A stretch of DNA of 64,000 nucleotides, from positions 62,001 through 126,000 of the forward strand of contig JAHISP010000060.1 of assembly GCA_018818165.1 (NCBI GenBank). Direction: 5' to 3'. Source of the stretch: Bacteroidota bacterium. GTDB lineage: Bacteria; Bacteroidota; Ignavibacteria; Ignavibacteriales; Melioribacteraceae. The position numbers and the translations under genes were made by a program. Below the pieces are notes generated by a model. That model was not told the DNA's origin. It did no database searches and saw only the letters and a program-made list of their open reading frames with translations. Positions 1-64,000 of this stretch are shown here, in pieces (the stretch's first letter is position 1; every line of letters starts with the position of its first letter).

Positions 1-112
1 AATTGAAAGCTAATCTTTATAAAATTACTTTTCTAAAGATAATATAGAATTGTTTTAATTGTAGTGTAATTTTGGATTATGGTTGATACTAATATCACCT
101 AATCACTTTTAA

Positions 113-152
113 TTGAATTTATTTTTAATGGTCTTAACTTTGGATATATTTG
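113..152 (+). promoter_or_regulatory. Candidate Bacteroidetes-type promoter for the RsbW-like gene
   Basis: A TAACTTTG box (135-142) fits the Bacteroidetes -7 consensus TAnnTTTG. It lies 19 nt after a TTG (113-115) that could serve as the -33 element. A second overlapping box, TATATTTG, sits at 145-152. The ATG at 173 follows 20-30 nt later with no Shine-Dalgarno motif. The assignment is by consensus only. Confidence 0.4.
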
Positions 153-172
153 TGAACAAAAAATTCATAATT

Positions 173-583
173 ATGAAAAATCTTTCAATTGAAAATAAAA
201 TATCGAGTCTTAGCATCATTGCTTCTTTTGTTGAACAATTTGGTGCTGAAAATAATCTTTCGCAAAAGCATATTTTTGAACTAAATCTTATTCTTGATGA
301 ACTAATTACAAATACAATCAACTATGGATATTCTGATGATGAAGCTCACATGATTGAAATTTCGATGGAAATAGAAAACGAGAATATTCTTGTAAAAATA
401 ATTGATGATGGAAACGAGTTTAATCCACTTTCAAAAGAAGAAGTGAATATCAATGAAAATTTAGATCAAAGAAAAATTGGTGGATTGGGAATTCACATTG
501 TAAAACAGAAAACAGATGAAATTAAATATGAAAGAAAGGGCGATAAAAATATTGTAAGATTTGTAAAAAATTTAACTAAGTAA
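173..583 (+). CDS. RsbW-like anti-sigma regulatory ATPase (HATPase_c_2)
   Basis: The 136-residue protein is a single GHKL-fold ATP-binding domain of the anti-sigma factor/serine kinase type (RsbW/SpoIIAB-like). The N-box region reads LILDELITNTINYGY. The G1-like box is IIDDGNEFNP and the glycine-rich G2 segment is KIGGLGIHIVKQ. Such proteins bind a sigma factor or phosphorylate an STAS-domain antagonist, and a SpoIIE-type phosphatase reverses this. I chose the ATG at 173 because an upstream in-frame start (113) would make the promoter-like boxes coding and add a hydrophobic tail unusual for the family. The convergent neighbour is an RsbU-like phosphatase, so the two may form a partner-switching module. 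No STAS protein or sigma factor lies beside them. Confidence 0.75.
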   Translation: MKNLSIENKISSLSIIASFVEQFGAENNLSQKHIFELNLILDELITNTINYGYSDDEAHMIEISMEIENENILVKIIDDGNEFNPLSKEEVNINENLDQRKIGGLGIHIVKQKTDEIKYERKGDKNIVRFVKNLTK

Positions 584-884
584 TAAATACAATTTAACCC
601 TAATTTGTCATTAGAAAACGACTATATTTTCGTAACTTATTGATATTAAATGTGTTAAGGGAATATAGTTCTTATAAAGTCAGTAATTTTTTATCATATT
701 ATTTTTAGCAGAAAATGACCATTTTTTGTAAGTCTAACTTATTGTATCAGAATAAGTTAACCGATGTTTTTTCTAATGACCGTCATTAGAGATTTATTCC
801 TATCGACAAATCTGGGTTTAATTACCAAATAATCGATTAACACCACTTTTCATTTCATAAACCGATATTTTTTACTCTAAAAAA
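584..884. other. Gene-free convergent gap with two dyads
   Basis: No convincing CDS is present between the two converging genes. Two hairpins are visible: TAACTTATT/AATAAGTTA (735-743 and 751-759) and a perfect CTAATGAC-C-GTCATTAG (773-789). The half TAACTTATT also occurs near 632, and GTCATTAGA recurs near 607. They may act as bidirectional terminators, although T-runs are weak, or as protein-binding sites. No function can be assigned. Confidence 0.4.
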
Positions 885-2810
885 TCATTTTAAAGTTACA
901 ACCATCAATGTAATATCATCGGATTGTTCAGCGCCATTGGCGAAGTTTATAATATCTTTAATAATTAATTCGGTACTTTCTTTAGCCGTCAAATTTTGAA
1001 TTTTTCCAAGCATATTTTCTAAACGGTAATAATCATAAATATTTCCATCCTTATCCATTGCTTCATTAACGCCATCGGTATAAAGGATAAATTTATCACC
1101 TTGTTTCATTTGGTAAAAGCTGGATGTATAAGGTTTCAAATCAAACAAGCCCAAAGCCATTCCGTGTCTATCTTTTAGAGGAGTAATTTCGCCACTATTT
1201 GAGACAATATAAGCTGGATTATGACCAGCGCTTGTAAATTCCATAGTTTTGGTCTTGAGGTCAATAATGCACAAAAGCAGAGTTACAAAAAGCTGACTAT
1301 CGTTATTTTGCATTAAATCGCGATTAATTTGATCAATAATTACAGAGCTTGTAATTCCTTTAGTGATTTTGGAACGAATTAATGTTCTTGTAACCGCCAT
1401 AAATAATGAAGCTGGAACACCTTTTCCTGCAACATCACCAACAAGCACAACAATTTTTTCATCATCAATAAAAAAGAAATCGTACAAATCTCCACCAACT
1501 TCTTTAGCAGAATCCAAAATTGCAAATAAATCCACATCATCTCTTTCTGGAAAAGGTGGAAATATTTTTGGAACCATATCCATTTGAATTTTATGAGCAA
1601 TTCTTAATTCGCTTTGCATTTTTTCTTTTTCAGCAGTAGTTTCTTTTAGATTTATTATGTAATTATTTAGCTCAAACTGCATTTGCTTAAATGAATTGAA
1701 AAGTTCTTCTATTTCATCTTTTGAGTTTATTTCTGGAAGTTTTGAATTAAATTTACCCGAACCAATTTCATTAGCCGCAATGGCAAAAAGATTAAGTGGT
1801 TTAGTCATTTTTTTAGAAACTGTAGTTATTGTAACTATTATAAATATTAATCCCAAAAATCCAATTATAACAATTATAAGTGAAAGATTATTTAAATCAG
1901 CATAAAGTTCCTTATCAGGAAAAATTATACCAAGTGACCAATTGTTAGAATTAAAAGGAGTGTAATAAATTCTTGAATCATCTTTGATAGTAACACCATT
2001 TAGCTTTTCAAAACCACTTTGTCTATCAATCATTTTGCGTCCATAATCGCGTAATAAAGGAATGTTATGTTCTTCCGAAAGTGAAAATATTGTGTGGTTC
2101 ATTATAAATTCGTTATTAGGATGTGTTACAAAAGTACCAGCATAACTAATAACAAAAGCGAATCCAGTTTCATAAATTTTTATTGAAGAAACTAACTTAT
2201 CAAGCCAATGCAACTCAACATCAATAGTAATAATTCCCCATAATTTACTTAAACCATTTTCAATTTTGTAAAATGGAACACTATAGGTCGTCATTAATGT
2301 ATTACCGCCGCCTTCATCATAGTATGGCTCACTCCAAACAGGCTCACCAAGTTTAGCTGGAATTTGATACCAATCTTGGTAAAAGTACTCATATTTAGGA
2401 TCGTTTAAATTGGACGTGGTAACTTTTTCTCCATTTTTATAAACATAAATTGACGAAAAATATTTATCCTTGTTAAAACTGAAAGGTTCAAATGCAATAG
2501 CACTTCCAAATACTTCATTGTTATTGGCAACAATATTCTGAAGCATTAAAGTTAGCTGATGTTCGTTTAATAAATTACTTTCTATAACTGAAGCAAAGTT
2601 TAATGGTATTTTAGCCACTCTGCCAATTACTGCATCAATTTGATTAACATATTTTTCAGTTATATTTTTTGCGTTCTGTTCCGCTCCTTCAAGAAATAGA
2701 TTTCTAGAAATTAGATAATAGGAAGTAAAAATAATCAACGCTATTAATGAAATTGATGAAACAACATATAGGTTTAGACGAAATGCAAATGTGTGTTTTT
2801 TGGGTAGCAT
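885..2810 (-). CDS. Cache-HAMP-SpoIIE PP2C-type serine phosphatase (RsbU-like)
   Basis: The 641-residue membrane protein has a TM helix near residues 10-32, an extracytoplasmic Cache-type sensor (about 38-300, with the EPYYDEGGGNTLMTTYSVP-like pattern of dCache domains), a second TM helix (about 307-330), a HAMP/coil linker and a C-terminal SpoIIE phosphatase domain (about 440-640). Phosphatase motifs include EVGGDLYDFF, GDVAGKGVPASLFMA and the terminal QSDDITLMVV. The expected role is ligand-controlled dephosphorylation of an STAS anti-anti-sigma factor. It is the last gene of a three-gene minus-strand unit, 10 nt after the binding-protein gene. The RsbW-like ATPase on the facing strand is a plausible partner. 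The ligand is unknown. Confidence 0.85.
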   Translation of the reverse strand: MLPKKHTFAFRLNLYVVSSISLIALIIFTSYYLISRNLFLEGAEQNAKNITEKYVNQIDAVIGRVAKIPLNFASVIESNLLNEHQLTLMLQNIVANNNEVFGSAIAFEPFSFNKDKYFSSIYVYKNGEKVTTSNLNDPKYEYFYQDWYQIPAKLGEPVWSEPYYDEGGGNTLMTTYSVPFYKIENGLSKLWGIITIDVELHWLDKLVSSIKIYETGFAFVISYAGTFVTHPNNEFIMNHTIFSLSEEHNIPLLRDYGRKMIDRQSGFEKLNGVTIKDDSRIYYTPFNSNNWSLGIIFPDKELYADLNNLSLIIVIIGFLGLIFIIVTITTVSKKMTKPLNLFAIAANEIGSGKFNSKLPEINSKDEIEELFNSFKQMQFELNNYIINLKETTAEKEKMQSELRIAHKIQMDMVPKIFPPFPERDDVDLFAILDSAKEVGGDLYDFFFIDDEKIVVLVGDVAGKGVPASLFMAVTRTLIRSKITKGITSSVIIDQINRDLMQNNDSQLFVTLLLCIIDLKTKTMEFTSAGHNPAYIVSNSGEITPLKDRHGMALGLFDLKPYTSSFYQMKQGDKFILYTDGVNEAMDKDGNIYDYYRLENMLGKIQNLTAKESTELIIKDIINFANGAEQSDDITLMVVTLK

Positions 2811-2820
2811 AATATTATTT

Positions 2821-3774
2821 TTATCTAATTCCGAAATAGAAATCTGAATAATTAAATTTGTTTTTAATCCTATTTAAATCTGAAAGCACTTTATATGTAT
2901 TATCAAAATCAGTTTGTAAAAGTTGACCGTTAATGTATTTTTTATCTTTTACTTCAAATAGTTCATTAATTCTGTTAAGCATCCAAGATTGATGTGGTTT
3001 ATTAAAAGCAATATAATGAGCTTTCATTTGCTGTTCAACTAATGCAATTGCTTCTTCTTTGTGTTTAAAAGTGTAACTCCATGCCTCTAAAGTAGCTTTT
3101 ACAAATTTTTCAACTGTTGGTTTATGATAATTTTCTTGAAGCATATAAATTCCATCTTCTGGAATGTCCAATCCATAATCAGCAAAAAAGAAAGTTGTTA
3201 ACTCTTCCTTATTTTTACCAGCGTTAAGAATTGAATGATATTCATTAAACCACATAGTATTCATTGCATCAATTCCACCAAAAAGAAATAAATTAATTGT
3301 TGAATTTATTAAAACAAGCTCAATATTTAATTTATTTTTATTGACAAATGACATCAATATTTCATCAAACCCCGACCTCCAAATACCTATTTTTTTACCA
3401 TTTAAATCTGATGGTACTTTTATGTTATCTGATTCAGCCACTAAAACTTGCCCACACTTTTGTGATAATTGAGCCACATTTATAATTGGCGCGTTGTTAG
3501 ATTTCAACAAAAGAGCTGTACTTAAAAACATTGAAGCAAAATCAGCCTTTCCATCAAGAAGCAGCTCTTGCGAAGTTATACTTGGGGAAGCATGAATAAT
3601 TTCTACATCTAAACCATACTTTTTATAAATCTCTTTTTCTACTCCAATATAATAGCCAGCAAATTGAGCTTGTGGTAACCAGTGAACAGCAAATCTAATT
3701 TTTTTATTATTCTGTGCATTAAGATTAAAAAAAACAAAAAAAAGCACTATTAACCACATTATACCTTTTTTCAT
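2821..3774 (-). CDS. NMT1/SsuA-like periplasmic substrate-binding protein
   Basis: The 317-residue protein has a signal peptide (first about 20 residues, ending NLNAQ) followed by an NMT1/THI5-like binding fold. Family features include IRFAVHWLPQAQFAGYYIG, GLDVEIIHASPSITSQE, the ligand-loop DFASMFLSTALLL and GKKIGIWRSG. Relatives bind pyrimidines, taurine or sulfonates for ABC importers. Here no permease or ATPase gene is adjacent. Instead the gene overlaps the upstream histidine kinase by 4 nt (ATGA) and is followed 10 nt later by a SpoIIE phosphatase with a periplasmic Cache domain. A role as a periplasmic ligand sensor rather than a transport component is inferred from this context. Ligand unknown. 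Confidence 0.8.
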   Translation of the reverse strand: MKKGIMWLIVLFFVFFNLNAQNNKKIRFAVHWLPQAQFAGYYIGVEKEIYKKYGLDVEIIHASPSITSQELLLDGKADFASMFLSTALLLKSNNAPIINVAQLSQKCGQVLVAESDNIKVPSDLNGKKIGIWRSGFDEILMSFVNKNKLNIELVLINSTINLFLFGGIDAMNTMWFNEYHSILNAGKNKEELTTFFFADYGLDIPEDGIYMLQENYHKPTVEKFVKATLEAWSYTFKHKEEAIALVEQQMKAHYIAFNKPHQSWMLNRINELFEVKDKKYINGQLLQTDFDNTYKVLSDLNRIKNKFNYSDFYFGIR

Positions 3775-4865
3775 ATTTCCTTTGGCAATTTAATTGTAAA
3801 AGTAGTTCCTTCATTTATAATGCTATTTACTTCTATTGAACCACCATTAAGTTTTGCAAATTCACTGCAAAGTAATAAACCAATTCCTGTTCCCTTTTCT
3901 TTGTTAGTTCCTTGGCGAGATGTATGCACATCAATATCAAAGAGATTTGCGATATAACTTTCTTCCATTCCAACACCTTCGTCACTAACAGAAATGTACC
4001 AATAATTAGAATCGCTTTTTTCGTAGATGGTAATATTTGAATCTTGAGATGAGAATTTTATACTATTTGAAACAAGATTTCTTATAATGGTACCAATCAT
4101 ATCAGAATCGCCGAAAACATTGTAATTTTCATCTACACCATTAATTAATGAAATCTTTTTTAATTCCGCAGATGGCATAAGAATATTTATTATTTTATCA
4201 ATTTGCTTGTTTAAATCAAAATAATCTTTTTTTACCTCAATGTTGTTTGTCTGAATTCGTGACCAATTTAAGAGATTTTCTAAGAGTTCAAAAGTTTGTC
4301 GCGAAAGATTTTTAATCATTTCTAAATATTCTTGGGATTCCCTTTCTTCAATTATATCATCTTTATCTGTAACAATTTCTGAAAGACCAATTATGGCAGA
4401 AATAGGATTTTTAAGATCGTGTGCAATTATTGAAAAAAACTTGTCTTTACTTGCATTACTTTTCCGTAATTCTTCATTAATGGAAATAATTTTATTTTCA
4501 TATCCAATTCTTTCGCTCACATCTCTTAGTGAAGTAAAAACATAATTATCATTTTCATCACTAAAAGTGTTAATTATCATATCAACATGAATAATTTCAC
4601 CGGATTTAGTTTTTATTTCTTTATTTGAAAGTACGCTACCAAACATTGTAAATTGGGTTGGACTTTTGGGAAGTTGAGATCCATTCCCTCCATCTAAAAT
4701 TTTTGAGAGATTTTGCCCAATAAGTTCATCTTTTGAATATCCAAGGAGTTCATTTGCTGAATTATTTACGTCAATTATTTTACCAGAAATTCCATCCGTA
4801 ATAAAAATTGAGTCAACAGTTTCGTTAAAAACCGCTTGATAACTAAAATCTTTTTTTTCTTTCAT
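3771..4865 (-). CDS. Soluble PAS-domain sensor histidine kinase
   Basis: The 364-residue protein has no TM segment. An N-terminal PAS domain (about 10-120, with DVNNSANELLGYSKDELIG) leads to a HisKA domain whose phosphoacceptor box is FFSIIAHDLKNPISAIIG and a HATPase domain (N-box NLVSNSIKFS, G1 DEGVGM, G2 KGTGIGLLLC). It is the first gene of the kinase/binding-protein/phosphatase unit, and its stop overlaps the next start by 4 nt. No response regulator lies beside it, so its output is unknown. It could be a receiver elsewhere or cross-talk with the partner-switch proteins. Confidence 0.85.
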   Translation of the reverse strand: MKEKKDFSYQAVFNETVDSIFITDGISGKIIDVNNSANELLGYSKDELIGQNLSKILDGGNGSQLPKSPTQFTMFGSVLSNKEIKTKSGEIIHVDMIINTFSDENDNYVFTSLRDVSERIGYENKIISINEELRKSNASKDKFFSIIAHDLKNPISAIIGLSEIVTDKDDIIEERESQEYLEMIKNLSRQTFELLENLLNWSRIQTNNIEVKKDYFDLNKQIDKIINILMPSAELKKISLINGVDENYNVFGDSDMIGTIIRNLVSNSIKFSSQDSNITIYEKSDSNYWYISVSDEGVGMEESYIANLFDIDVHTSRQGTNKEKGTGIGLLLCSEFAKLNGGSIEVNSIINEGTTFTIKLPKEI

Positions 4866-5230
4866 ATCAACAGTTAATTTGTTTAGTAATTAAAATATAA
4901 CGAAATCATTATTTGTTTTTGAATTCAAATATATAATTTATTATTATAAAAATATATTTATGAATTAACTTCATTTTTCTCTGAATAATTTTTACAAAAC
5001 AATAAATAATACAAAATATAAATTACTAGATAAGATTATCTTTGTAAACAAAAAGTTTGGTTTATAATAATTTAATTTCCGCATCTTTAGACCATTTCAA
5101 CATAACCTTTAAGAAAATATTTTTATAAAAATTAGCATATTTAATTTTTTTTTATTATTCTAGCCCCCTGCAACACTTTTCAATTAAGATTATGTTGTAT
5201 TTATTATTGTGAAAATAGTTGGATACAAAT
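4866..5230. other. Divergent intergenic region with a TAnnTTTG box
   Basis: This very AT-rich gap separates the minus-strand kinase operon from the Na/Pi cotransporter gene. A TATCTTTG box at 5037-5044 matches the Bacteroidetes -7 consensus in the + direction, about 187 nt before the ATG at 5231. No ORF is supported. A TTG at 5219 is in frame with the cotransporter but lacks support as its start. Confidence 0.35.
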
Positions 5231-7429
5231 ATGGCAAAAACTCGAAAACTTAGTTATTATTTATCATTATTTATATTTATTTCATCTAATATTTTTGCAC
5301 AAATACAAGATTCTGTTTTAACCCGCATTGATTCAACTCATAAAACAATTAAAATAATTGATGATCATAACTCAAATACAAAAGAAACCGAAACAATTTA
5401 CTCTACTGCAAATTCTCTAGTTGAAAAACCACTTACAGTTTTAATATTAGATTTTGAAGATAGACCAATTGAAGGAGTTCCAGTTTATTTTTCAATTATT
5501 TACGCACCTCAGAAATCAGTTGGAACACAAATTGAAAACGATACAGTTTTTACAAATCAAAATGGAATTGCACAAACTAGCATTAAATTGGGTTCAGAAA
5601 AAGGTGATTACGATTTTTCAGCAAGGATTGATAACAATAATGGTGAAAATAATATTGTCTATTTTAAAATTTATGCCCGTGACCAAAGTTGGGTGTTTTA
5701 TCTTGTAATTGGCTTAATTGGTGGTCTTGCTCTATTTATTCTTGGAATGGAAATGATGAGTGATGGGCTTAAAAAAGCTGCTGGCAGCAAAATGAGAAGC
5801 ATTTTAAGCACAATCACTAACAATCGGTTTATTGCTGTTATTGCTGGTATTTTTGTAACAATTGGAATGCAAAGCAGCAGCGCCACAACCGTTATGCTAG
5901 TCAGTTTTGTGCAAGCACAACTGATGACATTTTCTCAATCGCTCGGAATTATTCTTGGTGCTTCTATTGGCACAACAATTACTGCACAGTTAATAGCATT
6001 TAAAATTACAGATTATGCATTGCTAATTGTTGGAATAGGAGTTTTGATTAGACTTCTTGCTAAAACTAAAAAACTTAAAAATATTGGTGGTGGAATTCTT
6101 GGTTTCGGAATTTTATTCTTAGGAATGTGGTTAATGTCAGATTCCATGTTCCCCTTGCGAACATACAAACCTTTTATTGATTTGCTCTTGCACCTCGAAA
6201 ATCCAATAATGGGTATTTTAGTTGGAACTCTCTTTACTGCCTTAATTCAAAGCAGTGGTGCATTTATCGGAATTGTAATTGTTCTTGGTTCACAAGGTTT
6301 AATTACTCTTGAAGCGGCAATACCTCTTTTATTAGGTTCAAATTTAGGAACAAGCATTACTGCCATATTAGCAAGTATCAACAGCAGCAGAGATGCAAAA
6401 AGAGTTGCACTAGCTCATTCGCTTTTCAAAATTTTGGGAATAATTCTTTTTGCCTGGTGGATTCCTACTTTTGCTGATTTGATTAGAACATTTTCACCTG
6501 CTACTGGATTAGATATTACATCACCTAATAATTTTGACGCACTTCCTCGCCAGATTGCAAATGCGCATACATTTTTTAATATAATTCTTACCGCAATATT
6601 ATTACCAGGTATTAATATTGCAGCCAAACTCATTACTAAAATGTTACCTGATATTCCAGATGAAGAGGAAGAAGAACACTTTAAAACTAAATATTTGGAG
6701 GATGATTTAATTTCAACACCAGCTTTGGCTTTAAGTTTAACTAAAGCTGAAATTATAAGAATGGCTTTGAAAGTGAAAGGTATGATTGAGAAAATACTTC
6801 CTATATTCTTTGATTACAAGCCTGAAGCATTAGATGAATTAAACGAAAAAGAAGAGGAAATTGATTTTCTAAATTTTAAAATAAATAGATATTTAAGGAA
6901 AATTAGTCAAGAATCAATTGTTGAAGAACGGTCTGATGAAATTTTTCAACTTATGCATACTGCCACTGAAATTGAGCAAATTGGAAATGTAATTGCTAAG
7001 CGATTAGTTCCACTTGCAAAAAAGAAGAACAAAAATAATATACATTTTTCAGAAGAAGGTGAAAAAGAAATTAGAGAATATCACTTAAAAACAATTAAAC
7101 AAATGAGCAGATCAATAGAATATTTTAAAGATATAAATCTTCAAGATGCAAAGCATATTAAACAGAAATACAAAAAATATAGATTAATGGAACAAGAACT
7201 AAGACGAACACATTTTGACCGTTTGCTTGATGAAGTGCCAGAAACGGTTGAATCAAGTCAGATACATTTGGAATTGATTGAATTGCTAAAGAGAATTAGC
7301 AGTCACGCAACAAATATTGCCAGTATGCAATTAGAATCACACGGTGAAAAGGAAAAAGAAATATCACTAAAAGCTGAACTGCATAATATTGAAAAGAAGA
7401 AGAAGAAGAAAAAAGAGATTGAAGAATAA
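5231..7429 (+). CDS. Na/Pi cotransporter family protein with N-terminal Ig-like domain and PhoU-like tail
   Basis: The 732-residue protein starts at ATG 5231 with a signal peptide (1-24, ending SSNIFAQ). Residues about 60-150 resemble a Big_1-type bacterial Ig-like fold (PLTVLILDFEDRPIEGVPV, TNQNGIAQTSIKLG). Two Na/Pi-cotransporter repeats follow, carrying the signature glutamine-serine motifs QSSSATT (214-220) and QSSGA (340-344) in long hydrophobic stretches. Residues about 510-715 are a helical PhoU-like domain, and the tail is lysine-rich. NptA-type proteins move phosphate with sodium across the inner membrane, and the PhoU domain is usually regulatory. The extracytoplasmic Ig-like domain before the transporter core is unusual. 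An alternative TTG start at 5219 adds four residues and seems less likely. Confidence 0.85.
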   Translation: MAKTRKLSYYLSLFIFISSNIFAQIQDSVLTRIDSTHKTIKIIDDHNSNTKETETIYSTANSLVEKPLTVLILDFEDRPIEGVPVYFSIIYAPQKSVGTQIENDTVFTNQNGIAQTSIKLGSEKGDYDFSARIDNNNGENNIVYFKIYARDQSWVFYLVIGLIGGLALFILGMEMMSDGLKKAAGSKMRSILSTITNNRFIAVIAGIFVTIGMQSSSATTVMLVSFVQAQLMTFSQSLGIILGASIGTTITAQLIAFKITDYALLIVGIGVLIRLLAKTKKLKNIGGGILGFGILFLGMWLMSDSMFPLRTYKPFIDLLLHLENPIMGILVGTLFTALIQSSGAFIGIVIVLGSQGLITLEAAIPLLLGSNLGTSITAILASINSSRDAKRVALAHSLFKILGIILFAWWIPTFADLIRTFSPATGLDITSPNNFDALPRQIANAHTFFNIILTAILLPGINIAAKLITKMLPDIPDEEEEEHFKTKYLEDDLISTPALALSLTKAEIIRMALKVKGMIEKILPIFFDYKPEALDELNEKEEEIDFLNFKINRYLRKISQESIVEERSDEIFQLMHTATEIEQIGNVIAKRLVPLAKKKNKNNIHFSEEGEKEIREYHLKTIKQMSRSIEYFKDINLQDAKHIKQKYKKYRLMEQELRRTHFDRLLDEVPETVESSQIHLELIELLKRISSHATNIASMQLESHGEKEKEISLKAELHNIEKKKKKKKEIEE

Positions 7430-7482
7430 ATATTTTGAATATGCAAATAGCAAATCAATCATATTTTAGGGATTATAAAATT

Positions 7483-8652
7483 ATGAGAAGTGTTAACATA
7501 TTTTTTTATGCCATATTTTTGTTTTACTCAACAAGTGCTCAAACAACTTCTGAAATAACTATTTACTTCCAAGTTAATATGGAATTGGAAATTGCTGCTG
7601 AAAAATTTATTAATGCAACAGATACTTTATTTACACGTAGTTCATTAAATAATTGGTCAGATATTGTAGTGCTTACACGTTCAACCGCTGATACTAATAT
7701 CTATGAGGGTTCTGCACAATTTGAATCTTTTGATGGTGATATGTTTTATTACAAATATGGATACACAACTGTAAATGGTACAAACTGGGAAGGTGGTGAT
7801 AGCCATTACTACATTGTATCAGCCACAGATCTGACTAATCATTATATAATTCTGCCCGTATTGGCTTATAACGTTTTTGGAGGAACTGAAGGGATTAATT
7901 TGCATGAAACAAAAATTAGATTTGTTGTTGATATGAACAACGCTGTATATTGGAATGGAAAAACATTCACTTCTATTGATAATGTTGTGCTTGCTGGAGC
8001 AAGTTCACCATTAGAATTATTTGGTTTGGAATGGCCAGATTCTGACTCCAACAAAGTATTATTCATGTCCGATGATGGAACTAATGGTGACGAGACAGCA
8101 GATGATGACTTCTGGACTAAAGAGGTAACCTTTCCTATTTATACATCATCAACAATTCAATATAAATATGGTGCAAATTGGGGATTAGCATCTAATGGTG
8201 GAACAAATGATAACGAAACCGGCATGTATGGATTACACCATTTTGTCAACACTTTCATATTTAATCACACTTACATAGATTTTTGGTGTGGAGATGCAAT
8301 AGATGTATTCGGAACAATGGGACATAAAGATATTGTAAATAATGTTGAACAAATTAGTAGTGGTATTCCAACCATTTATAAGCTAGAACAAAATTATCCA
8401 AATCCATTCAACCCAAGTACGACAATTAAATATTCAATTCCACGTAACACAGAATATTATTCTGTGAACCAAGTTACACTAAAAGTCTTCAACATCCTTG
8501 GGCAAGAAGTTGCCGAATTGGTAAATGAAGTAAAATCTGCTGGTAATTATGAAATCAATTTTAATGCATCGTATTTAACATCTGGAGTTTATTTTTACAA
8601 AATTCAATCGGGGAAATACTCATCAACAAAAAAGATGATTTTATTAAGGTAA
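7483..8652 (+). CDS. T9SS-exported protein with tandem CBM-like beta domains
   Basis: With the start at ATG 7483, this 389-residue protein begins with a clear signal peptide (MRSVNIFFYAIFLFYSTSAQ). An earlier ATG at 7441 would place a charged 14-residue stretch in front. Two similar beta-domains each open with a (Q/D)VNM/VDM motif (ITIYFQVNMELE; IRFVVDMNNAVYW) and are aromatic-rich like starch-binding or other carbohydrate-associated modules. The C-terminal about 85 residues form a type A T9SS sorting domain: YKLEQNYPNPFNPSTTI, then VFNILGQEV, SGVYFYKI and KKMILLR. The product should be secreted through T9SS and anchored or released at the surface. A carbohydrate-binding role is only inferred. 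Confidence 0.75.
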   Translation: MRSVNIFFYAIFLFYSTSAQTTSEITIYFQVNMELEIAAEKFINATDTLFTRSSLNNWSDIVVLTRSTADTNIYEGSAQFESFDGDMFYYKYGYTTVNGTNWEGGDSHYYIVSATDLTNHYIILPVLAYNVFGGTEGINLHETKIRFVVDMNNAVYWNGKTFTSIDNVVLAGASSPLELFGLEWPDSDSNKVLFMSDDGTNGDETADDDFWTKEVTFPIYTSSTIQYKYGANWGLASNGGTNDNETGMYGLHHFVNTFIFNHTYIDFWCGDAIDVFGTMGHKDIVNNVEQISSGIPTIYKLEQNYPNPFNPSTTIKYSIPRNTEYYSVNQVTLKVFNILGQEVAELVNEVKSAGNYEINFNASYLTSGVYFYKIQSGKYSSTKKMILLR

Positions 8653-8698
8653 TCAAAAATGTACTAGCAATTATCCATTATTTACTAGCTAAATATCA

Positions 8699-8770
8699 TC
8701 ATTCCCTGGTAATAATTCATTCACAACCAGTGATATATCATTTAGTTGTGGTCGGGAATGATTTTTATTT
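8699..8770 (+). terminator. Hairpin terminator after the T9SS protein gene
   Basis: The arms TCATTCCC (8699-8706) and GGGAATGA (8754-8761) enclose a further CACAAC/GTTGTG pairing and are followed by a TTTTTATTTTT tract. The rest of the gap 8653-8981 holds only this and the ECF promoter. Confidence 0.6.
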
Positions 8771-8915
8771 TTACCCAGCAGGAATCATTTTACCAGTACG
8801 TTTACTTTTTCTACCTCTGAAAGTTTTTTACCAGTGAAATATATATCTGCAATTTGCTAGTTGAAGGTTTTATTGCTCCACAAAAAAATGATTCTAACAA
8901 AATATTATATTAAAG

Positions 8916-8945
8916 CACAAGTTTTTTTTAATTTTCTCGTCTTAA
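8916..8945 (+). promoter_or_regulatory. ECF-type promoter of the sigma-factor gene (autoregulation)
   Basis: The 30-nt segment begins CACAAGTTTTTT and ends TCGTCTTAA. It is matched base for base at both ends, with identical spacing, by 10828-10857 before the next unit of the same locus. CGTC is the classical ECF -10 core. The sigma gene start lies 36 nt downstream. Confidence 0.65.
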
Positions 8946-8981
8946 TACTATATTGCAACATAACAGTCTGGAAAAATATTT

Positions 8982-9536
8982 TTGTCCGAACAAATTTATA
9001 ATAAACATGATTTTCAAAGCATTGTAGAAAACCTCCAAGAAAAGGTTCGTAATACGTGTTATCGATATGTAAATAATATTGAAGATGCCGATGATATTGC
9101 TCAGGAAGTATTCATCCAAGTATATGAATCCATGTCTCATTTTCGCGAAGAAGCACAATTATCAACATGGGTTTATCGCATTGCTGTAAATAAATCGCTT
9201 GATTTCCTAAGAATGAAAAAGAGAAAGAAAAGATTTGCTATACTTGCATCAATATTCAAGCCTGGCGATGATGAAGGAGTAATTGAAATTCCAACAACTC
9301 ACAATCCACAAAAAGAACTAGAAGCCAAAGAAAGAAAACAAATTTTAGATGATGCAATTGGGAAACTACCAGAAAATCAGATAACTGCAATAACACTAAG
9401 CAAATACGAAGGTTTTAGCAATAAAGAAATTGCATCGATTATGGATATTTCACTCTCTGCTGTTGAAGCATTAATACATAGATCAAAAAAGAATTTACAC
9501 AAAGAATTATATAATTACTTTGATAAAATATTATAA
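8982..9536 (+). CDS. ECF-family RNA polymerase sigma factor
   Basis: The 184-residue protein has sigma region 2 (about 12-80: YVNNIEDADDIAQEVFIQVYESM, LSTWVYRIAVNKSLDFLR) and region 4 (about 120-178: LPENQITAITLSKYEGFSNKEIASIM, then SAVEALIHRSKKNL). The only available start is TTG at 8982, because an in-frame stop lies 19 nt upstream and the next ATG is inside region 2. The promoter copy upstream predicts autoregulation. Downstream genes encode a candidate anti-sigma factor and CpxP-like proteins, so an envelope or metal stress response is plausible. A repeat element separates the sigma gene from the anti-sigma candidate. Confidence 0.9.
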   Translation: MSEQIYNKHDFQSIVENLQEKVRNTCYRYVNNIEDADDIAQEVFIQVYESMSHFREEAQLSTWVYRIAVNKSLDFLRMKKRKKRFAILASIFKPGDDEGVIEIPTTHNPQKELEAKERKQILDDAIGKLPENQITAITLSKYEGFSNKEIASIMDISLSAVEALIHRSKKNLHKELYNYFDKIL

Positions 9537-9538
9537 TG

Positions 9539-9725
9539 ATAATATTGATTCGTTATATTCAATTTTCGCTATTGTAAATAGTAAAGTTCTCGAATCAGCG
9601 ATTCGAGCTACAATGTAGTGCGATTCGCTGAATCGCAAACAGATACTAACAAAGTAGTAAACTGTATAATAAACCAACATAATTACAACAATGCTCTTAA
9701 AAGTAGAGGTATCTTTTGTAAACAA
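9539..9725. repeat. Interspersed repeat, copy 1 (about 190 bp)
   Basis: This segment is homologous, in reverse complement, to 53005-53200. The best conserved core (9589-9637) holds two palindromes, CTCGAATC-AGC-GATTCGAG and GCGATTC-GCT-GAATCGC, joined by CTACAATGTAGT. The flanks also align, for example TTTAAGAGCATTGTTGTAAT on the minus strand. It sits between the sigma gene and its presumed anti-sigma gene and encodes nothing convincing. It is probably a MITE- or REP-like non-autonomous element. Confidence 0.7.
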
Positions 9726-9798
9726 ACTGATAGTCATAAAATATTATAATGGTGCTAGTTTTTAATAAAAATATCGTCAAAAGTATTAGGATAAAAAG

Positions 9799-10128
9799 AT
9801 GAATAAAAAAGAAAATATTGAAAATGAAATTCAGAAAACTATTAAACAGTTTGAACTGAAGGAACAATTACAACCTAATCCTTATTTTTATACTCGTGTT
9901 AAATCGAGGTTGGAAGAAAGAAGAAATAAACCTAAAAGATTTTACTCCTCAATTCTTCAACCAGCTTTACTAACCGCTTTGGTGGCACTAAACTTAAGCA
10001 CAGCAATTTGGTATTTTAATAGTAATGCGCAATACATCGAAACTAATAGTAAATCAAAGTTAGTGGATATTTTTTCGGAAGATTTCAAAATTGACAATAA
10101 TCAAAATAGTTTAAATATTTTTGAATAG
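9799..10128 (+). CDS. Single-TM protein, candidate anti-sigma factor
   Basis: The 109-residue protein has a charged N-terminal half (about 1-48, cytoplasmic by the positive-inside rule: RRNKPKRFYSS), one TM helix (about 50-70, QPALLTALVALNLSTAIWYF) and a short acidic tail. Size and topology fit a small membrane anti-sigma factor that sequesters the ECF sigma encoded 262 nt upstream. No zinc-binding HxxxCxxC anti-sigma motif is present, so the call rests on position and topology. It ends 9 nt before the CpxP-like gene. Confidence 0.5.
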   Translation: MNKKENIENEIQKTIKQFELKEQLQPNPYFYTRVKSRLEERRNKPKRFYSSILQPALLTALVALNLSTAIWYFNSNAQYIETNSKSKLVDIFSEDFKIDNNQNSLNIFE

Positions 10129-10137
10129 GAAAATACA

Positions 10138-10668
10138 ATGGATATTTTTAAACAAAAGCGTTATTTAGTAATAGTAATTATCATTCTTATAATTCTAAAT
10201 CTTTCAACAATTGTTATGATTTGGATTGGAAGACCACAAGAGTCTAATAAAGAAATACCATATGCTCAGCCAAGAGATATAAAAATAATGCTAAAAAAAG
10301 AGCTTAATTTTAGCAATGAGCAAACAGAAAAATATTTAATGCTGCGAGATAAGCATCAAGAAGTTACTATAAATCTAGAGAAAGAAATTAGAAACCTAAA
10401 AAAGCAAATGTTCGATAAAGTTCTAGAGGATAATAATTCTTCAACTATTTCTGATTCATTACTTAAACTTAGCCTTGAAAAACAGTCTGAACTAGAAAAA
10501 CTGACCTTTAAACATTTTGTTGAGTTAAAAGAATTATGCAACTCAGAACAACAAAAAAAGCTTCAATTACTCATTCATGTAATGTTTGGTCCGCCCAAAG
10601 ATAGAATGAATGAAGGTTTTCAACCACCTCTTCCAAAAGGTGAACTGCCTCCCCCACCCATAAACTAG
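10138..10668 (+). CDS. Membrane-anchored CpxP/Spy-like (heavy-metal-sensor type) protein
   Basis: The 176-residue protein has an uncleaved N-terminal TM helix (about 9-29) and a periplasmic helical domain with Spy/CpxP/ZraP-like pattern: DIKIMLKKELNFSNEQTEKYLMLRDKHQE, then a basic/acidic amphipathic helix. The C-terminus is proline-rich. CpxP/Spy relatives are periplasmic chaperones or metal/stress sensors. Its place beside a sigma/anti-sigma pair suggests that it senses envelope stress or modulates the anti-sigma factor. A terminator follows it. Confidence 0.65.
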   Translation: MDIFKQKRYLVIVIIILIILNLSTIVMIWIGRPQESNKEIPYAQPRDIKIMLKKELNFSNEQTEKYLMLRDKHQEVTINLEKEIRNLKKQMFDKVLEDNNSSTISDSLLKLSLEKQSELEKLTFKHFVELKELCNSEQQKKLQLLIHVMFGPPKDRMNEGFQPPLPKGELPPPPIN

Positions 10669-10688
10669 AAAAAAAGTTTTAATAGTAG

Positions 10689-10724
10689 AAAGTCCAATAT
10701 TTGATAAATAATGGACTTTTTCTT
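10689..10724 (+). terminator. Rho-independent terminator of the sigma operon
   Basis: AAAGTCCA (10689-10696) pairs with TGGACTTT (10712-10719), followed by a T-rich tail (TTTTC). It separates the sigma operon from the second ECF-driven unit. Confidence 0.75.
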
Positions 10725-10827
10725 TTTATCCCATGTTCGCCTGTGCATTGATTGTTGTTATTATTTATCATTTGCTCACTTTAGTAACATTACATAATTG
10801 AATTAATAGAATAATATTTTATTTCAC

Positions 10828-10857
10828 CACAAGTTTTTTGAAAAACCATCGTCTTAA
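10828..10857 (+). promoter_or_regulatory. Second ECF-type promoter (CpxP-like/DUF1566 unit)
   Basis: CACAAGTTTTTT, 9 nt, then TCGTCTTAA. The length is the same (30 nt) and both end blocks are the same as in 8916-8945. The start codon of the next gene is 45 nt downstream, with an AAGGAG Shine-Dalgarno sequence. This marks the CpxP-like/DUF1566 unit as part of the sigma factor's own regulon. Confidence 0.65.
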
Positions 10858-10901
10858 CAAATAGAACAACAAATAAGCAAAATAAAAAAAGGAGAATTAC
10901 A

Positions 10902-11321
10902 ATGAACAAACCCAAAATATTCAACAATCTTAGCAAATTGATTTTGAGTGCTATAATATTAGTTAGCAGTAGTTTAATTGCTCAACCTAGACAAGATATG
11001 AAACATCCCCCAATTCCAGATGAAAAACAAATAATGAAAATGGTGGATGAATTATCTACAGATCTTGATTTAAACAGCGAACAGAAAACCCAAATTACTG
11101 AACTATTTAAAAACCATTTTGCCGAATTAAAAACTAAAATGGAAAACCATGAACTAGCTGAACAAAAAGATAGACAAGAAATGGAAGGTTTTAGAGATAA
11201 TTTTGCAGCAAAAGTAAAGAGTATTTTGACAGAAGAACAAAAACTTAAATTCGACGATTTCATGAAAAATCATGAACCAAACCATGGACAAAAGCCTGAG
11301 CATATGAGGCCAAGAGATTAA
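10902..11321 (+). CDS. Secreted CpxP/Spy-family protein
   Basis: The 139-residue protein starts at ATG 10902 after AAGGAG. A signal peptide (about 1-28, ending SSSLIAQ) is followed by a Spy/CpxP-like helical body with two LTxxQ-like repeats: DLDLNSEQKTQITELFKNHF and ILTEEQKLKFDDFM. The C-terminus is His/Pro-rich (HEPNHGQKPEHMRPRD), which may bind metal. It is preceded by the ECF promoter and followed 22 nt later by the DUF1566-like gene. Confidence 0.7.
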   Translation: MNKPKIFNNLSKLILSAIILVSSSLIAQPRQDMKHPPIPDEKQIMKMVDELSTDLDLNSEQKTQITELFKNHFAELKTKMENHELAEQKDRQEMEGFRDNFAAKVKSILTEEQKLKFDDFMKNHEPNHGQKPEHMRPRD

Positions 11322-11343
11322 ATTAAATTAGGAGTTAAAAATA

Positions 11344-12885
11344 ATGAAATGGAAATTAAAGTTTCACATGAAAAGTATTTTAATATTAATATTTATTTCA
11401 AGTTATGCTTTGTTAGCACAAACATATAAAATTGTTGATACAGGGCAAAACAAGTTTTATGGAAATATTAGTGAAATTACTAAACCATCTGCTGGTGAAA
11501 ATTTTTATGGACAGGATGCGCAATTTGATGGATATCAACCATCATACACCGATAACGGTGATGGTACCATTACTGATAATGTTACTGGTTTAATATGGCA
11601 AAAATCATTTATAACACTTACTTGGAGCGATGCCGAGTCTGAAGCTGCGTCTGCAAATACAGGTGGATATACAGATTGGCGAGTTCCGACAATTAAAGAA
11701 TTGTATTCTTTAATCTTATTCACAGGAAATCAAGGCAGTGGATCACCTGAATCAACTACACCTCCCATTGATGCTGTTCCGTTTATTGACACCTTTTATT
11801 TCGATTTTGAGTATGGTCAAACTGCTCGTTACATCGATGCTCAATATGTTACTAACACAGTTTATACTTCAACAACAATGGACGGAAACGCAACTTTTTT
11901 TGGGGTAAATTTTGCTGATGGACGAATTAAAGGTTATCCTCAATTTAGACGCGACAGTGTGCCTTACTATGCAAGATTTGTAAGAAGCAACGCCAATTAC
12001 GGCAAAAATAATTTTGAAGACAATGAAAACAATACTATTACTGATAAATCAACTGATTTGATGTGGACTCAATTTGATAGCGGAAGTGAAGGAGTTGCTT
12101 CTCTCCTTTCAAACTATACTAAAAGTAACGGCTCATTAAACTGGGAAGAAGCTTTGGATTTTGCAGAGAAGTTTTCTTTTGCTGGATATGATGATTGGAG
12201 ACTTCCAAATGCAAAAGAACTTCACAGTATATTAGACTATACTCGTTCACCCGATGCAACAAATTCACCTGCTATTAATGAAGTTTTTGAAACCACTTCA
12301 ATAATTAATGAAGATAATCAAGATGATTATCCAGGATTCTGGACATCTACAACATTTAATCCAGGTACGGACGCTGTGGTTATTTTTTTTGGAAGAGCAC
12401 TCGGCTATATGGATTTTGGCTCAGGCAGCCAATTTTATGATGTTCATGGGGCAGGTGCGCAAAGAACTGACCCGAAAACTGGAGAGCCTACTTACGGATT
12501 CGGTCCACAAGGAGATGTGAGAAGGGTTTACAATTATGTTCGCTTAGTTCGTGATATAAATTTAACAGACATCAAAGAAAATAGTTCAGATGCTTCAAAA
12601 ATTCCAGATAGTTATGAACTTAAACAAAATTATCCAAATCCTTTTAACCCAAGTACAACAATAACGTATTCAATTCCAAATGATGGAAGTAGTGAAACAT
12701 CAAAAGTGAAACTAATAGTTTATGATGTGCTTGGAAATGAAATTGCAACACTTGTAAATGAACAGCAAATATCTGGATTTTATGAAGTTAAATTTGATGC
12801 CAAAAATTTAACTTCTGGAATTTATTTTTATCGCATGCAAAGTGGCAATTTTAGCCAAAGCAAAAAAATGATTTTTGTTAAATAA
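11344..12885 (+). CDS. DUF1566 (Lcl C-terminal-like) T9SS-exported protein
   Basis: The 513-residue protein has a signal peptide (ending SSYALLAQ). Two DUF1566/Lcl-like repeats follow, each with the signature of a tag line plus 'DWR(V/L)P' block: DNGDGTITDNVTGLIWQK with DWRVPTIKELYSL, and NTITDKSTDLMWTQ with DWRLPNAKELHSIL. Residues about 425-513 are a type A T9SS sorting domain (YELKQNYPNPFNPSTTI ... SGIYFYRM). Lcl-type domains occur in adhesins, and surface adhesion is a plausible role. It is co-transcribed with the CpxP-like gene under the second ECF promoter, so the ECF system appears to control a surface protein. Confidence 0.8.
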   Translation: MKWKLKFHMKSILILIFISSYALLAQTYKIVDTGQNKFYGNISEITKPSAGENFYGQDAQFDGYQPSYTDNGDGTITDNVTGLIWQKSFITLTWSDAESEAASANTGGYTDWRVPTIKELYSLILFTGNQGSGSPESTTPPIDAVPFIDTFYFDFEYGQTARYIDAQYVTNTVYTSTTMDGNATFFGVNFADGRIKGYPQFRRDSVPYYARFVRSNANYGKNNFEDNENNTITDKSTDLMWTQFDSGSEGVASLLSNYTKSNGSLNWEEALDFAEKFSFAGYDDWRLPNAKELHSILDYTRSPDATNSPAINEVFETTSIINEDNQDDYPGFWTSTTFNPGTDAVVIFFGRALGYMDFGSGSQFYDVHGAGAQRTDPKTGEPTYGFGPQGDVRRVYNYVRLVRDINLTDIKENSSDASKIPDSYELKQNYPNPFNPSTTITYSIPNDGSSETSKVKLIVYDVLGNEIATLVNEQQISGFYEVKFDAKNLTSGIYFYRMQSGNFSQSKKMIFVK

Positions 12886-12915
12886 TGAATGTGTTCGGTT
12901 TTTAGGCTGAAAATA

Positions 12916-12967
12916 AACCGTTGAAACGGTTATCTGATAGCTAAATTATTAATAACCCACGACTTAA
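12916..12967. repeat. Left half of a REP/BIME-like palindromic repeat split by the IS
   Basis: The segment contains palindrome AACCGTT-GA-AACGGTT (12916-12931) and half palindrome AACCCACGAC (12954-12963) plus TTAA (12964-12967). The mirror pieces lie at 14672-14725 beyond the IS. Confidence 0.7.
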
Positions 12968-14671
12968 GAGGCTGTGTGAAAAGCCTCAATTGTTGGCCTT
13001 TAATTATTTATATTTTTGTAATTCCATTGCTACTTTTTATATAATCTAAATTAATGGGAAAACATACAACTTATTGCACTAAAACAAAAAAAACAAAGAG
13101 CATCTTATGCAGATACCCAATCATAACCAATTATTAGTTCCATTATATTGTCAAAAGACTCAATATTAAGCAATCTCTTTATATTGTAAGCAGTTGAGTA
13201 TATATTTATTTCTGTTGAAACTTTTTCTTTTCCTCTTAGTAACAACGGTATTTTTCCCATCCAATATTTTAGTGTTCCAAATGGGTGCTCTACTATTGTT
13301 TTTCTTTTATTTACTTTTGCTTTTGAGAATACTTGTTCCATTCTCTTTTTATAACTTTCAACCCATTCAATATTTGATGGTCTATATAAAATTCTACCAC
13401 TTTTCGATTTTGTGCATTCTGCTCTTAATTTACATCCATCACATTCTAGCCCTTGATACATATCGGAATAACCATTCTTTCTTTCCTTGTTCTTTTGTTT
13501 TAATACTAGTGGTTTCCTTTCCGAACAAATATACTCATCTTTTTCCTTATTGTATTTGAACTCTGAAACTTCTTTTTTCTCGTCTGGTATTGCTACATAA
13601 CATTTAATTTCTTCGTCCAATTCTAATTCTTCTATTTTGGTTGGTTTGTAATAGCCTTTATCTGCCAATACTTCTTCTGGTTTCTTGCCTATTTCTTCTT
13701 CTATAGAATTTACCATTGGCTCTAATTGATTTAAGTCATTCTCCTCATCTGTCACTTCTGTGTCTGCTATCATATTATGCTTTGAATCAACTCCCGATTG
13801 AATATTATAGGCTGGGATAAATCCATCTCTACTTTTCATTAGTCGGGCTTCTTTGTCTGAGAGACTCACGCTGCTTCGGTTATTCTCTTCTAAAAATCTT
13901 TTTGCTTCTACCAGTTTTTCTATCTTTGCTTGTGAGACTATATATTTGTCCAATAGTATTTTGTTTATATCTGCACCAATATATTCTGTTGCTAATTCTT
14001 CTTCTAAGGATTCTAATGTATCATTAGATTGTAGTTTTAGTAAATATTCTTCTATATTCTTATTCAAGTTCTCTAATCTTTTTTCTATCTTTTTTACCGT
14101 TAACATATCTTTACTGGCATATGCCTTTATTTTTGTCCCATCTATTGCTACTGTTTTTCCTTCTATATATCCGGTAGAGCGTAAGAACTTGCGAAATGAT
14201 TTCGTTAATTGCTTTATCGAATCTCCATTTTCTTTTCTGTAATTAGATATAACCCAATGGTCTGGTTGTAAATCTCCCAGCAGCCACTTTACTTCTATAT
14301 TCCGCTTTGTTTCTGATTCTAATTTACGGGAACTACTTATTCCGTGTAAATAACCATAAATATATAGCTTTAAGAAAGTTATATCATGATATCTGGGGCG
14401 CCCAATATTATCTTCTTTTGCTTTTGTGAATTTGTCTCTTTGACTATTATAAATTTTATCAACTAAAACATCCATTATTCTTATTGGATTGTCTGGTGCA
14501 TTCGACAAATCCAAACTGTTCATCATATTTAGCTGATTACGATCTTGAGGTTGTATATATATCATAATATTGTCTTACTTAATTCTATTTATTTTGTATA
14601 TAAATATAACTATTTTATCACATTTGTTAACCAAAATCTTTTCCCTTGACTTCGACTTTTCACACAGCCTC
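12968..14671 (-). mobile_element. IS1182-like insertion sequence (1704 bp)
   Basis: Perfect 16-bp terminal inverted repeats, GAGGCTGTGTGAAAAG at 12968-12983 and its complement at 14656-14671, enclose one intact transposase gene. TTAA flanks both ends (12964-12967, 14672-14675) and reads as a 4-bp target duplication. Removing the IS and one TTAA restores a perfect 24-bp palindrome (arm AACCCACGAC). The left end also carries a small internal hairpin (GAGGCT...AAGCCTC). Confidence 0.9.
13105..14565 (-). CDS. IS1182-family DDE transposase
   Basis: The 486-residue protein has a DUF772-type N-terminal region (RPRYHDITFLKLYIYGYLHG, about 52-75) and a DDE catalytic core: first Asp in TVAIDGTKIKAYAS, second in EEVLADKGYY, and Glu in KTIVEHPFGTLKYWMG. 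A CDGCKLRAECTKS cysteine cluster (about 390-402) is typical of the family. The gene looks full length and undamaged, so the copy may be active. It lies inside matched terminal repeats and a clean target duplication. Confidence 0.9.
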   Translation of the reverse strand: MIYIQPQDRNQLNMMNSLDLSNAPDNPIRIMDVLVDKIYNSQRDKFTKAKEDNIGRPRYHDITFLKLYIYGYLHGISSSRKLESETKRNIEVKWLLGDLQPDHWVISNYRKENGDSIKQLTKSFRKFLRSTGYIEGKTVAIDGTKIKAYASKDMLTVKKIEKRLENLNKNIEEYLLKLQSNDTLESLEEELATEYIGADINKILLDKYIVSQAKIEKLVEAKRFLEENNRSSVSLSDKEARLMKSRDGFIPAYNIQSGVDSKHNMIADTEVTDEENDLNQLEPMVNSIEEEIGKKPEEVLADKGYYKPTKIEELELDEEIKCYVAIPDEKKEVSEFKYNKEKDEYICSERKPLVLKQKNKERKNGYSDMYQGLECDGCKLRAECTKSKSGRILYRPSNIEWVESYKKRMEQVFSKAKVNKRKTIVEHPFGTLKYWMGKIPLLLRGKEKVSTEINIYSTAYNIKRLLNIESFDNIMELIIGYDWVSA

Positions 14672-14725
14672 TTAAGTCGTGGGTTAGTGGTAAAAGGACA
14701 AAAATCTTTAACGGTTTTAACCGTT
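14672..14725. repeat. Right half of the split REP/BIME-like repeat
   Basis: TTAA and GTCGTGGGTT (14672-14685) complete the central palindrome. AACGGTT-TT-AACCGTT (14710-14725) mirrors the left outer palindrome. The original element therefore had three palindromes over about 110 bp. Confidence 0.7.
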
Positions 14726-14784
14726 TAAAACCTTTTTAAAGTAGACTCATAAATATTAGAGTTTAGTAATTTAATTAAGAATAA

Positions 14785-15153
14785 TCATTGTATTCTAAAT
14801 CCAAAACTAAGCATTTGGTCAATATCGTTTTCACTAATATAACAATGAATACGGTCGCCTCTGGGACAATTACAAGCAGCACAAGTTGCATCGTAAGGAA
14901 AAGACTGCTCTAGTTTATAAATTAAGATACCTAAGTTTTCAAAATATTGTTCAAATATTTGAAGCTTTTTGGTATCAGTAAACTTTGAATACAATTCATA
15001 ATCATCATTGTTTTTTTCTAACCAGTCTTGTTCCCAAGTATTTCCCATGCATTGTATTGGGTCAATTGTTACCCACTGACGATTTGCATCCTCTTTACAA
15101 GCCTGAAAAAATACTCCAAGAAAAAGGATTACTGATAATAGAAAATATTTCAT
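14785..15153 (-). CDS. Small Cys-containing lipoprotein of unknown function
   Basis: This 122-residue protein, starting at ATG 15153, has a lipoprotein signal peptide with lipobox FFQAC. The mature part holds a cysteine cluster, CAACNCPRGDRIHC, near residues 91-104 and an isolated Cys in PIQCMG, which might bind metal or form disulfides. I recognise no family. I chose ATG 15153 rather than 15159 because it gives the standard 4-nt ATGA overlap with the epimerase stop. The pair is thus translationally coupled and may act together. Confidence 0.6.
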   Translation of the reverse strand: MKYFLLSVILFLGVFFQACKEDANRQWVTIDPIQCMGNTWEQDWLEKNNDDYELYSKFTDTKKLQIFEQYFENLGILIYKLEQSFPYDATCAACNCPRGDRIHCYISENDIDQMLSFGFRIQ

Positions 15154-16142
15154 AACCATTTCTCTTTTTTATACCAATCAATAGTTGCCTTCATTCCCTC
15201 ATCAAGCGAATACTTTTCTACAAATCCTAAATCCTTTTGAGCTTTTGTGGTGTCACATGTCCAAGCTTCTTGAACAAAATCACGAGCTTTTTCAAGATTA
15301 AACGTAGCTGGTTTGCTGCTAAACATTGAGAAAAATTGGGCAAATGCAGCAACTATGTAAACAAGGAAATGAGGTAATCTTAAATTAATTGCACCTTTTC
15401 CCATTGCATTTTTTATAACTTTGCCAATTTGAGGCCAATTATAAAACTCTTTTGAACTGATAAAGTAAGTTTCACCTTTCGCAATTTCTGATGTTGCGGC
15501 AAGATAAATTCCTTGTACTAAATCTTTAACATATATTATACTCAACTCTTTTCTGTTAAATCCAACAAGAGTCATTAATCCTTGTTTATATGTTTTGAAG
15601 ACTAAATAAATCTCAGTATCGCGGTCGCCATATATTGCTGGTGGGCGCACAATTGTAATTGGTAATTTATCCATGTATTTTTTTGCCAATTCCTCTTGCG
15701 CAACTTTACTTCTTCCATAGGTTGTAATTGGATTTGGAATACTTTCTTCATCTACTGGAAAATCAAGTTTTGAAGGTCCACTTGCGGTTAAACTACTAAC
15801 AATTAGAACTCTTTTTATATTTGGAGCAACTTCTAAAACTGCGTCTAATAAATTTCTTGTTGTTTCAACATTTCCTTTAAAATAACCTTCTTCTGTTTTT
15901 GCTTTTACAACTCCCGCAACGTGATAAAGAAAATCAATATCTTTCAATATTATTTTCAATGAGTTAAAATCAAATAAACCTGAATCGTGAATTACTACAT
16001 TTTTACCTTCTAACCAACGTAAACTGCTACTTCTTCTTACAATACAGTGAACTTCATCTCCCTTTTCTAAAAGATAATCAACTAAATGGCTTCCTACAAA
16101 ACCACTTGCACCTGTTACTACTGATATATTTTTTGTGATCAT
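15150..16142 (-). CDS. SDR-type NAD(P)-dependent epimerase/reductase, candidate ceramide reductase (CerR-like)
   Basis: The 330-residue extended SDR has the nucleotide-binding motif VTGASGFVGSHL at residues 9-20, HVAGVVKA, the catalytic YGRSK motif and VRPPAIYGDRD. It is divergently paired (123-nt gap) with a serine palmitoyltransferase gene and close to a GNAT-like acyltransferase. In Caulobacter, Spt, bCerS (a GNAT-like acyltransferase) and CerR (an NAD-dependent epimerase/dehydratase homologue) make ceramide, so this gene could reduce the 3-keto group of the sphingoid intermediate. That role is inferred from context. On sequence alone it could be any sugar epimerase or ketoreductase. Confidence 0.65.
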   Translation of the reverse strand: MITKNISVVTGASGFVGSHLVDYLLEKGDEVHCIVRRSSSLRWLEGKNVVIHDSGLFDFNSLKIILKDIDFLYHVAGVVKAKTEEGYFKGNVETTRNLLDAVLEVAPNIKRVLIVSSLTASGPSKLDFPVDEESIPNPITTYGRSKVAQEELAKKYMDKLPITIVRPPAIYGDRDTEIYLVFKTYKQGLMTLVGFNRKELSIIYVKDLVQGIYLAATSEIAKGETYFISSKEFYNWPQIGKVIKNAMGKGAINLRLPHFLVYIVAAFAQFFSMFSSKPATFNLEKARDFVQEAWTCDTTKAQKDLGFVEKYSLDEGMKATIDWYKKEKWL

Positions 16143-16265
16143 AAAACATCTTATATTTTGTTTTCAAAATTGGATTAATATCTATTAAATGGTAAATTAG
16201 CAAGTTAAATTTATACTAAAAATACTAATTATAAAATACATTTTTATACTATTATTGGAGAAACA

Positions 16266-17456
16266 TTGGATTTATTCAAAAAATGTTATGATTTTACTCG
16301 TGCAGATGAAATAAAAAAAACAGGACTATATCCTTATTTCCGAGCAATTGAAGAAAATGAAGGGCCATTAGTTCACATTGAAGGGCGCGAAGTTATTATG
16401 GCTGGTTCAAATAATTATTTAGGACTAACTGCTCATCCCAAAGTAAAAGAAGCTTCTATTAAAGCTATTGAAAAATATGGAACTGGTTGTTCTGGCTCGC
16501 GTTATTTGACCGGTACACTTGAATTGCATTTAGAACTTGAAAGAAAAATGGCAAAGTTTTTTGGCGTTGAAGCTGTTCTTCTTTATAGTACTGGTTACCA
16601 AACAGGACAAGGTGTAATTCCTACTCTTGTGCAACGTGGTGAATATGTTGTATCTGATAAAGATAATCACGCATCAATTCAAATTGCTACAATGATGGCA
16701 AAAGGTATGTCCGCAGATTTATCAAGATATAAGCACAATGATATGGCTGATTTGGAAAGAGTTTTGAATAAAATTCCCAAAGAAACTCCAAAACTAATTG
16801 TTAGTGATGGTGTATTTAGCACAGGTGGTGAAATAGTTGAATTAGATAAATTAGTTGCTCTCGCAAAAGAACATAATGCGCGTACTCTTATTGATGACGC
16901 ACACGCAGTTGGCGTTATTGGAAAAGGTGGACGTGGTACCGCAAGCGAATTTAATTTAGTTGGCGATGTTGATTTAACAATGGGTACTTTTAGCAAGACG
17001 TTTGCCTCACTTGGTGGATTTATTGCTGGTAAAGCAAAAGTTGTTGATTATATTAAACATCATAGCGCTGCTTTAATTTTTTCTGCTTCCCCAACTCCTG
17101 CCTCTGTTGCTGCTGCAATGGCTGCTTTGGAAATTCTTGAAGCAGAACCATGGAGAGTTGATAAATTAATTTATAACGCAAATTATATTCGTAAAGGTTT
17201 AACCGAAGCTGGTTTTAACGTTATTGATGGAAGAACTGGAATTGTTCCTGTAATTGTTGGAAATGATGAAATTGCTTTCAAAATGTGGCGAATGTTATTT
17301 GATGCTGGTGTTTTTGTTAATGTTTTCATTTCACCAGGCGTACCAGAAGGAAGACAAATGATGCGCACTAGTTACATGGCAACACACGAAGAATCACATC
17401 TTGACCAAATAATTGATGTATTTAAAAAAGTAGGGACTGAATTGGGATTGGTTTAA
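16266..17456 (+). CDS. spt: Serine palmitoyltransferase-like alpha-oxoamine synthase
   Basis: The 396-residue PLP enzyme belongs to the alpha-oxoamine synthase family. The PLP lysine is Lys244 in [14 protein letters not shown]-stacking His135 lies in DKDNHAS, and [10 protein letters not shown] holds the Asp/His pair. The TFSK...SLGG active-site form and [13 protein letters not shown] region resemble Bacteroidetes serine palmitoyltransferases more than KBL or BioF (which have TLGKA). The expected reaction is serine + acyl-CoA to 3-ketodihydrosphingosine. The TTG start at 16266 is supported by GGAG five nt upstream. The neighbouring SDR reductase and GNAT acyltransferase fit ceramide synthesis. 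KBL activity remains an alternative. Confidence 0.75.
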
Positions 17457-17485
17457 TTGTTTCAATTTACAAATTATATTTTTAG

Positions 17486-17523
17486 GCTCAATGATGTTGT
17501 TTTCATCACTGAGCTTTTTTTTT
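17486..17523 (+). terminator. Terminator/attenuator between spt and the acyltransferase gene
   Basis: Arms GCTCAATGATG and CATCACTGAGC (17486-17514) are followed by nine Ts. The next gene starts 12 nt later, so the T-run may set the expression ratio of the two genes rather than end the operon completely. Confidence 0.7.
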
Positions 17524-17534
17524 AAGGAGTTTTT

Positions 17535-18656
17535 ATGAATAGTATTGAAATTAAAACACTTCATCCAACAAAGGATATTGTAAAATTTATAAAATTTGCT
17601 TGGAAAATTTATAAGAATGATCCAAATTGGGTTCCACCCCTTTTAATGGATAAAAAGAAAATTCTTAATAAAGACAAAAACCCATTTTTCAAAACAGCAG
17701 AAATGGAAATGTTTATGGCTTTTAAAAATGGCGAACCAGTTGGAAGAATTGCCGCAATTAAAAATGATACTCATAACAAAGTTCATAACGAAAATATTGG
17801 TTTTTTTGGATTTTTTGAATCAATCAATGACCAAGAAGTTGCAAATACATTGTTGGATAAAGCCAAAGAATGGTTAAAAAGTAAAGGTGTAACAGCAATG
17901 CGTGGTCCAGCAAATCCATCCAGTAATGATGAGTTCGGGATGCTTTTAGAAGGGTTTGACGATCCTCCTAGATTAATGATGACATATAATCCTAAATATT
18001 ATTTAGATTTAATGGATAATTATGGATTAAAAAAGATAAAAGATTTGCTTGCATATAAGATTGATAATCCTAAATTACTAAAATCAGAAAAATTAATTCG
18101 TGTTGCCGAAATTGCAAGAAAAAGATCCAAAGTTGAGATTAAGCAAATAAATCTTAAGCAATTCAAAAGTGAATTAGAAAAAGTAAAACTTGTTTATAAT
18201 CAAGCTTGGGCTCCTAATTGGGGCTTTATTCCAATGACTGATGAAGAAATTGATAATTTGGCAAAGGAGTTGAAACCACTTGTTGAAGAATCGCTAGTCT
18301 TGTTTGCAGAAGTTGAAGACAAAATAGTTGCTTTTGCACTTGTTATGCTTGATTATAATGAACTATTTAAAGATTTTAACGGCAGATTATTGCCTTTTAA
18401 TTTTATTAAGCTTTTCACCCAAAGAAAAAAAATTAAATGGGCTAGAGTTCTTACTTTAGGAATTATTCCAGAATATCAAAAGCGTGGTTTAGATGCACTT
18501 TTGTATTATGAAATTACTAAACGAGCTGAAAAGATTGGAATACTAAAAGGCGAAGCAAGCTGGATTCTTGAAGATAATGCCATGATGACTCGAGGGGCGG
18601 AGGCAATGAATGGCGAAGTTTATAAAAAATACCGTGTTTATGAGATGTCAATTTAA
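17535..18656 (+). CDS. GNAT-fold acyltransferase, candidate bacterial ceramide synthase (bCerS-like)
   Basis: The 373-residue soluble protein starts at ATG 17535 after AAGGAG. Conserved blocks are NDPNWVPPLLMDKK near residue 31, NPFF, GEPVGRIAAI (an acyl-CoA-binding GNAT-like strand), FGFFES, RGPANPSSNDEFG, and a second GNAT-like part with LTLGIIPEYQKRGLDALLYYE. This is the pattern I associate with the family that includes Caulobacter bCerS, which N-acylates the sphingoid base with fatty acyl-CoA. Position directly after spt supports that. A generic N-acyltransferase of other substrate is the alternative. A terminator at 18664 ends the unit. Confidence 0.6.
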   Translation: MNSIEIKTLHPTKDIVKFIKFAWKIYKNDPNWVPPLLMDKKKILNKDKNPFFKTAEMEMFMAFKNGEPVGRIAAIKNDTHNKVHNENIGFFGFFESINDQEVANTLLDKAKEWLKSKGVTAMRGPANPSSNDEFGMLLEGFDDPPRLMMTYNPKYYLDLMDNYGLKKIKDLLAYKIDNPKLLKSEKLIRVAEIARKRSKVEIKQINLKQFKSELEKVKLVYNQAWAPNWGFIPMTDEEIDNLAKELKPLVEESLVLFAEVEDKIVAFALVMLDYNELFKDFNGRLLPFNFIKLFTQRKKIKWARVLTLGIIPEYQKRGLDALLYYEITKRAEKIGILKGEASWILEDNAMMTRGAEAMNGEVYKKYRVYEMSI

Positions 18657-18663
18657 TTTTTTG

Positions 18664-18688
18664 GGCAGAAATCTTTTCTGCCTTTTTT
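18664..18688 (+). terminator. Rho-independent terminator after the acyltransferase gene
   Basis: GGCAGAAA-TCT-TTTCTGCC (18664-18682) is followed by TTTTTT. It is a compact canonical terminator in the 57-nt gap before the next gene. Confidence 0.85.
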
Positions 18689-18713
18689 ACTAATAAATAC
18701 ACTAGGTAATGAT

Positions 18714-20750
18714 TTGAAAAAACGAATTTTTGTTTTATTGTCCATTCTTTTATTACTTTCAAGCAACTTAACTTTCTCACAATTTACACAAAACGATTCT
18801 GCATTAGTTAGAACAACATTTCTTCGTGAATTTGATAAAGATATTATTTACCAATACTTATCTTCTAATGATTCTACAAAAATACATGCTGCACTTTTAT
18901 CCATAAGCCATTCTGAAGATACTACATTTGTCGATTCTGTTATTAAACTAGATTTTAATAATTATGGCGATTATATTTCTTTTGCATTGGGACAATTAGG
19001 TGAAAGTAAAAAATCGGAAGACTATCTTTATGATTCTGCTTATGTTCCATTTAAGGATAATTACATTGAGGCACTTGGTTTATGTGGTGATTCCTTAACT
19101 CTTGATTTTTTAATGCAAACAATTGACAGTATCTCAGATAGTCATTACTCACCTGTTAGTTCAATAACTTTTCCCATAGTTATTGCTAATTTTTATTCTC
19201 GTGGAATTACAAATGAACGTTCGCTCGAATATCTTGTGAACAATTTAAAGAAGATACCCCAAAACCTAAAATTACTTGATGAATATAAAGCAAATTCAAT
19301 ACTTATAAGCATTTATAATAATGAACGAGCTTTGAATACTGCTTATGCTCTTTACAGACTTGGTTCAAGTAAAGAAGCAATACCAGAATTAATTAAATAT
19401 CTAAACAATGATTACTATCATCAAACAAAACTTTATGCTCTTGGAAATTTTAGAAAATTAAAATATTTTCCAGATGATCCCATTTTGCTTAGTAATTTAG
19501 TTAACTCAGATTCTTGGAGAATTAGAACTGAAACAGCAAACTCAGCTTGTTACTATCCATTTAGTTCAAAGGGAGAAATTGGCAATTACATTTATCTAGT
19601 ATTAGATAATAATCCAAATGTATCTCGCACAGCAGCAATAGCACTAAAAAACATTAAATATCCCAAAGATCAAATTTGGATCAAGCATGAAATAGAAGCG
19701 CTTCTTCAAAACCAAAATCTCACAAAAAATACACGAGGTGAATTGCTAATTAGTTATGCTTCCCTTTTCAAAATAGCAACCGATTCATTAGTAAATGTAG
19801 TTTCCCAACAAATTGAACCAAAATTTATTTATCGACTTTTAGCTGATAATATATCTAATCCAGAATTTAATTTTAAATATTTGAATGAAAGGATTATTAA
19901 TAGTAGTGAAATAGAATTACTGGATTTATTACCTGCATATTTAACTTTGCAAAATAAATATCTCAACAATAAAGAATATGCCTCCTATTTGTTTACGGTA
20001 TTGAAAGGCAACAAAACATCATCAGTTTCTATAATTGCTGATGGATTAGAACTTCCAATAATAAAACAAAATAAAGAAGTTTTGCAAGAAATAATTCTCG
20101 AACAAATATTTAATCATAAAAATGATACCCAATTTTCTGAAACAATCATTTCGCTCGCTAATTTAGCAAATAGAGTTGACAACTTATTTTATGAAAGTGT
20201 AATTGATATGCTCTCATCTTCCATGCTTAATTCCATTAAAAAATATGCTCTTGAAAAACAAGGTCTTAAATTTGAAGCATTAAAGGATGATGCTTTGTTT
20301 ATCCGACTCTGGAGTTCTGCATTCAAATACAAATTTGCATATGTTGAAACAAACAAAGGCAATTTCACAATTGAATTAAAACCGGAATTTGCTCCAATGA
20401 CTTGTGGCAATTTTATAACTCTTGCTGAAAAGGGTTTTTATAATGGAGTTATTTTTCATCGAGTTGTTCCTAACTTTGTTATCCAAACTGGTGATACAAC
20501 CAACACTGGTTGGGGCGGACCTGGCTATGAAATAGTTTCAGAATTTTCACCACTTCCATTTGATAGAGCCGCTGTTGGAATTGCAAGTATTGGAAAAGAT
20601 ACGGAAGGCTCACAATGGTTTGTTATGCATTCAAATTATCCTCATTTAAATGGAAGATACACTAATTGGGCAAATGTTATTGAAGGAATGGAAATTGTTG
20701 ACATTATTGATGAAGGAGATAGAGTTATAAGTATAAAATTTGCCAAATAG
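18714..20750 (+). CDS. HEAT-like repeat protein with C-terminal cyclophilin PPIase domain
   Basis: The 678-residue exported protein begins at TTG 18714, the only start that keeps the signal peptide (about 1-22, KKRIFVLLSILLLLSSNLTF...). A long central region (about 40-500) consists of helical, HEAT-like repeats, for example SDSWRIRTETANSACYYPF and NPNVSRTAAIALKNI. Residues about 540-675 are a cyclophilin domain: TNKGNFTIELKPEFAPMTCG, GVIFHRVVPNFVIQTGD, GSQWFVMHSNYPHLNGRYT. The catalytic Arg in FHRVVP and the Q/F pair are retained. It should act as a periplasmic prolyl isomerase whose scaffold recruits envelope clients. The fusion is larger than ordinary PpiA-type cyclophilins. Confidence 0.8.
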   Translation: MKKRIFVLLSILLLLSSNLTFSQFTQNDSALVRTTFLREFDKDIIYQYLSSNDSTKIHAALLSISHSEDTTFVDSVIKLDFNNYGDYISFALGQLGESKKSEDYLYDSAYVPFKDNYIEALGLCGDSLTLDFLMQTIDSISDSHYSPVSSITFPIVIANFYSRGITNERSLEYLVNNLKKIPQNLKLLDEYKANSILISIYNNERALNTAYALYRLGSSKEAIPELIKYLNNDYYHQTKLYALGNFRKLKYFPDDPILLSNLVNSDSWRIRTETANSACYYPFSSKGEIGNYIYLVLDNNPNVSRTAAIALKNIKYPKDQIWIKHEIEALLQNQNLTKNTRGELLISYASLFKIATDSLVNVVSQQIEPKFIYRLLADNISNPEFNFKYLNERIINSSEIELLDLLPAYLTLQNKYLNNKEYASYLFTVLKGNKTSSVSIIADGLELPIIKQNKEVLQEIILEQIFNHKNDTQFSETIISLANLANRVDNLFYESVIDMLSSSMLNSIKKYALEKQGLKFEALKDDALFIRLWSSAFKYKFAYVETNKGNFTIELKPEFAPMTCGNFITLAEKGFYNGVIFHRVVPNFVIQTGDTTNTGWGGPGYEIVSEFSPLPFDRAAVGIASIGKDTEGSQWFVMHSNYPHLNGRYTNWANVIEGMEIVDIIDEGDRVISIKFAK

Positions 20751-20863
20751 AACTATATTAATAATTATGCACAATCATTTGGCATCGGTAAATTTTGGAA
20801 CGTGCGGAAAGTGAATTTATCCCAATACCCTCTCTGAAGTTTAAGTTTACTATCAATAATTTG

Positions 20864-20919
20864 AAAAAACCAGCAATCTCTCAGACCTGAAGGATCTTTC
20901 CATTCAATAATTGCTGGTT
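20864..20919 (-). terminator. Minus-strand terminator of the porD-like gene
   Basis: AACCAGCAA (20868-20876) and TTGCTGGTT (20911-20919) pair. Read on the minus strand the hairpin ends in TTTTTTC. The plus-strand side has no T-run. Confidence 0.6.
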
Positions 20920-20934
20920 ATGGCTGAACTGCAT

Positions 20935-21819
20935 TTATTTTTCTTGAGCTTCTATATATTTAGATGTATGAGCAGGATCAATTTTAATTAATTTATTAAA
21001 TATTGTTCTGTCTTCATAATTCTTAAGGTATGAAACCAATTCACCAGCTTTTGCATCAAAAAATGAATTTATAAAAGGACTTCTAATATTTGTAGTTTTT
21101 TTCATTTGCTCAAGATTATCAACTAGTTTGTTTATATTTTTATATGTTGTTTCTTTATCACGATAAAAAACATCCAATCCATTGTAATGATAATCAAAAA
21201 TATCTTGCCTAAATTTCTGGAAGTTTGCACCTGTAGCATCCTCAATAAAACCACGTTTATAGTAATTTGCATTCTTTGTTCCCCAGCTATCGGTGTATCC
21301 AGAAGTTCCGCCCATAATAGCAATTCTCATTGCTTCCTGAAAATAAGTTGTTCCACCAAATGGTTGATATGAATCTGCATCCATTCCAATAATTACAAGG
21401 GCATAAAAATCCAAGAAACTTGTGAGCTGATTAAAATCCATTGTATTAAAATATAAACTTTGATTTTTCTCGTAAAGAAAAGTCCATTTATTATCCATAA
21501 TATTCAACATTAAAGAGCGTTTTTCGCTACCTTCAACTGGACGAGTACTATTTATTACTACTTGTGCTGTATAATTCAGTTCATCCGATGCGGTAGTAAA
21601 AAATATATTAAAGCTACAATTTATTCTAGGCCACTCCCAACTGCTACCAGTAAATTTTGTATTATTAAGATAATCTTCAATTTGATTTTTAAATACTACT
21701 AGATGTTCCCTATAAATTGTTTTAAGTTGTTCAGTATTTATTTGTACCGTTGCCTCTAACTCCTGTCCCCAGATATTAAGATTTAATAAAAGGAAAATAA
21801 CAACAAAACACTTTTTCAT
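20935..21819 (-). CDS. porD: PorD-like (DUF4835) T9SS accessory protein
   Basis: The 294-residue protein has a signal peptide (about 1-18, LNLNIWGQ) and matches the DUF4835/PorD pattern: TNTEQL-like start, YLNNTKFTGSSWEWPRINCS, NRPV-like STRPVEGSEKRSLML, LTSFLDFYALVIIGMDADSY, and a C-terminal FFDAKAGELVSYL. PorD is required for, or associated with, T9SS function in Porphyromonas. Its presence agrees with the T9SS cargo proteins in this window. It is divergent from a PorV/PorQ-like barrel gene 161 nt away. Confidence 0.75.
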   Translation of the reverse strand: MKKCFVVIFLLLNLNIWGQELEATVQINTEQLKTIYREHLVVFKNQIEDYLNNTKFTGSSWEWPRINCSFNIFFTTASDELNYTAQVVINSTRPVEGSEKRSLMLNIMDNKWTFLYEKNQSLYFNTMDFNQLTSFLDFYALVIIGMDADSYQPFGGTTYFQEAMRIAIMGGTSGYTDSWGTKNANYYKRGFIEDATGANFQKFRQDIFDYHYNGLDVFYRDKETTYKNINKLVDNLEQMKKTTNIRSPFINSFFDAKAGELVSYLKNYEDRTIFNKLIKIDPAHTSKYIEAQEK

Positions 21820-21980
21820 ATTTAACTCATTTAGTTAATAATTGATTAAAAGAAATAATTTAGATAACTTACAACAACTATGATTACAAGATATGAAACT
21901 TTCATGACTGTTTCAAAGGGATTAGGGTTTGTCTTGTAAACATAAATTTTTAATATTCAAAAAAGGCACAAATAATACAT

Positions 21981-22838
21981 ATGAATTTATTAAAAAAAAT
22001 AATATTTGTCTTGCTCATTTTTTGTTTTGCAAGCTTTGGACAAATTAAACCTGGAGCAAAACAAATTTCTCTTTCTCACTCCGATATTGCATTATGTAAT
22101 GATGTATATGCACTCTTTAATAATCCTGCTGGTTTATCGCAACAAAATTGGAGAGAGTTTAGCATATATTATTCCCCTTCACCTTTTGGAATAAATAAAC
22201 TTGCAAATAGTTCTGCTGTTTATCACGAACCAACAAATTATGGTTCATTTGCAATTGCATATTCAAACTATGGATTTGAGTTATACAAAGAAAATAATTT
22301 ATTTGTTTCTTACTCCAAAATTATTTCAAAAAACTTCTTTTTGGGTACAACTCTTACATATAGAAATTTATCCATTAAAAACTATGGTAGTGATAACGCA
22401 ATTACAATAATAATTGGCGGACTTGCGTATTTGACTGATAATTTGAGAATTGGTTTTGCTATTGATAATATAACGCATTCTTCTTTTGGAAAAGAAAACA
22501 ACCAAATACCAATGATTTTTAATTTTGGATTTAGCTATACACTTCTTTCAAAACTTATATTTAATGCTGCAATTGAGAAAGATATTGATAAAAACAGTTC
22601 GCTTAGAGTTGGAATTGATTATGAAATTATTAAATATTTAAATCTCAGAATTGGCGCAATGAATGAACCTTCCTCATTTTCAGCTGGTTTAGGAATTAAT
22701 TACTCAATTTTCGAAATTGACTACGCAGTTTTTAATCATCAGGATTTAGGTTTTACACATCAAATTGGTATTACCTTACAGTTTGGAAGTGATAAATCGA
22801 GAACAGAAAGGATAAAAGAATATTTGAGTGGGCAATAA
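21981..22838 (+). CDS. PorV/PorQ-like outer-membrane beta-barrel protein
   Basis: The 285-residue protein has a signal peptide (about 1-20, CFASFGQ). A PorV/PorQ (FadL-like) barrel follows: LSHSDIALCNDVYALFNNPAGLS is the typical plug-side 'NPAGL' motif, followed by alternating beta-strands with glycine and aromatic residues. Family members act as T9SS shuttle or outer-membrane scaffold proteins. The end overlaps or abuts the following gene, so the two are probably co-transcribed. Confidence 0.7.
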   Translation: MNLLKKIIFVLLIFCFASFGQIKPGAKQISLSHSDIALCNDVYALFNNPAGLSQQNWREFSIYYSPSPFGINKLANSSAVYHEPTNYGSFAIAYSNYGFELYKENNLFVSYSKIISKNFFLGTTLTYRNLSIKNYGSDNAITIIIGGLAYLTDNLRIGFAIDNITHSSFGKENNQIPMIFNFGFSYTLLSKLIFNAAIEKDIDKNSSLRVGIDYEIIKYLNLRIGAMNEPSSFSAGLGINYSIFEIDYAVFNHQDLGFTHQIGITLQFGSDKSRTERIKEYLSGQ

Positions 22839-24723
22839 ATTGAATGATATTATTAAAATATTTTTATTAGTGATAATTATTTTAACATCTAATGTTTCAG
22901 CTCAAAATGATTCATTAAAAAATATTGATTACATCCTTGAAAATATTCTAGAAGATGCAACAATAGAGCAGGAGAATTCACAACTCTATGATTTAATTGA
23001 GCAATATATCAATGATCCTATTGACCTCAATAATTCCGACAAATCAGAAATTATGAACCTACCATTTCTTGATATTGAATCTGCAAATGCAATTGTAAAA
23101 TATCGTAAAGATAATGGAAGAATATTTTCGTACTCTGAGCTAAAATCCATCGCAAATATTTCAACCAAATCAATTAAAATTCTACAAGCATTCACATTCT
23201 TAGAAAGACGAGAAAGTGAAATAGACTCCTCATTCTTAGAAAATTTAAAAATAAAACTACGTTCTCGTTTTTCACAGAATATTCAAGAAGCAGAAGGTTA
23301 CAAAAATGGATTTTATATTGGCACACCAGCAAAGATTTATAACAGATTGCTAATAAACACAAATCAGAAAATTCAAATTGGAATATTAACAGATAAAGAT
23401 GCGGGTGAAAAATCAATTTCTGATTTTCATTCATACTATTTTCTAGCTAATAATTTAATAAATGGAATAAAATTTATTGGTGGGTTTTATACAATGGAAT
23501 TTGGTCAAGGGCTTGCTTTATGGTCACCATATTCATTTTCTAAGGGTAGCGATGCAACAAATTCAATTATTAAAAGAGCTCGTGGTATTTCACCTTATAC
23601 AAGCGCTGGTGAATATTTGTATATGAAAGGTGCAGCTTTTAAATATTCATCTAATTTTTTTGAATTATCATCATTTTATTCATTTGGTGAGGGTAGTTTT
23701 AATTTATCACAAAATACTTATGGATTTATATTTACTTTACAGCCAATTAATTTCCTTAAACTTTCAGCACTTTACATGATTGAAAATCAAAATATATTTG
23801 ATAACGGTTCAACAACAAAAAGTGAATTGAACGAAAAACACATTTCCTTCAATTACGAATTGACTTATGGTGATTTGTTTTTAACTGGTGAATTTGCAAT
23901 CTATAACTCAAGCCTTGCAAACATAAATACTTTGCAACTCTCACTACTTCGCTCAATTATAGTTGTTACCTCAATCAGAAATTATTCAAATACTTACGAA
24001 AGCAAATACGGACAAGGCTTTGGTGAGACTAAAAATACTAATAACGAATTTGGCATTTATCTTGGCATTAAATGGAGACCAGATTTTGGAATTATAAATT
24101 TCTATCTCGATCAATTTAAGTTCCCAAATTCAAATGCTTCAATTGCACTTCCAAGTAGTGGAAATGAAATATCGTTCAGTTATGAATTATCTCCTGTTAA
24201 TAAAACAAATTTATATTTCAGATACTTTTCAGAAAATAAAGAAGTTTTGGAATTAGTAAATAATGAAAATATAATCCAAAATAGAAAAACGGATAAATTT
24301 AGATTTGAATTAATTTATAAAGTAAGTAATTCGATTCAACTTAAATCAAGAGTTGAATTGCTTTCACTAAATATGGTAAATATAAACGAAAAAGGTATTT
24401 TACTATTCCAGGATGTGAAATATAATTATTCGAAACAATTATCATTGCATGGGAGAATTATTTTCTTCCAAACAGATAGTTTTTCTTCTCGAATTTATGA
24501 ATTTGAAAATGATTTAAGTGGAGTTATGACAAATCCAGCTCTTTTTGGTTCTGGAGTAAAATGGTATTTACTTCTAAAATATAATCCTATTAATCATCTT
24601 TTTATTTCTGCAAAATATTCAGAACTTTTTAAACCAAATGAAGTAAATATTGGCTCTGGTAATAGTCTAATTAAAGGTAATATTGATAATAAAATAGCAC
24701 TTCAAATTGATTTTACCTTTTAA
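22828..24723 (+). CDS. Helix-hairpin-helix plus beta-barrel outer-membrane protein
   Basis: The 631-residue protein has a signal peptide (ending ILTSNVSAQ). An N-terminal ComEA-like helix-hairpin-helix region (about 60-120) contains DPIDLNNSDKSEIMNLPFLD and AIVKYRKDNGRIFSYSELKSI. A long beta-strand-rich C-terminal part resembles an outer-membrane barrel and ends in a terminal aromatic residue (ALQIDFTF). HhH motifs bind DNA in ComEA, so DNA uptake is one idea, but this architecture is common in the group and its role is unknown. The start is either GTG 22828, overlapping the upstream gene, or TTG 22840 one nt after its stop. Both keep the signal peptide. Confidence 0.6.
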   Translation: MGNKLNDIIKIFLLVIIILTSNVSAQNDSLKNIDYILENILEDATIEQENSQLYDLIEQYINDPIDLNNSDKSEIMNLPFLDIESANAIVKYRKDNGRIFSYSELKSIANISTKSIKILQAFTFLERRESEIDSSFLENLKIKLRSRFSQNIQEAEGYKNGFYIGTPAKIYNRLLINTNQKIQIGILTDKDAGEKSISDFHSYYFLANNLINGIKFIGGFYTMEFGQGLALWSPYSFSKGSDATNSIIKRARGISPYTSAGEYLYMKGAAFKYSSNFFELSSFYSFGEGSFNLSQNTYGFIFTLQPINFLKLSALYMIENQNIFDNGSTTKSELNEKHISFNYELTYGDLFLTGEFAIYNSSLANINTLQLSLLRSIIVVTSIRNYSNTYESKYGQGFGETKNTNNEFGIYLGIKWRPDFGIINFYLDQFKFPNSNASIALPSSGNEISFSYELSPVNKTNLYFRYFSENKEVLELVNNENIIQNRKTDKFRFELIYKVSNSIQLKSRVELLSLNMVNINEKGILLFQDVKYNYSKQLSLHGRIIFFQTDSFSSRIYEFENDLSGVMTNPALFGSGVKWYLLLKYNPINHLFISAKYSELFKPNEVNIGSGNSLIKGNIDNKIALQIDFTF

Positions 24724-24821
24724 TTATTCTATTGAATAAATGTATTATTTTTTTTGCTGTTATTTTTCTAATTTTGAATTCCTTTCTTGATTTATTGATA
24801 TGGAAATTGATTATATTTAAC

Positions 24822-24840
24822 TGTTACAGTTACCGTAACA
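24822..24840. promoter_or_regulatory. 19-bp palindromic operator upstream of the isocitrate-dehydrogenase gene
   Basis: TGTTACAGTTACCGTAACA is an inverted repeat TGTTAC-N7-GTAACA, ending 47 nt before the ATG at 24888. The same 19-mer with two changes lies at 48572-48590, 43 nt before the PrpD-family gene. The regulator is unknown. Confidence 0.65.
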
Positions 24841-24887
24841 TTACAAGAATACTTTGAAATATTTTACATAATTATAAGGAATCAAAA

Positions 24888-26066
24888 ATGAGAACAATAG
24901 TATCAATGCCTGGTGATGGAATTGGAAAAGTTGTTTTACCAGAATCAATTAGATTATTGGAAGCAGCTGGTTTTAAAGCAAATTATGTTCATGGCGATAT
25001 TGGTTGGGAATTTTGGCAAAAAGAAGGAAACGCTTTGCCACAAAGAACAATTGATTTGTTAGAAGAACATAAAATTGGTCTTTTTGGTGCAATAACTTCA
25101 AAACCAAAAGATGCTGCTGTGGCAGAACTTGCTCCCGAATTGCAAGGTAAAGGTTATGTTTATTTTTCTCCAATTGTTACTTTGCGTCAACATTTTAATT
25201 TGGATATTTGCACTCGTCCATGCAAAGCTTTTAAAGGAAATCCACTAAATTTTATACGAAAAGATGGAAAAGGTGGCTTTGAAGAACCAATGGTTGACAC
25301 AGTTATTTTCAGACAAAACACTGAAGGAATGTACGGTGGTGTTGAGTGGACAAATCCTCCAGCACAAGTTCGCGACGCATTAGAAACTCATCCAAGAATG
25401 AAAACTTTCGCAAATGTAAAAAGTGAAGATTTAGCAATTTCGACACGTATTTTGTCACGTCAAGCAACTCAACGTATTATTCGTGCGGCTTTTGAATATG
25501 CCAAAGAGTTTGGATATACAAACGTAACAGTTTGCGAAAAACCAAATGTTTTACGCGAAACTTCTGGAATGATGGTAAAAGAAGCACAAATTATAAAAAA
25601 AGATTTTCCAGAAATTCAACTTTGGGATACAAATATTGATGCACAAATGATGTGGTTGACTAAAAATCCAGAAGATTACGGTGTAATTGTTGCCGAAAAT
25701 ATGTTTGGCGATATTATTAGCGATGGTTTTGCTGGTTTAATTGGTGGATTAGGATTTGCGTGTTCTGCAAATGTTGGAAATGAAGTATCTGTTTTTGAAC
25801 CAACTCACGGCTCAGCTCCGAAATATGAAAAATTAACACCAAGTATTATAAATCCAATTGCTATGTTTTTATCAGCTTGCATGATGTTAGATCACATTGG
25901 CGAAAAAGAAACTGCTGATAAAATACGCAATGCAATTGCAAAAGTAATTGAAGAAGGAAAAGTTAAAACTTACGACATGATGAAAATTCGTGGCGGTGCA
26001 GATGTTTTTGAAAAAGGTGCTTGCACAACTCAAGAAATGACTGATGCAGTAATTGCTGCGCTGTGA
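24888..26066 (+). CDS. Isocitrate dehydrogenase-family oxidative decarboxylase
   Basis: The 392-residue protein belongs to the isocitrate/isopropylmalate dehydrogenase family. Visible motifs are MPGDGIGKVVLPES, the substrate loop YFSPIVTLRQHFNLDICTRP with the conserved LRQ...RP arginines, FRQNTEGMYGG, metal-site Asp in AENMFGDIISDGFAGL, and the nucleotide-site FEPTHGSAPKY. The loop serine of isocitrate dehydrogenases is present, but the usual nearby Asn is Ile, so the exact substrate is not certain. The adjacent aconitase is homoaconitase-like. Isocitrate is the most likely substrate given the citrate-lyase operon with the same operator. Homoisocitrate or a related acid is an alternative. Confidence 0.8.
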   Translation: MRTIVSMPGDGIGKVVLPESIRLLEAAGFKANYVHGDIGWEFWQKEGNALPQRTIDLLEEHKIGLFGAITSKPKDAAVAELAPELQGKGYVYFSPIVTLRQHFNLDICTRPCKAFKGNPLNFIRKDGKGGFEEPMVDTVIFRQNTEGMYGGVEWTNPPAQVRDALETHPRMKTFANVKSEDLAISTRILSRQATQRIIRAAFEYAKEFGYTNVTVCEKPNVLRETSGMMVKEAQIIKKDFPEIQLWDTNIDAQMMWLTKNPEDYGVIVAENMFGDIISDGFAGLIGGLGFACSANVGNEVSVFEPTHGSAPKYEKLTPSIINPIAMFLSACMMLDHIGEKETADKIRNAIAKVIEEGKVKTYDMMKIRGGADVFEKGACTTQEMTDAVIAAL

Positions 26067-26141
26067 AAAGTGAAATGGTAAAAGTGAAATGTGAAAAGTA
26101 AAAATATGTTGCTTTTCACCTTTCACTTCTGATATTTCACC
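26063..26141. repeat. Purine/pyrimidine-skewed self-complementary hairpin without ORF
   Basis: The left arm is made of GTGAAAAGT/GTGAAATGT units (26063-26101). The right arm (26111-26141) carries the complement as CTTTTCACCTTTCACTTC. The dehydrogenase stop TGA lies inside the first GTGAAAAG unit. The unit type is the same as the arms of the element at 26733-27298. Confidence 0.65.
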
Positions 26142-26187
26142 AATAAAAACAAATTTATTTTATAAAAGATATATTTTGAGAGTGTAA

Positions 26188-26736
26188 ATGAAAGAAAAAA
26201 TAAAGAAAATCTGGCCAGAAATTGCTTGGATTAAAGACGAAGAATTACGCGAACAAGTAACTAATTGCTGGGTTCATGCAATTGAAAACAGTGTGCTTGA
26301 AGCGGAAGATTTGGAAGTTATTCCATTTTCATTGCTAATTCAGAACTGCAACATTACATTTATGAATCACAAACGAACCGCAGTTCAACTTAGTGTTGAT
26401 ATTGCAAACCGTATGCAAAATAATTTTGGTGATGAAATAAAAATAAATATGGATTACCTTATCGCTGGTGCAATTCTTATTGATGTTGGTAAATTGTTAG
26501 AATACGAAATTATTGATGGAAAACTTTCAACAAGTAACTTTGGGAAATATGTTCGTCATCCTTTTAGCGGAGTTGGAATTGCCCAACAATTTGGACTTCC
26601 ACCAGAAGTTTTACACATGATTGGAACTCATTCAGTTGAAGGAAATGTTGGTAAACGCTCCGTTGAATCGTTAATAATTCACCATGCAGATTTTGTGAGC
26701 TTCGAACCATTTCAAGAAGCAAAAACTATTAAGTGA
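26188..26736 (+). CDS. HD-domain-like protein with altered catalytic His
   Basis: The 182-residue protein has HD-superfamily spacing: His61 in FMNHKRTAVQLS, GAILIDVGKLLEYE (about 94-107), VRHPFSG, MIGTHS and LIIHHADF. The canonical 'HD' doublet reads Ile98-Asp99 here, so a key metal-binding His is missing at that position, and activity may be lost or use other ligands. HD proteins are phosphohydrolases or degenerate regulators. It sits between the isocitrate-dehydrogenase and aconitase genes, so it may modulate that step, but this is a guess. Confidence 0.65.
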   Translation: MKEKIKKIWPEIAWIKDEELREQVTNCWVHAIENSVLEAEDLEVIPFSLLIQNCNITFMNHKRTAVQLSVDIANRMQNNFGDEIKINMDYLIAGAILIDVGKLLEYEIIDGKLSTSNFGKYVRHPFSGVGIAQQFGLPPEVLHMIGTHSVEGNVGKRSVESLIIHHADFVSFEPFQEAKTIK

Positions 26737-27298
26737 AAAGTGAGAAGTAAGATGTGAATTTCTCGCAAACTATTAGTTCAATTTATATTTAATTTAATTC
26801 CGATTTATAAATTAATTAAGAGGAGTGTCATGTTAAACTTAAATCACAAAAATCTCGAAGTTTGGAAAGTTTCTATTCAACTTGTAAAGGAAACTTATGT
26901 CGTTACTAAACTTTTTCCTAATAATGAATTGTATGGATTAGTTAGTCAAATGAGGCGTGCTGCTGTTTCAATAACTTCAAATATTTCGGAAGGAGCTGCG
27001 CGAAAGAGCATAATTGAAAGAAAAAGATTTTATGAAATTGCTAGAGCTTCTTTAGTTGAATTGGACACACAATTTGAAATATCATTAGAATTGAACTATT
27101 TAAGGGATATTGATATAAATAAAATTGATAAGTTATTAAATCATACTTTTGCATTATTATCAAATCTCATAAAAAGTAAATAGTTGGTACTATGTTTTTT
27201 GCTTTTTAACATTTTGTATTGTTTGAATTAAAATAAATTTTAATTAGTGATTCGTCTTACGATTTTTCACTTTTCACTTTTGACGTTTGACATTTCAC
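26733..27298 (+). mobile_element. Candidate four-helix-bundle mobile element, type 1
   Basis: The ORF at 26830-27183 is enclosed by GTGAAAAGTGAGAAG-type repeats (26733-26758) and their inverted form, TTTTTCACTTTTCACTTTTG (27263-27282, continuing to 27298). The left arm again supplies the upstream gene's stop codon (TGA, 26734-26736). The unit separates two metabolically linked genes without breaking either. Mobility is inferred, and no target duplication is visible. Confidence 0.45.
26830..27183 (+). CDS. Four-helix-bundle protein, S23/Avd-like family (copy 1)
   Basis: The 117-residue all-helical protein belongs to the 23S rRNA intervening-sequence (S23) / bAvd-like family. Core signatures are LEVWKVSIQLVKETY, SQMRRAAVSITSNISEGAA, FYEIARASLVELDTQ. 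It has a strong GAGGAG Shine-Dalgarno eight nt before the ATG. Family members are found in rRNA intervening sequences, near diversity-generating retroelements, and often as unexplained single genes. The paralogue at 34919-35278 also sits inside a core operon with repeat flanks. The biochemical function is unknown. Confidence 0.85.
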   Translation: MLNLNHKNLEVWKVSIQLVKETYVVTKLFPNNELYGLVSQMRRAAVSITSNISEGAARKSIIERKRFYEIARASLVELDTQFEISLELNYLRDIDINKIDKLLNHTFALLSNLIKSK

Positions 27299-27316
27299 AA
27301 TATTTACGGAGATAAT

Positions 27317-29293
27317 ATGTCCCAAAATTTAGTTGAAAAAATTGCACAACGCTTTGCCGTTGATTTAGAAGAAGGAGCTACTGTTGTTAGTGGCGATTTT
27401 ATTTCATTAAAACCAGCTCATGTTATGACTCATGATAACACTGGAGCTGTAATTCCAAAATTTAAACAAATTGGTGCTACAAAACTTGCAAATCCTCGTC
27501 AAGTTGTTCACACATTAGATCACAATATTCAAGATAAAAGCGAAAAGAATCTCGAGAAATATCAAAAAATAGAAGCATTTTCCAAATCAGTTGGTGCCGA
27601 TTTCTATCCAGCTGGACGTGGAATTGGACATCAAATTATGATTGAAGAAGGCTACGCTTGGCCTGGAACTGTTGTTGTTGCTTCTGATAGCCATTCAAAT
27701 ATGTATGGCGGAATTGGGGCGCTCGGCACTCCAATTGTACGAACAGATGCTGCTTCTATTTGGGCAACTGGCAGAACTTGGTGGCAAATTCCTCCTATTG
27801 CTAAAGTTAGTTTAACTGGAAAACTTCAAAATGGAGTTACTGGAAAAGACGTAATTATTGCACTTTGTGGATTTTTTAACAAAGATGAAGTTCTGAACTT
27901 TATTATTGAATTTTCTGGTGAAGGCGTAAAAGAATTAACACTTGACCAACGCTTAACAATTGCAAATATGACAACCGAATGGGGTGCGCTTGGCGGAGTT
28001 TTTCCTATTGATGAAATTACAATTGATTGGATTACAAACCGAATTGAAAAAGTTAAATTACGCGGTTTGGAAGGAGTTTCATCAGATGTTGACGGAAATG
28101 GTGAACATCCAAGAATGAATAATGAAAGATTGCAAATATTAAAAGCCGATATGCAAAATCTTAAAGCAGATTCTGACGCATATTATGCAAAGGAAATTAC
28201 AATCGATTTATCCACAATTGAACCTTATGTTTCTGGTCCAAACTCAGTTAAAGTTATGAATTCAGCCTCAAAACTGAGTAATCAGGAAGTTAAAATAAAT
28301 AAAGCTTATTTGGTTTCGTGCACAAATAGTAGGGTTGAAGATATTGCAGAAGCAGCAAAGATTCTAAAAGGACAAAAAATAGCTAATGGAGTTGAGTTTT
28401 ATGTTGCGGCAGCTTCAAACGAAGTTCAAAAAGACAGCGAAAACAATGGCGATTGGCAAATTTTACTCGATGCTGGCGCTATTCCCCTTCCACCGGGATG
28501 TGGACCTTGTATTGGATTAGGAATTGGTTTGCTCGAAGATGGCGAAATAGGAATTTCTGCAACAAATAGAAATTTTAAAGGAAGAATGGGCTCTGCAAAC
28601 GCATTAGCTTATCTTGCTTCTCCAGCTGTAGTTGCTGCATCAGCGGTTGCTGGAAAAATTAGTTTTACTGGAAGCTATTCAAATACAAATATTTCTGCTG
28701 AAATTATGGTTCTTCCAAAGCCAAAAAGAGAAATTAAAGCAGTAAAAATTATTGATGGCTTCCCCGAAATAATGGAAGGCGATTTAATATTCTGTCCGCA
28801 AGATAACTTAAATACAGATGGAATTTATCCAGGCAAATACACTTACAACGATGATTTTTCACCCGCCGACCAAGCCCGTGTTGTAATGGAAAATTACGAT
28901 CCAGAATTTGGCAAAATTGTTAAAGAAAGCGATATTCTTGTTGGTGGATTTAACTTTGGAAGCGGAAGTTCGCGTGAACAAGCTGCAACCGCTCTAAAAT
29001 ATCGTGGAATTCAACTTGTAATTACAGGTTCTGCAAGCCAAACTTATATGCGTAATGCCCTTAATAATGGATTTCTTGTGCTCGAAATTCCAGAATTAGT
29101 TAATGATTTCAAAAAGAAGTTTATTAATGGAAATCTAACAATTGAAACAGGAATAAAAGCTAAAATTGATTTCAAAAATTCAATTATTGTAACTGGTGAT
29201 TTGGAATATTCTATTAGTCCAGTTGGAACTGCTGCTCAAGAATTAGTTGTAGTTGGCGGATTAGAAAATTGGGTAAAAGAACAAATAAGCTAA
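27317..29293 (+). CDS. Aconitase-family hydratase, homoaconitase-like
   Basis: The 658-residue protein has three Fe-S-ligand cysteines, in SCTNSRVEDI and GCGPCIGLGIG, and the C-terminal swivel domain motif FGSGSSREQAATALKYRGI. The stretches TWWQIPPIAKVSLTGKL and TIANMTTEWGALGG match fungal homoaconitase (Lys4) better than AcnA or AcnB. The length is also near that class. The start ATG 27317 follows GGAGA, and the TTG at 27287 lies in the repeat arm. Together with the isocitrate-dehydrogenase gene it could interconvert citrate and isocitrate or act on homologues. The shared operator with the citrate lyase operon favours citrate chemistry. Confidence 0.75.
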   Translation: MSQNLVEKIAQRFAVDLEEGATVVSGDFISLKPAHVMTHDNTGAVIPKFKQIGATKLANPRQVVHTLDHNIQDKSEKNLEKYQKIEAFSKSVGADFYPAGRGIGHQIMIEEGYAWPGTVVVASDSHSNMYGGIGALGTPIVRTDAASIWATGRTWWQIPPIAKVSLTGKLQNGVTGKDVIIALCGFFNKDEVLNFIIEFSGEGVKELTLDQRLTIANMTTEWGALGGVFPIDEITIDWITNRIEKVKLRGLEGVSSDVDGNGEHPRMNNERLQILKADMQNLKADSDAYYAKEITIDLSTIEPYVSGPNSVKVMNSASKLSNQEVKINKAYLVSCTNSRVEDIAEAAKILKGQKIANGVEFYVAAASNEVQKDSENNGDWQILLDAGAIPLPPGCGPCIGLGIGLLEDGEIGISATNRNFKGRMGSANALAYLASPAVVAASAVAGKISFTGSYSNTNISAEIMVLPKPKREIKAVKIIDGFPEIMEGDLIFCPQDNLNTDGIYPGKYTYNDDFSPADQARVVMENYDPEFGKIVKESDILVGGFNFGSGSSREQAATALKYRGIQLVITGSASQTYMRNALNNGFLVLEIPELVNDFKKKFINGNLTIETGIKAKIDFKNSIIVTGDLEYSISPVGTAAQELVVVGGLENWVKEQIS

Positions 29294-29308
29294 AATCACT
29301 TTAATAGT

Positions 29309-29340
29309 TATGGACGCATAATATGCGTCCATAATTTTAT
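29309..29340 (+). terminator. Terminator after the aconitase gene
   Basis: TATGGACGCAT-AAT-ATGCGTCCATA (29309-29333) is a strong hairpin followed by ATTTTAT. It lies in the 399-nt gap 29294-29692, where I see no CDS. Confidence 0.6.
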
Positions 29341-29576
29341 CTTCCAAAATATCTCTTTTAATGAGTACAATTGTAAAATAAACCCTATCAGATAAAATCA
29401 TAGAAATCTTCGCCCCTATTGCCCTTAATAATGAGTTTTAGAAAAACGAAAAAACTTAGAAGTAATTATTGGCATAATTCTTTGCAGGTTTTACAGTGCT
29501 GAATTAAACGAAAAGTACATTTCTTGATGAGTGGTGCTAGTTGTGGTATAAAATATTTTATGTGATGTTTATAAAT

Positions 29577-29630
29577 AAAAATCAATGAAGCTTCGGTCTG
29601 CATTAACCTCTCATCGCTTCATTGATTTTT
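29577..29630 (-). terminator. Terminator facing the minus-strand lipoprotein gene
   Basis: AAAAATCAATGAAGC (29577-29591) pairs perfectly with GCTTCATTGATTTTT (29616-29630). The A-tract at the left gives a T-run on the minus strand, and the right arm gives one on the plus strand, so it may work in both directions. Confidence 0.65.
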
Positions 29631-29692
29631 GTATTGCAAAAAACTTTTATTTCAATATAATTTTCATACTAAATATGAATTTAAAATATTGA

Positions 29693-31024
29693 TTAATTTC
29701 TTTTTGTTCTAAAGCTAATTAATCCAGAAGCATAATCTCTTTCATAAGTAGAATATACTTTATATGACAATGTGTAATTGTGATCATATTTCATATTTTC
29801 AATAGGATTAATAACTAGTGTTTTCGTGTCTTGAGGACTTATACTATTTGTAGTTTGTCCAATTTCCGAATTTTCATCAATAAGGTAAACATATCCATCT
29901 TTATTGTTTAAGTCTACGTTTTCTGAAAATGTTATTTCAATATTATTAAATATGCTAAATTCATCAAAAATACCATCAGTACGCTCAAGATTTGTTTTAA
30001 CAAATTGTATTCCTTGCTTAGTACCAAAAGTAAACGATTCAGAGAAAAGGTTATTATCTTTTGATTTACCATTTATTGTTAAGTAATAAGTTTCATTAAC
30101 TTGAAGCGCAACAAAAGGATTAATTGATAAAGTAATATTGCTGCTATTCCATGTGGCTTCATATTCTACAGTACCAAATGTTGTGCTAGAAAGAGAAATA
30201 TAGAAAGATGAAGGCTCCATTTCTTTTGAAAAAGTAAGAATAATATCATCATATAAATTGAAATTATTGTTCTTAAAGTTATTTTGAACAACAAAAGGTG
30301 ACTCTTGTGCGATAGACAAAATAATATTATTTGCATTAGTTATTATATTTGGAAGTAGTATTGCACTTGTACTATTAACACTGTAGTTACTTATTCCATT
30401 GTTATAAGGCATTGTAATTAATTCAACATTTCCGGTAGCAGGCAGGTTATTAAAAGTAAAACTGCCATCGCTATTAGTTGTGGTTATGTATTTATCTGGA
30501 GAAATATCATAATTTGAAAAATCAGCAATAACCATAACTCCACTTGCAATAATTGTGTTTTCATCATCAAATTTTGTCCAAACTTTTCCTGTTAAACCAG
30601 CATTTAGCATATATAAATCTATATCCATTTTTTCACTATAATGAAAATCTTCGCTAGTTGGAAATTCAGTAATCCCAATTTGCTGAAGTGTAGGAATTGA
30701 AACAGTTGTTCTACCAATAGCAAAGTCTTTTTTACCTGAATAAGAAATTTCATAATCTCCAGTTGATAAGTTTGTAATTGAATAATAGCCCAAAGAATCT
30801 GTTAATGTTTTAAATACTTTTCCATTAACAACCGTTGTTACTTCAACGCCAAATATTCTTGTGTTTGTGTTTGCATCAGTTACCACACCATGAATACTTC
30901 CAATAACTCTACCATCAGTAGTATTATAGTTATTTGTGATTTCATCATTGCATCCTAATATTAATAAGATGGCAAAAATGAATAGTAAACTGACAATCGT
31001 TTTCGTTTTAACATGAATTTTCAT
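29693..31024 (-). CDS. Lipoprotein with carboxypeptidase-regulatory-like and Ig-like domains
   Basis: The 443-residue protein has a lipoprotein signal with lipobox LILGC (near residue 25). Residues about 40-115 form a carboxypeptidase-regulatory-like beta-sandwich (GSIHGVVTDANTNTRIFGVEV ... DSLGYYSITNLSTGDYEISY), and a second such region occurs near 160-200. The C-terminal half carries two Big_5/SbsA-type Ig-like domains (DIILTFSKEMEPSSF; IEITFSENVDLNN). It is probably a surface or periplasmic structural lipoprotein. No catalytic motif is visible. It stands alone between converging or distant genes. Confidence 0.75.
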   Translation of the reverse strand: MKIHVKTKTIVSLLFIFAILLILGCNDEITNNYNTTDGRVIGSIHGVVTDANTNTRIFGVEVTTVVNGKVFKTLTDSLGYYSITNLSTGDYEISYSGKKDFAIGRTTVSIPTLQQIGITEFPTSEDFHYSEKMDIDLYMLNAGLTGKVWTKFDDENTIIASGVMVIADFSNYDISPDKYITTTNSDGSFTFNNLPATGNVELITMPYNNGISNYSVNSTSAILLPNIITNANNIILSIAQESPFVVQNNFKNNNFNLYDDIILTFSKEMEPSSFYISLSSTTFGTVEYEATWNSSNITLSINPFVALQVNETYYLTINGKSKDNNLFSESFTFGTKQGIQFVKTNLERTDGIFDEFSIFNNIEITFSENVDLNNKDGYVYLIDENSEIGQTTNSISPQDTKTLVINPIENMKYDHNYTLSYKVYSTYERDYASGLISFRTKRN

Positions 31025-31303
31025 TTCTTATTCCATTTTTTGTTATTTATAAGTGTTTTATTCGTTTTAATTAGTTAGTTATAGGAGGTATTTAATATAT
31101 GCGGTGCCTAAAAATTAAATTCAAAAAATTGTATATACTTTAATTCATAAATTATTTGTACTCTATTTCTTATTTTGTACATATAAATAAAATTATATTA
31201 ATAACTATTTATCTTTTTATAAATGATAAATATATATATATATATTTATTTATACAAATTATTATAAACTTTATAGTTAATTACTGTCCTGGTTCGGCAA
31301 TGA

Positions 31304-31332
31304 TTTGTAAAAAAAATGAATTTATATATTTG
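31304..31332 (+). promoter_or_regulatory. Candidate promoter in a 381-nt gene-free gap
   Basis: TTTG (31304-31307), 17 nt, then TATATTTG (31325-31332) resembles the Bacteroidetes promoter pattern, about 73 nt before the next ATG. The rest of the gap (31025-31405) is AT-rich with a (TA)n run near 31231-31245. A 60-codon ORF there is not credible. Confidence 0.4.
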
Positions 31333-31405
31333 AGGTAACTTCTAAATTTTTTACTTTATTATTAAAATATTTTTAATAAATCAGCATTAAAATAATGAGG
31401 TCACT

Positions 31406-33100
31406 ATGCAAAAATATCTTTTCATTTTACTATTTGTTTCATTCAATCTATTTGCACAAGTAGACACGGTTTATTACTTAAATCATGGTGATATCATCTT
31501 TCCAATAAGAAATAATGGAATTCTTGCTGATGCTGCAATTAATGATAGTATGCGTGGAATGTATTATAATAACAAACGGATTTTATTTTCTAGTGGATTT
31601 TATTTAAGCGGTTACAATAACAATAAATTGTGGGCAAATGGTGTGGCTTCAGCTGCAAGAAATGAGGATTATTTACCTGGCAGTTACAAACACCCCGAAC
31701 TTAACGATTTGGCAACTATTTATGTTGTTAGGTTGGCTGATACTCCTTTTGGCGAAAGTTGGCAAAATTGGAAAAATGCAGTAAAACTTGGTGCTGATTT
31801 TCACGATGGAGATAATGATGGAGTTTATAATCCAATTGATAGAAATGGAAACAATAAATGGGATTATAACGAAGATAGACCAGATTTAATTGGAAATGAA
31901 ACAGTATGGTGTGTTTATAGAGATGCAGTTCCAGGTATAAGACGTAGAATAACAGGTAATCCACTAGGAATTGATATTCAACAAACCGTTTTCACGACTG
32001 TATTTAAAAATGTTATTTTTGTCCGATACAGAATTGAAAATACCGGAATTGTTACCAATTTATTGGATTCAGTCTATTTTGGAACTTTTTCAGACCCAGA
32101 TATTGGTGATTATAATGACGATTTGCTCGGTTGCGATACAACATTAAATGCCGCTTTTGCATATCAAAATTCACCCGATAAAATTTGGGGCAAATCTGCT
32201 CCAACAATGTTAATCTCAATTTTACAAGGACCTGCTGCGTTTATTCCAAATGTTACTTTTAATGATTTGAACGATAATGGAATATTTGATGAATCAGATG
32301 TTTCATTAAGCTCAGCATTTGAAGTAAATGGATTTGTAAAAGGTACATCAGAAATTAAAGGAGCACAAAATCGAAATGCCACTTCTTTTAAACCTTATTA
32401 TTTATCCCATAATGGCACTTCCGAACCTTATGTTGTTGAACAATATAGGAATAATATGCTTGGATATTTAAACACTGGTGAGAAAATCAATGCTTGCGAT
32501 TGGCAATTTGGTGAAGTATTTAATGAGGATTGTAACAATATAAACGGATTATTCCCCTATTCCGGCGATCCAGTTATTCCACAAGGATGGATAAATACAG
32601 TACCCAATGATGTAAGAATGATGTTAAATACTGGACCATTTCAACTTAAAAGGAATGAACCAATTGATATAATTGTAGCTTTTGTGGTAGGATATAATGC
32701 AACAAGTTCACTTAGTTCTTTGCAAAATGCAAAGAAAAGATTAATAGATTTAAGTCCATATTTTTATAATAATGAATTGGATATTATTGCTATTGGTGAT
32801 ACAACTCACCTTCCTCCAGAACCAGTTTATCTATTTGGATTAAAGCAAAATTTTCCTAATCCATTTAATTCAACAACACAAATTGGTTATGCAATTCCTT
32901 ATAGTGAAAATCCACAAAATGTTTCTATAAAAGTGTATAATGTTTTAGGACAAGTTGTTGAAACTCTTGTGAATGAAGTTCAATCTGACGGAATTTATAA
33001 CATTGAATTTTCTTCTGGTGATTTACCTTCGGGAGTTTATATTATTTTTCTTAATCATGTAGGATATTCAGACACAATAAAATTGATGCTTTTAAAATAA
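31406..33100 (+). CDS. T9SS-exported protein with Asp-rich calcium-like motif
   Basis: The 564-residue protein has a signal peptide (about 1-17, VSFNLFAQ). An acidic DxDxDG-like stretch near residues 133-155 (HDGDNDGVYNPIDRNGNNKW) resembles Ca-binding dockerin or thrombospondin-3 repeats. The middle part is a large beta-rich domain without a recognised catalytic motif. The last about 90 residues are a T9SS sorting domain variant (FGLKQNFPNPFNSTTQI ... VYNVLGQVV ... SGVYIIFL). Start ATG 31406 follows GAGG. The function is unknown beyond surface export. Confidence 0.7.
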   Translation: MQKYLFILLFVSFNLFAQVDTVYYLNHGDIIFPIRNNGILADAAINDSMRGMYYNNKRILFSSGFYLSGYNNNKLWANGVASAARNEDYLPGSYKHPELNDLATIYVVRLADTPFGESWQNWKNAVKLGADFHDGDNDGVYNPIDRNGNNKWDYNEDRPDLIGNETVWCVYRDAVPGIRRRITGNPLGIDIQQTVFTTVFKNVIFVRYRIENTGIVTNLLDSVYFGTFSDPDIGDYNDDLLGCDTTLNAAFAYQNSPDKIWGKSAPTMLISILQGPAAFIPNVTFNDLNDNGIFDESDVSLSSAFEVNGFVKGTSEIKGAQNRNATSFKPYYLSHNGTSEPYVVEQYRNNMLGYLNTGEKINACDWQFGEVFNEDCNNINGLFPYSGDPVIPQGWINTVPNDVRMMLNTGPFQLKRNEPIDIIVAFVVGYNATSSLSSLQNAKKRLIDLSPYFYNNELDIIAIGDTTHLPPEPVYLFGLKQNFPNPFNSTTQIGYAIPYSENPQNVSIKVYNVLGQVVETLVNEVQSDGIYNIEFSSGDLPSGVYIIFLNHVGYSDTIKLMLLK

Positions 33101-33225
33101 ATTAACGGCTCAATTTAATTTGAAAGGAGCAATTTCAACATGTAACTTAGCTTTGCATTAAACAAGACAATATGTTCTTTTTGAATTAAAAACAACCATT
33201 TATTTAAATCTTGAGGATTAATTCC

Positions 33226-33255
33226 TTGACATTACTTTATACTATTTAGTATTTT
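33226..33255 (+). promoter_or_regulatory. Candidate nuo operon promoter
   Basis: TTGACA (33226-33231) is followed after 18 nt by TATTTT (33250-33255), about 26 nt before the nuoA start. It is the best promoter-like match in the 180-nt gap and is consensus-based only. Confidence 0.35.
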
Positions 33256-33280
33256 TCGAGGTCATTTAAAAAAAGGTATT

Positions 33281-33706
33281 ATGCTTACAGAATTTGGAAA
33301 AGTTTTTATTTTTATCCTTGTCGGAATTGCATTTGTTGGTATAGCAATAGTTATGGCTTACCTCATCAGACCCAAAAGACCCACAGCTGAAAAACATACA
33401 ACATATGAGTGCGGTGAAAACCCAATTGGCTCATCTTGGCAAAAGTTTAATATTCGTTTTTATGTTGTTGCTTTAATATTTTTAATATTTGATGTCGAAG
33501 TTGTTATGCTTTTCCCTTGGGCTTTAAATTATCGTGCTTTTGGTTTTTATGGATTTTCTGTTGGTGCAATCTTTTTAATTGTCCTATTTATTGGAATGAT
33601 TTACGAATGGAGAAAGGGCGATTTAGAGTGGGAACGCTCAAAACCAATAGTGACAAATCTTAGTAATTTTTCTAAACCAAAAGAAATTCAGGATACAAAA
33701 AAATAA
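33281..33706 (+). CDS. nuoA: NADH-quinone oxidoreductase subunit A
   Basis: The 141-residue membrane subunit has three TM helices (about 9-30, 66-87, 97-117). The conserved loop between TM1 and TM2 carries [20 protein letters not shown], with the conserved Cys of the family. NuoA contributes to the quinone-entry region of complex I. It is the first gene of the nuoABCDHIJKLMN series, ending 2 nt before nuoB. The C-terminal charged tail is slightly longer than in E. coli. Confidence 0.92.
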
Positions 33707-33708
33707 TT

Positions 33709-34209
33709 ATGGGTTTACTCGATAAAGAATTTAATGATAGTAATATAGTAATTGCTAAAATGGAAGATGTAATGAATTGGGCACGTTTGTCATCTTTGTG
33801 GCAATTAAGTTTTGGATTAGCATGTTGCGCAATTGAAATGATGGCTGCATCTGCTTCTAATTACGATTTTGATAGATTTGGAGTTATGCCCCGCCCTACT
33901 CCAAGACAAGCTGACGTTATCATAATTTCAGGAACTGTTACCTTAAAAATGGCAACGCGTATTAAAAGATTATACGAACAAATGCCAGATCCTAAATACA
34001 TTATTTCAATGGGAAGTTGTGCAAATACTGGTGGTCCTTATTGGGAACATGGTTATCACGTTCTGAAAGGAATTGATAGAATTATTCCAGTTGATGTTTA
34101 TGTCCCAGGCTGTCCTCCTCGTCCTGAAGCTTTATTTGAAGGACTCTTAAAATTACAAGAAAAAATCAGAACCGAAACAATAAGAACTAAAAATAAAAAG
34201 ACTGCCTAA
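33709..34209 (+). CDS. nuoB: NADH-quinone oxidoreductase subunit B
   Basis: The 166-residue peripheral subunit carries cluster N2, ligated by the tandem Cys39-Cys40 ([10 protein letters not shown]), Cys104 (GSCANTGG) and Cys135 ([10 protein letters not shown]). N2 is the last Fe-S cluster before quinone. The stop codon overlaps the nuoC start (TAATG), implying coupled translation. Confidence 0.95.
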
Positions 34210-34733
34210 TGACTGCTGAAGAAATTTTTAATTTATTGAAAGAAAAATTTGGTGATTCAATTTTAGAAATGGTTACTGATGTTCCAACAGAACCAATTAT
34301 TTCAGTTGAGCCATTAAAAATTAATTTAATTACACAATTTTTAAGAGATTCTGATGAACTACAATTTAATAGTTTAATGAATCTTTCTGGTGTTGATGAC
34401 AATAATGTTCAAAAAGTAAAGAATGAAGATGGTTCTTTTTCATCTACCGATGGAACTCTATCAGTCTATTATCATTTAGACTCATTAGAATTGAAACATA
34501 AAATAACTTTAAAAGTAAGTACAAACAGGAATAATCCAGAAGTTGAATCGGTTACTGATATTTGGCATTCAGCAAATTGGCATGAAAGAGAAGCATTCGA
34601 TATGTTTGGAATTAAGTTTAATAATCATCCAGATTTAACAAGAATATTAATGCCTTACGATTGGAAAGGTTTCCCATTAAGAAAAGATTACGAAAATCCA
34701 GAATTCTACGAAGGAATGAAGATTCCTTATTAG
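34209..34733 (+). CDS. nuoC: NADH-quinone oxidoreductase subunit C
   Basis: The 174-residue 30-kDa subunit has the family motif [17 protein letters not shown] (about 119-135) and the C-terminal LPYDWKG-like stretch [17 protein letters not shown]. It is separate from NuoD, unlike the fused NuoCD of E. coli. The next complex I gene starts only about 640 nt later, because a repeat-flanked four-helix-bundle gene intervenes. Confidence 0.92.
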
Positions 34734-34734
34734 A

Positions 34735-35370
34735 ATTTGAGATCTGAGACAAAAGATGTGAGATCTGAGACAAAAGATTTAAGACAAGAGATTGTGAAAG
34801 AGTAAATGTTCTTTTATATAAATGATTAAAAATGAGATAGTTGACAAGAGAGTAGATCTATGGATTTTTAGTCTTGACTCTTGTGGCTGAAATCTCAATA
34901 CTTAATTAAGGAGTTGTTATGCATAACTTTAAAGAATTAAAGATTTGGCAAAAAGGAAGAAACTATGTAAAAGAAATATATTTAACTGTTTCTAAATTTC
35001 CACCAGAAGAAAAATTTGCATTAACATCACAGATGAAACGAGCAGTAATTTCAATTCCTTCAAATATTGCTGAAGGAGCTGGAAGAAGAACAGATAAAGA
35101 TTTTTTAAGGTTTTTAGATATTGCAAACGGTTCTGCTTTTGAATTAGAAACACATATTTATTTGGCATATGATTTAGATTTTATAAATGAAGAAACACTA
35201 AATAATTTAATTACTAATATTGAAGAAATTGAAAAAATGATATTTGGATTTAAGAAGACTTTAAATGAAAATGATTAGGTAGTTTTAGTAAAAAAGATTA
35301 GCTCAAATCTTTTTTACTAGTCTAATTTTTTTTTTTTTATTCTCAAGTCTTGAATCTCATATCTTGATAC
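34735..35370 (+). mobile_element. Candidate four-helix-bundle mobile element, type 2
   Basis: Left repeats GAGATCTGAGACAAAAGAT occur twice (34741-34779), followed by an imperfect hairpin 34831-34898 (GAGAT/CAAGAG against CTCTTG/ATCTC). Next comes the ORF at 34919-35278, a perfect 14-bp hairpin (TAGTAAAAAAGATT, 35286-35299, with its complement 35306-35319), and the inverted repeats TCTCAAGTCTTGAATCTCAT at the right (35341-35360). It splits nuoC from nuoD. Mobility is inferred. Confidence 0.45.
34919..35278 (+). CDS. Four-helix-bundle protein, S23/Avd-like family (copy 2)
   Basis: The 119-residue helical protein is a paralogue of the 26830-27183 product. Shared motifs are LKIWQKGRNYVKEIY, SQMKRAVISIPSNIAEGAGR and LDIANGSAFELETHI. 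A good AAGGAG precedes the ATG. The two copies are clearly diverged, and their repeat flanks use different unit sequences. They are therefore separate family lineages rather than a recent duplication. It has no known role in complex I. Confidence 0.85.
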   Translation: MHNFKELKIWQKGRNYVKEIYLTVSKFPPEEKFALTSQMKRAVISIPSNIAEGAGRRTDKDFLRFLDIANGSAFELETHIYLAYDLDFINEETLNNLITNIEEIEKMIFGFKKTLNEND

Positions 35371-35375
35371 TAAAT

Positions 35376-36485
35376 ATGAAAACTGAAGAAATGATATTAA
35401 ATATGGGTCCTCAACACCCCTCTACTCATGGTGTGTTAAGATTAGAACTTGTATTAGATGGTGAAGTTGTTCACGATGTAAAACCACATATTGGTTATTT
35501 GCATCGTTGCATGGAAAAACACAGCGAAGCAATGACTTATCCTCAAGTTGTACCATATACAGATAGAATGGACTATTTAGCCTCAATGTATAATAATTTT
35601 GGATACGTTGGCGCTGTTGAAAAATTGATGGATATTAAAGTTCCAGAAAGAGTTGAATATATTCGTGTAATTATGGGGGAACTTCAACGCATTGCTTCAC
35701 ATTTAGTTGCTTTAGGAACTTTTGGACTTGATCTAGGCGCGTTTACTCCTTTTCTTTATTTATTCCGTGACAGAGAAAAAATTCTTGATTTGTTTGAACA
35801 TACTTGTGGCGCAAGATTGTTATATAATTATATGTGGGTTGGTGGACTTTCGCATGACATTCATCCCGATTTTGTTAGAAAAACAAAAGAATTTATAGAT
35901 TATTTCCGTCCAACAATTGTTGAATTAAATAATCTACTTACATTTAATAAAATTTTTATTGAACGAACTGCAAATATCGGTGTTTGTCCAGCAAAAGAAG
36001 CTATCAATCTTGGACTTTCTGGTCCTAACCTACGTGGAAGTGGTGTAAAGTTTGATTTACGAAAAGATGATACTTATTCAATTTATAACCGATTTGATTT
36101 TGAAATTCCAGTTGGTGAAGGAAGAGTTGGAACAGTTGGCGATTGTTGGGATAGATATTACGTTCGCGTTCAAGAGGTTGAGCAAAGTTTAAGAATTATT
36201 GAACAAGCAATTGATCAAATTCCAGACGGCGATGTAAAATCAGAAATTCCAAGAAGAGTAAAACCACCAGTTGGAACAGTTTATCACCGAGTTGAAGCTC
36301 CAAAAGGTGAATTAGGATATTTCATTATTAGTGATGGAAGCTTAAATCCAGCTCGAGTAAAAGTACGTGCTCCTTCTTTTGTTTCATTATCAGCAATTGG
36401 ACAAATGGCAAAAGGTTATCTTGTAGCAGATGTAGTTGCAATTCTTGGAAGTTTAGATATTGTTTTAGGAGAAATAGACAGATAA
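35376..36485 (+). CDS. nuoD: NADH-quinone oxidoreductase subunit D
   Basis: The 369-residue 49-kDa subunit forms the quinone pocket with NuoB. The N-terminal motif MGPQHPSTHGVLRL holds the conserved quinone-site His, and the C-terminal APKGELGYFIISDG and DVVAILGSLDIVLGEIDR are typical. I chose ATG 35376. The TTG at 35364 lies in the right arm of the repeat element. The gene ends immediately before the nuoH start (TAA-ATG). Confidence 0.93.
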   Translation: MKTEEMILNMGPQHPSTHGVLRLELVLDGEVVHDVKPHIGYLHRCMEKHSEAMTYPQVVPYTDRMDYLASMYNNFGYVGAVEKLMDIKVPERVEYIRVIMGELQRIASHLVALGTFGLDLGAFTPFLYLFRDREKILDLFEHTCGARLLYNYMWVGGLSHDIHPDFVRKTKEFIDYFRPTIVELNNLLTFNKIFIERTANIGVCPAKEAINLGLSGPNLRGSGVKFDLRKDDTYSIYNRFDFEIPVGEGRVGTVGDCWDRYYVRVQEVEQSLRIIEQAIDQIPDGDVKSEIPRRVKPPVGTVYHRVEAPKGELGYFIISDGSLNPARVKVRAPSFVSLSAIGQMAKGYLVADVVAILGSLDIVLGEIDR

Positions 36486-37553
36486 ATGCAAAATTATTTA
36501 ATTGAAATATTTGGTAGTGAAATTGTAGCATATATTTTAGCTACTGTTCCTGTATTGGCTTTTATTGTTCTTTTTGTTCTTTTTGCAGTTTGGTTAGAAC
36601 GTAAAGTTTCTGCTCATATGCAAGATAGACTTGGACCAATGCGAGTTGGTTGGCATGGCGTACTTCAAACTCTTGCAGACTTTTTGAAATTACTCCAAAA
36701 AGAAGATATTATTGCTACCGCTAACGATAAAGCACTTTTTAACATTGCTCCTTATGTTGTTTTTGTAACAACTTTAGCCACATTTACAATGCTTCCTTTT
36801 ACAAGCATTTTTATTGGTTCTAACGCTGATGTTGGAATTTTCTTTGTCCTTGCTTTTTCTGGAGCTGTGGTTGCTGGAATTTTAATGGCAGGTTGGGCTT
36901 CAAACAATAAATATTCACTTTACGGCTCTTTACGTTCAGCTGCTCAAATTGTTAGTTACGAAATTCCAACAGCACTTGTTGTTTTAACAATGATTATGCT
37001 TTACGGAACAATGAGTCTTGGTGAAATAACTATTGCTCAAACTAGCCATTTCTGGAATTGGGGAATATTTGGTGGTCCCGAATTAGGACTTGCAAAAATC
37101 CTTTTAGTTCCTTTCATGTTTGTTGCATTTATTATTCTTTTTATAAGTACACTTGCAGAAAGTAACAGAACTCCATTCGATTTACCAGAATCTGAATCAG
37201 AACTTGTTGCTGGATTTAATACTGAATATTCTGGAATTAAATTTTCAATGTTCTTTCTATCAGAATTTGCAAACATGTTTTTAATTGGCTCTATTTTAGT
37301 AATTTTCTTTTTTGGTGGCTACAACTCCCCTTTTGGATATCTTGGCAATTTACTTGGTATTGAGTGGTTAATTCCTATTGAGCAATTACTTTGGTTTCTT
37401 GGCAAAGGAATGTTTTTCGTTTTTGTTGATATGTGGTTACGTTGGACTTTACCACGCGTTCGTGTTGACCAACTAATGACTATATGCTGGAAATATTTAA
37501 TTCCATATGCATTTTTTAATTTATTAATCGTCGGTTTAATTTTATTGATATAA
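36486..37553 (+). CDS. nuoH: NADH-quinone oxidoreductase subunit H
   Basis: The 355-residue membrane subunit has about eight TM helices. The signature ERKVSAHMQDRLGPMRVG occurs after TM1, and the acidic loop AESNRTPFDLPESESELVAG is involved in quinone-site coupling. The start directly follows the nuoD stop. A hairpin-rich gap of 94 nt separates it from nuoI. Confidence 0.95.
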   Translation: MQNYLIEIFGSEIVAYILATVPVLAFIVLFVLFAVWLERKVSAHMQDRLGPMRVGWHGVLQTLADFLKLLQKEDIIATANDKALFNIAPYVVFVTTLATFTMLPFTSIFIGSNADVGIFFVLAFSGAVVAGILMAGWASNNKYSLYGSLRSAAQIVSYEIPTALVVLTMIMLYGTMSLGEITIAQTSHFWNWGIFGGPELGLAKILLVPFMFVAFIILFISTLAESNRTPFDLPESESELVAGFNTEYSGIKFSMFFLSEFANMFLIGSILVIFFFGGYNSPFGYLGNLLGIEWLIPIEQLLWFLGKGMFFVFVDMWLRWTLPRVRVDQLMTICWKYLIPYAFFNLLIVGLILLI

Positions 37554-37556
37554 ATA

Positions 37557-37640
37557 ATTGATATGAGAAATTAGACACAAGATTTAAGGCAATAAAAGTC
37601 TTTTAATCTTGCATCACAAGTCTCATGTCTGAAAATCTAA
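37557..37640. repeat. ORF-less skewed hairpin between nuoH and nuoI
   Basis: The left arm GATATGAGAAATTAGACACA (continuing as AGATTTAAGG) pairs imperfectly with the right arm (ATCTTGCATCACAAGTCTCATGTCT, split here as ATCTTGCATC and ACAAGTCTCATGTCT). The unit style matches the arms of the 34735-35370 element but no ORF is enclosed, as expected for a solo derivative. Confidence 0.55.
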
Positions 37641-37647
37641 AAAAATA

Positions 37648-38262
37648 ATGATAAAAAATTACTTTAAAAATACTTGGGAAGGTTTATACACAATTCTTAT
37701 TGGAATGAAGATAACTTGGAAGCATTTATTTGTTCCATCAGTAACTCTTCAATATCCTGAAGAAAGAGCAAAACTTCCAGAACGTGCTCGTAACAGGCTT
37801 TTTCTGAATTATAACGATTGTATTGGATGTATGCAATGTGCGGCTGCATGTCCAGTTAATTGTATTGAAATTGAGACTGTAAAAGGTATTCCAACAGATA
37901 TGCCAGATCCAACCTCAAAAGGACAGAAAAAAGCTCTTTGGGTAACTAAATTTGATATTGACGAAGGAAAATGTTGTTTTTGTCAATTATGTGTAGCTCC
38001 ATGCCCAACAGAAGCTATTTATATGACTGATATTTACGAGTATTCTGAATTTGATAGAGACAACTTGGTTTATAACTTTGCTAGCTTAACTAAAGAAGAA
38101 GTTCAACAAAAGCAAGACAATTTTGATAAATTCCAAGCTGAGAAAGAAGCGCAAAAATTAGAAGCAGCAAAAGCTAAAGCAGAAGCAGATGCTAAAAAAG
38201 CTGCAGAAGAAAAAGCAAAGTTGGAAGTAAAACCTTCCAATGATGAGAAAAAAGAAGATTAA
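37648..38262 (+). CDS. nuoI: NADH-quinone oxidoreductase subunit I
   Basis: The 204-residue ferredoxin-like subunit binds two 4Fe-4S clusters through Cys58/61/64/68 (CIGCMQCAAACP) and Cys109/112/115/119 (CCFCQLCVAPCP). The final 45 residues are an Ala/Lys/Glu-rich extension (QKLEAAKAKAEADAKKAAEE) not present in the E. coli protein. It is probably a flexible or coiled tail. Confidence 0.93.
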   Translation: MIKNYFKNTWEGLYTILIGMKITWKHLFVPSVTLQYPEERAKLPERARNRLFLNYNDCIGCMQCAAACPVNCIEIETVKGIPTDMPDPTSKGQKKALWVTKFDIDEGKCCFCQLCVAPCPTEAIYMTDIYEYSEFDRDNLVYNFASLTKEEVQQKQDNFDKFQAEKEAQKLEAAKAKAEADAKKAAEEKAKLEVKPSNDEKKED

Positions 38263-38279
38263 TTATATTTTCTAAAAAG

Positions 38280-38336
38280 TATCTGTCATTCCCGAATGCT
38301 CTTATCGGGAATCTATAAAATGTGACAGATTCCCGC
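38280..38336. repeat. REP-like ATTCCC/GGGAAT palindrome
   Basis: ATTCCC (38288-38293) and GGGAAT (38307-38312) are nested in TCTGTCA...TGACAGA (38283-38330), with a repeat of GATTCCCG at the end. Its style is that of dispersed bacterial repeats. It lies in the nuoI-nuoJ gap and has no T-run. Confidence 0.5.
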
Positions 38337-38404
38337 TTAAAATTTGCGGAAATTACAGTTGTTATTTGAATTTAAAACTAAAATTAATTATTGATAAGAA
38401 ATAT

Positions 38405-38902
38405 ATGTCTATTTACGATTTAATATTTTATTTGTTTGCAACACTAACAATAGTATCTGCCTTAATGGTAGTTTCATCTGATAATATTGTTCGTTCTGCA
38501 TTTTATTTGTTAGCAACATTTTTTGGAGTAAGTGGAATTTATGTTCTACTTGGTGCCGATTTTGTAGCTGTAACTCAAATAATGGTTTATATTGGTGGAA
38601 TTTTAATATTACTTTTATTTGGTGTTATGCTTACATCAAATATTACTAATGTTGAAATAAAAAAAGGAACTGCAAAAATTCTTCCTGCAGTTATAGGAAT
38701 TGGTATACTTCTTGGTGCAGTTGTTTCAGTTATGACCAGAACTAAATGGAAAATTCATCTAACTGAAATTCCACAGACTACATCTTTTGAATTAGGCAAA
38801 CTTTTAATTACCGATTATGTTTTAGTTTTTGAATTACTTGGAATACTTTTATTAATAGCTCTTATTGGTGCAGCTTCAATGGCACGTAGAGAGCAAGAAT
38901 AG
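38405..38902 (+). CDS. nuoJ: NADH-quinone oxidoreductase subunit J
   Basis: The 165-residue membrane subunit has five predicted TM helices and the TM3 motif DFVAVTQIMVYIGGILILLLFG, which holds the pi-bulge region of NuoJ. I prefer ATG 38405 over TTG 38366, because the extra 13 residues would be charged and lie partly in the repeat gap. The gene is followed by nuoK after 13 nt. Confidence 0.92.
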   Translation: MSIYDLIFYLFATLTIVSALMVVSSDNIVRSAFYLLATFFGVSGIYVLLGADFVAVTQIMVYIGGILILLLFGVMLTSNITNVEIKKGTAKILPAVIGIGILLGAVVSVMTRTKWKIHLTEIPQTTSFELGKLLITDYVLVFELLGILLLIALIGAASMARREQE

Positions 38903-38915
38903 TTAGAGGAAAGCT

Positions 38916-39227
38916 TTGGTAGAAGTTGGTTTAACACATTTTCTTGTTGTAAGTGCATTTCTTTTTGCATTTGGACTTTATGCAATAATAACACGAAAAA
39001 ATGCCATTTTAGTTTTAATGGGAGTTGAGTTAGTGCTTAATGCTGCAAATATTAACTTTGTTGCATTTTCTAGATATAGCAACTATGGTCTTAATGGACA
39101 ATTAATGGCTCTTTTTGTGATAGTTTTAGCAGCAGCGGAAGCAGCAATTGCATTAGCAATTGTATTAAATATTTATAAAACATTCGGTCACGTGAATGTT
39201 GACGAAATCGATAATTTAAAAGAATAA
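38916..39227 (+). CDS. nuoK: NADH-quinone oxidoreductase subunit K
   Basis: The 103-residue, three-TM subunit has the conserved membrane glutamates in MGVELVLNAANINFVAFS and VLAAAEAAIALAIVLNIY. The start is TTG 38916, supported by an AGAGGA Shine-Dalgarno five nt upstream and the absence of another start before TM1. Confidence 0.93.
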   Translation: MVEVGLTHFLVVSAFLFAFGLYAIITRKNAILVLMGVELVLNAANINFVAFSRYSNYGLNGQLMALFVIVLAAAEAAIALAIVLNIYKTFGHVNVDEIDNLKE

Positions 39228-39231
39228 TTAT

Positions 39232-41355
39232 ATGTCAGAATCAAGTTTAATAAGTTTAGCAGTTACAATTCTTTTACTTCCTCTTGTGGGATTTTTCATT
39301 GTATTATTATTCGGAAAACGTTTCGAACATTTATACAAACTTGAAGTTGGAATTATTTCGGTTGCTCTACTTCTCTCTATTTATGCAGGATTTGTAAAAC
39401 TAACTAGTTATGTTAATGATACAATTATAGCTCAGTTTACTTGGATAGATCTTGGAAATGTTCCAACCATTGGACATTTGACAGTAAATCTTGGAATAAT
39501 GATAGATAATGTTACGATTATAATGCTGTTTGTTGTTACTTTAATTAGCGCACTTGTTCATTATTTCTCAATTGCATATATGAAAGGTGATATAAGATTT
39601 TCAAGATATTTTGCATATCTTGGAATTTTTACATTTTCAATGCTTGGAATTGTTATTGCTGATAACTTATTGATGATATACATCTTTTGGGAATTAGTTG
39701 GACTCTCTTCATATTTGTTGATTGGATTTTGGTACGAGAAAAAATCGGCTTCCGATGCTGGAATGAAAGCCTTTTTAACTAACAGAATTGGTGATATTGG
39801 AATGTTCATTGGTATTTTAATTCTGTTTACTAATTATCATACTTTTAGTTTTACTGAAATTTTCAATCACATTTCCAACGGTGTTGTTCCTTTTGGCAGC
39901 AATGGTTGGCTAACTGCTGCTGGAATTTTGGTATTTATGGGAGCAATTGGTAAATCTGCGCAAATGCCATTACATGTTTGGTTGCCAGATGCAATGGAAG
40001 GTCCTACTCCAGTTTCTGCTTTAATACATGCAGCTACAATGGTTGCTGCTGGTGTTTATTTAGTTGCACGTATTTTTGCAATGTTAACTGCCGATGCTAT
40101 GTTAGTAATTGCAGTAGTTGGAGCTGTAACTTCAATTTTTGCTGCTTCTATTGCTTTAACTCAAAACGATATTAAAAAAGTACTTGCCTACTCAACTGTT
40201 AGTCAACTTGGATACATGGTTATGGCTCTTGGAGTTGGAGCTTATACATTTGCTTTTTTCCATCTTGTAACACATGCTTTCTTTAAAGGATTACTATTTC
40301 TTGGTTCTGGTTCAGTAATTCATTCAATGCATCACGAACAAGATATGCGTAATATGGGTGGACTGAAGAGAAAAATGCCAATAACATATATTACATTTTT
40401 AATTGCAACTTTAGCAATTTCTGGAATTCCTTTTACTTCTGGATTTTTAAGTAAAGATGGATTGCTAGCAGGAACTTGGGCATTTGGTAATTTAACTGGT
40501 CACTATTTAATTCCAATTATTGGATTTACTGTTGCTTTAATGACGGCTTTCTATATGTTCCGTCTTGTTATAATGACATTTCATGGTGAGCCACGAAATC
40601 AACATAAATATGATCATGCACACGAATCTCCAAAACTGATGACAATTCCATTAATTATTTTGGCTTCATTATCAATATTTATATTTTATACTCCTAATCC
40701 AGTTGCACCTGCTGATGGTTGGTTTTACAATTGGGTAAAAGCTCCCCAAACTGTTGTTCCCGAAGAAGCAAGATTTGAATTTATGAAGAGTGAAAGTCAC
40801 GAAATTGAAGGTACAGTAAATAATGATTCTCACGGTGGTTCAGGTTCTGGAAGTGCTACAATTACTCATTCAGAAATGTATGAACACGCTATGCATGCTG
40901 TTCACTATCCAGCAATGATTTTATCAATTATACTAGCTGGACTCGGAATTTTGTTTGCATTTTTAATGTATCATTGGAAAAAAATTGACGCAGATAAATT
41001 AGCAGAGAAGCTTAAACCTCTTTATAATCTTTCTTATAATAAATGGTATGTTGATGAAATTTACAGCTTCCTTTTTATTGAAAGACTTCTTGATTTTAGT
41101 AGATTTATCTCCTGGTTTGATGCAACCATTGTAGACGGAATTGTTAATTATTCAGCTACTTTCACTAGAGGAGTTGCAAATATTACTGGTTGGTTTGATA
41201 CATATATTGTTGATGGATTAGTCAATTTTACAGCTTTTGTTAGTGGTTTTGTTGGTCTTTCATTTAGAAAAATGCAAACAGGTAAAGTTCAAACATATAT
41301 TGTTTATGTAGTTTTTTCTGTAATTATCATTTTACTAGTATTAAGACCATTTTAA
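39232..41355 (+). CDS. nuoL: NADH-quinone oxidoreductase subunit L
   Basis: The 707-residue antiporter-like proton-pumping subunit contains the FWELVGLSSYLLIGFWYE glutamate helix, the GKSAQMPLHVWLPDAMEGPT lysine helix, the HAATMVAAGVYL segment, and the long C-terminal lateral helix region ending in a final TM. A His/Gly/Ser-rich insert (SHEIEGTVNNDSHGGSGSGS, about 520-540) is local to this protein. It lies 4 nt after nuoK. Confidence 0.95.
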   Translation: MSESSLISLAVTILLLPLVGFFIVLLFGKRFEHLYKLEVGIISVALLLSIYAGFVKLTSYVNDTIIAQFTWIDLGNVPTIGHLTVNLGIMIDNVTIIMLFVVTLISALVHYFSIAYMKGDIRFSRYFAYLGIFTFSMLGIVIADNLLMIYIFWELVGLSSYLLIGFWYEKKSASDAGMKAFLTNRIGDIGMFIGILILFTNYHTFSFTEIFNHISNGVVPFGSNGWLTAAGILVFMGAIGKSAQMPLHVWLPDAMEGPTPVSALIHAATMVAAGVYLVARIFAMLTADAMLVIAVVGAVTSIFAASIALTQNDIKKVLAYSTVSQLGYMVMALGVGAYTFAFFHLVTHAFFKGLLFLGSGSVIHSMHHEQDMRNMGGLKRKMPITYITFLIATLAISGIPFTSGFLSKDGLLAGTWAFGNLTGHYLIPIIGFTVALMTAFYMFRLVIMTFHGEPRNQHKYDHAHESPKLMTIPLIILASLSIFIFYTPNPVAPADGWFYNWVKAPQTVVPEEARFEFMKSESHEIEGTVNNDSHGGSGSGSATITHSEMYEHAMHAVHYPAMILSIILAGLGILFAFLMYHWKKIDADKLAEKLKPLYNLSYNKWYVDEIYSFLFIERLLDFSRFISWFDATIVDGIVNYSATFTRGVANITGWFDTYIVDGLVNFTAFVSGFVGLSFRKMQTGKVQTYIVYVVFSVIIILLVLRPF

Positions 41356-41387
41356 TTAGAAATTAAACGTTAAGGATTAATTATATT

Positions 41388-42968
41388 ATGCAAGGATTTC
41401 CATTATTAACACTTCTCACTTTCATTCCTATATTTGGAATGATAATAGTACTACTTTTACCCAAAAGTGCAGAAAATAATGTTAAATACACTACACTAGC
41501 TGTTACTTCTATTCAGTTAGTATTAGCAATAGTTATGATACTAAACTTCGATTATTCTGCTGGTGGAGTTTTTGAGGTAAGTTCATTCCAATTTATTGAA
41601 AAAGTTGCTTGGATTCAAATTCCAGATGTTGCTTTTTTAGGAACATTAAAGATAGACTATTTTCTTGGTGTTGATGGTTTAAGTGCTCCACTTGTACTTC
41701 TTTCAACAATAATATTCTTTATCGCAACTTTTTCATCTTGGACAATTAAAAAATCACCAAAAGGTTATTTTGCAATGTATTTGCTTCTTAACGCAGCAAC
41801 AATGGGTGTTTTTGTTTCATTAGATTTCTTTCTTTTCTTTGTGTTCTGGGAAGTTATGTTATTGCCAATGTATTTCTTAATTGGTATTTGGGGCGGTCCT
41901 CGTAAAGAATATGCAGCTATCAAGTTCTTTATCTACACAATGCTTGGTGGAGTTTTTATGTTAATCACCATGATTGGATTATACTTTAGCGCAACTGAAG
42001 TTCTTGCTGATGGAACACAAGCATATACATTTAACTTATTAGCTTTAATGAATCAAAATAATTATTTAACCGATGGAATTCTTTCACCATCAAATCCAGA
42101 TAACTGGAGATTTATGGCTTACATTGGTCTATTTGTTGCATTTGCAGTAAAAATTCCTATGTTCCCTTTTCATACTTGGCTTCCAGATGCTCACGTTGAG
42201 GCACCAACTCCTATTTCAGTTGTACTTGCTGGTGTGTTGTTAAAGCTTGGTACTTATGGTATTTTGAGAATTAGTTTCCCAATTTTTCCAGATATTACTA
42301 GAGAATTAATGTGGTACATTGGTCTCTTTGGTGTTATAAATATTGTTTATGGCGCTCTTGCTGCAATGGCTCAAAAGGATTATAAAAAACTTATTGCTTA
42401 TTCATCAATTTCACACATGGGTTATGTTCTTTTAGGAATGGCTTCGCTTTCTAGCGTTGGAATTAATGGAGCAATTTTCCAAATGTTCAATCATGGTACA
42501 ATTACTGCAATGCTCTTCCTTATTGTTGGTATCATTTACGATAGAGCTCACACTCGTGGTTTAAATGATTTTGGCGGACTTGCTAACCAAATGCCTATAT
42601 ACACTGGATTTGTAACTGTTGCTTTCTTTGCTGCTGTCGGTCTTCCTGGTTTAAGTGGTTGGGTTTCTGAAGCTCTAGTTTTTGTGGGTGCTTTTGGAGT
42701 TGAATCAATTAGAACTATTACTATGATTGGTATGCTTGGTATATTATTAGGTGCTGGTTATATGCTTTGGACTTTACAGAGAGTTTATCTTGGAACACTT
42801 CCAGAAAAATGGAAAGAACTAAAAGATGTTGATGCTCGTGAATTAGCTATGCTAGTTCCTTTAACAATTATTGTTGTTGTACTTGGTATTTTCCCTTCTT
42901 TTGTACTAAATATCATGACAACATCTGTAAATTCATTAGTTGATTTTCTATCAACTACATTAAATTAA
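41388..42968 (+). CDS. nuoM: NADH-quinone oxidoreductase subunit M
   Basis: The 526-residue antiporter-like subunit carries FFLFFVFWEVMLLPMYFLIG (conserved Glu helix), KIPMFPFHTWLPDAHVEAPT (Lys helix) and SSISHMGYVLLGM. It is the fourth largest membrane gene in the series and pumps protons with NuoL and NuoN. Confidence 0.95.
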   Translation: MQGFPLLTLLTFIPIFGMIIVLLLPKSAENNVKYTTLAVTSIQLVLAIVMILNFDYSAGGVFEVSSFQFIEKVAWIQIPDVAFLGTLKIDYFLGVDGLSAPLVLLSTIIFFIATFSSWTIKKSPKGYFAMYLLLNAATMGVFVSLDFFLFFVFWEVMLLPMYFLIGIWGGPRKEYAAIKFFIYTMLGGVFMLITMIGLYFSATEVLADGTQAYTFNLLALMNQNNYLTDGILSPSNPDNWRFMAYIGLFVAFAVKIPMFPFHTWLPDAHVEAPTPISVVLAGVLLKLGTYGILRISFPIFPDITRELMWYIGLFGVINIVYGALAAMAQKDYKKLIAYSSISHMGYVLLGMASLSSVGINGAIFQMFNHGTITAMLFLIVGIIYDRAHTRGLNDFGGLANQMPIYTGFVTVAFFAAVGLPGLSGWVSEALVFVGAFGVESIRTITMIGMLGILLGAGYMLWTLQRVYLGTLPEKWKELKDVDARELAMLVPLTIIVVVLGIFPSFVLNIMTTSVNSLVDFLSTTLN

Positions 42969-42998
42969 AAATTAAGATTATTAAATAGACGACCAAAT

Positions 42999-44501
42999 AT
43001 GGATTTTGCAAATTTACATTTAAGTTTAAGTAACATTCTACCAGAGATTTCAATAGCTGTTTTCCTCATGTTAGTTGTTGGATTTGACTTAATTTTTCAT
43101 GAAGATAAAAAACTAATTCCTTATCTAGCTCTTTTGGGACTCATAGTAACAGGATTTCTTGTTGTTAGAAATATGGGAATTACTGATTCAGCTTTTGCAG
43201 TTACTTCAATGAATTCTGGCGGAATGGTTGCTGTTGATCCGTTCTCAAATTATTTCAAATTAATTATTATTCTTGCTTCTGTTATTGTTATTTTCTTTTC
43301 AATGTCTTCAAGCGAAATTAAAGCCATTTATAAACGATCTGGTGAATATTATGCTTTAATGTATGGAATGATTTTAGGAATGATACTCATGGTTTCGGCA
43401 GTAGATTTAATATTAATTTATCTTTCTGTAGAACTTCTTTCGCTTTCATCATATGTTTTAGCTGGATTTACAAAACTCAGAAATAGAAATAGTGAAGCTT
43501 CACTAAAGTATATTATTTATGGTTCTGCTGCTTCTGGAATGATGTTATACGGAATTTCTGTTTTATATGGTTTAACTGGTGCGACAAATCTTTTTGAAAT
43601 AAATAACATATTACAAACAACTCAAATTAATATTTTTACTCTGTCATTTTCTATAATCTTAATTTTTGTTGGGCTAGGTTTCAAACTTTCTGCTGTGCCA
43701 TTCCATTTTTGGACTCCAGATGTTTACGAAGGCGCTCCACTTCCTATTACTGCTTATCTTTCTGTTGCTAGTAAAGCTGCTGCGTTAGCATTATTAATTA
43801 GATTTGTGCATTCAACTTTTGTTGGTTATGTAGATACTAATGGTTTTTGGGATATGATTTCGGTTTTTGATTGGCAAACTCTTTTAATTGTAATTGCATT
43901 ATTTACAATGACTCTCGGTAATTTAACCGCTCTTTGGCAAAAAAACCTAAAAAGACTGCTAGCTTATAGTTCAATTGCGCATGCTGGATATCTTTTACTT
44001 GGTCTAGCTGTTCTTTCAAATGCTGGAATGAGTGCAGTTATGCTTTATTTCTTAGCATACTTAATAATGAACTTAGGTGCTTTCTATGTAGTTATGTTAG
44101 TTTCAAACGATAACGATAAAGAAAGCATCGATGATATAAACGGTCTTGGATTTTCTTCTCCACTTCTTGCTGTTCCATTATCTATTTTCCTTGTTTCATT
44201 AGCGGGAATTCCACCTACTTTTGGTTTTGTTGCAAAACTTAATCTTTTTGCAGCCGTTATTGATGCTAATCTAATCACTGCTGTTATTATTGCTTTGCTA
44301 AATACGGTAGTTTCTGTTTATTATTACTCCAGACTTTTAAAGCACATGTATTTCAACAAAATTGAAGACACTGTTGCTGCAATTAAAGTTAGTAAAACTG
44401 ATACTACTATTGTTCTAATTCTAGCTGGTTTAATAATTTTCTTTGGAATTTTCTTCAATAATGTAATTGAATTTGTTAAAAACAGTGCTCAGCTTTTATA
44501 A
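42999..44501 (+). CDS. nuoN: NADH-quinone oxidoreductase subunit N
   Basis: The 500-residue antiporter-like subunit has the DLILIYLSVELLSLSSYVLAGF Glu helix, the KLSAVPFHFWTPDVYEGAP Lys motif and AYSSIAHAGYLLLGL. It is the last recognisable complex I gene. nuoE, nuoF and nuoG are absent from the operon and from the window, so the complex probably uses an electron donor other than NADH or obtains the module elsewhere in the genome. Confidence 0.95.
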   Translation: MDFANLHLSLSNILPEISIAVFLMLVVGFDLIFHEDKKLIPYLALLGLIVTGFLVVRNMGITDSAFAVTSMNSGGMVAVDPFSNYFKLIIILASVIVIFFSMSSSEIKAIYKRSGEYYALMYGMILGMILMVSAVDLILIYLSVELLSLSSYVLAGFTKLRNRNSEASLKYIIYGSAASGMMLYGISVLYGLTGATNLFEINNILQTTQINIFTLSFSIILIFVGLGFKLSAVPFHFWTPDVYEGAPLPITAYLSVASKAAALALLIRFVHSTFVGYVDTNGFWDMISVFDWQTLLIVIALFTMTLGNLTALWQKNLKRLLAYSSIAHAGYLLLGLAVLSNAGMSAVMLYFLAYLIMNLGAFYVVMLVSNDNDKESIDDINGLGFSSPLLAVPLSIFLVSLAGIPPTFGFVAKLNLFAAVIDANLITAVIIALLNTVVSVYYYSRLLKHMYFNKIEDTVAAIKVSKTDTTIVLILAGLIIFFGIFFNNVIEFVKNSAQLL

Positions 44502-44515
44502 TTTTGGAAATTTAA

Positions 44516-44818
44516 ATGAATCATCTAAACGAATTACTTAATAATAAAGAAATTTTCTTCCGTTTTATTGCTGAAAAGATGCCAGTTTTTACTGGTGCAA
44601 ACGTCTTTTTAAGAGACATTCAATACGGAATAAAATTCTTTTTTGAAAAGAAAAATATTCTACTTAAATACCCTGCCGCTGAAAAACTAGCTTTAGAATT
44701 TACTTCTGCTTTAGTTTCAAAAAATGAATTAGTGCAATATAAACCCAATACTTGGAAAGTAAATTTTGTGTTTAGGGAAGTTATTGAAAAAAAAGAAGCT
44801 GTAATAGTAGAAAATTAG
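44516..44818 (+). CDS. Small conserved-looking soluble protein after nuoN
   Basis: I do not recognise this 100-residue protein. It is soluble, with mixed helix/strand pattern (IFFRFIAEKMPVFTGANVFL, YPAAEKLALEFTSALVSKNEL, KPNTWKVNFVFREVIEKKE). It begins 14 nt after nuoN and has no signal peptide, so it is probably the last gene of the complex I operon. An assembly or accessory role would be a guess. Confidence 0.6.
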   Translation: MNHLNELLNNKEIFFRFIAEKMPVFTGANVFLRDIQYGIKFFFEKKNILLKYPAAEKLALEFTSALVSKNELVQYKPNTWKVNFVFREVIEKKEAVIVEN

Positions 44819-44844
44819 TACTACTCAAGTTTTTGCTTTGTTTT

Positions 44845-44872
44845 AATCCCATTCTTTTTGATTGGGATTTTC
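44845..44872 (+). terminator. Terminator of the nuo operon
   Basis: AATCCCA (44845-44851) pairs with TGGGATT (44863-44869) around a T-rich loop, followed by TTTC. The rest of the 225-nt gap to 45043 is AT-rich without features. Confidence 0.6.
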
Positions 44873-45043
44873 AATTTTAAATTAGCTTCTTATTTGTAAA
44901 TACTTCTAAATTGAATTAATCCCTTTATTTTAATAAAATTTGATTATATTTTTTCCTACAATAATTTTTATTTAATATTATTTATAACATTTTTCATCAT
45001 TTTTCATTTTAATCATAAAAAGTATTGAGCATAACAAACAAAA

Positions 45044-48000
45044 ATGAAATACATAAAAAACAATATATTATTTCTTTTATTATCATTAATTGCTTCTCAA
45101 TTATTTGCACAGAATTATAATTTTCGTAATTTTTCAATAAAAGAAGGATTACCAGACGCCATTGTTACTTCAACTGTTCAAACTGAAGACGGATTTTTGT
45201 ACTTTACTACTCAGAGCGGTTTATCAAAGTTTGACGGCAAGAAAACACAAAATTTTAATAAAAATAATGGATTAGCCCATAATAACATTGAATTTGCACT
45301 TGAATACAAACCTAACAAACTTCTTCTAGCTACTTTTGGTGGTCTTTCTATTTTTGATGGTGAAAATTTTAAAAATTTCACAAAATTAGATGGCTTAGCA
45401 AACGATACACTATATACAATATTTAAGGATAAAAATCGTTTTCTAATTGGTACAAAAAATGGAATTTCAGTTTTTTCAAATAACACAATAATTAATAATC
45501 CAGAATTTGATTTTTTCAAAGGTTTTAAAGTCTATGCTTTTGAATATGATAATAATAACTCTCTTATTATTGGAACTAATAGAGGATTATATAAAGTTGA
45601 CAAAGAAAAAATAATTCCTTTAAATAATGATATTATTATTTTTGATTTAGATTTAAGTTCAGATGGTACACTTTGGTGTGGTACAAATAAAGGTGCTTTT
45701 TTTTATAAAAATGATTCTTTGTCCAAAGATTTAAATGTTAAAACCACTATCGTCTATTCAATTAAAGTTGATAACACTAATCAAATCTGGTTTGGAACCT
45801 TTGTTGGCATAATAAAAAAGAATAAGGATTTATATACACATTATAAAAATACGAGCTATTTTCAAGCCAGAGAGTGTTATCAAATCTTCCAAGATAGAGA
45901 ATTAAATCTTTGGTTTGCCACAAACCATGGTGCTTATATTTTTGACGATGGAAAGTTTGTTTTATTTGATAGACATAATGGGGTAAGTTCTTCGGTATGG
46001 GACATTATTGAACTTTCAAATGGTGAAATTTGGGTTGCAACCGATGGAAATGGTGTACTTAAATTGGATGGAGATCAATTTTTACAAGTTCCAATATTAT
46101 CTAAATTACCTAAGACAATCTGGAATTTATTTGAAGATAAAAAGAAAAATATTTGGTTCTGTTCTTCTCATGGCGTTTCTCGTTTAGATACTAACAATTT
46201 ACTCCTTCATTTTTCCAGTAATAATGGATTTACTGATGATAACATTATGGGAATCATAGAAGACAAAAATGGAACTTTATGGTTTTATACTTCAAGCAGT
46301 GGTGTTTTTAAATATAATGGCAGTACTTTTCAGCGGTTTGCATTAAAATATTCTGGTTCATCTCCAATATATGATTCTGTACTAGGCTTTGATGACTACA
46401 TTTGGTTTATTTCAGGATCCGGAATTGATAAAATTAAAGACATGAATTCAATTGATTTTCCTAAGCAAGAGATATTGAATCAATACAGCTATTATTCAAT
46501 AAGTGTTGATAGTGTTAATGAAATATTGCTTCTAGGCTCATATGAGCGTGGTCTAATAATATACAAACCTAATATTCATGATTCCCAAAACACCATTAAA
46601 TATATTTCTACTAAGGAAGGATTAAGTGATAATTCTATTCTTTTTACAAAATTTGATGATAATTATTCAATTCTTTGGATTGGCACAACCAAAGGAATTA
46701 ACAAATTGGACTATAAGTATTTTATTGAAACAGGTGAAATTAAAATAAAATCATACAACGCCTATGATGGATTTCCTAGTATGGGGTGCAATCAATTAAG
46801 TTCTATTATTGATTCAAAAGGTTTCTTTTGGTTTTCAACTCCATCAGGAATTATTATGTATGATAAATCAAAAGAAAAGAATACACAATTTATATCGTCC
46901 CCTCTTCTTACCTCAATTGAAATAAATTATAATAATGTTCATTTAAATGACTTTGGAACACGAAATGAAACAGTTCCCTTAAAATATGACAATATTGAAT
47001 TTCCTTATTATATGAATAATATTACTTTTCATTTTTCATCAATTTATTTCACAAATCCTTTAGATGTACTTTTTAGATATAGATTACTAGGCTCCAACGA
47101 AGCTTTTTCACCATTAACAAAAAATCAATATGTAACTTTTTCTTCTTTAAATCCAGGTACCTATACTTTTGAATTAATTTCATATACTGAAGATGGCTCA
47201 AAACCATCTGACCCTATTAAATTTTCATTCGTAATTGAAACTCCAATTTGGAAATCAAATTTATTTTTTGCTTTTCTATTCTTTGCTTTCTTATTTGGTA
47301 TTTATATTGTTTATCGTATAAGAACCGATGCAATTAGAAAAAAGAATATAGAATTAGTAAAAATATATAAAGAAAATATTTCCTATCAAGAAAAACTAAT
47401 AGAATCTGAAAAGGATTACAAAGGGCTTTTTGAAAATGCACATAATGCAATTTTAATAATTGATATTGGATCACTTAATATTATTAATGCAAATAATAGT
47501 GCAGAAGTACTATATGGTTATGGGGATAATGAACTAATTAATTTATCCACTACAGTTCTTTGTAAAGATATTAACGACCTTAATGAATTAATTGAGAATG
47601 TGACAAACAATAATAATGTAAAGGAATTTAGAACTACCCATTACAAAAAAAATGGTTCCAAAATTGTTTTATCTATAAATGCGGGAAATACTAAATATAG
47701 AAATAAACCAGCTATTGTTGCTTTACTTCGCGATATTACTGACGAAGAGGCAACAAAAAAATATCTTTTATTAGCAAAAGAAGCTGCAGAGAAATCTAAT
47801 AAACTGAAATCTGAATTTTTAGCGCAGATATCACATGAAATTAGAACTCCTATTAACACAGTACTTGGTTATGTTAGTTTGTTGGAAGATTTATTGGGAA
47901 ATAAAAACGATGATGAGATAAATTCATTATTTATGCCAATTCAAAGATCTTCTCAAAGAATTATAAGAACAATTGATTTAATTTTAGATATGTCAGAAGT

Positions 48001-48478
48001 AAATTCGGGTACATTTGAATTACACATAAAAGAAATTGATATTGCCGATACATTAAGTTTTATTGTTATTGAGCAAAAACAAGCAGCTAAATCAAAGGGT
48101 TTAGAGTTAAAATTTACCAACAATATTGGTGCAGTTTCTTTATCAATTGATGAATATACATTTGGTCAAATTTTTATCAATTTAGTTGATAACGCCATCA
48201 AATACACTAAAGAAGGATACATTAATGTAATTCTTTCTAAAAAAGAAAATAAAATAGTAATTGAAATTGTTGATACTGGCATTGGAATTTCGGAGGAGTT
48301 TATTCCAACTATATTTGATGCTTTTTCGCAAGAAGAACAAGGATATACAAGAAAATATGAAGGAAATGGACTTGGACTTGCACTTGTTAAAAATTATGTT
48401 GCAATCAATAAAGGTACAATTTCAGTTGAAAGTGTTAAAGGTAAAGGTACAATTTTTAAAGTTGAATTTGATACTTAA
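45044..48478 (+). CDS. Propeller-type sensor histidine kinase (Reg_prop/Y_Y_Y/PAS/HisKA/HATPase)
   Basis: The 1144-residue protein has a signal peptide (about 1-22, ASQLFAQ). A periplasmic two-component-regulator beta-propeller follows (about 25-640) with repeated LWFGT/IWVAT-type blades such as NLWFATNHGAYIFDDGKF and EIWVATDGNGVLKLDGDQF. Next come a Y_Y_Y domain (about 655-735), one TM helix (about 741-760), a PAS domain (about 787-905), HisKA (ISHEIRTPINTVLGY) and HATPase (NLVDNAIKYT, DTGIGI, GNGLGLALV). Unlike classic hybrid two-component systems of Bacteroidetes, it lacks a receiver and an AraC output domain. The ligand may be a polymer or peptide. It stands alone between operons. Confidence 0.85.
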   Translation: MKYIKNNILFLLLSLIASQLFAQNYNFRNFSIKEGLPDAIVTSTVQTEDGFLYFTTQSGLSKFDGKKTQNFNKNNGLAHNNIEFALEYKPNKLLLATFGGLSIFDGENFKNFTKLDGLANDTLYTIFKDKNRFLIGTKNGISVFSNNTIINNPEFDFFKGFKVYAFEYDNNNSLIIGTNRGLYKVDKEKIIPLNNDIIIFDLDLSSDGTLWCGTNKGAFFYKNDSLSKDLNVKTTIVYSIKVDNTNQIWFGTFVGIIKKNKDLYTHYKNTSYFQARECYQIFQDRELNLWFATNHGAYIFDDGKFVLFDRHNGVSSSVWDIIELSNGEIWVATDGNGVLKLDGDQFLQVPILSKLPKTIWNLFEDKKKNIWFCSSHGVSRLDTNNLLLHFSSNNGFTDDNIMGIIEDKNGTLWFYTSSSGVFKYNGSTFQRFALKYSGSSPIYDSVLGFDDYIWFISGSGIDKIKDMNSIDFPKQEILNQYSYYSISVDSVNEILLLGSYERGLIIYKPNIHDSQNTIKYISTKEGLSDNSILFTKFDDNYSILWIGTTKGINKLDYKYFIETGEIKIKSYNAYDGFPSMGCNQLSSIIDSKGFFWFSTPSGIIMYDKSKEKNTQFISSPLLTSIEINYNNVHLNDFGTRNETVPLKYDNIEFPYYMNNITFHFSSIYFTNPLDVLFRYRLLGSNEAFSPLTKNQYVTFSSLNPGTYTFELISYTEDGSKPSDPIKFSFVIETPIWKSNLFFAFLFFAFLFGIYIVYRIRTDAIRKKNIELVKIYKENISYQEKLIESEKDYKGLFENAHNAILIIDIGSLNIINANNSAEVLYGYGDNELINLSTTVLCKDINDLNELIENVTNNNNVKEFRTTHYKKNGSKIVLSINAGNTKYRNKPAIVALLRDITDEEATKKYLLLAKEAAEKSNKLKSEFLAQISHEIRTPINTVLGYVSLLEDLLGNKNDDEINSLFMPIQRSSQRIIRTIDLILDMSEVNSGTFELHIKEIDIADTLSFIVIEQKQAAKSKGLELKFTNNIGAVSLSIDEYTFGQIFINLVDNAIKYTKEGYINVILSKKENKIVIEIVDTGIGISEEFIPTIFDAFSQEEQGYTRKYEGNGLGLALVKNYVAINKGTISVESVKGKGTIFKVEFDT

Positions 48479-48558
48479 TTTAGATTCATAATCCATTCAT
48501 TTTCTTTCCTTTTATAAAATATTTATTGACTTATTGTTATTAGAATTGTTATAATTAC

Positions 48559-48590
48559 TGTTACAATTAAATGTTACATTAACCGTAACA
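48559..48590. promoter_or_regulatory. Palindromic operator upstream of the PrpD/citrate-lyase operon
   Basis: TGTTACATTAACCGTAACA (48572-48590) matches the operator at 24822-24840 at 17 of 19 positions, with the same TGTTAC-N7-GTAACA spacing. An extra half-site TGTTAC lies at 48559-48564. It ends 43 nt before the ATG. Confidence 0.65.
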
Positions 48591-48633
48591 TATATAAATT
48601 ATAGATATTTTTACTTTTATTGAAGGAACAAAA

Positions 48634-50067
48634 ATGGAAAAATCAATAGCACGTATTATTTCTGAATTTGCAGTAAACCTAAAATTTGAAGATTTACCTA
48701 AAGAAGTTGTTGAAACTACAAAGAATTTTATTTATGATTCTGTAGCTTGTGCTTATGGCGGCTATCTTACTAAAGATGTTAAAATTATTAGAGATTTATA
48801 TAAAGATATGGCGGGAAAAGAAGAAGCTACTGTAATTGGTTTTGGTGAAAAAATTCCAGCAGTTAATGCTACATTAGTAAATTCGCTCATGATAAGAGCA
48901 TTGGATTTTAACGATATTTACTGGAAAAATGATCCTTCTCACCCATCTGATATTATTCCCGCTGCACTATCTGCAGGCGAAATTGTTGGTGCTTCTATGG
49001 AAGATGTTATTGTTGCAATTGTTTTGGCTTATGAATTTGAAATGAGGCTTTGCCTTTTTGCAAAACCTGGTGTCCGCGAACGAAAATGGCACCATGCAAC
49101 TTTAACACAATTTGTTTCTCCAATTGTGGCTGGTAAAATGCTTGGATTAACCGTTGACCAAATGGTTAATGCAATTGGAATAAATGGCTCACACAATTAT
49201 ACAATTGGTTGTCCAACTGCCGGTAAATTAACAATGATGAAAAATACTGTTGATCCAATGGCTGTGCAAGCTGGAGTTTTTGCAGCACTTATGGCACAAA
49301 AAGGATTTTCTGGAACGGAAAAAGTCTTTGAAGGAAAAGAAGGTTTTATGGACGCATTCATTGGCTGGAATGCGAAAGAAGAAAAAGAAAATCCAACCGA
49401 AATGATGGGACGTGATGGTCTTTCTAAATGGTCTTGGGATGTTGAGGCTTTAATTGGCGGACTTGGTGAAAGTTATAAGATATTGGAATGTGGAATGAAA
49501 GCATTTCCAACCGAAGCTTTAACTCACACTCACATTTCTTGTGCATTAAAAGCAATGAAACACAATAACTTAAATTACACGGATATTGAAGAAGTTAGAG
49601 TAACAGCTTTTGCGCAAGCTTACGATATTTTATTCGATCCAACAAAATACCGTCCTGAATCAAGAGAAACTGCTGATCACTCACTTCCCTATTGTCTAGC
49701 AGTTGCAATAGTTGATAAGAAAATTTCGACTCAATCTTTTAGTGATGAAAAATTGAAAGACCCAAGAATATTTGAAGTAATTGATAAAATAAAGGGTGAA
49801 CCTTCAATTGAATTTGAAAAAATGTTCCCTGCTAAACAACCTTCAAAAGTTGTAATTAAAACTAAAGATGGAAAAGAGTTTTCAGAATATATGGAATATC
49901 CCAAAGGCGATCCTCGAGAACCTATGACAATGGAAGACCTTGATAATAAATTTGCAGGTTTGGCAAAAGGAACTCTTTCTGAAAAACGACAAGCAGAAAT
50001 TAAAGATATGATTTTAAATTGTGAAGGAATGACAATTAATAACTTTATGAATAAGTTAGTAATATAG
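48634..50067 (+). CDS. MmgE/PrpD-family dehydratase or decarboxylase
   Basis: The 477-residue protein belongs to the MmgE/PrpD family, which includes 2-methylcitrate dehydratase and cis-aconitate decarboxylase. Typical segments are RALDFNDIYWKNDPSHPSD near residue 90, AIGINGSHNYTIGCPTAGKL, MKNTVDPMAVQAG, and ADHSLPYCLAVAI. The start ATG follows AAGGAA. It leads the operon with the citD-citE fusion and citF and shares an operator with the dehydrogenase/aconitase locus. Citrate or methylcitrate dehydration is therefore likely. Itaconate formation is possible. No prpB or prpC is nearby. Confidence 0.8.
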   Translation: MEKSIARIISEFAVNLKFEDLPKEVVETTKNFIYDSVACAYGGYLTKDVKIIRDLYKDMAGKEEATVIGFGEKIPAVNATLVNSLMIRALDFNDIYWKNDPSHPSDIIPAALSAGEIVGASMEDVIVAIVLAYEFEMRLCLFAKPGVRERKWHHATLTQFVSPIVAGKMLGLTVDQMVNAIGINGSHNYTIGCPTAGKLTMMKNTVDPMAVQAGVFAALMAQKGFSGTEKVFEGKEGFMDAFIGWNAKEEKENPTEMMGRDGLSKWSWDVEALIGGLGESYKILECGMKAFPTEALTHTHISCALKAMKHNNLNYTDIEEVRVTAFAQAYDILFDPTKYRPESRETADHSLPYCLAVAIVDKKISTQSFSDEKLKDPRIFEVIDKIKGEPSIEFEKMFPAKQPSKVVIKTKDGKEFSEYMEYPKGDPREPMTMEDLDNKFAGLAKGTLSEKRQAEIKDMILNCEGMTINNFMNKLVI

Positions 50068-50148
50068 TTTTGAATATAATGTTTTAATAAATATTTATAA
50101 ATTTTGTCAATAAAAACAGTACATTAAAAAATATTTAAAAGTGATGTT

Positions 50149-51336
50149 ATGGAAAAATCAATAGCTGGTCAAAAAGGTGATAAAGTCCGTTCGGATTGTT
50201 ATATTGAAATAACTTCGAAGCGACTTGGTGGAATTAAATTAGATATTAAAAGTAAAGTGGAAGTTATGTATGGGGAATCCATAAAAACTACTATTTTAGA
50301 AATGTGTGATTTTTTTGAACTGAAACATGCAGAGATACTTGTTGAGGATTATGGCGCACTCCCTTCCACTTTAATGGCTAGATTTGAATTGGCAGTTAAA
50401 CGACTTAATCCTAAAATAGAAAAGGAGTTTTTGCCAACTTTCAATAAGAAAAATAAGTATAAAACTTCCAAAGATAAATTGAGAAGAAGCAGACTTTATC
50501 TTCCAGGTAATGAGCCAAAATTTTATCCAAATGCCGGCTTGCATAAACCTGATGGAATTATTTTAGATTTGGAAGATTCTGTTGCACCAACTGAAAAAGA
50601 TGCGGCACAACTAATTGTTAGAAACTCATTACGAGCAATTGATTTTTATGGCTCCGAACGTATGGTGCGTATAAATCAGTTCCCACAAGGATTAGATGAC
50701 CTTAAATATATTGTACCTCATAATGTTCACGTAATTTTAATTCCCAAGGTAGAAACGGCCGAACAGATTATCCAAGTTGAAGAAAAAGTAAATGAACTTA
50801 AATTAGCTAGCAAAATAAAAGATGATATCTTTTTCATGCCAATTATTGAATCTGCTCTTGGTGTTATTAATGCTTATTCAATTGCCACCGCAAGTAAATA
50901 TAATTGTGCTTTAGCTATTGGACTTGAAGACTACACCGCCGATATTGGTACTCAAAGAACCAACGAAGGCAAAGAAAGTTTTTATGCACGTGCGTCTTTA
51001 GTAAATGCAGCAAAAGCTGCTGGAATTCAAGCAATTGATACTGTCTTTTCTGATGTTAACGATATGGAAGGATTGCGCGATTCAGTTATTGAGGCAAAAG
51101 GATTAGGCTTTGAAGGCAAAGGTTGCATTCATCCGCGACAAATTCAAGTGGTTCACGATGCATTTGCGCCAACTCAAATAGAAATTGAAAAAGCACAAAA
51201 AATAGTAATTGCATTTGAAGAAGCAAAAGCAAAAGGCATTGGAGTCGTTTCTATTGGAAGTAAAATGATTGATGCTCCAGTTGTGAAAAGAGCGCATAAT
51301 ACAATAAAATTAGCAAAATTGAATGGGTTAATATAA
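50149..51336 (+). CDS. citE: Fused citrate lyase acyl carrier (CitD) and beta subunit (CitE)
   Basis: The 395-residue protein has an N-terminal CitD-like acyl-carrier domain (about 1-90): KSKVEVMYGESIKTTILEM and VEDYGALPSTLMARFELAV match CitD spacing, and Ser15 (KVRSDCYIEI) is the candidate site for the phosphoribosyl-dephospho-CoA arm. Residues about 105-395 are a CitE/HpcH-type lyase barrel: RSRLYLPGNEPKFYPN, DGIILDLEDSVAPTEKDA, VRINQFPQG, PIIESALGV and GCIHPRQI. It starts 81 nt after the PrpD-family gene and ends 2 nt before citF. Fusing the two subunits would fix a 1:1 stoichiometry. The CitE part alone could also act on citramalyl-CoA. Confidence 0.85.
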   Translation: MEKSIAGQKGDKVRSDCYIEITSKRLGGIKLDIKSKVEVMYGESIKTTILEMCDFFELKHAEILVEDYGALPSTLMARFELAVKRLNPKIEKEFLPTFNKKNKYKTSKDKLRRSRLYLPGNEPKFYPNAGLHKPDGIILDLEDSVAPTEKDAAQLIVRNSLRAIDFYGSERMVRINQFPQGLDDLKYIVPHNVHVILIPKVETAEQIIQVEEKVNELKLASKIKDDIFFMPIIESALGVINAYSIATASKYNCALAIGLEDYTADIGTQRTNEGKESFYARASLVNAAKAAGIQAIDTVFSDVNDMEGLRDSVIEAKGLGFEGKGCIHPRQIQVVHDAFAPTQIEIEKAQKIVIAFEEAKAKGIGVVSIGSKMIDAPVVKRAHNTIKLAKLNGLI

Positions 51337-51338
51337 TT

Positions 51339-52895
51339 ATGAAATTAGTTAAGAACGCAGCTGGAAGATTAGTTCCAACCGAAGTAAATGGTGAAATAGT
51401 TATTCCTTACAAAGGAGTTAACAAACACAAACCAACAGGTAATAAAATTGGTGCGCCAATAAAAAGCTGTGCTGATTATCCATTGGATGGAAATAAAGTT
51501 GTAAAAAATTTACGCGAAGCCCTTAAAAAGGCTGGACTCAAAAACGGAATGACAATTTCAACTCATCACCATTTGCGTAATGGCGATGTTTTAACAAATA
51601 TTCTGTTCGATACTATTAAATCAATGGGTGTTAAAAATATTCGTTGGTATCCAAGCGCGTCTTTTCCCGTTCATGAACATTTAATTCAATATTTGAACGA
51701 CGGCACAATTCATCATATTGAAGGCTCAATGAACGGTCCGCTTGGAAGATATACAACCGAAGGTAAAATGAAAGGTGTTGGCGTTCTTCGCTCTCATGGT
51801 GGAAGATATCAATCAATTCAAGATGGGGAAGTGCATGTTGATATTGCTGTTATTGCTACACCGACAGCCGATCCATTTGGAAATGCTACTGGTGACAGAG
51901 GGAAATCTGCTTGCGGACTACTTGGTTTTGCTCTTGCGGATTCTGAATATGCTGATAATGTAATTGTTGTTACTGATAATCTTATTCCCTTTCCATGTTC
52001 ACCTTGGCAAATTCAAGGTAATAATGTTGATTATGTTGTTGAGCTTGAATCACTTGGTGATCCTTCAAAAATTGTATCTGGAACAACTGAGGTTACTAAA
52101 AGTCCAGATAGACTTCTAATTGCCGAATATGTTGCCCAATTTCTAGAAATTTCTGGAATTTTAAAGGATGGTTTTTCATTCCAAGCTGGTGCTGGTGGAA
52201 CAAATCTAGCATTTGCACTTTTTCTAAAAGAAAAAATGATAGAGAAAAACATCAAGGCAAGATTTATACGTGGCGGCAGTACAAAATATCTTGTCCAAAT
52301 GTTGGAAGAAGGTTTAACTGATTATATTCTTGATGGACAAACGTTTGATTTGGAAGGTGTTCGTTCAATGCGTGAAAACGACGGACATTTGAATACAAGT
52401 CCATTTACAAGCTATAATTTTCACGGAAAAGGGAATTTTGCATCACAAATTGATGCTGTAGTATTAGGTGCAACAGAAGTTGACTTAAATTTTAACGCAA
52501 ATGTTGTTACTCATTCTGATGGATATCTTTTACATGGAATTGGTGGCTGGCAAAATTGTATGTTTGGGAAAACTGTAATTTTGGCAATTCCATCATTCAG
52601 AGATAGAATTCCAGTAATTGTTGATGAAGTAACTACATTGGTCGCTCCTGGCGAATTGGTGGATGTAATTGTAACCGAACGTGGAATTGCTATAAATCCA
52701 AAACGAAAAGATTTACTAAAAGCAGTTAAAGGAAGCAATCTTCCAATTAAAACAATTAAAGAAATTTATAATGAAGTAAATGAAATATGCGGTGGAAAAC
52801 CAGCTAAACCCAAAGTAAACAAAGAAGAAGTTGTTGCAATTATAAAATGGGTTGATGGAACTGTATTAGATTCAGTTTTTAAGGTGGAAAAATAG
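51339..52895 (+). CDS. citF: Citrate lyase alpha subunit (citrate:acetyl-ACP transferase)
   Basis: The 518-residue protein matches CitF along its length: MTISTHHHLRNGDVLTN, the SMNGPLGRYTTEGKM block, RSHGGRYQSIQDGEV, and LEGVRSMRENDGHLNTSPF, which are CitF hallmarks. CitF exchanges acetyl for citrate on the CitD arm before CitE cleaves it to oxaloacetate. It starts 2 nt after the citD-citE fusion and ends at a strong terminator. No citC, citX or citG gene for activation lies in the window. Confidence 0.9.
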   Translation: MKLVKNAAGRLVPTEVNGEIVIPYKGVNKHKPTGNKIGAPIKSCADYPLDGNKVVKNLREALKKAGLKNGMTISTHHHLRNGDVLTNILFDTIKSMGVKNIRWYPSASFPVHEHLIQYLNDGTIHHIEGSMNGPLGRYTTEGKMKGVGVLRSHGGRYQSIQDGEVHVDIAVIATPTADPFGNATGDRGKSACGLLGFALADSEYADNVIVVTDNLIPFPCSPWQIQGNNVDYVVELESLGDPSKIVSGTTEVTKSPDRLLIAEYVAQFLEISGILKDGFSFQAGAGGTNLAFALFLKEKMIEKNIKARFIRGGSTKYLVQMLEEGLTDYILDGQTFDLEGVRSMRENDGHLNTSPFTSYNFHGKGNFASQIDAVVLGATEVDLNFNANVVTHSDGYLLHGIGGWQNCMFGKTVILAIPSFRDRIPVIVDEVTTLVAPGELVDVIVTERGIAINPKRKDLLKAVKGSNLPIKTIKEIYNEVNEICGGKPAKPKVNKEEVVAIIKWVDGTVLDSVFKVEK

Positions 52896-52936
52896 TCCAA
52901 CAATATTTCATAAACATTTCTACAACGCTCTTTAAA

Positions 52937-52968
52937 CCTCCAAGAAATTATATTCTTGGAGGTTTTTT
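52937..52968 (+). terminator. Terminator of the citrate lyase operon
   Basis: CCTCCAAGAA-ATTATA-TTCTTGGAGG (52937-52962) is followed by TTTTTT. It is a perfect 10-bp stem. Its right arm is part of a 34-bp direct repeat. Confidence 0.9.
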
Positions 52969-52990
52969 ATTAACCACATCGTTTAATCTT
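52957..52990 (+). repeat. 34-bp direct repeat, copy 1
   Basis: The 34-bp segment, starting TGGAGGTTTTTTATTAACCA, recurs identically at 53411-53444. The copies bound a 420-nt gene-free stretch that holds the interspersed repeat. Confidence 0.8.
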
Positions 52991-53004
52991 CCTATTTTCG
53001 GTAT

Positions 53005-53200
53005 TGGTACACCTCAACTTTTTAAGAGCATTGTTTTAATTTAGCCTATTTCTAATACAGTTTTACATGTTTGTCAGTATTGAGGCTTTGCGATTCGGCG
53101 AATCGCACTACAGTGTAGCTCGAATCGCTGATTCGAGAGCTTTGCCATTTACAAGTTTGATATAACACTACAATAATTAATATGACGAATCTATCTTGTC
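53005..53200. repeat. Interspersed repeat, copy 2 (inverted relative to copy 1)
   Basis: This segment is homologous to the reverse complement of 9539-9725. The core TTGCGATTC-GGC-GAATCGC and CTCGAATC-GCT-GATTCGAG (53089-53137) differs from copy 1 at two positions, and flanks such as TTTAAGAGCATTGTT and CGAGAGCTTTGCCATTTACA align with gaps. No ORF is present. Confidence 0.7.
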
Positions 53201-53410
53201 TTTTTTATCTAAAAAAACAATTGTCTTGGATTCTTTATTTGCGCATATTATTTTGAGTTAATCTGTACTGAAATATTTTCAATATATTTTTTTTCTCTTA
53301 TCTTAAACACACTTACAAATTAACTTAGGACACCCATTTTTGAAATATCTTTGCAAATTAAACTAATTCATCCTTTTTGGAAATTTTGTGGAAAACAGAA
53401 TTTAAATTCC

Positions 53411-53444
53411 TGGAGGTTTTTTATTAACCACATCGTTTAATCTT
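53411..53444 (+). repeat. 34-bp direct repeat, copy 2
   Basis: Identical to 52957-52990. The copy contains only the right arm and T-run of the citF terminator, which indicates a segmental duplication rather than a second functional terminator. Confidence 0.8.
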
Positions 53445-53484
53445 TATCCACAAAAGTAGAACCTTTTTTGAGCAGTTTTTTCAT

Positions 53485-53492
53485 TAAATTTG
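53485..53492 (+). promoter_or_regulatory. TAAATTTG box next to the patatin start (leaderless candidate)
   Basis: TAAATTTG matches TAnnTTTG and ends 3 nt before the ATG at 53496. Transcription would begin at or near the start codon. No Shine-Dalgarno sequence is present. An in-frame TTG (53490) would lie inside this box. Confidence 0.5.
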
Positions 53493-53495
53493 TAC

Positions 53496-54317
53496 ATGAA
53501 AAAAATTGGAATTGCACTTGGTGCTGGTGGAGCACGCGGATTAGCTCATATTATAATTCTTGAAGTATTTGAAGAATTAGGAATTAAACCACACATTATA
53601 TCAGGCAGTAGCATTGGGGCAATTGTTGGTGCTGCATACGCATCTGGAATGACCACAAAAGAAATGAAAAGTTCTGTTGAAGAGTTAATCCTATCAAAGG
53701 ATTTTAAGCTAATGGAATTTTACAAGAAATACGATGTTTTTAAAATAATTGATATGCTTGGTGTTTCTATATCAACTTCTGGATTTTTTAAAGGTGATAG
53801 ATTTATTACTTATTTTAAGGAAAAAGTAAAAACATATAAGTTTACCGATCTTGAAATTCCTATTAAAATAGTTGCAACAGAATATTGGAACAAAAAAGAA
53901 CATCATTTTACATCTGGAAATTTGATTGATGCTGTTAGAGCAAGTTATGCACTCCCTGCTCTATTTACCCCAATGAAGATAAAAGATGCTCTATATTATG
54001 ATGGTGGAATGGTAAACCCTCTTCCATACGATATAATCCAAAAAGAATGTGATTACATAATTGCTGTTGATGTGTCTTCAAAAAAAGGTATAAGTTCAAA
54101 AGATGTTCCAAACGCTTTGGATTCTCTTTTTGCTGCATTTCAAATTATGCAAAATTCAATTTTGAAAGAAAAATTAAAATCGAGCAAACCTAATATTATG
54201 TTAGAAATTGATATAAAAGATGTTAGAATGTTTGAATTTAATAAAGTTGAAGCTATCTGGAAAGAAGCTAAAAAATACAAGAAGATTTTAAAAAATGAAC
54301 TTCGAAAAATTATGTAG
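53496..54317 (+). CDS. Patatin-like phospholipase (NTE/RssA-type)
   Basis: The 273-residue protein has the patatin oxyanion motif GAGGARGLAH (9-18), the nucleophile elbow GSSIG with Ser39, and the catalytic Asp in YYDGGMVNPLPYD. It resembles bacterial RssA/NTE-family serine hydrolases that deacylate phospholipids in the cytoplasm. I chose ATG 53496 because the preceding in-frame TTG overlaps a promoter box. It may be translated from a leaderless message. Confidence 0.88.
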   Translation: MKKIGIALGAGGARGLAHIIILEVFEELGIKPHIISGSSIGAIVGAAYASGMTTKEMKSSVEELILSKDFKLMEFYKKYDVFKIIDMLGVSISTSGFFKGDRFITYFKEKVKTYKFTDLEIPIKIVATEYWNKKEHHFTSGNLIDAVRASYALPALFTPMKIKDALYYDGGMVNPLPYDIIQKECDYIIAVDVSSKKGISSKDVPNALDSLFAAFQIMQNSILKEKLKSSKPNIMLEIDIKDVRMFEFNKVEAIWKEAKKYKKILKNELRKIM

Positions 54318-54370
54318 AATTACTTGCACTTAATTTTCAGAGGATATTTTATTTAAACCTATTAATAATT

Positions 54371-54988
54371 ATGGATAAGATAAATACAATAAGTAAAAAT
54401 TCTCAATTCCAGTTTAAAGAAAAAGGTTCACTTTTTATTGGATATCTCTTCCCTATTCAAAATCATGAAGAAGCAGAATCAATTTTAGCAGATGTTAGAA
54501 AAAAACATTACGATGCAACTCATAACTGTTATGCATATAAATTTATTGACGATGAATCTTTCAAATATTCCGATGATGGAGAGCCAAATGGAACAGCCGG
54601 CATAAGAATTTTTAACGCAATTAAGCATTTTAATTTATCCAATGTTTTGATTATTTCAACTCGCTATTTTGGTGGAACAAAGCTTGGCGTTGGACCATTA
54701 GGTAAAGCATATTACAACTCAGCAATCGGAGCAATAGAAAATGCTGATATTGTTGTAAAAGAAAACTATTCAAAAATTTTAATCGATTTTGGATATGATT
54801 ACATTAGCGATGTTCATCATTTTATTAACACCTATAAAGCTCAAAATATTAATAATTTATTCGATAAAAATCCCCTGATTGAATGTTTGATTAAACCAGA
54901 ATTTATCCAAAAATTAGGCGAAAATTTAATATCAGTCTCAAACGGAAAAATTGAAATAAAGATTTTGGAAGAAAATATTTATCTGTAA
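54371..54988 (+). CDS. YigZ/IMPACT-family protein
   Basis: The 205-residue protein has the UPF0029/IMPACT domain (about 20-135) with THNCYAYKF, SDDGEPNGTAGIRIFNAI and STRYFGGTKLGVGPLGKAY, and a C-terminal ferredoxin-like DUF1949-type region. The family is linked to translation or ribosome-associated control, but the molecular role is not firm. Its last codons lie in a 24-bp sequence that recurs twice downstream. Confidence 0.85.
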   Translation: MDKINTISKNSQFQFKEKGSLFIGYLFPIQNHEEAESILADVRKKHYDATHNCYAYKFIDDESFKYSDDGEPNGTAGIRIFNAIKHFNLSNVLIISTRYFGGTKLGVGPLGKAYYNSAIGAIENADIVVKENYSKILIDFGYDYISDVHHFINTYKAQNINNLFDKNPLIECLIKPEFIQKLGENLISVSNGKIEIKILEENIYL

Positions 54989-55025
54989 ATTAAAAAAGCC
55001 CGACTTTTACCAAATGAAAACTTAA

Positions 55026-55057
55026 AAAGCCCAACTTTTCAAAAAAGTTGGGCTTTT
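55026..55057. terminator. Bidirectional terminator 1 of the convergent gap
   Basis: AAAGCCCAACTTTT pairs with AAAAGTTGGGCTTTT (55026-55057), with A- and T-tracts on both sides, so it can stop transcription from either gene. Confidence 0.85.
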
Positions 55058-55264
55058 GATGGAAGAAAATATTTATCTGTAAATTTCCCATGTTTTCCGC
55101 ACAAAAGAAAACAAGATTAAAAACGTAATAATTTGAGTATAAATTTCAATAAATAGGTGTCTCGAGTTAAACATGTAAAAATATTTAGGAAAAAAGAGAA
55201 ATAAAACCTTTTGAAACTAGACAAATTGTATTAAAAAAGCCCAACTTTTACCAAATGAAAACTG

Positions 55265-55297
55265 AAAAAGCCCAACTTTTTTGAAAGTTGAGCTTTT
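55265..55297. terminator. Bidirectional terminator 2 of the convergent gap
   Basis: AAAAAGCCCAACTTT pairs with AAAGTTGAGCTTTTT with one mismatch (55265-55297). It is a diverged copy of the first terminator, closer to the M1 peptidase 3' end. Confidence 0.8.
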
Positions 55298-55313
55298 TAA
55301 TGGAGGAAAATAT

Positions 55314-57005
55314 TTATCTGTAAATTTCCGTTTCAATAAAAGCTAAAAGCCAATTATTTTTATCAAAATACGCGTTTTTTAATCTATTTTTCAATTTGTA
55401 CTTCAAAGTAGTATTGCCTTTTATATAGCTCGAAATATTTTTAATGTTGCCCGATGAATCTTCAAGTTCAATATCGAGTGGAAAATGATAATTTTCGTAA
55501 CCAGTTTGAATTTGCTTAATATCTATTTTTAACTCAATTTCGCTTTTTGAAATCACCTTTTCGCTCAATTTAATTTCAAGTTCCAAAAATCCACTTCCTT
55601 CAAAAATCCACTGATTAAAGAATTTATCAAGATTTCGTTTTGATGTTTTTTCAAATACTTTTTTGAAATCCCTAATTTCGGCATTTTTGTATTGGAAATC
55701 ATTGTAATATGCTTTTAATCCAACAAAGAAAAGAAAATCACCAATCTCTTTTCGCAGCATATGCAGAACCCAGGCACCTTTATTATAAACTGTTGAGGAA
55801 AATAAATTAGTCCCAGGATTATATAATTTTTGAATGTCATCAGAATTAATTCTGGATTTAAAAGAACTCATTGTTGATTTAAGTGCATCAAAGCCACTTA
55901 TTTTTTCGTAATATAAAGCTTCAGAATAAGTTGCAAAGCCCTCATTAAGCCAAATATCTTTCCATGTTTTTGGTGTAACAGAATTTCCCCACCAATGATG
56001 AGCAAGTTCATGTATTAACATTGATTCATAAAAATTCATTCCAGAAATAAAATTACTACCTATACCTGTTATTGTTTGACTTTCCATAGCTCCCTTTTGC
56101 CAAAGAATTTCTGCAATACCATATTTATCTTTTATAAACGGGTACTCGCCAAACAGCTCTGAAAGCACTTTCAAATATTCTGGATGTTTTGCAAAATCCT
56201 TTTTTGCATCTTGAAGATTCATTTCGGTTACATAATAATCAATATCCATAGTATCAGTTGTAGAAAAATACTTTTGACTAAAATTTTTATATTCACCAGA
56301 ATAAATTGAAATTAGATAAGTGGAAATTGGATATTTAGAATTCCAAATATAAGTTCGCCTATTCCCTTCTGAAAAAGTCTTTTTCAATTTGCCATTCGAC
56401 AAAGATACAATGTTGCTATCGTTGGTAATTGAAATTGTTAAAAGTGCTTTATCTGCTGGAGTATCGTTACATGGAAACCAAGTTGAAGCATAAATTGGTT
56501 CGTTTAATGTTGCAACAAATTTTTTATTATTTTTTTCCTTCATCCAAAATGAACCGAAACCAAGATTTTGCGGCTCACCTTCAAAATCAATTTCTAAATT
56601 AAGTGTATCGGTTAATATATTACTTCTATCAATTTCTATTTTGTTATCACTATAATTATAATCTACTTCCGTTTTTTCAATTTTTACAAAATTAATTTTA
56701 AAATTATCGTATAAATCTAATTCAATAATTTTTTGACTTTTATCATTTGTAACTAGTTTAATTTTAGCGTTCTCTTTTATTATTTCTTCATTTTGGAAAA
56801 TATCTAATTTTAATTCATATTCCAGAACATCAATATTTCTGTTTGGAAGTTCAACATTATCAATAAACGAATATTTAATTATTGATGAAAGATTTCTTAA
56901 GAATAAGTCACTATCTTCTTTATTTATGACCACTTTTAATAAAATTATTGAAAATATAATAAAAAGTGGGATTGATATTAACACAATTTTTCTTATTTTG
57001 TCCAT
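55314..57005 (-). CDS. M1-family metalloaminopeptidase
   Basis: The 563-residue protein has an N-terminal signal/anchor helix (about 7-26). An aminopeptidase-N-like beta domain is followed by the catalytic thermolysin fold with zinc motif HELAHHWWGN and the third ligand in WLNEGFATYSEALYYE. The exopeptidase motif usually written GAMEN reads GAMES here (KGAMESQTITGIG). Soluble extracytoplasmic M1 peptidases trim peptides. The altered Asn may influence the N-terminal specificity. It is divergent from glgC. Confidence 0.88.
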   Translation of the reverse strand: MDKIRKIVLISIPLFIIFSIILLKVVINKEDSDLFLRNLSSIIKYSFIDNVELPNRNIDVLEYELKLDIFQNEEIIKENAKIKLVTNDKSQKIIELDLYDNFKINFVKIEKTEVDYNYSDNKIEIDRSNILTDTLNLEIDFEGEPQNLGFGSFWMKEKNNKKFVATLNEPIYASTWFPCNDTPADKALLTISITNDSNIVSLSNGKLKKTFSEGNRRTYIWNSKYPISTYLISIYSGEYKNFSQKYFSTTDTMDIDYYVTEMNLQDAKKDFAKHPEYLKVLSELFGEYPFIKDKYGIAEILWQKGAMESQTITGIGSNFISGMNFYESMLIHELAHHWWGNSVTPKTWKDIWLNEGFATYSEALYYEKISGFDALKSTMSSFKSRINSDDIQKLYNPGTNLFSSTVYNKGAWVLHMLRKEIGDFLFFVGLKAYYNDFQYKNAEIRDFKKVFEKTSKRNLDKFFNQWIFEGSGFLELEIKLSEKVISKSEIELKIDIKQIQTGYENYHFPLDIELEDSSGNIKNISSYIKGNTTLKYKLKNRLKNAYFDKNNWLLAFIETEIYR

Positions 57006-57113
57006 TAAGTATATAAATTTTTTGTTATTTAAATTGAAGCCAAATTTAACGATTTATTATCTTGTGTTGTACAAGAATTCATAATATTTTTATAAAATTA
57101 AAATGGGGAAAAA

Positions 57114-58346
57114 ATGGCTTATCTTGGTTCTTCGCTATTAAGAAATACTGCAACAATGATTTTAGCAGGTGGACAAGGAGAAAGACTTATGCCACTTACT
57201 GAATTCCGATCTAAACCATCAGTTCCATTTGGTGGTAAATATAGAATAATTGATTTTACTTTATCCAATTGTTTGAATTCTGGATTAAGGAGAATTTATG
57301 TTTTAACTCAATACAAATCTGATTCGCTTTCACAACATATTTATGAGGCTTGGAATATTTTCAATCCAGAACTTGGCGAATTTATTTATTCAATTCCTCC
57401 TCAGCTAAAAATGAGTAACAATTGGTATACTGGAACTTCCAACGCAATTTATCAAAATGCTAATCTTTTAGAAAACAGAACGGAGTATGTTCTAATCCTT
57501 TCTGGTGATCATATTTACAAAATGGACTATTTAAAAATGTTGCAATACCATCTTGATAAAAAAGCAGATTTATCTATTTCATCGCTTTTTGTTCCAAAAA
57601 GTATTGCTTCAGAATTTGGTGTTATTGAAATTGATAAAAACTATAGAGTAATAGATTTTGTTGAAAAACCCAAAAACCCTCCAGAAATTCCAGATAGACC
57701 TGGTGAATCATTTGTAAATATGGGTGTTTATGTTTTTAAGGTAGAGATACTTCTTAAAATTATTAAGGAGATGGGAGAAAAGAAATTAGACAACACAGAT
57801 TTTGGTAAGCACATTATTCCATACATGATTAAAGAAGGTTATGACGTTTTTTCTTTTAGATATGAAGATGAAAATCACAAAGACAAACCATACTGGGTTG
57901 ATGTTGGTACTTTGGATAGTTATTATGCTGCAAGTATGGATTTGTTAAATGTAAATCCACATTTTAACATGTACGATTCCAGTTGGCCCCTTCGATCACA
58001 GCAAATTCAATCGCCACCAGCTAAAACTATTTCGCACGAAGGTGAGCGTGTTGGAAGAGCTTATAATTCGCTTGTAACCGATGGAACAGTAATTTCTGGT
58101 GGACTTGTTGAACGCTCCATTTTAGGTCCACTTGTTCGCGTTAATAGCTACGCTTATATTACTGACTCAATAATTATGGATAGATGTAATATCGGTCGCC
58201 ATGCACGAATTAGGCGTGCAATTATTGATAAAAATGTAAAAGTTCCAGAAGGAACTGAAATTGGATTTGATATTGAATCGGATAAAAAGCGATTTAAAGT
58301 TACAGAAACTGGAATTGTGGTAATTCCTAAAAATTATAAATTTTAA
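57114..58346 (+). CDS. glgC: Glucose-1-phosphate adenylyltransferase (ADP-glucose pyrophosphorylase)
   Basis: The 410-residue enzyme makes ADP-glucose for glycogen. Visible motifs are ILAGGQGERLMPLTEFRSKP (nucleotide binding), VPFGGKYRIIDFTLSNCLNSG, SGDHIYKMDY, the glucose-phosphate site FVEKPKNPPEI, and a C-terminal left-handed beta-helix (GGLVERSILGPLVRVNSYAYI). A GGGG-containing Shine-Dalgarno lies before ATG 57114. No other glycogen gene is adjacent. Confidence 0.93.
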   Translation: MAYLGSSLLRNTATMILAGGQGERLMPLTEFRSKPSVPFGGKYRIIDFTLSNCLNSGLRRIYVLTQYKSDSLSQHIYEAWNIFNPELGEFIYSIPPQLKMSNNWYTGTSNAIYQNANLLENRTEYVLILSGDHIYKMDYLKMLQYHLDKKADLSISSLFVPKSIASEFGVIEIDKNYRVIDFVEKPKNPPEIPDRPGESFVNMGVYVFKVEILLKIIKEMGEKKLDNTDFGKHIIPYMIKEGYDVFSFRYEDENHKDKPYWVDVGTLDSYYAASMDLLNVNPHFNMYDSSWPLRSQQIQSPPAKTISHEGERVGRAYNSLVTDGTVISGGLVERSILGPLVRVNSYAYITDSIIMDRCNIGRHARIRRAIIDKNVKVPEGTEIGFDIESDKKRFKVTETGIVVIPKNYKF

Positions 58347-58404
58347 CGAATTTTGATGAAATGTAGTGTGTGGTTGATGGATGTGTGAGATGTGTTTATT
58401 GAGA

Positions 58405-58415
58405 TGTTAGCCAAC
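58405..58415. repeat. Inverted boundary repeat before the hydrolase gene (attC-like core)
   Basis: TGTTAGCCAAC is the exact reverse complement of 59819-59829 beyond the gene. It contains GTTAGCC, which resembles but does not fully fit the integron core GTTRRRY. Confidence 0.5.
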
Positions 58416-58437
58416 ATATAAAAAAAGAGGAAATAAC

Positions 58438-59814
58438 ATGAAAAAAATAGGATTATTCTTATTTGTTTTTTTAACAAGTTTGTCAATTTATGCACAAGAC
58501 ATTTCAGGTAAATGGAATGGGATATTGAAAGCTCAGGGAACTCAATTGAGATTGGTATTTAATATTACAAAAACAGATAATGGTTATAGCTCAACAATGG
58601 ATAGCCCTGACCAGAGAGCAAAAGGAATAACTGTAACAACTACAAGTTTTGATAATTCTATTCTAAAACTTGAAATGTCAAATGAAGGAATTAAATATGA
58701 AGGAACTTTAAGGGATGAGAACTCTTTTGTTGGGACGTTTAAACAAGGAGATCAGTCTTTCCCCTTGGTATTAACTATTAGAGAAGTTGAAAAAGAAAAA
58801 ATAGTTAGACCACAAGAACCAACCAAACCATACCCTTACTATTCAGAAGAGGTTAAATTTAAGAATATAGAAGATAAAATTGAATTGGCAGGAACATTAA
58901 CCTTACCTGAAAAGAATGGTATGTTTCCCGCTGTTATTTTAATTTCTGGAAGTGGACCACAAAACAGAGATGAAGAGTTATTAGGACATAAACCTTTTCT
59001 TGTTTTGGCAGACTTTCTAACGAAGAATGGTATTGCAGTACTAAGATATGATGACAGAGGCGTTGAAAAATCTACAGGTAATTTTAATTCAGCAACAACC
59101 TTTGATTTTGCAAAAGATGTTAAATATGCAATAGAATATCTTCAAAAAAGGAAAGACATAAACAAAGATAAAATTGGGTTAATTGGACACAGTGAAGGAG
59201 GTGTGATAGCTCCAATTATTGCCTCAGAAAATAAAGATGTTGATTTTATAGTTTTAATGGCAGGTCCATCTCTTCGTGGTGATAAATTACTTCTGCTTCA
59301 AAAATACAAAATTGAAACGCAGATTGGAGTTAATAAGCAGTTAATTGAGAACAATCAGCAAATATTTACTGGTGCTTATGAAATAATATTAAACAAGAGT
59401 ATTAAAAATGAACTGATTTCAGATACCTTGTCAGAATATTTTACTTCAAAATATGGTTTAGCGTTACCAGAAAAACAAAAAACTGTGCTAATAAACCAAT
59501 TATCATCCCCTTGGATGATTGAATTTATAAGACTTGACCCTGTTGTTTATTTATCAAAAGTTAACTGTCCTGTGCTCGCAATTAATGGAAGTAAGGATAT
59601 GCAGGTTCCACCGAAAGAGAATTTAGAGATAATTGAAAATGTAGTTAAGAAATCAAATAATACTAAAGTGAAAGTAAAAGAACTTGAAGGATTAAATCAT
59701 TTATTTCAAGAATGTGAAACTGGTGCGCCAAGTGAATATAGTACAACTGAACAAACAATTTCACCAACCGCATTAAAAGAAATTCTAAATTGGATTAATA
59801 TTCAAATAAAATAA
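58438..59814 (+). CDS. Secreted alpha/beta hydrolase (serine esterase/peptidase-like)
   Basis: The 458-residue protein has a signal peptide (about 1-19, SLSIYAQ), an N-terminal beta-domain (about 22-120, DISGKWNGILKAQGTQLRLV) and an alpha/beta-hydrolase domain. The nucleophile elbow is GHSEGG (GLIGHSEGGVIAP), and the acid/His residues appear in NGSKDMQV and GLNHLFQ. Homologous architectures are common in Bacteroidetes. The gene is bounded by 11-bp inverted repeats and followed by a structured 120-nt element. That, together with an isolated position, suggests horizontal acquisition, possibly as a cassette. The substrate is unknown. Confidence 0.8.
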   Translation: MKKIGLFLFVFLTSLSIYAQDISGKWNGILKAQGTQLRLVFNITKTDNGYSSTMDSPDQRAKGITVTTTSFDNSILKLEMSNEGIKYEGTLRDENSFVGTFKQGDQSFPLVLTIREVEKEKIVRPQEPTKPYPYYSEEVKFKNIEDKIELAGTLTLPEKNGMFPAVILISGSGPQNRDEELLGHKPFLVLADFLTKNGIAVLRYDDRGVEKSTGNFNSATTFDFAKDVKYAIEYLQKRKDINKDKIGLIGHSEGGVIAPIIASENKDVDFIVLMAGPSLRGDKLLLLQKYKIETQIGVNKQLIENNQQIFTGAYEIILNKSIKNELISDTLSEYFTSKYGLALPEKQKTVLINQLSSPWMIEFIRLDPVVYLSKVNCPVLAINGSKDMQVPPKENLEIIENVVKKSNNTKVKVKELEGLNHLFQECETGAPSEYSTTEQTISPTALKEILNWINIQIK

Positions 59815-59818
59815 ATAC

Positions 59819-59950
59819 GTTGGCTAACAATGTATATGCAAAATGGACGAAATAGTAGTAATTTCAAGGGTTGTAGCTCGCTTCAACTTTCTTGTAAATT
59901 GACAGGAAAGTGCCACGCAGTCGGCTACTATTCTTATCCTTACCTATACA
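59819..59950. repeat. attC-like structured element after the hydrolase gene
   Basis: It begins GTTGGCTAACA (59819-59829) and folds into a long imperfect hairpin: TGTATA (59831-59836) with TATACA (59945-59950), and AATAGTAG (59851-59858) with CTACTATT (59925-59932), plus an internal ACTTTC/GAAAGT stem. No GTTAG-type right boundary is seen and no integrase is in the window. Confidence 0.45.
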
Positions 59951-60002
59951 CAATCAATTCTAAAACCACACAATAATCCAAAAATCATTTTCCCAAATTT
60001 AT

Positions 60003-60010
60003 TATCTTTG
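60003..60010 (+). promoter_or_regulatory. TATCTTTG box next to the uvrC start (leaderless candidate)
   Basis: TATCTTTG fits TAnnTTTG and ends 4 nt before the uvrC ATG (60015). No Shine-Dalgarno is present, so a leaderless or very short-leader mRNA is predicted. Confidence 0.5.
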
Positions 60011-60014
60011 CTTT

Positions 60015-61865
60015 ATGACAAAAATTAAATCCGAACAAAATACCGAATTGCAAGCTAAACTTGATTCACTTCCAACTTTACCTGGAATTTATCAATTTAA
60101 GGATAAAACTGACAAAGTAATTTATGTTGGAAAAGCAAAAAACTTAAGAAATAGAGTTCGTTCCTACTTTCGTTCAACTGTCGATTCACCAAAAACTATG
60201 GCTTTAGTTAATAAAATTATCGATTTTCAACTAATTGTAACCGATAGCGAAGTTGAGGCGCTTGTTCTTGAGAATAATTTAATTAAGGAATTAAAACCAA
60301 AGTATAATATTAGTCTTAAGGATGATAAAACATTTCCATACATTCGCGTTACAAATGAGCCATATCCACAAGTCTTTCCCACGAGAAATGTAGTTAGAGA
60401 TGGCTCAAAATATTTTGGACCTTACACAAATGTAAAGGACATGAAATCTTCTTTAAGGATGATAAACCAAACATTCAAAATAAGAAGTTGCAAACATTTT
60501 ATTGACAGCGATTCAATTGCAAAAGGCAAAATTAAAATCTGTTTAGATTATCACATAAAAAAATGTGATGGACCTTGCGAAGGATTTGTTAGTCAAGATG
60601 ATTATATTAAAATGGTTTCCAACTTGATAAAAGTGCTTAAAGGAAAATCCGATATTTTGATTAAGGAACTTTATTACGAAATGAAAATTGCTTCGGATAA
60701 TTATCAATTTGAAAAAGCAGCCGAAATACGTGACACCATTAAAAAACTGGAAGTCTATTCATCCAAACAAAAAATTGTATCAACTGATTTTGGCGATAGA
60801 GATGTAATTAGCGTTGCTGTTGAAGGAAAAGATGTTGCTTCCACAATTTTAATTATCCGCGAAGGTCGTTTGGTTGGAAGAAAGCAACTTACTTTAACTA
60901 GCAATTTGGATGAAAATTTAAGCCAAGTTTATTCTTCAGTGATAAAATTATATTACACCGAGTTTGTCGAGGTTCCAAAAGAGATAATTATTGAAGTGCT
61001 CCCTTTTGAACATGAGTTGATTCTTGATTGGCTTAAAATTAAGGCTGAAAGAAATGTAAAATTTGTTGTTCCACAAATTAAAAGCGATGCAATGTCGCTA
61101 ATTAAAATGTGCAAACAGAATTCCATTTTGCAATTAAAAGATATTCAGCTTCAAAAAATGAAAAAAGAAGGCAATTTACCATATGTTTTGCAAGCATTAA
61201 AACGCGATTTACGGTTAAATGTGCTGCCTCGCAAGATTGAATGCTTTGATATTTCGCATATTCAAGGAAGTGAAACTGTTGCTTCGTTAGTCGTTTTTGT
61301 TGATGGAAAGCCTAAAAAATCGCTTTATAGACGATTTATTATAATAGATGTTGAAGGAGTTGACGATTTTGCCTCAATGCGTGAAGTTGTTGAAAGACGC
61401 TATACAATATTAAAAAATGAAAATGAACCACTTCCAGAATTAATAATGGTCGATGGTGGAAAAGGACAACTTTCCAGCGCAGTTTCAATTTTGGATAATC
61501 TCGGTTATGCAAATTACAACATTATTGGATTGGCAAAAAGGTTGGAGGAAATTTTCTTTCCTGGCGATTCTGAACCACAAACTATTCCTAAAACTTCTTC
61601 CAGTCTCAAATTATTGCAACACCTTAGAGACGAAGCGCATCGTTTTGCAATTACTTTTCATCGCGAACGACGAAGCAAAAGAACGTTCCAGACTGAATTA
61701 ACAGAAATTGATGGTATTGGTGAAACAATTGCAAGCAAATTACTAATCGAATTCAAAAGCGTTTCCGAAATTAGAAATAAGTCACTTGAAGAGTTATCAA
61801 ATTTTATTGGTGCAAGTAAAGGTAAGCTTGTTTTCGATTATTTTAACGAAAAAAGGGAAGATTAA
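60015..61865 (+). CDS. uvrC: UvrABC system protein C (excinuclease subunit C)
   Basis: The 616-residue protein has the N-terminal GIY-YIG nuclease (LPTLPGIYQFKDKTDKVIYV, about 14-34), a UVR motif (ASDNYQFEKAAEIRDTIKKL, about 218-240), the RNase H-like second nuclease domain (IECFDISHIQGSETVASLV, DGGKGQLSSA) and a C-terminal helix-hairpin-helix pair (ITEIDGIGETIASKLL-like). It makes both incisions in nucleotide excision repair with UvrB. The stop lies inside the following terminator hairpin. Confidence 0.96.
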   Translation: MTKIKSEQNTELQAKLDSLPTLPGIYQFKDKTDKVIYVGKAKNLRNRVRSYFRSTVDSPKTMALVNKIIDFQLIVTDSEVEALVLENNLIKELKPKYNISLKDDKTFPYIRVTNEPYPQVFPTRNVVRDGSKYFGPYTNVKDMKSSLRMINQTFKIRSCKHFIDSDSIAKGKIKICLDYHIKKCDGPCEGFVSQDDYIKMVSNLIKVLKGKSDILIKELYYEMKIASDNYQFEKAAEIRDTIKKLEVYSSKQKIVSTDFGDRDVISVAVEGKDVASTILIIREGRLVGRKQLTLTSNLDENLSQVYSSVIKLYYTEFVEVPKEIIIEVLPFEHELILDWLKIKAERNVKFVVPQIKSDAMSLIKMCKQNSILQLKDIQLQKMKKEGNLPYVLQALKRDLRLNVLPRKIECFDISHIQGSETVASLVVFVDGKPKKSLYRRFIIIDVEGVDDFASMREVVERRYTILKNENEPLPELIMVDGGKGQLSSAVSILDNLGYANYNIIGLAKRLEEIFFPGDSEPQTIPKTSSSLKLLQHLRDEAHRFAITFHRERRSKRTFQTELTEIDGIGETIASKLLIEFKSVSEIRNKSLEELSNFIGASKGKLVFDYFNEKRED

Positions 61866-61875
61866 CTTCCCTTTT
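61851..61875. terminator. Bidirectional terminator between uvrC and the reductase gene
   Basis: AAAAGGGAAG-ATTAA-CTTCCCTTTT (61851-61875) is a perfect 10-bp stem flanked by A- and T-tracts. It overlaps the uvrC stop codon and serves both convergent genes. Confidence 0.9.
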
Positions 61876-61884
61876 CAATTTTAA

Positions 61885-62700
61885 TTACCATTTTTCGGCG
61901 TGAATTTGTCCAGTTACTTTTCCTTTATGTTCAACAAAACCTTCCGTTTCGAGTAATTGAATTGTTTCATCAATCATATAAGGATTTCCGCACAAAAATA
62001 CGTGTGTGTTTTCTGAAGTTAATTTTTGATTCCATTTTTGCTCAAGTTTTCGCGATTTCCAAACATCTTGAACAAAGCCAACATTGCCACCCCATTTTAC
62101 AATTTCTTTATCGGTATCAGTAATTGTTGGAATATAAGTAAAATTAGGGACCAATGAATCAAGTAGTGACAATTCAGAAGAATATCCCAAATCCCAAGTA
62201 TTATAAGCACCATGAAGCACAGCAATTTTTCTATTTGGATTAGCAAGTGCATCTGAACGCAACATGCTAATATATGGAGCAACTCCCGTTCCAGTTGCAA
62301 TCAAAACAAGATTAGCATCATGAGGCGCTTTATCCATTGTAAACATTCCAGTAAACTTACTTGTTAACCCTATACTATCGCCAGGTTTTAAAGCAAATAT
62401 TCTTGGAGTAAGTTCTCCATCATGTACTAAAGTAATGTAGAATTCTATATATTCTTTGTTTTTTGACGAAGATGCAATAGAATATGCTCGTCTAATCATT
62501 TTTTCTGGGTCAACTTCTTGGTGCTCTGGAATTGAATTTTCACATCTTGGAGCAGAACCTGGTAAATATATCACAGCAAACTGTCCAGCTTCAAATTCTG
62601 GAACTTCCCACCCAACTGGAGATACTCTAATTATAATATTCACTGGGGATACACGAATCACTTGCGTTACTTTACTGTTCAGCTCTAGTCCTTTTGCCAT
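61885..62700 (-). CDS. fpr: Ferredoxin--NADP(+) reductase (bacterial subclass)
   Basis: The 271-residue flavoenzyme has the FAD motif RRAYSIASS, the NADP-side GTGVAPYISMLR and VFLCGNPYMID, and a C-terminal HAEKW aromatic residue as in bacterial Fpr. It exchanges electrons between ferredoxin or flavodoxin and NADPH. Its place near OsmC, a Fur/PerR-type regulator and a peroxiredoxin fits a redox-stress role, but it has its own 144-nt upstream gap. A complex I without the NADH module nearby makes a ferredoxin link interesting, though unproven. Confidence 0.88.
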   Translation of the reverse strand: MAKGLELNSKVTQVIRVSPVNIIIRVSPVGWEVPEFEAGQFAVIYLPGSAPRCENSIPEHQEVDPEKMIRRAYSIASSSKNKEYIEFYITLVHDGELTPRIFALKPGDSIGLTSKFTGMFTMDKAPHDANLVLIATGTGVAPYISMLRSDALANPNRKIAVLHGAYNTWDLGYSSELSLLDSLVPNFTYIPTITDTDKEIVKWGGNVGFVQDVWKSRKLEQKWNQKLTSENTHVFLCGNPYMIDETIQLLETEGFVEHKGKVTGQIHAEKW

Positions 62701-62777
62701 TTACCTTTCCTACAAAAATTATATTATAAAATATTGAATTATACTACTAATAAATAATTAGCAATTCAAATTTAATA

Positions 62778-62826
62778 AAAATAGGATAAAGTAGTTTGAA
62801 TATCATTCAAATTTTTATCCTATTTT
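62778..62826. terminator. Terminator downstream of the OsmC gene
   Basis: AAAATAGGATAAA (62778-62790) pairs with TTTATCCTATTTT (62814-62826), with an inner TTTGAAT/ATTCAAA stem. It lies just beyond the osmC stop on the minus strand. Confidence 0.8.
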
Positions 62827-62844
62827 AAATTCTTTTATAATTGA

Positions 62845-63264
62845 TTAAACTAATTTTGCAACTAATGTTATTGTTGTTCCAGCAAATAGTTTTGAAATTG
62901 GACATTGCGATTTAGCACTTTTTGCTAATTCTTGAAATTTCTCGTCACTAATTCCAGGTATATTTGCAACGCAATTTAATTCAATTCCAGTAATTTGAGG
63001 ACCACCGTCAACTGTTCCTAATGTAACTGTTGCTGTAGTTTCAATGCTTGTTGGAACAATCATTTCTTTACCCAAAAGTGCTGATAAAAACATTGAGAAA
63101 CATCCTGCATTTGCTGCACCAACTAATTCTTCTGGATTGGTTTCTTTTCCATCTTCAAAACGTGATGCAAACGTAAATGGTCCTTCGTAACCAGTAAAAC
63201 TCATTACTCCGCTTCCACTTTTTAATTCCCCATTCCATTTTGCTTTTGCTGTACTTATTGACAT
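62845..63264 (-). CDS. OsmC/Ohr-family peroxidase
   Basis: The 139-residue protein has the OsmC two-cysteine arrangement: the first Cys in NAGCFSMFLSALL (near residue 54) and the second in KSQCPISKLF (near 119). The N-terminal AKWNGELKSGSGVMSFTGY and the ETNPEELVGAA block fit the OsmC rather than the Ohr subgroup. It detoxifies organic hydroperoxides in the cytoplasm. It is 36 nt downstream of the Fur/PerR-type regulator on the same strand and is probably controlled by it. Confidence 0.9.
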   Translation of the reverse strand: MSISTAKAKWNGELKSGSGVMSFTGYEGPFTFASRFEDGKETNPEELVGAANAGCFSMFLSALLGKEMIVPTSIETTATVTLGTVDGGPQITGIELNCVANIPGISDEKFQELAKSAKSQCPISKLFAGTTITLVAKLV

Positions 63265-63300
63265 AATTTTATTTCCTTATTTTAATAATTAACTTATAAT

Positions 63301-63807
63301 TTATTTTATTATTTCATTACTTTTTTCGAGGCATTTTTTACAAACACCACTTAAATAAACATCTGCTTTTCTAATTTTGTGCCCATTCATTTCTTTAATA
63401 TTAAAAATACTAATACTACTGTCTATATCAAATATTTCATTACATACTTCACATAAAAAATGCGCGTGAGGTTTTTGAGAATGCTCATAAAGTATTTCAT
63501 GGTTATCTATCGATATAGAATTTATAATTCCTTTTTTAACAAATAAGGATAGCGTGTTGTAAACCGTAGTTTTTGATAATGTTGGAATCTCAGACATTAA
63601 TTCTGAATAAATTCTATCAACGGAACTGTGTTTTGTATCATTAGAAATAAATTGTAAAATTTTTATTCTCTGAATTGATGGACTCACTCCAGAATCTTGT
63701 AAAATTTTACTAACTTTAGAAACTGATATAGGAATACTCTCTTCATTTATTTCACTAATATTTTGATTATTTACAATTTCTAAATTATTTGACAATTTTT
63801 TTTCCAT
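63301..63807 (-). CDS. Fur-family transcriptional regulator, PerR-like
   Basis: The 168-residue protein has a winged-helix DNA-binding domain (about 35-105: QRIKILQFI, DRIYSELMSEIPTLSKTTVYNTLSLF) and a Fur dimerisation domain with HAHFLCEVCNEIFD and a C-terminal CKKC, forming the structural Zn(Cys)4 site. A 28-residue polar N-terminal extension precedes the HTH. Neighbouring peroxiredoxin and OsmC genes on the same strand argue for a PerR-like peroxide sensor rather than an iron-uptake Fur, by context. Confidence 0.88.
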   Translation of the reverse strand: MEKKLSNNLEIVNNQNISEINEESIPISVSKVSKILQDSGVSPSIQRIKILQFISNDTKHSSVDRIYSELMSEIPTLSKTTVYNTLSLFVKKGIINSISIDNHEILYEHSQKPHAHFLCEVCNEIFDIDSSISIFNIKEMNGHKIRKADVYLSGVCKKCLEKSNEIIK

Positions 63808-63857
63808 TTAATAAAATTTAATTTTAGAGGAATTTGATAACGATTCCCTCAAAAATA

Positions 63858-64000
63858 TTATATTTTTCCAACTAAATCTAATCCAGGATGCAAGGTAGCT
63901 TCACCTGGTTTCCAATTAGCTGGACAAACTTCGCCATCAGCTTCAGATACAAATTTTGCTGCTTGAAGTTTTCTTAATAACTCATCAGCACTTCTTCCAA
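63858..64000 (-). CDS. 2-Cys peroxiredoxin, C-terminal fragment (cut by window edge)
   Basis: Reading the minus strand from the window edge to a TAA at 63858-63860 gives about 46 residues: GRSADELLRKLQAAKFVSEA, then DGEVCPANWKPGEATLHPG and a short tail ending GKI. EVCPANW is the resolving-cysteine motif of typical AhpC/Prx peroxiredoxins. The gene continues beyond 64000. It lies 50 nt upstream of the Fur/PerR-like gene and is probably co-transcribed with it and OsmC. Confidence 0.88.
   Translation of the reverse strand, partial: GRSADELLRKLQAAKFVSEADGEVCPANWKPGEATLHPGLDLVGKI

Follow-up and report, generated by a model that had tools for sequence, protein, structure and literature searches.

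Background

Whether three neighbouring genes in an Ignavibacteria genome specify the core steps by which bacteria make ceramide, the backbone of membrane sphingolipids, is the question raised by a 64,000-nucleotide stretch of DNA (here, the window; assembly GCA_018818165.1, contig JAHISP010000060.1, positions 62,001 to 126,000) from a member of the Melioribacteraceae. A sequence-only reading had described in it a compact candidate cluster for ceramide biosynthesis, consisting of an SDR, a serine palmitoyltransferase (Spt)-like enzyme and a GNAT acyltransferase of the bCerS type. The ceramide gene set is widespread and is already suspected in the Ignavibacteria group; a 2023 paper attributes this potential to 'Ignavibacter', and a 2022 paper on bacterial ceramide synthesis is cited in PMC10667739. 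Our analysis of the sequences indicates that the three genes very probably do encode this core.

Gene content and transcript structure

The positions claimed earlier for the SDR, the PLP enzyme and the GNAT protein, which are neighbours, were confirmed against the ORF list of the window, and the respective proteins carry the Pfam domains Epimerase (113.6 bits), Aminotran_1_2 (176.6 bits) and Acetyltransf_1 (37.1 bits) (Table 1). The TTG start of the PLP enzyme is preceded by GGAGAA.

Table 1. Features of the candidate ceramide locus, in window coordinates
Feature	Position	Strand	Length and basis
Cys-rich lipoprotein ORF	14785-15159	-	start overlaps SDR stop
cerR-like extended SDR, predicted ceramide / 3-ketosphinganine reductase	15150..16142	-	330 aa; Epimerase PF01370
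Divergent intergenic region, expected starts of reductase and spt transcripts	16143..16265	.	layout
spt-like alpha-oxoamine synthase, predicted serine palmitoyltransferase	16266..17456	+	396 aa; NF047600, 3a2b, active-site letters, tree
Intrinsic-terminator-like hairpin with T run in the spt-bcerS gap	17484..17524	+	RNA fold
bcerS-like tandem-GNAT N-acyltransferase (predicted)	17535..18656	+	373 aa; Sphingomonas match, predicted fold
Terminator-like hairpin 3' of bcerS	18663..18683	+	consensus scan

The sequence between spt and bcerS (17482-17524) folds at -14.1 kcal/mol with a z-score of -4.9, and a similar terminator-like element was found in 20 of the 29 other named loci whose spt-bcerS intergenic region is at least 40 nt long. 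Because of this hairpin, here and in those loci, it is doubtful that spt and bcerS form a single operon; the cluster is compact in that its three genes are adjacent, but the hairpin argues against a simple single transcript. The consensus scan did not detect the spt-bcerS hairpin, and the three consensus terminator-like sites that it returned in the region are not a significant excess over the 2.2 expected. Promoter-like matches over 14500-19000 were not above chance (18 matches, where shuffled sequence gave a mean of 21.8).

Identity of the synthase

The best NCBIfam model for the synthase was the serine palmitoyltransferase model NF047600 (477.8 bits). The synthase differs from the Bacteroidetes-type Spt that this model represents in staying below its curated cut-off, as it does for all three NCBIfam Spt models listed (NF047600, 478 against 640; NF047599, 356 against 500; NF047603, 285 against 670); Aureispira (487) and Rubrobacter (444) also have Spt-like proteins that fall short of the NF047600 cut-off. 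Among solved structures, Sphingobacterium multivorum Spt (3a2b) was the first match, at 369 bits. The catalytic Lys, the stacking His, Asn52, Ser81, Ala274 and the conserved Arg of that enzyme are retained, the Spt active-site letters in window numbering being Asn49, Ser78, His135, Ser185, Lys244, Ala274 and Arg367; DDAH is present in the alignment, with the first Asp identical. The differences are Ser in place of Ala79 and Ile in place of Met271.

The first of these substitutions bears on whether the synthase might use alanine, glycine or another amino acid instead of serine, with 1-deoxy-ceramides or amino-acid-modified ceramides as the product. Ala79 is described in an excerpt on S. multivorum Spt as touching the substrate side chain via water, and Ser, which is Ser76 in the window synthase, occupies this position in 77 of 102 aligned sequences. 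In addition, a Black Sea study (PMC11334938) links 1-deoxyceramides with Desulfobacterota and/or Bacteroidota and assumes Spt enzymes that act on other amino acids. We nevertheless consider such a substrate distinctly unlikely, given that the remaining active-site letters agree with the serine enzyme and that S. multivorum Spt is much less efficient with alanine and glycine, according to PMC10196870. A sulfonolipid (capnine) pathway, with the synthase acting as cysteate acyltransferase (SulA/CFAT) and the remaining two enzymes completing the sulfonolipid, draws on the enzyme class shared with cysteate acyltransferase and on the presence of the cysteate C-fatty acyltransferase 28eh among the solved-structure matches. 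This pathway is highly improbable: the Spt structure is a far better match than the cysteate enzyme (369 vs 213 bits), and the SulA reading was rejected on finding Ala274 where SulA has its defining Lys281, an equivalence that we infer from PMC9304779 and PMC10196870.

It is scarcely credible, too, that the synthase is a glycine C-acetyltransferase (Kbl) or an 8-amino-7-oxononanoate synthase (BioF) with unrelated neighbours, although a general family resemblance is seen in the NCBIfam scores for PRK06939 (363 bits) and bioF (357 bits), both of which are under cut-off. In the tree, 36 Spt rows are separated from Kbl and BioF with support of 99/99, the BioF branch being very long and its placement unsure, and the synthase groups with the Spts of GNAT- or SDR-linked loci, which places it, as the earlier reading had proposed, with Spt and not with Kbl. 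Kbl carries Val and Asn at the positions of window Ser78 and Ala274. The genome's other paralog scores 630 bits with TIGR01822, the Kbl model, which is above the cut-off of 493, and threonine dehydrogenase (tdh; NF003808, 544 bits, cut-off 380), whose presence beside the window synthase would have pointed to Kbl, adjoins this true Kbl on contig C75 instead. The tree, the active-site letters and the Kbl with its tdh elsewhere led to the rejection of both the Kbl and the BioF readings, against which the conservation of the triad across relatives also speaks. Serine palmitoyltransferase is the preferred assignment.

The acyltransferase and the reductase

The bCerS-like protein of the Sphingomonas cluster, a name that is our own label based on synteny, matched the window GNAT over residues 3-380 of 383 with 33% identity (E 8e-66), and this was its sole match in the genome. 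A tandem GNAT fold was predicted with a mean pLDDT of 90.8, and structural matches of the predicted fold include N-myristoyltransferases (Z about 16). The assignment of the acyltransferase to bCerS is favoured in that it is the sole match in the genome and a branch with 100/100 support divides it from the Bacteroides-type GNATs, but it falls outside the proteobacterial bCerS sub-clade (100/98), within a wider family that is unrooted. On whether window-type and proteobacterial bCerS group together to the exclusion of the Bacteroides-type GNATs, a quick tree gave SH-aLRT support of 34 for five paralogs as one side and of 84 for the paralogs together with the proteobacterial rows. L060 and L045, two GNATs with no Spt beside them, have long branches and fall to the same side of the main split as the window GNAT. 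One cluster (G033) has a GNAT of the Bacteroides-type family (L049), and family membership alone is therefore insufficient for assigning function.

The CerR-like protein of Sphingomonas parapaucimobilis matched the window SDR first in the genome, at 77.8 bits and 31% identity, the next match being at 23.3 bits. By eye, TGASGFVG and YGRSK motifs were seen in the SDR protein, and a signal peptide was not. Caulobacter CerR is reported in an excerpt of PMC11087976 to be periplasmic and to act after N-acylation.

Distribution and linkage

By their printed coordinates, the SDR, Spt and GNAT genes are adjacent in every one of the 16 genomes sampled from the family or order, the window's own genome included, so that their adjacency is not a matter of chance; all 16 likewise keep the divergent layout. 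Across 148 genomes of the phylum, all three genes were present in 106 and none in 36. Spt and SDR occurred together in 108, Spt alone in one, SDR alone in one and neither in 38. In two genomes a GNAT scores 240 bits or more but Spt is lacking, and in two Spt is present without such a GNAT; the 240-bit GNAT cut-off for this count was fixed afterwards, and all limits were chosen by us. Of the 80 named loci, 51 have Spt directly upstream of the GNAT gene (49 of 74 when only loci with room are counted), and the SDR is divergent in 41 of those 51. No Spt was found in the stretch around the GNAT gene in 24 of the 74 named loci with room. Antisense artefacts, which formed the largest cluster, were dropped from the neighbour clustering. 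The trio was also found in Aureispira, Rubrobacter, Streptomyces and an E. coli plasmid.

Comparison with known systems

The three enzyme classes are shared with Caulobacter crescentus (CC_1162, CC_1154 and CC_1164; gene roles from an excerpt of PMC11324152), a comparison made through gene roles, with the proteins of the sphingomonad cluster as sequence queries. Unlike in Caulobacter, bCerS adjoins spt and the SDR is divergent in the window, and AcpR, AasR, LptF2/G2 and headgroup genes were not evident by eye beside the trio. The Sphingomonas cluster has the order CerR-like, ACP, Spt, LptF, LptG and bCerS-like, with two other genes between, and its Spt passes the curated model NF047603 (833 vs 670). 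The clusters of Ignavibacteria and of Aureispira (Saprospirales) have the trio and the divergent layout of the window, whereas Rubrobacter, Streptomyces and the four loci examined from families f13 and f16 have a same-strand Spt-GNAT-SDR order. In the E. coli YghO cluster (plasmid, strain PN43), the GNAT gene adjoins Spt-like, ACP, SDR and fatty acyl-AMP ligase genes; this cluster differs in having the ACP and the ligase, and its GNAT is 35% identical to that of the window.

Lipoprotein genes beside the reductase

The Cys-rich lipoprotein had been proposed to be translationally coupled to the reductase. Its start does lie within the SDR stop (ATGGTTATGA overlap) as described, but no match to it was found among 57 relatives, and it is absent from the ORFs of the loci searched save the window's own copies. 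It was accordingly rejected as a pathway member and is probably not part of the ceramide set.

In 20 of the loci retrieved, the tail-to-tail neighbour of cerR is a lipoprotein of the PSCyt1 type that carries a heme-binding motif; among SDR and Spt loci offering at least 1 kb of room, the count is 18 of 39. Searched against the window, this cytochrome lipoprotein of relatives gave no significant match (best tblastn E 0.13). The window's genome holds one homolog of it on another contig, C73 (PSCyt1 23.2 bits, cut-off 22), and the orphan lipoprotein overlaps cerR in its stead; a simple replacement at this spot is half supported. We know of no electron donor for the periplasmic CerR of Caulobacter. 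That a dedicated small c-type cytochrome lipoprotein serves the reductase step in Ignavibacteriales appears quite improbable.

Proposed pathway and its significance

The synthase tree, the active-site letters, the reciprocal Sphingomonas matches, the conserved triad and the co-occurrence of the genes support the ceramide cluster proposed at the outset. From the homology, linkage and co-occurrence observed, we infer the substrates, step order and product as follows. Spt would form 3-ketosphinganine by condensing a long-chain acyl thioester with L-serine, as its family and active-site letters suggest, and the tandem-GNAT enzyme, given its fold and its relatedness to bCerS, would add a second fatty acyl chain to the amino group. 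The SDR would reduce the 3-keto group either before or after N-acylation, and the product would be a dihydroceramide, the anchor of the bacterium's sphingolipids. No gene for an acyl carrier protein or for an acyl-ACP synthetase was evident beside the trio, for which reason the pathway is likened to the Bacteroidetes type and not to the AcpR/AasR-fed type of Caulobacter. LpxC is present in the genome, which speaks against sphingolipids replacing lipid A here.

On this sequence evidence, the Ignavibacteria lineage probably makes sphingolipids, and a complete core ceramide pathway is supported for Melioribacteraceae-like Ignavibacteria. Since the trio is kept in the 16 genomes sampled from the family and order, cultured members such as Melioribacter or Ignavibacterium would be simple systems in which to test a bCerS from outside the Proteobacteria.

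The ceramide-type trio and its genome

The sequence-only reading had proposed a ceramide biosynthesis cluster of an SDR reductase, an Spt-like synthase and a GNAT acyltransferase, and all three open reading frames lie where it had placed them (table). Contig C9, from which the window comes, belongs to a 4.88 Mb genome with a completeness rated at 100%.

Coordinates of the trio and of other features in the window and in other loci
Feature	Location	Strand	Remark
IS1182-family transposase	13105-14565	minus	353 bits, cut-off 270; adjoins lipoprotein
Cys-rich lipoprotein ORF	14785-15159	minus	124 aa; overlaps SDR stop
SDR	15150-16142	minus	ORF
Spt-like enzyme	16266-17456	plus	ORF
GNAT	17535-18656	plus	ORF
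Cyclophilin-domain gene	18714-20750
DUF4835, unnamed 285-aa and helix-hairpin-helix proteins	20935-24723		after the cluster
PSCyt1-type lipoprotein, relative's locus	L089:168-572
yghO region, E. coli plasmid	L042:525-6122

Synthase and reductase

The top NCBIfam family for the window synthase was NF047600, the Bacteroidetes-type serine palmitoyltransferase (478 bits, below the curated cut-off of 640; next family 378). Among solved structures S. multivorum Spt ranked first (369 bits), followed by Kbl/AONS-type entries (284), Sphingomonas-type Spt entries (approximately 256) and a cysteate transferase (213). When 102 sequences were aligned, the window synthase was seen to retain Asn49, Ser78, His135, Ser185, Lys244, Ala274 and Arg367, the roles of the Spt active-site residues being taken from passages of PMC10196870; in Kbl, both the E. 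coli protein and the one encoded by this genome, Val and Asn stand at two of the compared positions. In a 39-row tree, the 36 Spt rows were split from two Kbl rows and BioF with 99/99 support, the placement of BioF being unsure because its branch is long. As to threonine dehydrogenase, its gene adjoins another paralog and not the window synthase: the genome's own Kbl (TIGR01822, 630 bits, cut-off 493) is located on contig C75 directly after a tdh gene that passes NF003808 (544 bits, cut-off 380). A reading of the window synthase as the cysteate acyltransferase SulA was rejected, as the position of SulA Lys281, which according to a passage of PMC9304779 discriminates SulA from Spt (Ala at this site), is occupied by Ala and not Lys.

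A Sphingomonas CerR-like query retrieved the window SDR first in the genome (77.8 bits, 31% identity; next gene 23.3 bits), and the nearest paralog of this SDR within its own genome scored only 36 bits.

Acyltransferase

The Sphingomonas cluster used as an anchor has the gene order CerR-like, ACP, Spt, another gene, LptF, LptG, desaturase and GNAT, where the labels CerR and bCerS are our own naming; its Spt passes NF047603 (833 against a cut-off of 670), and the cluster fits the Caulobacter gene set in the portion of PMC11324152 that describes it. The Sphingomonas GNAT had a single match in the window's genome, namely the window GNAT (E 8e-66). Within the 80 top-ranking places out of 566 confirmed for the window GNAT, the closest named relative was a 'Chlorobiota bacterium' MAG (85%), and two Melioribacteraceae MAGs (73%) were among the other close ones; judged by this one gene, the lineage is Ignavibacteria and probably Melioribacteraceae.

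The GNAT family was also present in 45 plasmid records by tblastn. Gene surroundings were read for ten of these, and in five (Sphingomonas parapaucimobilis, Aureispira, Rubrobacter, an E. coli plasmid with yghO, and Streptomyces) GNAT, Spt-like and SDR genes occurred together in the stretch. The Roseomonas record has SDR, acyl-AMP-ligase and LptF/G-like genes near the GNAT and a stretch without Spt, the Diaphorobacter record has the GNAT with LptF/G-like and acyl-AMP-ligase genes, and the stretches around the GNAT in the Bacteroides, Chloroflexota and Ensifer records contain neither Spt nor such an SDR. On the E. coli plasmid, the neighbours of yghO include genes for an Spt-like enzyme, an ACP, an SDR and an acyl-AMP ligase, and none of the NCBIfam models matched its GNAT product.

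In trees of 46 and 27 rows, four Bacteroides-type GNATs were split from the remainder by a long, fully supported branch. One of the four (L049) sits within an SPT-SDR cluster, possibly a ceramide synthase swap, while the other three rows read had no Spt link. The order in this cluster (G033) is SPT-GNAT-SDR on the same strand. Two GNATs without Spt (L060 and L045) fell on the window's side of the main split on long branches. The window GNAT belongs to a 10-row starred set of the 46-row tree, eight members of which have Spt in the locus, and in these unrooted trees it lies outside the proteobacterial bCerS sub-clade. Its predicted structure (pLDDT 90.8, built from 32 sequences) matches tandem GNATs over the full length (7q3a, Z 24.6, rmsd 3.4, 306 aligned; several others tied), and N-myristoyltransferases, which also form long-chain amides, match at Z of about 16; a match of predicted fold alone shows no function.

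Co-occurrence and gene layout

The same set of 148 phylum genomes was searched with each of the three proteins; as these genomes are related and not independent, the very small P values obtained for co-occurrence cannot be taken at face value. With limits fixed before the searches (1e-85 for SPT, 1e-38 for SDR), SPT and SDR were both present in 108 genomes and both absent from 38; one genome had SPT without SDR (G121) and one SDR without SPT (G097, a contig-edge fragment). When a GNAT was counted from 240 bits upwards, a limit chosen after the list was seen, the full trio was found in 106 of the 148 genomes and none of the three in 36.

By the printed coordinates, the layout is divergent in 16/16 genomes (14 of the family and two of the order, own included). 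Counted over the 80 named loci, the top-ranking ones of 566 confirmed places, the gene immediately 5' of the GNAT is SPT in 51; where at least 1300 nt were available upstream (n=74), SPT was adjacent in 49, absent in 24 and further off in one. The SDR at the 51 SPT-adjacent loci is divergent in 41 and has another position, on the plus strand, in two, and at eight no SDR above 60 bits was found in the sequence stretch. Within the same 80 loci, homologs of the DUF4835, 285-aa and helix-hairpin-helix proteins occur in 19, 15 and 14, and those of the cyclophilin-domain gene in seven.

The gap between spt and bcerS contains a hairpin and a T run (z -4.9 over a 43-nt stretch). Of 51 spt-bcerS intergenic regions, the 30 of at least 40 nt were scored and the 21 shorter ones left out; by hairpin criteria of our own choice, set after some folds were seen, 21 of the 30, window included, carry the element, whereas 100 shuffled controls gave 0.65 on average and never more than 3. 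Because this element lies between the genes and recurs in relatives, spt and bcerS may here be separate or attenuated units and not a plain operon.

Lipoproteins beside the reductase gene

The Cys-rich lipoprotein had been proposed as translationally coupled to the reductase. The overlap with the SDR stop stands; no match was found among 57 relatives, four of them of the same genus, and we treat the lipoprotein as lineage-specific and unrelated to the trio. The adjoining transposase suggests a local insertion or rearrangement. In 20 of the fetched relatives' loci, cerR has as its tail-to-tail neighbour another kind of lipoprotein, a PSCyt1-type cytochrome with a CxxCH or CxxxxCH motif. Where 1 kb or more of sequence was available, it was present at 18 of 39 SDR+SPT loci; some of the loci counted may represent the same genome twice. 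A homolog in the window's genome is on a separate contig, C73.

Relation to the known pathway

The bacterial ceramide pathway is already known, as passages of PMC11087976 and PMC11324152 set out. The relevant part of PMC10667739, citing work including Stankeviciute et al. 2022, credits sphingolipid genetic potential to genera including Ignavibacter; a review states in one passage that some Chlorobium produce sphingolipids (PMC10626005), and Spt-like genes are present in Black Sea MAGs representing 38 phyla, according to a section of PMC11334938. The window trio is therefore probably a further instance of an already described pathway.
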